A stretch of 64,000 nucleotides of DNA from Nectonema munidae (taxonomy: Eukaryota > Nematomorpha > Nectonematoida > Nectonematidae): positions 558,001 to 622,000 of the forward strand of contig JAUIRK010000934.1 of NCBI GenBank assembly GCA_030549495.1. Direction: 5' to 3'. Numbering within the stretch: the stretch's first letter is position 1; each line of letters starts with the position of its first letter. A model generated the notes under the pieces. The model made no database searches. It was not told the origin of the DNA and saw nothing but the letters and a program-made list of their open reading frames with translations. Below are positions 1 to 64,000 of the stretch, in pieces. The position numbers were made by a program, and so were the translations under genes.

Positions 1-285
1 GCTCTCCTAGGGTGCCAATTTTTTTTAATTTTTGTAAATTATCAATTCTTACCCCTCATTTTTTTTTCATTTAGTATAATAAATAGAATTAAAAAAAATT
101 GGCCTGGAAAATTAATGTTGAGAGGTTGCGCATAGCTTCGGAATATTTAACATGTAAAAATACTGTAAAAATAAACAAAAAATTATGTATATTCAATAAA
201 ACTAAGTTTAGTTCTCTATAAAACAATTTTATTTTATAAGAAATAAGTTGAACTTGAAAATATTAATTAAAACACAAAATATTTG

Positions 286-2474
286 TTAAATATCATTAGT
301 AAAGTAAGATTCTTTGTTAACACAAGGAAAGTTCTTCCTATGATTTTCTACAACTTGAATTAAATACTGTTTTTGATCTTCTTGATCAGTCAAAATGCTG
401 TTAAAATTCTTAATAAGAGCTATTCCACGTTCTGCAGCATCATTAACAACTTTAAGATTGCACACAACTTGTTTTGCAATATTATAATTCTTGTCGCTTT
501 CCCGTCTGGGTCTTTTTTCAAAAAATTTGATGATAAAATATCAAAAAATTTCATTGTGTTTTCTGTGATAAAGTTTGACAGTGTACTTTTTTCAATATCT
601 TTTTCTTTCAAAATTGGATTACCGAAATGGTTTAAAGGATGATAAAGATTTCGTGGTTTTTGGATTGATTGGACTATGTTAAGTTTTTCTTGTTTGTTTA
701 TTCTTGAATCGAATAAAGCCAAGGGAACAAGAACTTCGTTTAAATACCAAAGATGCCTACCAAAAACCTTTAAAGCTGTTGTTGCTACTTTGTTACTTAC
801 TTTTTTATATTTTATGAAACTTTGAAGTAGTTGAAGATCATTTAATGGTGCAAAGCTAGAACAAGAGCTCATGAACCATTTTTTTAAATATATTTTGACT
901 ATGAATATATTGAATTTCTTTAAGGCCTCACTATGATTTAAGTTTATGTTTAGTTGTGATTTAAACAAATATATCTTCAAGCAATATATTAACTTTGACA
1001 TCCATCTTGCCCTGTGATGAGCACCAGGGGCATAGATTTTAACATCTGTTCTTTGTTCTCCAAGAAATATTAAACTAAGATTGAGAAGTTCTTTATAGTC
1101 ATCTCTTGGTTGAAATCTGGACAACTGTTCTTTGATGAAGTCGATCAGATTTTCATATTCATCAGAATCAAAAACTTCCCACTTTTCTTCAGTTGGTAAG
1201 CACTCTAAGGATGACTTATCAATCTTTTTCCAAGACTCACGAAACTCTTCGAAGAGCTTGATGTTTGGACTAGATGATTTTTCTTCTAGTAAAGCGTCAA
1301 AAACATGTTTAACAATCAGTTCATGTACATGATGTCTGCAAGCTAGAGGTAACAATTTCCTTCCGATTTTTTTCTGCAAAATCATACAAGCTCCCAGGTT
1401 TTTACCCGTGTTGCTGCTTGTAGTGTCGAATGACATGCTTGTAACTTTATCAAGCAAATTCCATTTCAGTAAAATTTCTAAAACAGCTTTAGCTTGAGAA
1501 AAACCACTACTGTTTTCAATTAAAGGAACACCAAGAAGCTTTGTAATGCCTATGCCAGAAACGATAACAGCAATGCGGTCCACTTTTTCCTTCAAGGTCA
1601 AAGATGGTAACAACTTACCATCCCAATGAACTGTAAGAGGTACTCTCGGATTGAAAATTTCCATGATTGTCTTACTTGAACTTTCTCGATTTGATCTTCT
1701 AGCTTGCTTCAAAGACTCTCTATTGAGAGTGTATTGGTTGGGTTCATGATTAAAAGCCCTTAGAGTAGCGAAAAGTATGTGCAAGCCGATGATAGTTCGG
1801 ATGTCATTATGTTCCTGGTTTTTACTACTCTGTTTTGACTTTTGGATAGTTTTACTGTAGTAGTATCATCATTTTCATTTTCCTCAACAGTGAAATCCGA
1901 ATTTGTTTCATTTTGCAAAACACGTTCTGTTTCTTTTCTTCTTTTCACTTCTTTTTCTTTCCTTTTTCTTCATCTTCTACTCTTTTCTTTCCTTTTTTTC
2001 TAAACCCGCAAGCTTTCTATCAACTTTATCCATCGATTCTCTCCTACCTTTTTTCCTTTGAGCAAGCAAAAACTCTTTGTCTTCTTTACAAAGTATTAAT
2101 TTCAAAGCATCTTGATGTGCAACATCAAATAAATCATCAAGAATGTTCAAAAACTTTTCTTCTTTCTTTTTTTGAGTTTCAGATTTTCTATTCACGCTTT
2201 TTCGAAGATTTTGCCACTGCGAATAAAACTCTTTTAGCTTTTTAATAATATTATAGCTTTGTTTAGTGGGTATTTTTGCTTTATTCCAATTCGAAAGAAG
2301 TTCTTCGACAGTTATTTTTGCACTTTCTGTGAGTGTTTTTCCTTCGATTCGATGAAGATGCAAAAATCTACCTAATACAACAATTCTATTGGATGGCAGC
2401 TTGCTTGCAGAAACCGATTCGTATGTTTGGCCGACTAACCATAAAATGTTTGTTCTTTCATGTAAAAAATTCAT
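286..2474 (-). pseudogene. hAT-like transposase pseudogene, frameshifted
   Basis: Three open segments on the minus strand read as one broken transposase. The N-terminal part (2474-1977) holds LPSNREVL-like and AQRKKGRR motifs and a charged coiled stretch. A short middle part lies at 1948-1760. The large part (1784-420) has an RNase H-like core with SFDTTSSNTG and LACRHHVHE, then YAPGAHHRARWM. A further frameshift near 450-470 leads into an alternative C-terminal frame containing AAERGIALIKNF and ending at a stop at 286-288. I recognise the combination from transposon-derived 'uncharacterized' proteins common in arthropods, and the RNase H-like part resembles hAT transposases. At least three frame changes make it non-functional as given, unless some are sequencing errors in T-rich tracts. 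A short inverted pair, GGTTGCGCA at 124-132 and its complement at 2568-2576, flanks the coding region and could be part of the terminal repeats. The exact superfamily is uncertain. Confidence 0.7.
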
Positions 2475-2576
2475 TTCTAGAGCATTAAAAAATTGAATTG
2501 AAACAGAACAAAAATATTTAAATGAAAAAATTGAGATGGAAATTCTACTGGCCTATTTTATTGAGCGTGCGCAACC

Positions 2577-4189
2577 CTTTAATCATAGCAAATTAAAAAG
2601 TTTTTTTGCACGGAAGTTTAAAGACCTAAAGGAAAAAAATAAGAGGCTAAGAAAGTGAATTTTTAAATTTTTACCATACATTTTTTGTCACCCTTCTCTC
2701 CATCCCTCTGCCGAAACATTCACCACACGTGCAATTTCAAATTTATTTTAGCTATAGCTCTTTTTACTAACTTTTTTTTGTGAAAAAATCCATTATATAA
2801 TAAAAAACTTTTTCCGTATATTATTATTGACGCTAGAATGCCAAAGTAACTATTGCATGTTTCTAAACCCAGCATAGCGATTTGGAATACCACTTTTATA
2901 GTTAATAGAAATAATGACAAATAATAACTTTGATTTTCTGTGCAAATGATCAATTATAATCATTATAATCTTTTATAAAATGATGATTCCCAATAAAATT
3001 TATAGAGCAAGACTGATAAAAATAAAGTAATTGCGAGAAAGAGATGGACGCTAATTAAAGAAAATGAAAAATTTTAAAATAGCAAAAGTGTTTATGAGTA
3101 ATTTTATCACTTGTGCTTTGCAATTAAACAACTATTCTCTTCCCACGTTGACTAAGAAAGGATGCCATTGGCAAGGGTTTTGAGCAATTTTTTTTATCAA
3201 GAATTAGCATAACTTTATGAAGCAAATGATTTTTTACATCACCGGTGATATAATTGATACCTTTTCTTTCATTATTGTCTGTATATCAGAGTTTTCTGAA
3301 AATATGGCCATTATCCGAAAAATACATTTTGGCAATATATTATGTGCAAAAATGTTTTCAAATTTAATTTTTTTTTAATTCCTTAAAAATTTTTGTTTTA
3401 TTAAAAAATAGTGTTCTCCAATTTTACTCTCCTTATTTTCAAAAAAGTATTGTAAGTATTAAGTTGCAAAATTTGTTCTTCATCATCATAATAATAAGAA
3501 TGGCGTTACTTGGCTCTAATTTCAATTTTTGAAAGGTTATCTGGATACAAGTAATGAAAATAGAATGGGCGTCATATTTTTATGAGAATGAGGGTGGAAT
3601 TGACACTTCTGTAGAACGGTGTCGCATTTGTGCGAGTACTTGGACTCGAAGTCGGACGTCATGCTCTTAGCCAATACTCTTTTTGCTTGATCTAGCTTCC
3701 TCCCTAGGTCTGATTTATTCGTATTATGCTAAAATTTAATTTAACTCCTTCTCCATCTGTTAACATTTCATTCAGCTCCATTCTTGATTTACTGATATCC
3801 TCTATAGGTAACAGAGTAGATCCGAGAACTCGTCTAATATTACCATTCAAATTTAGACGTAAGTCAAGCTAATAGAAGCATTTAAGTCAAAAAGCTTGTA
3901 AATATCTGAAGGTAATGCCTAAGGATGGTAATAGCAAGTTCACTATGCGATTATAACCGCGTATAACTAACGCACACTCTTTTGGAAAGCGCCTTCCAAT
4001 TTTTTTAACTCCTCTCATTTTTACCAATCTCCACTCAAATATCCTCTAAATGCCAAATCCGCTATTGAATCCTTAGGATAAGCTATCGACAAGTATATGG
4101 GTTATGCATCACTTTTGAAGTTTATATTAAATGCTTTGATATTGCACTCTTAACAAAAACTTTGGATATTCACCATTTTATTTTTCACT
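2577..4189. other. Intergenic, nothing recognised
   Basis: AT-rich sequence with frequent stops in all frames. No conserved coding motif, RNA gene or terminal repeat could be recognised here. Confidence 0.5.
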
Positions 4190-4193
4190 TTAA

Positions 4194-4322
4194 CCCATTT
4201 GGACCAATGTTCCTATTTTGGAACATAAGTAATTTCATCTTCGTCTGCTTTTTTCAATGACTTTGAATATAAATCGTCTGCGTTTTTTTAGATATCGTCT
4301 GCTTTGCTTGGTCTTAAATGGG
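4194..4322 (+). mobile_element. piggyBac-type MITE, copy 1 (129 bp)
   Basis: Flanked by TTAA on both sides (4190-4193 and 4323-4326). The ends are CCCATTT and AAATGGG in inverted orientation. Inside are three CGTCTGC direct repeats and a short palindrome, TTCCTATTTTGGAA. It has no coding capacity. Three more copies occur in this window (4591-4699, 40380-40509, 50033-50162), which fixes the boundaries. TTAA target duplication with CCC termini is the hallmark of piggyBac-mobilised elements. Confidence 0.85.
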
Positions 4323-4590
4323 TTAAGTGAAAATTCTTTTTCCAACTCACCTATAACAAGCATTGTTTACGAGCGTGTCCCATTTGATTCCAGGAAAAAA
4401 CCGACCGTATTTAATAAATTGATATAAAACTCTTTTACTCTTTCATTGTAAAAATAAAGTTCATCTACAAAAACTCTTTGAAAAAGATAGGCGAACAAAT
4501 AGTTATCAAAAAGCTGAGCTTGAAAGTGTTTAAATAAAGAAATCGTTTGTGTCCTTTAACAATGACGTTGAGACCAAATGGGTAAATTAA

Positions 4591-4699
4591 CCCATTTAAG
4601 GCCAAGCAAAGCAGACGATTTATATTCAAAGTCATTGAAAAAAGCAGACGAAGATGAAATTACTTATGTTCCAAAATAGGAACATTGGCCGTAAATGGG
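4591..4699 (-). mobile_element. piggyBac-type MITE, copy 2 (109 bp)
   Basis: Same family as the copy at 4194-4322 but in the opposite orientation, with TTAA at 4587-4590 and 4700-4703. It lacks about 20 bp including one CGTCTGC repeat. Two inverted copies only about 265 bp apart could form a hairpin in transcripts or DNA. Confidence 0.85.
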
Positions 4700-5099
4700 T
4701 TAATGGACGGCTCTCCTAAACATTTTATCGCTAGAGAAGCCATAGGGTCGCATACAACCCCTAACTCATTTTAAAAGTTTTTTTAAGTTGAAATATTTTC
4801 GTGGCGCTGTGTATCCCAGACATTAAAATTTAAGTTAAATCTAATAAAACTTTTTTAATTGAGATTATTCAATTTTTTACCTCCAGAGTGTCTACTACAC
4901 ACGTTTTATGGAAGCCCAAAGATCAAGTCTTAAAAATAAATAGTTTTCGATTTGTGTGCGTAAAAACTTTAATGTTTACTTTTTTGAAGTAAATTGAAGT
5001 TTTGCATCCATTCAATGGCAAACTTTTAAAAGTGTTCTATTTTTGTCTTTGCTAACTTTTATGTTGGGGTCGTATACAATCCAATGTCTTCTTGGGACG

Positions 5100-5251
5100 A
5101 AATGTTGTTTTCTAGCTTTCCTACTCCTTTTCTTTTCTTTTTTTTTGGAAATTTTTTTTGTTTTTTTTTGGGGTTTTTTGTGGAGAAAAAAAAATTTATA
5201 ATTTTTTGGACGAAAAAAAAAAGTTTTTTTAGGGGGGGGGGTTTTCAAATG

Positions 5252-5293
<42 letters not shown>

Positions 5294-5305
5294 AAAAAAA
5301 AAAAA
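5100..5305. repeat. Homopolymer-rich block with 39-base G run
   Basis: A succession of long T, A and G runs ends in an uninterrupted G run at 5254-5292 followed by an A run. Apparent open frames across it are low-complexity translations and not genes. The pattern resembles the output of poor base calling as much as real biology, so base identity here should be treated as unreliable. Confidence 0.8.
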
Positions 5306-6754
5306 TTTTATTTAGAAAGATCCATGACCATTTTTATAAAGTTTTTTTCTGATATCTGGACTCCAAATAGAGCTGTTACAATGAACAATAATACCATTAC
5401 CCTTAAAAAAAAATTAAATTTTTATAAGTTTCATATAGAGTCCCCTTTTTAATCAAAGTTTGAAGCGAGTAGTTGATGCTAATAAGTGATTAAAAATTGC
5501 TACCGGATTTGATTATTTTGAGTAAGCGCCCGAACACTGGTTATCGATCTATGCTGTAGTACTGTAAAAAATATGCTTCGCTATTTTTTTATCCAAAACT
5601 TCTTTTCCCTTTTCAAACTCTCAATTTGTAGAGGCTTCTTTCATTTCTTGAACCAGACATCAAAGCAAACCTACAGAAAGCGAACCAATTCTCAATGGCA
5701 CTGACCCTAAATAAACGTAAATTTTAAGTTATAGCTAGCTATATTCCAAAATGCGCCAGCATAAAAATTATGTTACATTATTGAATCTTCTATACTATCT
5801 CTTCTAACCTAAACTATACTATTTTTAGTTTTATTTTGACTTTTTGCAATTCTATCTGACTTAAAATTTTTTATTTTGTTATGCTTATATTGTTTTGACA
5901 CATGTCATTCCTATTTAAAAAATTTTTCCTTAATATTCCCACATTATATTTCGTTAAAATTTTCTAAATTAGATTTAAACTTAATTTAGAATTTTAATTA
6001 AAATTTAATCTAAAAATAATGTTAAAATATTTAAAAAAAATTTAGATAAGAATGACAGATGTCAAAATAATATTAAAACAACAAAATCAAAAATTAATTT
6101 CAGATAGAATTTCAAAAGGACAAAATATAATTTGTGGTTTTATTTTTTCCATTTTGAAAAATAATGAATTGGATGGATGTAACAAAATAAATTCAAAAAA
6201 AGAAATCCAATTTAATTTGTTTATGCAAAGCTAAGGCTTTATATTTTTATGAAAGTTTTTCATACCCTTAGAACAATGAGCGCAGTGTTTCCTTATGATA
6301 GGAATCCCAAGTCAAAAAAGACTCTCATACTCTTCAAAAGTTCAAATTTTATAAATTAGTCAATTTTGGAAAACCTCTAGAATTTTGAATATGTTTGCCA
6401 TAGTTACATGACAAAAGCCTAAACAAAAAAGTGTTTATCTCTGCTTTTTTTCACAAGTAGCTGGAAAAGAGGTTTCCCTAATGTATAAAACTAATTTTTG
6501 CGTCCGAGTTCAAAATAATACTCTAAAACTTATTTTTGTTCTTTTTTATGTTGTTAAAAAATTTTTAAAATGTGCACTTTTTGTTATATGGACAAAAAAG
6601 TAACCGTTGGTGTTGTGGAAATGGCATTGGGGTTTATCTGGTTATTTACAACCGCATATTAATAACAACGAAGATATGACATATGGTTCGTCAAGATTCA
6701 TCGTATAAATATGATGATGGCGTTGATAGACACGTTTTGATTATTATCGATTGG
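5306..6754. other. Intergenic upstream of numb, nothing recognised
   Basis: AT-rich sequence. An open frame of about 60 codons near 6052-6234 has no recognisable motif. The last part probably contains distal regulatory DNA of numb, but no element can be named. Confidence 0.4.
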
Positions 6755-6760
6755 TATATG

Positions 6761-6795
6761 ATATATAAGATTAACTACATTCACTGATCATCAAT
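6761..6795 (+). promoter_or_regulatory. Possible numb core promoter (TATA plus initiator-like)
   Basis: ATATATAAG at about 6761-6769 is followed some 20-25 bp later by TCACTGATCA, similar to an arthropod initiator. The region down to the numb start codon at 6967 is less AT-rich than its surroundings, as expected of a 5' UTR. This is inference from position and motif only; an additional upstream non-coding exon is equally possible. Confidence 0.25.
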
Positions 6796-6966
6796 ATTAT
6801 TCTTTTTACCACAGTAAGTAGTAAATTGGTGTGCGATTGAAATCTCTGTGAACCGCTTGTTTTTATGCGTCGGTTTTTTCATGGACGTGTGTCTATTTTA
6901 GCGCGCTTTCTCTCATGCTGTTGTTGTTCTCACGCTCTCTGATTGATTGACAGCAACAACTGTTAA

Positions 6967-30483
<23,517 letters not shown>

Positions 30484-30759
30484 TCATCTGAATGAATATT
30501 ACGATTCTTAACAACACGCTTTTACAAAAATCCACTATGTCATCACTATCTTGCTTTATGTTTATGATAAAATATAAGTGTCTTTTTATTCTGTTAATTC
30601 GTCATTTTGTATTGCCATCAAAATTATTTGTCTGTTATCTTGTTATGCCTCTTTTCTGTGTCTAAAATTGATGTATATTTGCATTAACATTTATTGACTC
30701 ATTATTTATTTTATTTTCTTGTTTATTCATTTATATACAGGTTAAAATTTGACAGTTTT

Positions 30760-30765
30760 AATAAA
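30760..30765 (+). terminator. Candidate numb polyadenylation signal
   Basis: AATAAA 277 bp after the numb stop codon. Position and consensus are the only support, and variant signals occur earlier. Confidence 0.3.
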
Positions 30766-31509
30766 TTTTGTTTTATAATAATTTTGTAGCTCTTGGATTT
30801 CAAATTGCTTTTCGCTCGGACTTAATCGCTTGAGAAAGTTAAATCATATTAGCTAATAATTTCTTTCTAATAATAAATCTTCCTATTGCCTTTAGAAGAC
30901 GAAAAATACTTATTGCTGTGTTTCAATTGAAATACACTCATACGATTCAAGAAATTTTTTTTGATTCAAGAATAAAAGAATTACTCAAAGATCTGCAACC
31001 CTCGCATGGTTGGAGATTTAATTACTTAGGATGGTCTTGAAGGGCCGATGAGGTCTTGTTTCATTTTTATCAAAAATGCCAATTTTTTATACATATTTTC
31101 AGTATTAGAATTTAAATAAAGCATTCATTTTTACATTTTTTTCTTTTCTTGGATTTTTTATTTTACTTTTTAAAAAATATTTTTAACGCCATCTACAATC
31201 ACTTATTTTTTCATTTGCTTCTTGTAATATATATAATATTGAGTGAATAATTTTTTATGCAGTAAAGATAATTTGGTTCACCATTAGATGATAAAAACGG
31301 TTCCTACTATGTAGCCACCCACGGCGCATTTCATCGCCTATCGCTACACTCGTTCCCTTGAAAAATGCTGAGGTTTCTGATTACATGTGGGAGTAAGTAG
31401 CAAAGCATTTAATAGATTTTTTATTGCGGCATTGAATCACATTTTATATCCCTCTATAGTTTTCTTATTATTTACTTCTTGCATCGTTTCATTTTGCATG
31501 TTTCGTTTT

Positions 31510-31960
31510 TCTCATCATGGCTGGTTTCTCATCCTAAGCCTTCCATTCATCATTTTCTATCTATCGATTCATTGCATCGCGTATTATTTCTCTATTGGTT
31601 TTGTAGTTGTTTACTTGCGTCTTCCTTCGTTTTCTCTTTGGCAATCATTCGAAAGATCTTTCTAAGTTTTCCATTGATCTATCGGTTGATTGCATCACAA
31701 ATTATTTCCATATCTGGTTTTCTAATTGTTAATTTTTCTGTCTTGCTTTGTTTCTTCTTTGGCAATCATCCTAAAGGTTTTTTTAAGCTCTTTGATTTTC
31801 TATCTTTTAGCATCGCATATTATTCTCTTCCTTTTTCCAAACTTTTTTTACGCGTCTTGCTTCATTTCGTTGGTTGTTTTTGTAATTCTTGCTCCTAATT
31901 TTCTTTAGCAATCATCCTAAAGGATTTTCCTATGTCTTCTGAAGAGTTTGTGTCAAAAAG
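31510..31960 (+). repeat. Degenerate tandem repeat, unit about 120-150 bp
   Basis: Three to four units, each with (T)TTGGCAATCATCCTAAAGG (near 31,640, 31,757 and 31,905; weaker near 31,525) followed by TTTTCTATC and ATCGCATATTATT-type segments. Pyrimidine-rich open frames across it repeat the same hydrophobic peptides and are not considered genes. Confidence 0.6.
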
Positions 31961-32169
31961 GGGCGTCGTTTATTTTACTCAAAAAAGCCTTCCAACATCA
32001 ACTAGAGTGGTAGAAGTACGGCAAATGTGAGAAATGTCTTTAGGCATCCACCTGGTCATATTTATGTCAGATAATTTTGTATTTTTGTTGAGCGTGAATT
32101 TGTTTCTTCTATGGGTCAATATCTGTTTATACATACTTTTTTTTCTTTGTGCGTATTTGCGTGTTTGTC

Positions 32170-32245
32170 CCTGTGTGTGTGTGTGTATGTATGTGTGTGC
32201 GTGTATATGTATGTGTGTATATATATATGTGTGTATGTATTTGTA
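32170..32245. repeat. TG/TATG microsatellite
   Basis: Imperfect alternation of TG and TATG units. Confidence 0.8.
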
Positions 32246-32287
32246 TAAAACATTATAAGTTTATAGTTCCGTTTACTACAACTTTTT

Positions 32288-33110
32288 AGATACTGGAATG
32301 TTAGGGACTATGTTTGTGTTGATCAGCAACTTCTAAAGTATCGTGGTAATTGCCCTGTTAAAGTATACGATCCAAGCAAGCCAGGTAAATACGGTATCAA
32401 GTTTTATCATCTCAATGATGCGAACAGTTTCTATAACTTTCTCCTCAGATATATTATTCGTCTCATCCTACTCAAAAGTATTTCAGCGGGGAGGCTATTG
32501 TTCAAAGATTGTGTAAAAACATTATGCATTTATGTATTATGTATTATGAGATTTATGCATTTGGGCCAAAACAAAGAACTTATCCATTTTGGACACCTGC
32601 ATTGGTACAAGAAAATTTATACCTCCTATAATGGAAAAAGAAAGAGGATGCAAGAATCTGAGTCTTAAACCTTGTATTCATGCAGTGCTAGTCTCACTGC
32701 CTATGTTCCAACTCGTCATTCAGCTCGAAACTTCAAGGCTGTATATCCAACACTATACAAACCTTCAACTGCTGGGCCATAAAAAAAACCTGAAACTATG
32801 CTGACTTATAATAAGTATAAGTGTGACGTTGACAAAGCCAATCAAATGATGAATATGTACTCAACATATCGTATAAATTTCATGTGGACAATGGCTGTTT
32901 TTAGTAATTATTTAGATATGGCAGGCATGAATGCTGCATGCAATTGATAAAAAAATTTAAAATTTGCGTAAAACTAATATTAGTAAAGCTGTCCTTTTCT
33001 TTCATTCTCTTATTAACTTCGTAAATACATATAAAGGCTTTTTCAATACATCCAAATCTACTCTTATCCACTTTACAAGAAACTTTTCACCTCACTTACC
33101 TCTTCTGTTA
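32288..33110 (+). pseudogene. piggyBac transposase relic
   Basis: Reads VDQQLLKYRG and PVKVYDPSKPGKYGIKFY (the DEQL...KPxKYGIK catalytic region of piggyBac). After frame changes come TAYVPTRHS, PETMLTYNKYKCDVDKANQM and MNMYSTYR, which match the YNxxKxGVDxxDQM...YS motif of the third catalytic region. Stops and shifts make it inactive. The N-terminal third and the Cys-rich end are not visible; a hAT element begins at 33121. Confidence 0.75.
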
Positions 33111-33120
33111 GGGTTCATAC

Positions 33121-34112
33121 TAGAGATATATCGGATGTGAATGGAAAAAAAATTTTTTATGCAGATGAGGATATTAAATGTTTCAAAAATTATAAGTTTT
33201 CAAATTTTTTCACTATTTGATTTCATTTTTCTATTTTTTTAATTTAAGAATAAAGAAAAATAGAAATCACACTAAATAAAAAAATTTATTTACAATAATT
33301 ATAGTTTAAGACGGGTATGTTTTTTTTAATAAATAAAAGTTTTTCAACTTTTTCTCCTAGTAGCCTTATTCTTTTGTCCTTCTAAATATTTCCAGCCGTA
33401 CTGAAAAGCTGTTCGCTTTGAACAGTGCTAGGAGGATAAGTTAGATATTGACATGCAATTTTGGATAAAAAGGGAAATTGTTATTCTTTGATTTTCCACC
33501 AATCCAAGCTTTGAATAGTTGTGCCATTGATTCTTTTTTCTTTTTGATACCTCATTATTTCTTCATTACAAACCTCATTATCTTCATTTTCTTGCTTGTT
33601 TTCTTCTTCACTGTTAGAATTTAAAATAGAATCCAATACTTCGTTCAAGGAAGCATAAACTTCATCAGCACTTTTCCTCATTTTTTTGCAGCTTGATACC
33701 TTACTTTCATTGCCATTATATAAATTTAAAAGAAAATTTGTTACTTCAAAATCGGTAAAAAATTTAACTTTTAAATCTTGGATCAAGAAAAGTTTCATTA
33801 GGCATTATATTTTTAAACATTGTGTTGTCTATGACTTGCACAATGTGCTTCTGTTTATGTCTGTTTCTGTCTTCCCCTCTCTCTCTTTCTTCAGAATGCT
33901 ATTAGTATTGCATATCAGGCATATGTGGCTTTTTTTTCGTATCTCTCTGTTATCTCCTTCTTATCTTGTAATTATTGCAATATGATGTGGAATGGTATGA
34001 ATTGCTCGTGTGCGACTCATTTTGACGACATTTTGAGATAATAAAAATCCCCAGATAAGGATGCGAAGCGGATTTGAATTTTTTGCGGATGCGGATATCC
34101 GATACATCATTA
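33121..34112 (-). mobile_element. hAT element with perfect 8 bp target duplication
   Basis: Bounded by identical GTTCATAC at 33113-33120 and 34113-34120. Termini TAGAGATATATCGGAT and (complement of the right end) TAATGATGTATCGGAT are inverted repeats. The minus-strand frame 33798-33481 and its continuation carry LDWWKIKE, FPFLSKIACQYLTYPPS and VQSEQLFSTAGNI, the hAT C-terminal dimerisation domain (W-W ... P-x-S-x-x-S-E-R-x-F-S-x-A-G). Only the C-terminal part is present, so it is an internally deleted, non-autonomous copy. Of the four hAT elements or relics with traceable ends in this window it is the one whose target duplication is unchanged. Confidence 0.85.
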
Positions 34113-34120
34113 GTTCATAC

Positions 34121-36399
34121 ACAATTGACATCAATCTATTTCCTTAATTATAATTTCACCCCCCCCCCCCCCTATTGTTAACTTTTGACCATTTATTTAG
34201 TTTACAATTTCTTCATTTGTTAACTTATCTACACCCCTCTCCCTCCCTGGTTGACATCAATTGTGAATATCCCTTCTACTTAACTTCCCACCTCTAAAAT
34301 TGTCAAATATCTTGGGCTTTATTTCAGTCTAATTTAAAATGAGCAGAGCATTTAAAACAATTATTCAATGCTGTGCAAAAGTTTTCGCTATCCTATTCCT
34401 GCTACTGAGAAAAAATCCTTTGAAAAAAATTCTTATCTTTTATAATTAAATGTTTTTAAAGTAATGTTTATTATACCTCATTCCTTTAGATCTTATAACA
34501 TATTTGCATCCTTATGAACAAAACTCTATGTTCTTTCATGGCTAAAAATAGTTTTTAGCCTATCAGACATACTATAAATTACTCTAATCTTTTTTGAATT
34601 GAATGTTAGTGAAAGCTGTATGTACATAGAAATACTACTTTTCAAAATTTTTTTTGTATATATTGAAAAATTTTATTATTAATTATTTTAATTATTAGAA
34701 TGTTCTTAATATTTTTTGTACATTTTTTTAAATCAAATCTTAAGAAGTACAGTTTTTACAATAGTTGCTGTATTTTTAAATTTCAATAGAGATTAATTTA
34801 TTAAAAGAGATAAGACTTTAGGTTTTTAAATCGAAAAACTCAATAAATATAGGATTGTCAAAATTTTATTATTAAAACCTGAATATAAATAAAGAATGTA
34901 TTATAAAAATAAAAAATATTTAAAGGAATAAAGTTCTCTGGCCCAATACATTTCCAAGGCTTTTTTAATACGTCAACTATATAAATGAATTTTTCAATAT
35001 AAAATAATTAAGTTATATTTTTCAAATATAAAAATTAATACTTATAAGCATTTAATTCCAAAAAAATATTTAAAAAATAATAAAAACCAAAACAATATAG
35101 TTTTTAGTTGTGGGGTAAAAATTTTGCCCAACACTGCATATTAAAATAACCCTAATTTTATTCTCTATTAATTATCTTCACCTAAACAAGAAATATGCTG
35201 CTTCATTAATACCATCTTCACGAATGATCCATAAAAACGTACTCATTTTTACAGACGCCCCTATAACAGCTAAAAAAACGGGCAGTTACTTTCGCCATTT
35301 TTCAACCTTTACTAATTCAAATTTTCAAACATCCCAATCTGCTCTCAACCCTCTCTATTCTACTTCTGAAGCCAAAAATATTGCCCTACTTTTCAGGTGC
35401 AACCATCTCTTTAACAAAATATCCAAGTTCTTATCTTTACATTTCTTTCTCAGATTCTCAAAATTCAATTCGTCACGTTTGTTTACTAAATAAAATTCCA
35501 TACATTGTTTACACACTAGCTTCCATACTATTACTTTTAAAACAAAACACTGCAATATCTATTTTCTGCTGTCCATATGATTCCAAGAAAATTAAACGAA
35601 AATTATTATATAAACCTTCTTGCAAGCATGCACTTTTCTTATCTTTTAAATATTTAAGCTCTAAAAAGCTAGTTTTCAACCCTATGCGTCTTACTAGTTG
35701 TGTCAATTTCAAACAACCAAACTTTAAAAAATTTTTTAATTAATATTTTTATATGTTGAATCATCAAACTTTCTTGAAAATGTCCTCTTTGCTATATTAA
35801 ATATTTACTTGTAAATTTCATTTATATTAATTTTTGTAAATTTTAATTAACCATATTTATAATATATAATTTTGGTTTTCAAACTAAATTTTTAAAACAT
35901 ATTAATTTGATACAGAACTTAAACCATTTAGTACAAATGTTCTCAAGAACATAAATGACTTCAGTAATCTATATTTAATTATATTCAAAACAATATAATT
36001 AATCTTTATCAGTACGTTTTGTAACATTTGAAAACCTTAATTTTTTCAAGTTAAGAAATTTTTATCCAATAGCTATTTAGGAATGACTATTTTGACTAGC
36101 TATTCAGTTTAAAAGCAAAAATACTATTTGTTTATGAGCGGAGATATGTTTTATAATGTTCAATTGTTAAATTTTATAAGTAACACTACATAATCAAATA
36201 ACTTTTTTTTAAGAAAATTTGTTGATTATTATAATAAAAATATATCGAAACAAAATGTTTCAGTTGTTAAAAATGTACTTGATCTATTTATGACAGCTGT
36301 CAGAATTTTATTTGTAGACAAATTTTCAAAAAAACTCGATTTTCTTTTCTCGTATACTTTGATTTATGTTTGTTTGGTCCTCGGACATTTCGCCCCATT
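34121..36399. other. Very AT-rich intergenic stretch
   Basis: Dominated by A/T with scattered simple sequence and a C run near 34,160. Open frames at 35.2-35.7 kb show no recognisable motif and overlap on both strands. No supported gene. Confidence 0.45.
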
Positions 36400-36525
36400 A
36401 TTTTCATAAGAACTGATGTACCGCTTATGTCAAACTGAACAAATTGGTATCGATGAGGAATCGAATCCAGAGGCTTCCGTGCTGAGTCCATCATCTAAAC
36501 CAACCTGCTATACCACCCATAGGTC
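36400..36525 (-). repeat. tRNA-derived SINE copy
   Basis: The minus strand matches the copy at 14890 for about 120 bp, including GGACTCAGCACGGAAGCCTC and a B box with one change (GGATTCGATTCC). It ends about 270 bp upstream of the RpS27A start codon. Confidence 0.75.
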
Positions 36526-36792
36526 TATTATATAGATTATAGATTATTATTATACAAATCAAGCTTACTAATTCTCTTCATCAGTTTTTGCTCCTTATTA
36601 TCTTATTCTCAAACTAAATTGATCAAAATAAATCTCTCAATAATGATGGGTTAATGTGACTGAAAATGGCTGGATCTTCTGTTTGATAATCCAGTCTACT
36701 ATTGCTAAAATCGGAGCCTTCTTCATAAAGATCTTTTGCCTTTAAAAACTTTTTTCATAGATTTTTTGATTGATTTTAGAAGTGCCTTTAAC

Positions 36793-36840
36793 ATGACTCA
36801 AATTTTCATTAACTCGATCAACGGTGCTCATGCGTTGGAT
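36793..36840 (+). CDS. RpS27A: RpS27A exon 1 (ubiquitin-like beta hairpin)
   Basis: Codes [16 protein letters not shown], parallel to MQIFVKTLTGKTITLE of ubiquitin. The donor is GTAATT, phase 0, and the following intron is only 60 bp. Confidence 0.85.
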
Positions 36841-39800
36841 GTAATTTTTTTCTTTCTCTATCATATTTTTCATTTGTAATGGCTTTTGGTTGCTATTCAG
36901 ATAAGTAAAGAGGAAAGTGTTTTTTCGCTAAAGAAAAAGATTTTTCTCCAGTTTGGCATAGCTCCTTCTTTCCAAAGCTTGGTTTTTGGTGCTAGAGTAT
37001 TGTGTGGTGATGAAAACACGTTAGCAAGTCAAGGCATCACCAAAGATTCTACTGTTGATTTAAGTACTTACTAATTTAATTTTTAAGCTTTCTTTTACAT
37101 CTCATTTCTAATGATGACATCAAAATTAAAATCAAAATTTTATGAATCGTTATTAAATTCTAATATTTGCGTGGAAGATGAATCCGATTATAGTTTTAAA
37201 TATTCTAAAATATCTTCTGATGATCAAAACATCGTAAGAAATAAACAAGGCTCCACTTCTTTTGCTTCCACCTTTGTACAGTTTTAAATCCAGCTGGAAT
37301 CTTATTTTTGATATAAAAATTTTGAAGCTTCCCCTTAACCTTTTTCGTGGCACTTACTTAAAGCCAATAGGTTTTGTTGTAATACTTTATTTTTAGCTTG
37401 TCTGACAATATTTTAGAAATATTATAAAAAAAGTATACAAAAAGATTGGATACTCTTTTAAAAAACTTTTTAAAGAAGAATTATTTATTGTGATAAAATT
37501 CAAAACATTTTGCACTTTTATTTGAATGCAGTCTCACTTTACATTTTACACACATGTAACGCGTGTTTTTTTGGCACACTTTACATCTTCCTTGACTTGT
37601 CGAAACTTTGAAATGAGCAAATCCGTCAAACCCTACATCATCAGGAAGATTCGGTTTTGTGCCTCCATCAGTTTTTTTCACAAGTTTATCTGACACTTCA
37701 GAAGACATATTGCAACTTCTCGTCTAAACTGAAGATTAGACATCATATTTATGTTGACTTTAGAGTACAACCTCCATGCTGTTACAATTGAAATGTTTAT
37801 TGCATTTGTAATCAATGGCCAATACCATTTTTTCCCTCGTATCATAGGACGATAAGCACTCAACAGTCTATCTAACAAGTTTGTATTGCTTCACCAATTG
37901 AAGTTGAATAATGTCCGCGGCTTTTTTTAAATTTTGTCGTGCTAGTTGGTATATGAGTAATGAAGTTACTACTAATGTTGACGATAGAATTATCGTTCCA
38001 TCTGCAAAAATAAACGATTCCATCAGTACAAAAATCAAAAGTTCCTCTGGGAGTTTTTTTCATATCCGAAACAGATATTTTTTATAAGCACCTTTAGTTC
38101 TGTTTTCACGGAGGGTTCCAAAAGCTTTGAAGTTCTTTGTAGATAAATCTGCAAGAAGATTATAACTTGTGAAAAAATTATCGAAAAATAAATCATGTTT
38201 GATGGACTCGAGAACTGCTTTATTACATCGATTTTTTCATTCACCACACGACTTCCCAAAGGTTCCGCTTGGCCTTCACTTTTGCCTGAATACAAGCTCA
38301 TTTGATAAGGGTACCCATCTTCTCCACAAAGATACCACGCTTTGTAATCAAACCTAATAGGTTTACCACGAATAAACATCTTGCAACTATGTTTACCAAA
38401 GTATCGAATAATAGATTCGCCAATACTCAGAAATTTGTGAAAGACTTATTCAAGCTTTCATACAACAACGAAACTTTTGCCATTTTATTTTTATTATTTT
38501 CTAGCTTTGAGTTATCAGTAAGATGGAACATAGGCTTTATTTGTTAAAAACGCTTAGAACTCAAGGCTTCAAAAACAATAGAGATACCAAGATCTGTTTG
38601 ATTCGACCAATAATCTTTTTCCGAAAGTAGAGAATGATATCCAGATAGTATAATTACTCCAAAAAATCTCTGTATTTCTCCTTTACAAAGGTCAAAATGT
38701 ATATTATTTTTATCCGCCTCGCATACAATAAAGTTTCTTCTAAAAAAATTCAATCAAGGCACCAGTAATTAATAGCTTCCATATCTCAAAAGGAGTTTTT
38801 AAAACAAGCTTTGGATAAACAAGGGCAAGATTATCAATTTCGTCTGAAGGAATACTCTTGATGAAATTCGATTGTTTTTTCCATACTGGTTCATGGGTTA
38901 TAGTTTTTTTGGCTTTATGAATGGTAATTGTTTAGCTCTAATTCACCAGCAGGTTTGAAAAGCTCTTCATAGTTCTCGTCAGCATATTGATCAGGAACAT
39001 TTTCAGTGTCGCTATCAAGATCAATATTAGCAGAAGGAGGAAGAATTACAACATTTTTTAAGGGTTTGTTCATCAACTTCCTGAAGTGTAACGATCTATC
39101 TTTTGATGCATTATACATTTTAGAATATTCCAAAAATACAGTTATTCTTAAATTAAAATTTAAGTTGTAAAAACAAGCAAAGTATATCATAAAAATATGA
39201 ATCGAAAAGTTCATATCTAGGCATTGTTCCCACATGGGAACATAAATACTTAACTGATGAATAAAGAAAAAAAAATAAGACATACATTTTTGAAGTCGCT
39301 TGGAAATTAGATTGAAACAAAACAAAAATTTCTAGAACAAAAAATATTTTAAATAATTCTGAATTTAATGTTTGTTTTTTCATTTTTTTTTCGGGGTGTT
39401 AAAAAGTAATCTTCTTTTGTTTTTTAAAGCATAAAATATAAAAACAATTTAATTTTCGATTACAATTTTTGTGGTTCCAAACTTTTTTTTTAGCTTTTTT
39501 TATTTTGATAAAATGAAATAATAGGAAGAAAATATCTGACTAAAAGCTTTTAAAACTCTTTAAAAAAATGTTCCCACATGGGAACAACGCTACATAAAAG
39601 GTTAAATACACATTGATAGAAGGAAACGGTTTGTATGCTAAAGACAGATTTCTTTGGAAGACTTGGAAAATTTTAATGCATTGTTTTATGAAAGAGGAAT
39701 ATTTACACCAGAGCATGTATCTGAACTAAATAGAACTTTGGCCAAAAAATGGCGTATTTTTATATATTCAGTAAAACAGCAGAAATAAATTTAAAGAAAT

Positions 39801-42800
39801 ACTGCTTGCTGTGAAGTTTAATATCAATCAACCTCTTCTTACACACACCCAGTATTTTCTTCATTTAATAAATATTTGAAGTACGTTTCCCATCTAAATA
39901 TCCTCTCCTTCAGTAAGTACTCTACCATCTTTATCTTTTATTTCTTTTATTGTTTGAAGTCTTTCGTTGATGAATTCCATTTCTATGTAGTTTGTAGTAT
40001 TTTCTTCACTACTGACGATGTTTCGACTTCATTTAGCTCTGTGCATTTGCTTTTGCCACAGCTTTTTTCGACTTTTTATATTCTTTGCTATAGTCATTAG
40101 ACCTGTCAAATCGGTTAGTTTCTTTAAAAGCTTTTTCTTCTTTATTCCACCGCCATGACCCTTTATCATTTACTGGTTTTCTACCAGATGTCTTTCCAAG
40201 TATTTCTTTTCCTATTTTCAAGATTACATTACCATTCTCCTTCCCCCATTTTTGCACAGCCACTGGGTATCTTACTTCTCTTATTATTTTATCCATAAAC
40301 GTAGTTCTCGCATCTGTATCTTTCAATATTTTATCTTTTATTTTATTTTTGTTCTCTTGCATATTCTTTCTAACTTTAACCCATTTACGGCCAATGTTCC
40401 TATTTTGGAACATAAGTATTTTCATCTTCGTCTGCTTTTTTCAATGACCTTGAATATAAATCGCCTGCGTTTTTTTTGATATCGTCTGCTTTGCTTGGCC
40501 TTAAATGGGTTAAGGTTGCAATCTATCAATACCAATTGATATTGTGCTCACAGTACGTCATTAAATTTTGTTTTCTAGTTTGAAAAACACTTTCTCCTTC
40601 ATGGTTTCTATCGATTTACACCCTAACCTCCATTTATCCTCTCAAACTCACATCTACTTTTTCCTATAATTGCTCTTTCTTCTTTGGAAACTTTGCCAAG
40701 CACCTCAAACATCATGGTACAAAAACATCCTTTTCGTTCTCTAAAATCCAGTTTGAGGTGCATACGCCCATATAACGTTAACTACAGCTGTAGAGGTTTT
40801 TATCCTCTCGCCACTTCTATTTACCTCATGTAAGCTTCCTATAAATGCCTTACATAATACTACTCCTACACTCGCTCCGCTATAGAATAGTTTGTACCCT
40901 TCACCCAAATAACCCATTTGCTCTGTTGCCCTTCCACCTTGTTTCTTGAACACTTAACACCAATTTTTCGCCTTACCATCAAATCAGTCAGCTCTCTTTC
41001 TTTCCGAGTCTTTGTCTAACATTTAGCATTCTAGCTTGTACCAAATTTTCATTTTCCTATTCTTTTTTTACATTTCGAAAGAATCTGCCCAACTCTATCC
41101 CACCCCTCCGCCTACCGGGCACGCCCTGTCTGATTTATGTGAATTGTTTATTTATTTGCATATGTTATACAGAGGGAGGCTTTTCCTGCCGCTAACCCTC
41201 TCTATTTATCCAGGCTTGTGACCGGCACTGGACTAGACTGGATTGCCCCTTTTAATGCCTGAATTTGAAAGTTTTTCAGAGGCATCTCGCCCTGACAGTT
41301 AATTTTTAACGTTTTTCAAGTATTAGTAACTGTTCCTAACTAGCAAGTAAACTAATCTGATTTAAGGATATTCTTATTTTATTCAATCTTAAACCCTTAA
41401 AGAAAAAACTATTCACCATTTTGAAGAATAGCGTAGTAAAGAAAGTTCATAATTTAATTAAAGATTTCGATGGAAATTTGGCTGGACTTAGAAGAACTTT
41501 ATTGACTTTCATTAGCAGGGCGAGTAAAAGTCAATAAAGTCAACTTTTATTTCCGTTTAGCAAAAACTCTTTGAAGAAGATCTTTACTTTTTTAGTCTAA
41601 AAATTTTTGGGTACTTATGGGTTATCTCCCCCCCCCCCATTCTAAAAATTTTTTTAAATTTTTTTTCCAACTTAATAATTTTAAAATACTAATTGATTAA
41701 TAATTTTAAATATATAATTAAATATATATATTTAATTTATGAAAATAAATTAAACTAATTGTAAATTAGTTAAATTTTAAAAAAATTTTCCAACTTAATA
41801 ATTTTAAAATACTAATTGATTAATAATTTTAAATATATAATATATATATATATTTAATTTATGAAAATAAATTAAACTAATTATTACTTTTTTTGCTGTA
41901 TGATTTTCATTAGTTATACTATATAATATTTTTTAGTAAGTTTTTTTATATATAAAATATTTTTATATTTATTCATTTATTATTTTTACTCATCATTTAA
42001 ATTAAAACAAAAATTTTTAAAAAAATTTTTAGAGTGGGGGGGGGGGGAGATAACCCATAAGTACCAAATTTTGAACTAATTTCAAATTTTTAAGTCAATC
42101 AAAATCAATTTTTCGAGTTTAGGTCAATAAAGTCAATTTTTATATTTAACACTTTTTGATTTAATTTGAACGATAGCCCGTGGTCAAGAGTTATGGCAGT
42201 TTAAAAAACAGTCTCACCACAAACATCGCTTTTGCCGAAATATGAACAAAATAAAGTTTGCTCCTTGATTGATTGATTTCAAAGCAAACGTCTAATTTTC
42301 AAAAATATTTGGTATACTGCTTTGGAGTTTTTTAAACTTTGAGTTGGAAAGAATTCATACGTTGAATTTAGATTGCGCATTTTAAATATATACTTTAGCA
42401 TTCTTATCTTCTCATTTTTTCAATTTTTAGGTTGTAAAATTCTGGGCGGTGGTAAAAAGAAGCGAAAGAGAAAAAATTACACAACCCCTAAAAAGATCAA
42501 ACATAAAAAGAAAAAAGTTAAACTTCCTGTTTTGAAATTCTATCGTGTATGCCACCACTTTTTTAATATATCTATTTTCGTGTGAAAAAATACTTTTTAA
42601 AATTAAAATTGGAGGAAGGTGAAACAAAACTGGCCTACTGTGAATGAAGAAATTAAAAAGTCCAGGAGAAGGATCAAAAATGAAAGAAAATAGGTTGGCG
42701 TATTTGTGAACGCTCCTTAACCATATTTATGAATTTAGTATGTTTTTTACATCAAATTGTGAGCAAACGCGCAGCTTTCATTAAAACGTTATTTTATGTA

Positions 42801-45800
42801 CAAAGCTTTTGTTTGTCATTTGAAAGGTGGAAAGAATTACTTTTAAAAGCGTATCATTACTATTTCATGAATTATAATTCTTCCAGATGCTTTTTGCTTG
42901 TGCTTCATATATTTATGATTGATCACTAATGTGAAATTTTTGACACTTTCTAGAAAATATTCAGTGGACCCTCATGAAAGGTTTGTTTACTATTATAAAC
43001 CTTTGTTCGGCTGATAAAATCGATCAAACTAAAAAAGTCGATTCCGATCTAATCGATACATCACTTGTATATGGAGTGAGAAAAAAAATCTTCAATGAGA
43101 AACGAGATAATGATGATTCTTCACTAAATGAATCTCTCTTTATACACCGTTAATTTTGCAAAGCATCTATACATTTTTTAAACTTTTATTATGTATTTCA
43201 AATGAAGGTTTAAAACTCGAAAAAATATAAGAGCTTTAAAATTTGGTTGTACGAGCATAGAAATGAAGAAATGCATCATTGCAGGCACGCACATCTCGAT
43301 TGAAGCGACCTGGAAATGTCAACTTCCCATATAAGCGCATGTTTTGTATAAATCTATCTATTTGGTTCACGAGTGAGTTTTTTTGTCTGTTAAACGTATG
43401 ACTTTCTTCTCATTCACTATGCCTGAAACTTGAAGTAAATGTTTTTAAAATTGACTAAATTCAACTATAAAACTAGTGTTTAACGCGCATCCTAATTTAA
43501 GGTAATAGAGGATTTTCGCAATAAAAGGTACCAAAATTCGGTCACAGAAAAGGAGGTCCGTTACACGACTACTATATAGCTCGCAGAAACTGGTCAATTT
43601 GAAACACTAATAATTAATTATAGTTTTAATTATAAATAGAAATTTAAATATTAATTTTAAATAATAATTTTAATTTAGATAGAATGAATGATGTATCCAT
43701 TAAAATGTCCTGATACTCTAAAATTTTCATGTGCAAGCCCTCTTCTCTCAAAAATTCAAAATGTGCCTTTTCAAAAAATATTTGTTAAAATGATAAATTT
43801 TCAATTTTGGTTTGTGTAGTTATCTAATTTCCCATGATTTTGTTCTTGTATTTAATTCAGATATTATCTTAAATTTACTTTTTTTTTATAATAAAATTTA
43901 CATTATAATTATAATGTTAATTAGTTAACTAATTAACACAAGTTTTGTTAATTTTTACTACCGTAAATTAATCACCTAACTACCGTACACATTCGTGTTA
44001 ACGCGCAAACACGGATAATTCGCATCCCATTTATAAGCTATTATTTTGACCTAGTATGTGTGAATAATCCACGTCAAACATTGAGCTAAATTCAAATTGA
44101 TAATTTTCTGAAAATGAAATAATTTTCAAGGGATTAATCTATTATTTTTACTTCTTTTTTTACTTCTAAAATGTTCTTTTTAATTCTAAGCGCTCTTTCT
44201 TAAACACAAAATAAAATTGAAAAAAGACAAATTATAATTGAAGAAATACATTTTCAAACTAAAAAAATAGAATTTAGAAGTAAAAATTTCCCTACAGGTC
44301 AGGGAAACCTGGAAAGGACTGATACCTATTCAGTTCAATGGGCTTAGCAGCCCTCAGTCTCCAGCTCGCATCGCTTTCTTTGTAGGTTTTACACCACCAA
44401 GGTAGGTTGGTGTAACAAAATGTTAATAAGAAAATTTATTGATGACAATCGTGGATCTCCAAAGGATTGCCAGACACCAACTCTGAGCTAGGATTGGAAG
44501 CTCTTTGGCGTTATCTCCGTATGTCTTGGAGTGAGCCGTAGTAGCGAGAGCTATTGCAGAGTGGTGGTGATGCTGGGCTTGAGTTGAGATCTTCGATTAG
44601 TGCCCATCTTCAGGATGTTTGTGTTATATATGTTGTGTTGCCAATGTGATGTGTAGTCAATGTCAAACTACAGAAATTGGGGCTTCATGTAGTGTACATC
44701 GTGAATTGGATAACCTTGGATGTTTTGCATATGTGTGAAAGTTGTGATGTACTGTGTGGTTGAATGATTGAATGTCCAGTAGGATTGATGGTGATTTGAT
44801 GAATGAGGTGAATGTTGCACTGTTGAATATTTACATATAACATCGCGGTGTTACATGTAACCAATCAGAACTTTCACACACACATTTTTTGGGGTGATTT
44901 ATCTCTATCAAGGTAAAGCTATTTAGAAACTGCATATTCATGGAATTTTAAAATGGGAATTTTGTAGACACTATGTATATGTGTTTTGTCTATTTTCGTT
45001 CACACACTTTACTATCTCAACTTTTTTCTACTTCGGTTTTATCTTGTTTGCGTAGGTAACCCGCACCCCCATTTTTAGTCTGCGTGGTTTAAACGCGAGT
45101 GTTTACTCTTGTTATTATTTGTTCACTCGAATATATTTAATCATACAGCACTTTTAGACTGATTTCAATTTTTTGAAGTTAAACCAATCAAAAATAAAAT
45201 ATAAAGCTACTCGAATTTTAGGTTTTTTATTTGCGGTGTCGCGTGCAAGGAAAGAATTATTCTCCGTGATTGTACAGATGAGTACATGGATGTAACAGAT
45301 TGAATTCCCGAACGAGATTCCAACCCAGGAATCTCTATAGTGGATCAAATTATGGAAAGTTATTTAATGTTTTTATACTTTTGAGGGTACAGAAGATGAT
45401 ACTAGATAACATAAGAATTTATTCGATTTCTTCATTCTTTTATGAGTTTAGTACATTGGTTCCCAAACTCTGGGCCATGGTGCCCTGGGGGCCGTAAAGC
45501 AAAATTTAAGGGGCCATAATCTGAGGCTATGCATAAATAAAACCAGAGGAGTTTAGCGAGTAGATAGCCGGTCGAGGGAAGGCTTCTTATCCCACCTGTG
45601 AATACTATGATACCTATGAATTGTGAGTAGAATTGTTTGCCAACTAGAGCACCTAATTGTCACAATGTTATCAAATTTGTAAGATTCAAAGATTTAATCA
45701 CAGCGTAGGTATTCACCGGCTATGATTGTTGTGGGGACCATAGACAAGGATCATGTATGAAAAGTGGGTAACGATCAGAAAAAGTTTGGGAACCACTGGT

Positions 45801-48385
45801 TTAGAAGAGTTATCCAACGTCTTGATGTTATATAAGATATTATATTATAATTATGAATATATATTCATATTGTCTAAAACAAAAGTGATATACAATTCAA
45901 TGAACGCGTAACGTTCGTTATAAAGAACAATGTGTTTCAAAACACGTAATCTATAAATAAAACTAATCGCATAGCGTTTAATTTTTAATGCTCTAAATAT
46001 TACATTACTCCAATATAATTTCAGCTAAAATGAGAGATTGTAATTGAAAGCGCATTCTTGCTTGATTTCATCATTGGTGTTGAAATCGAAATGAAAAAAT
46101 CTACCAAGATATGTTGAGGATTGTAAACGACGTAGAGATAACTGAAGAATGGTTTATTAAAATTTATATGTCACATGATGAAAATATCAGTAATCAATGA
46201 AATAAAGAAAATCAAATTAATGATTTTTCTTTTCGTTAAAACGAACATTTCGCTTTAATGGGTTTATAATAGTGATATAGATATATACGGTATCCCAAAA
46301 AGTTGGAATATAAAACCATGGATTCAGTTCCAGAACACAAATATTTCAGTGTCTGGCTCCGGCTTTGTCAATTTTTTTCTCAAGTTTTATAAAGTTTATT
46401 GTACTTAGTTCATAACCAATATATGAAATTCATATTTTGAAAAATTAGATAAAAATGATAAACCATATAAATCCTCATTTTTTTTTATATAAACAAAATT
46501 TATATATAATATATATAAATGTATATTCTTCTAGAAGTAAAATTCGGACACCTATTTTTATGTTTTGAGTTTTGACTCTACGGAAGTAAAGTGGATTAGT
46601 GTGAAGTACTTTTTCAAATTTTAAACTTATATTTTTGGGTCATAATATAACACTTTGAAATTTTTTTTTAGTCATTAAAATTTGAAAGAAATCCTAATAA
46701 TCCGGACTAATTTAATTTTGCAAATGCAAAAAATGTGTTTATTAATAAAAAAAGATTTTATTTTATTACATTTCTTTAACATTTAATCATATTATACACA
46801 TATACACAATGCATTTTGTTTCGCTTTTCTATCTAAGCTTCTTGACAATGACCGTAAGGTCGAAAATTTGAAGTAAATAATAAATTTGCTTTTGAAAAGT
46901 CGTGTTTTCTAAATACTCACTTCCTGTGTATTATTTTGTTTTCATCTTCAACTATGAAAAGTACCGACTTCGCCATATCAATTAAGAAAATTGAAAATTT
47001 TAAAATCCTGCAATATTTTAGTTCAATCGTACGTTTTCTTTTATTTTTTGATAGTATGGTTGAACATTAGTATGTTCTTTTTATCATTCAAAGCACAGAA
47101 ATTGATCAAATATTTTAAAATCATCTATTTTGATATTAAATCCTTCTTTTTTTCACAAAAAAACCATGTTCGGTCACCCCAACCTAATATTGAACGTTGT
47201 GCAATAAAAACAGAATAAACTAATTATTTTAATTCCAGACATATGAGCGACATTTATGATGTTACTGGCTCTGCCTCCATTTTTAAAAATTACTCCGAAA
47301 CCCTATATAAAACGAAACGCAAAAAAGAATTGTGCTTCCTCATAACTTTAGCCATCTTAACTAAGCACATATGTGCACACTTAGCATTTTCGCGAAAATA
47401 AATTTAGTGTGAAAGTTTTTAATGTATTTTCGAATATGTACAAATGTTCTATGCTTTTCAACTCCTTGTGACCCCCTGAAAAATATGGGATAACTTCCTT
47501 GGGCTTCGTAGCATCCAGACTAAGAAACGATTCGCTATGGGCTCAATTAAAGTTCGCAATAACGATGCTACATCAGTTCACCAGAATAAATTAAGATGTT
47601 AAAATGTAGGCTACTATTTTCAACTTTACTTGTTTTATAACTGGTTTATTTTTTGGATAATAATCTGAGAAATTAAGTGAAAGTTTTACACTACATGAAT
47701 ATCGGAACTTTTGCTCATTTAAACAAATATCATGACTGCCACCTCTGATCTTATTGTATTAGTTCAAATATTTCTAAATTACAGTTTTACCACAGATTGG
47801 GTGTTCAATCTTTTTATCTGATGGACCAATTCTGAATAATAAGTACCTTTTGTGGATTTCAATTATGGTGATCTGTTATTCAAAATGAAATATAAAACTT
47901 TATTCAAATAAATTTAATTGCATTTCTGACATTCCTTTTCTTTTACAATTTTTTTTGACAACGAAATTTACTTATTTATTTTTTCATTATTTTTTTTATT
48001 ATTTTTTTGGATTTCATCAAACGTTTTCGTCCGCCTATATAAAATTTATTTCAATCAATTGACAATAATATAAAAATTTGGGGGAAGAAGCCGAATTTTT
48101 ATTGGCCATTCATTATACATTTATCCCGGTTTTTGGCTATAGTTTGATCTTTGACGATACACCTTGATTTTTGGTTGGAAATAATAAGCGGAATCCATTC
48201 ATTGTTGATGGTAATATACTGTGTTTTAAATGTAGGTTGATGAGAATGGACAAGTCAACAGACTACGAAAAGAATGCAGTGGTGGGAAGTGTCTTGCAGG
48301 AGTTTTCATGGCTCAGCACTATAACAGACAGTACTGCGGTAAATGCCACCACACCATTGTATTTGGTCAGTCCGACGAAAAGTGA
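36793..48385 (+). CDS. RpS27A: Divergent ubiquitin-like / ribosomal protein S27a fusion
   Basis: Coding exons 36793-36840, 36901-37063, 42431-42546 and 48236-48385 join to 477 nt (158 aa; usual length about 156). The C-terminal 81 residues are a clear eS31/RpS27A: basic [35 protein letters not shown], and a zinc ribbon with CSGGKC and YCGKC. The N-terminal 77 residues align along the whole of ubiquitin and end in LGG followed by GKKK, so the usual protease cut after Gly-Gly is preserved. They are far from canonical: K6, K11 and K33 are lost, K48 becomes R, K27/K29/K63 are retained, I44 becomes V, V70 becomes S and R74 becomes L (one residue is inserted near the start and one near position 54). 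The S27a part joins the 40S ribosomal subunit; the leader acts as a co-translational chaperone-like tag in the family. Whether the released moiety still conjugates is unknown. There are precedents for divergent leaders (nematode UBL-1; FUBI on S30). A spliced 5' UTR is possible (acceptor-like TTTTAG at about 36780). Confidence 0.88.
36901..37063 (+). CDS. RpS27A: RpS27A exon 2 (rest of the ubiquitin-like fold)
   Basis: Starts [14 protein letters not shown] after [24 protein letters not shown] and TKDSTVDL align with GIPPDQQRLIFAGKQL and QKESTLHL. The donor GTACTT splits a Ser codon completed by exon 3. Confidence 0.85.
37339..39601 (-). mobile_element. piggyBac element with TTAA ends in RpS27A intron 2
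   Basis: TTAA at 37335-37338 and 39602-39605. The left end CCTTTTTCGTGGCA and the inverted right end CCTTTTATGTAGCG agree at 10 of 14 bases. A palindrome, TTCCCACATGGGAA, sits near the right end (39570) and again at about 39228. The element is 2,263 bp and encodes a broken transposase. Its lineage differs from the piggyBac relics at 32.3 and 57.3 kb. Confidence 0.85.
37481..39120 (-). pseudogene. piggyBac transposase, multiply frameshifted
   Basis: From the minus-strand start: an acidic N-terminus with [33 protein letters not shown] and [27 protein letters not shown] and [20 protein letters not shown] with the second catalytic Asp; TKGAYK; then [14 protein letters not shown] and the C-terminal Cys-rich domain ([20 protein letters not shown]). 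These are the expected piggyBac parts in the right order, but on at least four frames. Confidence 0.85.
39840..41020 (-). mobile_element. RTE-like LINE fragment (endonuclease and linker)
   Basis: Minus-strand reading gives an apurinic endonuclease piece (40953-40741) with [20 protein letters not shown] and [14 protein letters not shown], then a linker with [20 protein letters not shown] and [11 protein letters not shown]. This is the order found in RTE/BovB-like ORF2. The two parts are separated by a piggyBac MITE (40380-40509), which must have inserted after the LINE. Confidence 0.8.
40380..40509 (+). mobile_element. piggyBac-type MITE, copy 3 (130 bp)
   Basis: TTAA at 40376-40379 and 40510-40513, with CCCATTTACGGCCAATG and CTTAAATGGG ends. 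It is nested in the LINE at 39840-41020. Confidence 0.88.
41601..42070. mobile_element. Foldback element with C/G tract in its arms
   Basis: The left arm GTACTTATGGGTTATCTC plus a run of C and ATTCTAAAAATTTTT is repeated inverted on the right (AAAAATTTTTAGAGT, a run of G, GAGATAACCCATAAGTAC). The arms are about 45 bp. The AT-rich core contains a direct duplication of 93-94 bp (41667-41760 and 41790-41882). It has no coding capacity and lies in RpS27A intron 2. Confidence 0.8.
42431..42546 (+). CDS. RpS27A: RpS27A exon 3 (Gly-Gly junction and basic domain)
   Basis: Acceptor TTTTTAG. Codes CKILGG, the predicted cleavage point, then [15 protein letters not shown] and [10 protein letters not shown]. 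The donor is GTATGC, phase 0. Confidence 0.93.
42974..43153 (+). CDS. Small ORF, possible secreted peptide precursor
   Basis: A 59-residue frame starting [13 protein letters not shown], a short hydrophobic segment that could be a signal peptide, followed by a hydrophilic chain with dibasic sites (TKK, VRKK, NEKR) and ending FIHR. It lies inside RpS27A intron 3 on the same strand. A TTTCTAG acceptor sits just upstream at 42947-42953, so it might instead be a terminal exon of an unseen gene; its phase does not fit RpS27A exon 3. No homolog recognised. Existence as a gene is unproven. Confidence 0.3.
   Translation: MKGLFTIINLCSADKIDQTKKVDSDLIDTSLVYGVRKKIFNEKRDNDDSSLNESLFIHR
44280..44850 (-). 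repeat. Strand-biased retroelement-like segment
   Basis: The minus strand is markedly A/C-rich, unlike the surroundings, with pieces such as [10 protein letters not shown] reminiscent of Jockey-like C-termini. It includes a hairpin, TTACACCACCAAGGTAGGTTGGTGTAA in two arms, at 44389-44415. Similar composition to the LINE relic at 49.1-51.1 kb but inverted. Class uncertain. Confidence 0.35.
45454..45798. mobile_element. hAT-type MITE (345 bp)
   Basis: Ends CATTGGTTCCCAAACT and (complement) CAGTGGTTCCCAAACT are inverted repeats. The flanks GTTTAGTA (45446-45453) and GTTTAGAA (45799-45806) agree at 7 of 8 bases, as a worn 8 bp target duplication. No coding capacity. Located in RpS27A intron 3. 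Confidence 0.85.
46351..47300 (+). repeat. Dispersed repeat family A, split copy
   Basis: Matches the copy at 8798-9370 in two parts: 46351-46700 and about 47181-47300. The intervening ~480 bp has no counterpart there and is presumably an insertion, or a deletion in the other copy. Confidence 0.6.
48236..48385 (+). CDS. RpS27A: RpS27A exon 4 (zinc ribbon)
   Basis: Acceptor AAATGTAG. Codes [35 protein letters not shown] and FGQSDEK then TGA. The four zinc-binding cysteines are present. Confidence 0.95.
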
Positions 48386-48573
48386 TTTCAAAAAATAAAG
48401 CAACTTGAATTTCTTTTTTCTACTTTTTACTTTTTACTTTTTTAGGGTAGCGGGAGATTTTCCCGAAACTTTTTTTACTAAACCGACATTTCACCGAATG
48501 GAGCTTTTGTGATGTAACTTCTAGTAGATAAAATTATTCATCACAATTTGTGTATAGAAGTTATGAATAATAA

Positions 48574-48579
48574 AATAAA
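48574..48579 (+). terminator. Candidate RpS27A polyadenylation signal
   Basis: AATAAA within an AATAAAATAAAA-type cluster, about 190 bp downstream of the RpS27A stop codon. Confidence 0.4.
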
Positions 48580-49129
48580 ATAAAAATTACTCTGTTGTTG
48601 CGCCTCCCATAGAAAACTTTATATAAATATGCTAAATCAAAGGAATAAGAACATTTGTATAAAACATATTTATCATGCGTGCAATAATACACAGAAGCAC
48701 GCCTTTTAGAAAAACCTATTTTCAACCATATGTTTCTTGGGTTAGAGACCTTTTGTCGCTAAAATAATAAAGGAAAGATTGTTTGCATCATCGCTATTTT
48801 TGATTATTCAAATAACTCCCATCTCTTTAAAATCAAGCATAACAATATTTAAAAAACTGTATAGTGATAAATTATATTCAATCAATCCACTAAAATTAAA
48901 AACCATATCACCACATTTGCCAATTATCATTAGCTAACAATCAAATGACTATTTCCAATACAAATTATGCAAGGTGATTTTGATTATTGTACATTATAAA
49001 ATCAAAAGCACCATTATTCTCAACTCAGATGTTGCTTTCAAATCTCTCCAGCCTTGACGTGTTGTAACGCTTTCGTAATTTCGAAACACATCGGAGAGAA
49101 ATCATTCTGTCTCCCAAAAGGAAGATCCA

Positions 49130-51080
49130 ACTTCGATCCTGGCCAAGTGGTTGGATGACTTCTGTCTGGGGACGTGAGAAAGACCCAGGGCCAAAAATAT
49201 GGATGTGTGAAACCTGCAACAAACATAAAACACGCCGTCATACTTCTCTACTCTGCAACTCATCTACTCCACATTACAATCCAGCAAAATCACAATGAAT
49301 GAAAATTCCTATTCAACAACTGTGCCAAAGACAAAGCAAAATCACATAACGCATTAACGACAAAACATACACACCACAAAGGATACTACCCAATCACAAC
49401 TCAAAAATAAGCATCACATAACACTGAAGATTCTACAAATCAACACTCAAGTGACAAGAACTAACACGAAATAGACATCAAAAAACAAAACCAACTACCA
49501 GACAAAAAATTCCAAAGATTATTATTTATTTAAAATTTGGTACAACCAACAACCCAAATAAGAAGGCGGAATACTTACATTCATAAAGATATCACTTTCA
49601 CGCCATTAACAACCAACAGAAAATAGAACCACACACAATCAAAATACACCTAACTCCTAAAAAACACTACAAACTCAGACCATTGTATACTGAAGACACA
49701 GACATCACAAACACTTTTACTCATCTGACGATATTATTGCATATTCAGAACTTTTGTTCTAAGAAAAAGCTACTCTATTCAACAAATACTTCTCAAACAA
49801 CGATGCTATAAATAAAGAAGCCCTGCTAACTACATTCAAAATGGAAGCAGTACATGGTCTCCCATAACATCTACAAGCAGTAAATAAAAATTGCAAATAA
49901 TTCAAAGCACAGCCCTCTGAACAATAACAGGATGTTCAACGGACACAAATACTCAACACTTACACAATGCAACTCAAATACTACCTCTAAAACAATGCTT
50001 CCAATCCTTTGTTTTCTCAACGCCCATTTTAACGCATTTAAGGCCAAGCAAAGCAGACGATATCTAAAAAAACGCAGACGATTTATATTCAAAGTCATTG
50101 AAAAAAGCAGACGAAGATGAAATTACTTATGTTCCAAAATAGGAACATTGGCCGTAAATGGGTTAAATAAAAAGTTTACTTTACTGCCCATGAATATAAA
50201 ATAAAATGAAAATTTTTTACAGCATAAAAAAGTGTTAGCAAATTATATTTATCAAAAAAATTAACCAAGAGTATATTTATTTATCTATATCAATGGCCTC
50301 TCTGAACTTGATGCTTCATAATTTTCTTGGTCTCCAGTTTTATTTACTTTCAACTGGTTTCTGTGCTACAAAGAAGGGCAAAAGTCTATCTTAACTAAAT
50401 ACGTGGATGGAAACAACCCAAATAGTAAGTCTTTTGTATCATCCACACGAAGGAAAAATGGCTTTGGGCTTAAATTAAAAAAACCTTTTGGCATTGATAA
50501 AATATTAGAGTTTAATAAAAACAAAATACATTCTTGTCATTTTTTCTGAGAAAGCTTTTTACACGCTTAGTGTGTCTGAAAAAATAATTGATATATGATA
50601 AGGAATCGTTCACAAACGATAAAACACTACATCCTATACATCACCTTACAACACAACTCGATTCAAAAAACAAAGAATTCGCTAACATCAATTATGCACT
50701 AAACTTGTAAACACAACTCCAAACGTAACCAACCATTAAACATAACATGTCAAGAATACTCACACAAATAGTTCAAGACCATCTACATTCTACACCAAAG
50801 AAGCACTTCCCCAAACAAATCACCTCTACTCAACGCATACCCCCACAAAATCTCAGCAACCCTGGAAGACACAAGAATGCCCACTCTGTCAATATCACAC
50901 ACACACTACCTATTTACATTCCCACACATTCACACTACTCTGAAAGATCTCTAGGGAAACCCGGTTAAAGTAGCGAAATTTCTAGCCACGTGGTCTGAGA
51001 GGCTGGAAGCGATTCCAGAGTTAGGATCTTACTGGCAGAGAAGTAATGTCGTAAATAACGACAACGCCAATTCACTATAA
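49130..51080 (+). mobile_element. Jockey-like LINE relic, A/C-rich strand
   Basis: Plus-strand remnants in order: PKIWMCETCNKHKTRRHTSL with CNS (a Cys finger as in some LINE ORFs) near 49,190-49,250; TITGCSTDTNTQHLHNATQI near 49,925-49,990, matching the conserved TGCTxDTNxQHLHxET motif; and KDLWGNPVKVAKFLATWSER followed by NNDNANSL near 50,940-51,075, a C-terminal LWxNPxxVAxFL tail. Extensive loss between the first two parts shows internal deletion. A piggyBac MITE (50033-50162) and further AT-rich sequence up to about 50,600 interrupt it. Confidence 0.7.
50033..50162 (-). mobile_element. piggyBac-type MITE, copy 4 (130 bp)
   Basis: TTAA at 50029-50032 and 50163-50166. The left terminus is CGCATTTAAGGCC (one change from CCC) and the right is GTAAATGGG. 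Inserted in a Jockey-like LINE relic. Confidence 0.85.
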
Positions 51081-51759
51081 TGAAAATTCAATATCATCAT
51101 GGAGTATTAGCCAAACACTCACCAATGTAAAAAACTAATGAAGTAGAAAGAATTAGTGATTAATATAAAAATGAAAAAAAACAAAAATTTGAGTTATTTT
51201 TTTATTTTAATTTAAAAATTATGAGTATATCATACGCAAAGCTTTGCAATATTGTACTTTAAATATGGCATAATACAATAACAATAATTGCTATAATAAA
51301 AATATGATATAAAATGCACTTTGTTTGAAGAAGCCTAAATGAGCTACAGTAAATTTAGTATTGGTATTTTTTACTGAAAAATAGTAATAATGAAAATGCA
51401 AATTTTTCACACTAATTTTGGAACTCTGGTAACGCACACTTCAGTCTCTGTTTATATCCTTAAATGATTCCTCAAGAATCAAATTGAACATCTAAAATTA
51501 GTTATGAAACTGTTATAAGTTACACCATTCTCACTTCCGTCGCACCTTTTGCAATTCCGTTACGTTTTTTTAATATATTTTGTATTTTTCAAAATTTACT
51601 TATTTAAAAGAAGCCTTAGTTAGTCAAAATCAAATTATATAGAAAAAAAATAAGTGGGTTTCATCAGTACATATTTTCTTGGATATTGTCTATTTGTATT
51701 AATCACTAATGAGATAAACAGTGTAAAATTGAAAACAATACGATCAGAAAGGTAACAAA

Positions 51760-52040
51760 AGTCGATAAAGTATCAGAGAAAGTAGACTCAGGTGGACATG
51801 AGGATTACATCTCAGATGAATGGATGAGAAAAGATCAGGATCATATAGGAAAAGAGTGATGAATATGGACTCAGATGGTTGCATTGTTTAAGAAAGGATT
51901 TCAAAGCTGTTTTAAGGTTGCATGTTTAAGAAAGGATGGAAATGATGTCTGGGATAGACGAGAATGGAGAAAGAAAATTAGAAACATCAAAGCCATAGAA
52001 AATGGGAAAAGATGAAGAAAAGGAAGAAGAAGAAGATAAA
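51760..52040 (+). mobile_element. LINE C-terminal fragment
   Basis: Reads VACLRKDGNDVWDRREWRKK followed by IRN, the DRxxWRxxIR-type end of LINE ORF2 proteins, preceded by hydrophilic frame interrupted by stops. Short and decayed. Confidence 0.45.
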
Positions 52041-52380
52041 CAGTGGGATACGCGTTTTTCAAAATTAATATAATGTCAAAAAAATTTTAAGCCAAAGGAT
52101 GTAAGAAAATCGTTTACCTCGACTGACCGACTCAATAAATACTAACGACCTTCAGAATTATTTCTCTCACGCAGTCACGAACATGCAAAAGAGTTTAATT
52201 TGTTTAAATATTTTTTTGGTGAATAAATTTGTTGTTTAAAATGATTTGTCTTTGAATGAATGAAATTTCATCATATACAAAAATTTTAGGAATAATTGCA
52301 AAGTGCATCTTAGAATTGCAAAAGGGTGGAATGAAAATGGTATATGCAAACACAGATGCGTGCATCTTCTATACTTAAAC

Positions 52381-52386
52381 TTTATT
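52381..52386 (-). terminator. Candidate polyadenylation signal of the GPCR gene
   Basis: AATAAA on the minus strand, about 72 bp downstream of the GPCR stop codon at 52458-52460. Confidence 0.45.
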
Positions 52387-52457
52387 CAGTATAAATTTAG
52401 TGAACGCGACACATACGAAACTAATGTTATATAGACATGGGAGTGGGAAGCGAAGAA

Positions 52458-53450
52458 TCAGTTTCTTTTAAAAATATTTTTCAGAACGACTTTAAAGTTG
52501 GCATCGATAAAAAAGTAGAGGATGATTGCGAAGGTGTAGTTCGCAATTTCGCAAAAAGAAGCGATTATCAACTCGTATGATTTATCTTCTTGTTTGACTG
52601 AACGAAAAGTGCCCAGCCTGATGTTAATTATAGCAGTTGGGAACACGGTGATGATGTAGACCATTGAGAACATGAGCAGATTTCCACGCTGCCTTCTCTT
52701 AACATTTGGGTTTGGTCCGGAATGCGATATGTTATGAATTTTCTTACGCATAATGAAGAAGTTTTTGATGAAGAAGTGGATCTTGTAACTGATTGCCAAG
52801 ATCATGATGGAAGGAATGATGAAAATGAAGAGTTCTACGAAAATTCCATATATATTGTCGTTCAGAAAGTGAACAACGATGCAACTATGCTCTGTCATTA
52901 CGTACTGCTTGAGAAACAAGATTGGGATCGAATAGGCCAATCCTATGCACGGGATAAAGTAGGAGAGATACTTGAAGACGAAGCTGTTTCGCCATGCGGT
53001 CACTTTGTTGACATGCAAGAGTTGAACGTATCTGTCTAACACAAAGAGCACATACGAGTAGCGTGAGATGATCAAGAAGAATATTTCGATTGCTTTGAAC
53101 ACTGCCAAGTCCACGTAGAAGGTGTAGCAGGAAAAGTTCAGAGCAGTGCTCTTCAAATCCAGTATCAAATACATCGTGTACTTCGAGAAAAGATTTAGAG
53201 AGAGGATTGTGCTGGATAAGATGAAGTATTCCAGGAACTTGTAGCCAACGTCCTTTTTCACGATATCTGTCAAAAATTTGCACGACCAACCATTTATCAG
53301 TACTCCTAGCAGAGTCAGAGAAATCATTGATTTGATGAAGAGGCTGTACTCGTATGGAAATTTCATCGTGTCTAGGTATACCTCCTGCCTCTCTAGGGTA
53401 TCGTTTACGGCAAATTCTGAATTTTCCCATATGAAAATCTTTATGCTCAT
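52458..53450 (-). CDS. Class A (rhodopsin-like) G protein-coupled receptor
   Basis: A single open frame of 330 residues with seven hydrophobic segments at about 36-58, 72-97, 112-137, 158-181, 200-229, 257-278 and 292-315. LDRYV at 138-142 is the DRY motif ending TM3. C108 and C190 can form the usual TM3-loop disulfide. P213 (TM5) and the FP at 270-271 (TM6) are the conserved prolines. An N-linked site is possible at N16. Unusual: TM7 has AIILY where NPxxY is expected, and TM2 (ILSLNLF) lacks the sodium-binding Asp. An in-frame stop lies 24 nt upstream of the chosen ATG on the minus strand, but TTTTTATTTAG just before it could also be an acceptor for a 5' exon. A paralog lies at 63.2-64 kb and a duplicated piece at 55.4-56.3 kb. 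Ligand unknown; a peptide or lineage-specific chemosensory receptor are both possible. Confidence 0.88.
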   Translation of the reverse strand: MSIKIFIWENSEFAVNDTLERQEVYLDTMKFPYEYSLFIKSMISLTLLGVLINGWSCKFLTDIVKKDVGYKFLEYFILSSTILSLNLFSKYTMYLILDLKSTALNFSCYTFYVDLAVFKAIEIFFLIISRYSYVLFVLDRYVQLLHVNKVTAWRNSFVFKYLSYFIPCIGLAYSIPILFLKQYVMTEHSCIVVHFLNDNIYGIFVELFIFIIPSIMILAISYKIHFFIKNFFIMRKKIHNISHSGPNPNVKRRQRGNLLMFSMVYIITVFPTAIINIRLGTFRSVKQEDKSYELIIASFCEIANYTFAIILYFFIDANFKVVLKNIFKRN

Positions 53451-53526
53451 ATCTTCTAAATAAAAACAATTTCTTTACATCCCTTTGCAATAAATAATAA
53501 GGAAGTGCTATAATCCAGGAGGACAC

Positions 53527-55449
53527 TAATTTTCAACCTCGCGTTCTATTGAAGTTTATGTTAGTATTAATTAAAATTCTGTTGGATAGAAATGTCAATA
53601 ACGGATGTTGCGTTAGATTCAGTCAATGAATCCTGCTGAATAAGCCTACCTAAAGTGTCTTGTTTTACTGCGAGGAATTAAATCTATTTTACAGACCAAA
53701 ACTTAAAAAACATATAATTTTGCAATTACAATTACTAAAAAATTTTTTTAGTCAATAATAAAATAACAGAGTGGTTTGAATATGTACAATTTAATTTATG
53801 TATCTCCGTCCTCACTGACTGGAATTTAAATAAATTAAAGAATTTTAACAAGAAATAAAAAGAAGCATGCGTAAAATATAGATATATTTTTCTCAATTAT
53901 GTCACGATTTATCAATAAAATATTTTTCACAGGAAAAAGTTTCAAAAGTGTCAATTTTTCATTCGCTATTTGACCAGATGGACACTAAAATTTCTAAAAA
54001 AAAAATTTAACACTTAACAATAATGGATCCCCCCAAAAAGTTGTAAGTTTGTGCAATCCAAGCCGGATATTCCCACCGACCAGAGCTCTATTGTAGATGC
54101 CAGGGTGTATGCTTTAAAAGTATGCATGAGTAAACGTCAACTGTTTTTATGGATGCGGCACATCTGGCGAATTGATTTTTTTTCTAAATAAGCAGTAAAG
54201 ATAGAGAGAAAGTAATTTAAATTAATTAAAAAATCAAGTATGACATTTGACATACGGAAAAGTATAAAATGAGCTATTTTCGACATCCGTTTTTCTATTG
54301 TCAATATATTGAAAATTGTATATTAAAATTTAATTAAAATTTGTAAATACAAATTAAATTTAACCCTGATCTAACATAATAAAACTTTTAAAGGTGTTTT
54401 CTGAAGTTGGAATTAAGCAGACCTTGGTAAAATATGCAGAACGAAAGTACGAGACTTATTCCATTGGATCCAATGTTGAGGATTTATAACTTGACTCCGT
54501 TGGACACCTCCATCCGCGTTATAGAGGATCTATTGTGTAGCGAAGTAAGCAATGTGCTAACCTTTATAGCAGCACGTTAAATGCTCCTGGAACTACTTGT
54601 AAAGTGAAAACTTTTGAAGATTTAGCGAGGAAAATATATAAAGAAGAAAGGCCAAGAAAGCTACCTGCACAAGCGAAAATGGAATCAATGAATTAAAATA
54701 AAATTTAACACAATGCTTTTCATCACAATATAGGAAGAGGGAGAGGGAGAGAGAGAGAGAGAGTAGAACTTAATTAAAAAAGTGAGCGATCGCAAAGGAT
54801 AACATTAATTATTTCTTTTGCTCCTCTTAACATGCATTTTATTAAATTATAAATCTCTACTCTTTTAGGAAGGCATTGATTTGCTGCTATCTTATCTTCT
54901 TTTCTAGGAGAGAAACAAAATGGAAGATCTTTAGTTAAAAAAATGTACTGAAGTAGTCTTTCACCTTCCTTGCCTTACAAATTATTATTATTATTACTAT
55001 TGAGTGTGTATACATTACATACATACTTTCCATTATTATCAGCAAAACAATCTCCTCGCTTTCCCTGTTTCATGTAAAATCACCTGCGAGCGTTTCTCGC
55101 ATTTCGCAAATAAAGATTTCCTTTTGTAAAAGTCACAAGTAAATGAACAATGATAGCATCTTTTGATTTTATGCGAATTCACTAATCATACAAGTGGAGA
55201 TGTGCTGTTATGCCTTTTACAGGATGGAATGCTCTTGGCCAAATTACGCCCCAAAAGTAAATTAGCCAATTTAATACCAATGTCCCAAAAATGGACAGCA
55301 TACGATGTCCAGTTTTTGACTGGGAATTAATAAAAATTCAGAAAAGTCGTCGCCTTGGCCTGGTACTTAAAGGGTTAATGAACTTAATCCGAAAAATAGT
55401 CTCACACTACGTGTACATAAAGTGTGTTTAATTTTAAGTAAGCAAGATC
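53527..55449. other. Intergenic between GPCR and its duplicated fragment
   Basis: AT-rich. A GA microsatellite lies at about 54,729-54,765. A coding-like block at 54.43-54.70 kb is listed separately. The end of the stretch (about 55,250-55,380) closes with AAAGGGTTAA, possibly another piggyBac-type terminus without a visible partner. Confidence 0.35.
54434..54907 (+). CDS. Candidate tiny two-exon ORF
   Basis: ATG at 54434 opens MQNESTRLIPLDPMLRIYNL and continues to LLCSE, directly before a consensus donor GTAAGC at 54545. An acceptor, CTACTCTTTTAG, ends at 54868; splicing in phase 0 adds EGIDLLLSYLLF and a stop at 54905-54907, 49 residues in all. In another frame, 54594-54700 reads KTFEDLARKIYKEERPRKLP, also coding-like. 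I recognise no family. It may be a decayed gene copy and not an active gene. Confidence 0.2.
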
Positions 55450-56293
55450 ATTTATCTTCTTGTTTGACTGAACGAAAAGTACCCAGCTTGATGTTAATTA
55501 TAGCAGTTGGGAAGCGGTGATGATGTAGACTAGAGCTTCTGTCTAGAGATTTCTGGAGAATTTTAGAATTTTTTTATTACTTGATTCTCGAGAAATTTTT
55601 GTCGAGACTCAAGAATTAAAAAATATTTTTATTACTGAAAACATGTTAAATTTTGAATAAATATTAATAAAAAATAAATAATTATGTGTAATGCACAATC
55701 AACATTTGAATATTCAAATTTTGAAGAAATTTTAGAATGTGCAAAAAAATATATTAGATAAAATTTTTTCTCATTATTGGGAGCATGGAACTGTTATACA
55801 AGAAAGCCAAATTCAAGTCTCATCTGTTGATGAGTTTGAAGAAGAATCTCTAACTCAAAGTTTAAATAGAGAAATTATAGAATTCATGTATGATAAAAAA
55901 GAAGATGTTCAAACAAAACAAAAATTTTGATTTATCAGAATCGATGCAATTGTTAGAAAATTTTCTTTTATGCATCCAACCAACTTCTTGTCAATGCGGA
56001 AGAATTTTATCTCCAAACGATTGAGTTTGAAAAACGAAACTTTAAATGCTCTTGTTTTTTTAAAAAGTTATTTTACTAATAAAATTCGTAAAATATTTTT
56101 AATATTTTTTAACTTCTCGAAACTTTTTTTGAGTCTCGAGAATCATATATTTTTTTTCTCGTTTCTCGAGAATTAAATTTTATCGAGAAATCAGAAGCTC
56201 TAATTTAGACCATTGAGAACATGAGCAGATTTCCACGCTGCCATCTCTTAACATTTGGATTCGGTTTGGTATGCGATATGTTATGAATTTTCT
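55450..56293 (-). pseudogene. Duplicated GPCR fragment, split by a hAT insertion
   Basis: 55450-55530 plus 56211-56293 together reproduce 52580-52745 of the upstream GPCR gene (third intracellular loop through TM6) with a few substitutions and a 2 bp loss that shifts the frame. No other receptor exons are nearby, so this is a partial duplicate. It is interrupted by the element at 55531-56202. Confidence 0.9.
55531..56202 (+). mobile_element. Non-autonomous hAT element (672 bp)
   Basis: Termini TAGAGCTTCTG and CAGAAGCTCTA are perfect 11 bp inverted repeats. The flanks ATGTAGAC (55523-55530) and ATTTAGAC (56203-56210) are an 8 bp target duplication with one change; the intact receptor gene has a single ATGTAGAC there. 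Inside, 55739-55930 (DKIFSHYWEHG...) and a following frame with CIQPTSCQC and TLNALVFLKSYF are remnants of a hAT C-terminal dimerisation domain. The rest of the transposase is missing. Confidence 0.92.
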
Positions 56294-57299
56294 AACCACA
56301 ACGATCTTTGTATCCTTATGGTTTCAAGCCTAAAAATAATGATACAAATAATAATATACTTTTCAAAATTAAAAAATCAAATTAACATCTACTACACATA
56401 TGTTTGTTATCTAGGGGGAATTATTTAGAAAATCGCTTGAGCTTATTTCTCACACCCCACTTTCAACTTGTATGCGAAAAATAACTAGCACGCCCTAATA
56501 TTCAACATGATAGTAAATATGATGAAATTGCACTAATTTCTTTTTATGCATTTTATCCGTGTGTTGAAATAACATTTTCACTTCACTAATGAATTCTTTA
56601 TTTATATATATGATGGTAAACTAATTAACTGAAAGACCTTAAACAGTTCGGCGAAGTTTGAATTTCCTGCCTGAATACTGTCGTTTCAAATCTTGTTTGA
56701 ATTGATTTTGAATTTGATTGTTTTTTTTTGATATTCAATTTACTTTTAAAAAATTACTCTGTTATTTGATATTGGAGTATTTGTAGGGTCAGTCCACTTA
56801 TTTATTTTAAAGAAAAACCCGAAATAAACTTCCCGATTTTACATCGTTAATTAAAAAAAATTTTTCTCATATACTTTAAGTTAACAAATAGGCTATTTAA
56901 AAAATATAAGAACACTTTTACATTTTAGTGGTAAGTGGGGATCAAAAAAATGTATTATTCTTTATTTATAATCATGCTTTTCCTTATTAAATTACTCTAA
57001 TATTTTACATTCTCTCTTATATCTTCTCCTTGATTTTATATCTTCATCCTAATGTTTTTATCAGTGGATATTTTTATAATCTAGCCAATTTACACAAGGA
57101 AGTTAATATGTAAGTAATATTGAAACTAATATATAATTTTTTTCTGCTTTCTCAAAAATATATACTTGAAAAAATTGGCGGAAAAATGGGTTAGGTGCTC
57201 AAAGGGCTGAATTTATTAACGCCACCTTTCAAAAATTTAAAAATTGAACAAAAATATTTATTAGTTTATGAAACAAAATAAGATAAACAATAATAGTAT
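56294..57299. other. Intergenic, nothing recognised
   Basis: AT-rich DNA between the GPCR fragment and a piggyBac relic, with no supported coding region or repeat boundary. Confidence 0.4.
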
Positions 57300-58985
57300 T
57301 TACAAAACAAAACCAAAAATAGAGAACATTATATATAAAAAGGTCATACATTCAGTACATAAAAGTATGGTATGACTTTGACATATCGACCTTCGACATT
57401 TTTCACACTTCCTCGTCCCTCTTTTTCTTGGGTGGCAATTTGACACAAAACAATGACGACGACGACTTGGTGAGGGGACTGTATCATATGTTTTATTGAA
57501 TCCGTAAAATGTCAAAAGGTTTCTAGTCGTGATACGAGTAGAGGCCTTATCACATCTGATTCGCATAGAACTTTCCGTGAGAGATAAGGCTAAATTCCTG
57601 ATAAAGTATTTTCTCCCACCCTTTGAAATACTAGCATATAAACTTGGCATGTTGGCTTTTACTATCACCCAACTATTGCTGGCCGCAATATCAGGAAAAT
57701 TGGTAAAAATTGTCATAGGCCATCTCCTTGATGCCCTGTAGCAAGTGAAGTTTGTAACCATTCGGTTGAATGTGTTTACGCCTGTTTTGTAAGCATTATA
57801 GTCTAGAACAGTTTGAGGTTTTTTCTTATTACCAAGTGTATTTATTTCCGAAACATGTTGACTAGACATAATGTAAACAGGCTTAACATTTTTTTTGCGT
57901 GTTTTCGGGAATGTATATATATACTCAGAGAAGCATATTCTGTATACAAAAAGTTAATTTCACATTTCGCCAGCTTCAAATTTTTTAAATCTTCAGGTCG
58001 TAACAATATGGTATAAATCTACGACCACTTCTGATGGTGCCACATATAGTTAACCCTTGGTTTTTAGCCAAATGCAAAGTTCATGTGCCATAAAAAACGG
58101 TCTACATAAATTTCACAACCTGAAGGTACCTTGGAACTAGTGACCAAGCGTTTTCGATGTTAGCTGATTTAAAATATTCCTTGTCTGGCACACCGGTTAC
58201 ATGCACTTCACTGGCAAGGACATAAAAACTTCTTGAATCATTACAAAGATAAACTTTCATACCATTCCGCCCGGGTTTTGAAGGATCATATACTTTCATT
58301 GATCTACCCTTATACTTTACCAATTGTTCGTCTATTGTTTCGGTGTCTGTCAAGCACCAATATTTGTAGCAATTATTGATAAACTCATCGTATATATGCC
58401 TAACTGGGTTTAATTTGTCTAGTGGGTTTCTCTCTTTTTTAACATCAAAACGTATGAAAGCATTTACGGGTAAGAACATATCTCGGCTGATAGCAGCCTT
58501 CAAAAGAGGTTCTCCATTTTTTTCTGAGAATAAATACTTTAAATCGATCTGTTGGTTTTTAGACTGGCCAATGTGAAATAGACAGTGAAAATATGCTAGG
58601 ATATCCTCTATAGAGAACTTGTCATAACAATAATGCAAATTTTCAAAAGAAGATTCCGTCAAACTATAAAAATAAAATATTAAAAACTACTTATGTAAAG
58701 GAATTAATTTTTTACCTGTAATTTTCTTCAAGTTTTGCTTTGCTGCATTCATATATATGTCTTATCCAACTTTGAGTAAAAAAGAGGCTAAAAACTCCAA
58801 CAGAATCCGTCATATTTTTAGCATCACCTTGAGGACCAGGAGGAGATAAAGCCACGTTACGGATATTCACAGATAATCCTCTTCCACGAACTTCTCTATT
58901 AGGTTCCCAGGAATACTTTGTTCCGTCAGGTGCTACGAGAAAATCTGATTGATCGTCTTGCCTCTCGCTACTACTTGTGGTAAAA
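57300..58985 (-). pseudogene. piggyBac transposase relic, second lineage
   Basis: Minus-strand parts in order: an N-terminal piece near 58,980-58,720 with APDGTKYSWEPNREVRGRG and FTQSWIRHIYE; 58662-58102 with SIEDILAYFHCLFHIG, ETIDEQLVKYKGRSMKVYDP and SKPGRNGMKVYL; then 57869-57300 with VLDYNAYKTGVNTFNRMVTN, RRWPMTIF and a Cys-rich end (CEKCRRSICQSH...CTEC). Domain order is complete for piggyBac, but the frame breaks near 58,700 and at 57,870-58,100 inactivate it. VYDPSKPG is shared with the relic at 32.3 kb, so those two are related. No convincing TTAA termini were found. Confidence 0.85.
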
Positions 58986-59089
58986 ATGTCATAACGAGTG
59001 AAAATTATATTAAAACGAGTGATTTATGCTTAGTGTACGCTTTAACTCGAAAATTCAATTTTAATTGAATAGTCACAGAGGCCAGGGAT

Positions 59090-59145
59090 GGACCGAGAGG
59101 GGGGGGGGGGGGGGGATAGGGGGATGCATACCCCCCCCCCACCAG
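59090..59145. repeat. G tract / C tract pair around ATGCAT
   Basis: A run of G, then GGGGGATGCATACCCCCC and a C run, so the two tracts can pair. Read-through frames over it are glycine/proline artefacts. Confidence 0.7.
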
Positions 59146-59958
59146 CAATCTATTCAAGAAAAACCTCCACCCTAAAATAGAAATCAAAATTGATGAAGTC
59201 ATTGGTCGATTTTCAAAGCAAAAAGAAAGAAGAAAAGACTTTGTAATATAATTTTAATCATTTATTTTACATACGTTTTCAAATTTCTTCCCTAATAAAA
59301 TGTGTAAAATATTTTGATAATATTAGTCCCTATATAATATGATCTTCATATTAGTCCCTATATTCTATATAATATGCTCCACTTTCTAGTTTTATAGACT
59401 CGTTGTCTATATGTTGGTGAAATTTCATTCAACGCTGTGAAAGGCGACTTATTGTAAACGTAATGTTTTTAAAATGATACCGAATAATTTATTTACCAGC
59501 GTTCAATTTTAAAATATTTATTTTATAATTCTTATATTAGATGATTATTAACGCCATCTATGAAAAATAGTAAACACATGAATTTATGTGAATCATCAAT
59601 TTTAGGCCTTTATCTATCGCGGTATGGATGCATGAATTATTTCTTCTTGTATACTCTTATTGATGTTTTGAAAAAAAATTGAAAAAATAAGAAAAAAAAG
59701 ATTTTTAATGATAGGAGTAAAACTTTCATTATCCGTCCTTGCAAGGGCAAATAATAATAATTGATCAGTCTTGCGAGGGTAAGGTTTTATTCCTTTTTTC
59801 TATTTTGTCGGCAATATCTTCTGCATAATATGTTGATCATATATGGAGAATCTTGGCAGTTATCTTTTAAGATGATACATTGAATCTGCTGTTTCAATCC
59901 GTTGAAAGTAAATTTACTATCAAGAATAGTTAACCTATAGTATAGGGTTTTAATTATT

Positions 59959-60132
59959 ATGAGAAGGAAAGAATTGCATTTATTGTTTGTAACTAACGTA
60001 TTTTTATTTTCAGTGCACAGACAACGGCTTCCTATCATATTAGATGAGACATTTTTATCAGGAGGTGAGATTGAACATGCTTGTAATAAAAATATTGATT
60101 CGCTAGAGTTAGTCAACAGTCAAATCATCTAA
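59959..60132 (+). CDS. Small ORF or terminal exon, unknown
   Basis: A 57-residue frame: MRRKELHLLFVTNVFLFSV, which looks like a signal peptide, then HRQRLPIILDETFLSGGEIE and a hydrophilic end, stop at 60130-60132. A strong acceptor-like TATTTTTATTTTCAG ends at 60014 within the hydrophobic part, so the second half may instead be the last exon of a gene whose other exons I could not find. No homolog recognised. Confidence 0.28.
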   Translation: MRRKELHLLFVTNVFLFSVHRQRLPIILDETFLSGGEIEHACNKNIDSLELVNSQII

Positions 60133-60772
60133 GGAAAATTCATTGACAATTCATTTTTACCATTTTCTTATAACTTTTCGCCATAATTCAAAAGTAAACT
60201 AATTTTTTATTTTATGATTTTTTTTGAAAGGCTAAGTTTTTTTTTATTAATCTTTCGTTTTGAATTATTCCGCATAGTTTGTATAAATTTGCATTTTTAA
60301 TTATGTAAAAATGTTGCCTATAAATGACCTTTTCAATCAATTTTTTCCATTTTGCATATAATTTCAGGACGTGTGTGTGTGTGTAAAATTAAGTCTAATA
60401 ATATTTTTCAAAAGTTAAATGATAAAAAATAGATTTATAAAATCATTTTTATACAAATTTTTTTTGCAATTAAAAATTGCAAACAAATAAAAACTAGCTT
60501 TAACCCATTAATGCCCAGCCTATGATTCCACCTGATAAAAAATGAAAAACTATTGTTTTATTCATCTATTTACATTGAATATCAACCTCCAGGTAATAAC
60601 TTCTTTTTTTCTTCTACATGTTCTCGAAAAAGACTCGTATACGTATTTGTACGCTATAAAGTTAAATGAAACTGTCAAGTATGGAAATTTATTAACACAT
60701 TGAACAAAATTAACAATTTTTCAGGGTATGGAACTTTTTGAAATGTTCATTATCAATGCATAATGCAACATT

Positions 60773-61035
60773 CAGGGCCGGCCTTAGGCCACTGCAACCT
60801 ATGCGGCCGCAGTGGGCCCCGCGCTTCTCATTTTTCATTTGTATGATTTCGCTAAACACAAGGTTCGCAAAGTAAAGTTACTTTGATCGTCATTTTGTGT
60901 TAATGAAAAAGTAATAAAACAAATCCCTTTTCTTTTTTCAAAATCTTATTTTCCACTTTTAATCTTTTTTCCTACCTACACTGGGCCCGCGCAATCCATT
61001 TTGCATAGGGCCACGAGAACACAAGGAGTGCCCTG
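60773..61035. mobile_element. Probable hAT-like non-autonomous element
   Basis: Begins CAGGGCCGGCCTTAGGCC, a form common to hAT termini, and ends GTGCCCTG. Flanks TGCAACAT and TGCAATTG share 6 of 8 bases. GC-rich subterminal segments (GTGGGCCCCGCG and ACTGGGCCCGCG) contrast with the AT-rich surroundings. No coding capacity. Confidence 0.45.
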
Positions 61036-61040
61036 TGCAA

Positions 61041-63236
61041 TTGCGTTTAATTTATTTAATATTTATATTATATAAGTAAATATTACTACAAAAATCGGAA
61101 ATTAATATTAACTAAAATAGACTGAAATTTTGAAAGACAGGTAGGAACTATAAAGCTCTTTAATTGTAAGATATTCATTTTTAACCTAAGATTTTTAACA
61201 AATATCTTTCCGATCCATGCCCTCCACAAATAACAAAAAAAACAAAAATGATTGTAATCTTGCATTTTTTGTTTTCAAATCATTTTTGGCATCTTCGATC
61301 AACTATATTTGTTTTGTGACACAAAATGAAGTATGAATTGATTGAATTCTTCAAAAAGGTATTGGAAAAATAGGGAAAGTTATTATGTTAAAACTACTCT
61401 GTTGAGATTGTGTGTTTAAATAAAACATTCCTTTTATAAATCATTTGCTTTTATGCTATAGTGAAACTATTGTAAATACTTTAGAATAATATTGGTAGGC
61501 AAGCTGATGTTCTCGTGCTTTTAAGGTTTGATGAAAATATAGATTGGATACAAAATAGAAGATTTAATCTTCTATGATGCTACATCTTCCTTTTTATCTT
61601 CTTCAAGAATTGAATTCCTAGTCTTTTTTACAAGGTGTAAAAACATAATGATAGGAAGTTGAGATTGCTGTTTTTTAGTTTGTAAAAAAAGAAAAAAAAT
61701 TGTAAATTTGGCAAATAGGTAATTTTTCCGCAAGTAGTTATATCTCTGCAAAAAACAGCGAATGCTGAACCGCGAACTCTATCTTCTTCCCATCATCGTT
61801 CGTTCGATTCTTGTGATATTTATCTAGTTATGGACGAATGTTCCACGCTTCGTGAATAAAAAGATTTTGGGCGATCTTTTATGCCATACTTTTTTTCGTA
61901 TTGTAGCCGATTTAAAATACTATATTAAATTTTCACTTTGAAATATCTGTGGTCTGGCAAGAATAATGGGAGACAACAAAATGGAAGAACAAAATGTATA
62001 GAAAGTATATCAAACGTTAAAAGTATCAGTGGTCGGTCTGGCAAGGTTTTCTTAGATAACGATAAAATTTAATTTAAAGAAAAAATCGAATTAACAAGTT
62101 ACGTTATACTACTTTAAATTATAGTAATGTGAGTAAGGTAATGAAGTAGGAAAGAGTTTTATATCATTTAAAATTATTTTCTCACACATGCTAACTAACA
62201 CAACACACTGGATTGCGTTCCTTCTTTTAAAGATTCATTGAAAAACGACAAAACAGCAAACGAGTGTTATCTTAGTTTGTGTGTTTTGTGCAATCTTCTT
62301 CTTCTTATGCATCCTCCTATTTTGGGGCAAATTCGGCATAACAGACTCTAACTAATGACTATGATAGTAAAGCATGCTCATGACGTTTACTGATTCATCT
62401 CTCAATCTTTTTAATACTTCAATTTGATTGCTGAGAAATAGGAAAACTTCTAAATCTTCTCAAATATTATCCGCACCTCAAAATCCTTCTACCCGCACCC
62501 GCTCACCCAGCCAAATTATTTTTTTGTGGGTGCCCTCATTTTCGAGTGCCCTGAAACCTGCGTGGTGCTGCGAGAAAAAAATTTGGGTGTTCTAAAATCA
62601 AAAAAATGTTAGTAAAAGTGTTCTGAAATCTCTATATCCTATCGTATCTCTTTATTAATATTTCTTTCATCATTAAAGTAGAAAAGACTGTTGAGAAGCG
62701 TTAAAAGTTTTTATTTAGTTATTTAAGGGGGAGGGGGGGGGGGGGGGGGCTAGAAGTGTTTCTTACCCCTCCATGGCCACGGCCTTGTATTTATATCACA
62801 TGAAGTATGGCAAATACTATACTTTTGTTTGAAATGCATATAGTATATTTCAACTTAAATTATAATTAGCATAAATACTGTATAAATTGAAGAATAATTT
62901 CTCACCTGGTGATAAATATACTCTAAGAGTATTATTATCATCATATATGCAAATAACATGAAAGTGGAAATTTATTTCATCACGAAAATCATATAGTATA
63001 TAAATGATATACATATAATACACTCCTTATTTAGATGGTTGAAAGAAAAAATCAAAGAGTAAAGTCACTGCTTAAACATTAAAATCTCTTAAAGCTGACG
63101 TGTTTTGCCTTCTGAAATGATGATGATTATTATTATTATAGTCTTTCAAATTAAAAAAGTTGACTTGTGGAAACTTTGTCACTTCATTGGAAATGATGGA
63201 AATGTGTTTGAAAACCTCTCGAGTAGTTGAAAACAA
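61041..63236. other. Intergenic upstream of the second GPCR's 3' end
   Basis: AT-rich DNA with a G run at 62,727-62,749 and simple ATT repeats near 63,120. No supported gene. Confidence 0.4.
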
Positions 63237-63998
63237 CTACGTCTTTTTGAAAATGGAGAAGATGTTGGAGAAAAAGGTGCATGTGATTAGGAATACGCGT
63301 TTCTTGTGTGCGCACCACTTTTTCACTTGATTCTTGAAGTTGATGTCGACAAAGTAGTAAGGGATGATGCCAAAGGTGTAGTTGAGGATTTCGAAAAAGG
63401 AGGAAAACATGACGGAGGGTTTGGAGTCCACCTCGCTGATGAGCCTGAATGTGCCGTACTTAAGGTTGATGATAGCCACGGGAAATATCATGGTGATGTA
63501 CAAAGCTGAGAAGAAGAAGATGTGCCAAGATTTGGAAGTGTTCAAATTGAAGACCTTGGTGTGTGTCTTCTTATCACTTTCGTTGGCGGTGTCGCAGTTT
63601 TTGCCATTTTTGTTCTTGGAAAAGTTGATGGTTAACACGTTACGACTCTTGACTTTGGATGGGAAAATTCGCTGCCTCTTCTGAATGAACTTTCGGATTT
63701 CGAAGCCTATCGTGATGCTGATGAAAAGAATGACTGAAGATGGCATGATGAAGATCACCGTTTCAATGATCATTTCATAGACTTTGAAGTTAACGCGAAT
63801 GAAAATGCATAAGTCACTTCCTTCAATAGGGTAGTGCTTCTTGATCGTGAAAATCGGCAAACTGATGAAGAACATGAGGATCAGTATCAGAGTGTATCCT
63901 TTGCGAAAAATGAAGGATTGGCGCCAAACTTTGTGCTTCGAAATGGCCTTGGTCTGGATGTAGCGGTCCGCAATGAAGAAAATGAGGAAATAGCGCGA
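63237..63998 (-). CDS. Class A GPCR paralog, partial at the window edge
   Basis: The open frame continues past the right edge, so the first Met visible near 63,875 is not the true start. From the edge inward: SRYFLIFFIADRYIQTK (end of TM3 with DRY), TM4 with LILILMFFISLPIF, an extracellular Cys, TM5 around ETVIFIMPSSVILF, a long basic third loop, TM6 with FFFSALYITMIFP and VAIINLKYGTFR, and TM7 with EILNYTFGIIPYYF. The FPxAIIN...GTFR stretch and a TM7 lacking NPxxY are shared with the receptor at 52.5-53.5 kb, on the same strand about 10 kb away, supporting local duplication of a receptor family. Ligand unknown. Confidence 0.87.
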   Translation of the reverse strand, partial: SRYFLIFFIADRYIQTKAISKHKVWRQSFIFRKGYTLILILMFFISLPIFTIKKHYPIEGSDLCIFIRVNFKVYEMIIETVIFIMPSSVILFISITIGFEIRKFIQKRQRIFPSKVKSRNVLTINFSKNKNGKNCDTANESDKKTHTKVFNLNTSKSWHIFFFSALYITMIFPVAIINLKYGTFRLISEVDSKPSVMFSSFFEILNYTFGIIPYYFVDINFKNQVKKWCAHKKRVFLITCTFFSNIFSIFKKT

Positions 63999-64000
63999 TA

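Follow-up and report, generated by a model that had tools for sequence, protein, structure and literature searches.

The window, the whole 64,000-nucleotide stretch of DNA that was analysed, carries a four-exon gene for ribosomal protein S27a (eS31) at positions 36793-48385 of the + strand, and its 158-residue product begins with a highly divergent ubiquitin-like leader. A preliminary description had proposed this fusion, and the gene model, Pfam and a check of individual residues confirm it. A search of the 211.6 Mb assembly turned up no other S27a gene. Few proteins are as conserved as ubiquitin, and each independent escape from it is a natural mutagenesis experiment; here the likely chemical basis of the escape can be read from the window. 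We consider it likely that the leader of this sole known RPS27A gene stopped matching the polyubiquitin genes and became a private ubiquitin-like leader, a by-product and not a modifier.

Gene structure and genomic context

The three introns of the gene are of the GT-AG type. Exon 1 (36793..36840, + strand, as are all features below; donor GTAATTTT) encodes leader residues 1-16; exon 2 (36901..37063; acceptor TGCTATTCAG, donor GTACTTAC) encodes the bulk of the ubiquitin-like leader, its 3' end lying in a split Ser codon; exon 3 (42431..42546; acceptor CAATTTTTAG, donor GTATGCCA) encodes the leader tail CKILGG, the cut site GG/G and the basic N-terminal part of S27a; and exon 4 (48236..48385; acceptor TTAAATGTAG) encodes the S27a zinc-finger domain (C-X4-C ... 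C-X2-C) and the stop codon. Intron 1 (36841..36900) has 60 bases, intron 2 (37064..42430) has 5367 and intron 3 (42547..48235) has 5689; a likely polyadenylation signal, AATAAA (48394..48399), starts 9 bases past the stop codon. Splice enumeration within preset ranges gave at least 30 in-frame GT-AG combinations with LGGGKKKR and the S27a tail, among which we chose the one that retains ubiquitin-like and S27a-like residues over all junctions, the splicing thus being predicted from sequence.

Pfam applied to the spliced protein recognised both ubiquitin (8.4e-10, 38.7 bits; cut-off 25.4) and Ribosomal_S27 (PF01599; 4.8e-20, 71.6 bits; gathering cut-off 22.3), and in a whole-genome search exon 2 alone matched PF00240 with an E-value of 1.2e-6 (C630:594892-595062, that is, window positions 36892-37062). 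The exon 2 match and the Pfam scores rule out chance similarity of the leader, and a pseudogene is ruled out by the open frame together with the status of the gene as the only S27a found in the assembly. Rfam at the gathering threshold gave no match in the window or in 10 kb of the contig bearing COX1.

No second S27a locus with a canonical ubiquitin, which the preliminary description had set against its own reading, was found in the assembly: PF01599 matches once in the 211.6 Mb (C630:606236-606355, exon 4), and a whole-protein search returned three exons of the window gene and one ubiquitin-like gene, which together rule out such a locus within the assembly. Near-canonical ubiquitin is encoded elsewhere, by a polyubiquitin gene with seven repeats on contig C748 and by a ubiquitin-L40 gene on C559, and an S30 gene on C589 carries its own leader, whose sequence is unlike that of the window leader. 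The whole-protein search revealed no second copy of the leader in the genome. The leader fits the divergent, UBL-1-like UbS27a class, with a diverged domain ahead of S27a, the Gly-Gly kept and canonical ubiquitin encoded elsewhere.

The translated S27a half has all four zinc cysteines (C-X4-C and C-X2-C). It had been called “almost textbook”, and good is the better word, as the top-scoring tail among the 119 of the best 120 homologs with an excisable tail, that of the hairworm Gordionus (P0019), is identical at 56/79 positions. A hairworm affinity of the window may be put forward from this half as a weak guess; it is doubtful because the margin of Gordionus is small (a score of 317 vs. 310 for the fungus Paraglomus), because Daphnia (P0032) has the most identities among the 20 homologs listed (58/80), and because a tree of the S27a half places the window with Plectus and Trichuris, with support of 81/66 only, and not with Gordionus. 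The copepod setting assumed earlier is also doubtful: the cuticle family PF00379, which is abundant in arthropods, has no match in the genome, a search that by itself is no proof of absence. An ordinary nematode is doubted as well, PF01484 (19 candidates scored) and PF01060 having no match in the genome; all three families gave no match in 14 control genomes, and these absence calls do not amount to proof. A 70.7 kb contig carries a copy of COX1 at its GC-rich end; this copy is 47-57% identical to the best 120 of its 7099 matches, none of which points to a close relative. Cytochrome b was searched for and not found. The COX1 stretch contains seven pairs of inverted repeats, all imperfect, and none of the perfect, hairworm type, which according to a published account has never been seen in cox1.

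Retained and altered residues of the leader

The leader has 77 residues, ends in ILGG (tail SCKILGG) and is identical to ubiquitin at 26/76 positions, with an extra Thr after the Met, one deletion near position 11 and one insertion near position 51; the preliminary description was right that it differs at well over half of its positions, but not that it keeps the length of ubiquitin, which is 76. Alignment to ubiquitin bears out the retention of the Gly-Gly, K27, K29 and K63, the replacement of K48 by R, and the loss of K6 (N), K33 (Q) and K11, which falls in a gap. Two of the three hydrophobic-patch residues had been reported as altered (I44 to V and V70 to S, both correct), but the third is altered too (L8 to I), and further changes that had gone unmentioned affect R42, H68, L71, R72 (to K) and R74 (to L). 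At the twelve positions that we take to be interface or tail positions (6, 8, 42, 44, 47, 48, 49, 68, 70, 71, 72 and 74), no residue of ubiquitin is kept (0/12). The leader lacks the hallmarks of ubiquitin, namely the near-invariant sequence, K48, the Ile44 patch and the LRLRGG tail.

Of 14 positions that presumably form the core, 13 are still hydrophobic, I13 being replaced by His. Identity to ubiquitin is 8/14 in the core vs. 18/62 in the rest (p 0.06), and replacements are hydrophobic in 5/6 vs. 16/43 cases (p 0.07). Of the 20 positions that other divergent S27a leaders keep best, the leader retains 14, vs. 3 of the 28 that they keep least (Fisher p 3.6e-5, with thresholds for the two groups that we set ourselves). 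These figures weigh on plain decay, a reading in which the leader drifts, only the Gly-Gly is selected and the sole function is to supply a cut site: leaders of other lineages change at most positions, the replacements here are broad and both core-versus-rest contrasts miss the 5% level, but the retained positions match those retained elsewhere, the core is hydrophobic at all but one position and the frame is open over three exons, so we regard decay of this kind as unlikely. The window leader suggests that the ribosomal fusion needs the hydrophobic core, Phe4 and the Gly-Gly, and not the twelve interface positions listed above.

Several features of the leader, namely His at 13, GIAP, the LGG end and the shortened beta1-beta2 loop, are Fubi-like and would suit its acquisition from Fubi instead of descent from RPS27A ubiquitin. 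We reject this origin, which strikes us as barely credible, on alignment scores of 92 (26 identities) with ubiquitin vs. 74 (22) with human Fubi and 60 (21) with NEDD8; moreover, the S30 gene of the same genome still carries its own, different leader.

Putative escape from conjugation

In phage display, as reported in an excerpt of PMC3731359, the ubiquitin E1 strictly required Arg72, and the Nedd8 E1 selected against Arg, Lys and His at position 72; non-native residues at positions 74 and 75 block E2-to-E3 transfer, Leu at 74 not being named in that excerpt. Fubi has Leu at the place of Arg74 and is still bound and cut by USP36 (excerpt of PMC10611586). Because Lys72 would be accepted by neither E1 and a non-native residue 74 would block E2-to-E3 transfer, the leader is probably unfit for conjugation, its probable remaining use being that of a leader that offers a Gly-Gly cut site. 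The earlier proposal that it escaped conjugation duty is well supported in this way, chiefly by R72K and R74L set against the excerpted mutagenesis; K48R and the patch changes, on which that proposal had leaned, are real but weaker evidence.

We envisage that the fusion is translated as a single chain, its sequence being seen and its splicing predicted; that the leader would fold as a beta-grasp domain and act as shield and carrier for S27a, a very basic protein, as the kept core and the known role of ubiquitin leaders suggest; and that a deubiquitinase of the USP36/USP16 kind, tolerant of ubiquitin and Fubi, would cut after the Gly-Gly. The freed leader is predicted to be barred from the ubiquitin and Nedd8 cascades, at the E1 by Lys72 and at E2-to-E3 transfer by residue 74, and for this reason would be a by-product and not a modifier, with free ubiquitin supplied by the polyubiquitin and ubiquitin-L40 genes. 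The leader may have a role in ribosome assembly. The kept Gly-Gly, K27, K29 and K63 would permit conjugation via an unusual route and, with the open frame and the mostly kept core, would suit a neofunctionalised, working ubiquitin-like modifier that uses these residues with enzymes of its own. We think such a modifier very unlikely: K72 and L74 would be expected to shut the leader out of the two known E1 routes as well as of E2-to-E3 transfer, the whole-protein search found no second copy of the leader in the genome, and the leader region alone as query gave 5 candidates and no homolog at E <= 0.01 in a search that requires shared exact 5-residue words.

Comparison with other S27a leaders and known systems

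A homolog search found 1110 homologs, and all counts that follow rest on the best 120 of these. Under a stricter mapping, which covered 112 of the 120 (8 were dropped by a boundary rule), 41/112 leaders are identical to ubiquitin at no more than 60/76 positions and 68/112 at 70/76 or more. Divergent leaders are present in fungi (Mucoromycota), insects and nematodes, and Leu at position 74 recurs, being common in the divergent fungal and insect leaders. A looser mapping (119 of the 120) gave 43 divergent rows with, at position 74, L in 32, R in 3, C in 2, K in 2 and H, I, Q and P in one each; by cluster, Leu74 is found in 11/19 and Arg74 is kept in 2/19, two of the 19 (P0075 and P0106) being boundary errors. 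The p-value for the Arg74 clusters is too small, because clusters formed at 60% identity cannot count as independent lineages. Of the 8 dropped homologs, the divergent P0099 has Arg74, so that its omission favours an R74-to-L reading, and P0092 (61/76, tail SSLLGG) would have aided that reading; position 74 of P0050 was misaligned to G, the actual residue being L, and Trichuris suis, with Arg74, sits in a cluster with a Leu representative. Lys72 occurs in 0/18 divergent cluster representatives of the stricter mapping.

We raise, as a tentative idea that we hold to be rather doubtful, that ribosomal ubiquitin leaders exit the ubiquitin pool by a repeated Arg74-to-Leu switch, often with loss of Arg72, selected as a bar to conjugation that still fits a protease of the USP36/USP16 type, in the way that the Leu of Fubi fits; if so, K72 and L74 together would make the window leader a doubly locked case. 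A recurrent Arg74-to-Leu change would offer a simple account of how an escaped leader is excluded from the ubiquitin cascade yet still processed.

The system had been presented as under-described, a claim that does not stand: an excerpt of PMC10457151 reports S27a leaders of this divergent kind from Caenorhabditis and from Plasmodium, Giardia and further protists, and the 41 mapped homologs above are diverged as well. The phenomenon is already known from other organisms, and the window adds another case. The Plasmodium, Giardia and other protist leaders and those of Mucoromycota and insects show the same kind of divergence in the same gene, although the window leader lies near the diverged end of the mapped set that includes the Mucoromycota and insect leaders. 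Fubi-eS30 (FAU) likewise places a ubiquitin-like leader on a 40S protein, with a GG cut site and Leu at the place of Arg74, the cut being made by USP36 and by USP16; however, Fubi is fused to S30, has a two-residue deletion near Leu8 and is farther from the window leader than is ubiquitin. Canonical ubiquitin-S27a (RPS27A) shares the architecture, the ribosomal half and the zinc cysteines, whereas its leader is near-identical to ubiquitin. Nematode UBL-1, a ubiquitin-like leader that has likewise diverged (Jones and Candido 1993, a reference given in the excerpt of PMC10457151), resembles the window leader in being fused to S27a (eS31) in an animal, and PDB chain 9bh5_Af, labelled UBL-1, matches residues 4-152 of our protein at 1.4e-38. 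By contrast, a nematode of the genus Plectus (P0056) has a leader 1 change from ubiquitin, and Gordionus has one with 4 changes; because both are near canonical, the divergence in the window may well have arisen separately from that of nematode UBL-1.

A single S27a fusion gene

The fusion gene of the ubiquitin-like leader and ribosomal protein S27a (eS31) lies on the forward strand of the window in four exons (36793-36840, 36901-37063, 42431-42546 and 48236-48385), separated by introns of 60, 5367 and 5689 bases that all have GT-AG ends; an AATAAA starts at 48394, shortly 3' of the stop codon. The splicing is predicted: 30 in-frame GT-AG combinations lie within set ranges, and we chose the one in which residues typical of the families continue over every junction. 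The resulting protein of 158 residues consists of a 77-residue leader with an ILGG end, followed by S27a, and exceeds the curated Pfam cut-offs for both ubiquitin (8.4e-10) and Ribosomal_S27 (4.8e-20). In whole-genome searches, the ubiquitin profile matched exon 2 (E 1.2e-6), and the whole protein recovered exons 2, 3 and 4 together with one ubiquitin-like gene on contig C603 (E 4.8e-4). Of the second S27a locus with canonical ubiquitin that the preliminary description considered there is no sign: in the 211.6 Mb assembly, S27a is matched once, at exon 4.

Elsewhere in the window, two single-frame stretches on the reverse strand (52461-53474 and 63240-63998) resemble seven-transmembrane receptors at Pfam scores below cut-off (STE3, 19 bits; 7tm_1, 23.5 bits). 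Transposase pieces at 57303-57953 (-), 58105-58686 (-) and 32267-32665 (+) match DDE_Tnp_1_7, which we take to be a PiggyBac-type family, and a perfect CA microsatellite of 138 units occupies 17879-18154.

The leader and the other ubiquitin genes of the genome

Over the 76 positions of ubiquitin the leader aligns with 26 identities; human Fubi, the ubiquitin-like leader of ribosomal protein S30, shares 22 residues with it and NEDD8 shares 21. The Fubi sequence used matched PDB 2l7r along its whole length. The earlier residue calls at K6, K11, K27, K29, K33, K48, K63, I44 and V70 are correct. The claim that two of three hydrophobic-patch residues had changed holds for I44 and V70 but not as a count, since L8 has become isoleucine too; R42 to S, H68 to D, L71 to C, R72 to K and R74 to L had been overlooked. 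None of 12 interface and tail positions is kept, and 8 of 14 core positions are identical and 13 hydrophobic, the exception being I13 to H (both sets of positions chosen by us). The core-versus-rest contrasts (p 0.06 and 0.07) are suggestive only, and a ubiquitin-like fold is predicted.

Canonical or near-canonical ubiquitin is encoded elsewhere, in a polyubiquitin locus of seven repeats on contig C748 (with A19 and D24) and in a ubiquitin-L40 gene on C559 that is canonical except for D24; free ubiquitin therefore need not come from the S27a gene. The Fubi leader of S30 (C589, about 534200-535492) is extremely diverged too and appears, depending on how the exon end is read, to end in LEGG before KVHGSLARAG. 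Judged from their sequences, two of the three ribosomal leaders of this genome (S27a and S30) have drifted far, and the third is little changed.

A second polyubiquitin locus (C147:430295-431649) has a frame broken after repeat 2 and a diverged last repeat. Three intronless ubiquitin-like copies (C612:49918-50157, C603:128655-128894 and C612:272065-272298) have near-identical upstream flanks and look like recent dispersed duplicates; two end in RGGAKG before the stop, and the third, having lost GG, in RLRHLR.

Recurrent divergence and the change at Arg74

One study (PMC10457151) describes a divergent leader as common to the Plasmodium species studied and cites a highly divergent Caenorhabditis leader (Jones and Candido 1993) and the same divergence in a further 12 species, including 9 protists (Catic and Ploegh 2005). 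Of the best 120 among 1110 homologs, mapping to ubiquitin positions succeeded for 112. Identities number 60 of 76 or fewer in 41 of these and 70 or more in 68, with the remaining 3 in between. Divergent leaders in this sample include those of fungi (Mucor, Rhizopus, Umbelopsis, Phycomyces, other Mucoromycota, Paraglomus and Sporobolomyces) and of animals (the bed bug Cimex, the thrips Frankliniella, and the nematodes Panagrellus and Trichuris). The window leader thus belongs to a known, recurrent kind; no report of a hairworm or copepod S27a leader was found among the open-licence literature matches listed.

At 60% identity the 41 divergent leaders fall into 18 clusters, with one representative each. 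Gly75 and Gly76 are kept in all 18, Arg74 in one, and leucine replaces it in 11 of the 17 changed. By name, Leu74 occurs in Panagrellus, Cimex, Frankliniella, Paraglomus, Sporobolomyces and the Mucoromycota; Trichuris suis (Arg) and T. muris (Cys) lack it. The window leader shares Leu74. Leucine accounts for 3 of 32 changes at arginines 42, 54 and 72, and the difference from position 74 (Fisher p 9.6e-5) is a pointer only, because the clusters cannot be counted as independent lineages, 8 rows were lost to a boundary rule (among them the divergent homolog P0099, with Arg74), and homolog P0050 is misaligned. A looser count has 19 clusters, two of them boundary errors, and leucine stands in 11. 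Titles and abstract openings of the open-licence matches listed do not indicate this repeated change.

Published demands at these positions suggest that Lys72 and Leu74 would bar conjugation of the leader at two steps: in excerpts of a phage-display study (PMC3731359), the E1 of ubiquitin strictly requires Arg72, that of Nedd8 disfavours Arg, Lys and His at 72, and E2-to-E3 transfer is blocked when 74 and 75 carry non-native residues, Leu74 not being named there. Cleavage may nevertheless persist. Fubi, processed by USP36 (PMC8354635), has leucine at the Arg74 position, which loses the salt bridge to USP36 Glu207 and retains hydrophobic contacts (PMC10611586); USP36 is reported to cut Fubi-EGFP and ubiquitin-EGFP in vitro at broadly similar kinetics (PMC8354635). 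By this likeness, a leader with Phe4, Ile36, GG and Leu74 could remain cleavable yet useless as a modifier; a chaperone role is putative.

Affinities of the animal and comparison with UBL-1

The copepod setting of the preliminary description is doubtful: the cuticle family PF00379 has no match in the genome, and the control genomes are equally without one. The same is true of nematode cuticle collagen (PF01484) and PF01060, in this genome and the controls; the taxa that these three families mark are our assumption. At 4 of 5 well-conserved sites in the COX1 copy of the assembly, AGG stands for Ser, which fits a protostome mitochondrial code, though the contig carrying this copy is odd.

That COX1 gene, which needs a mitochondrial code, lies at C107:1-4508, where this 70.7 kb contig, AT-rich over the rest of its length, has a GC-rich end. 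Its flanking stretches recur at about 3.5 kb spacing with 89-93% identity and might reflect a small mitochondrial circle or an insertion; cytochrome b was not found in the assembly. The same contig carries a tandem array of about 13 kb (54597-67601; unit about 175 bases, with 95-96% identity); read in one of its frames, it gives cysteine-rich, EGF-like repeats.

Among 119 S27a halves tested, that of the hairworm Gordionus scores best (317, 56/79 identical), with the fungus Paraglomus near it (310) and Daphnia having more identities (58/80). In a tree of 28 halves the window sequence joins Plectus and Trichuris with low support (81/66) and lies apart from Gordionus. A hairworm, perhaps Nectonema, is a tentative guess for the animal. 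The Gordionus leader is near-canonical (72/76 ubiquitin identities by our count); if the window animal is a hairworm, the divergence of its leader therefore arose separately from that of Caenorhabditis UBL-1, the divergent nematode eS31 leader.
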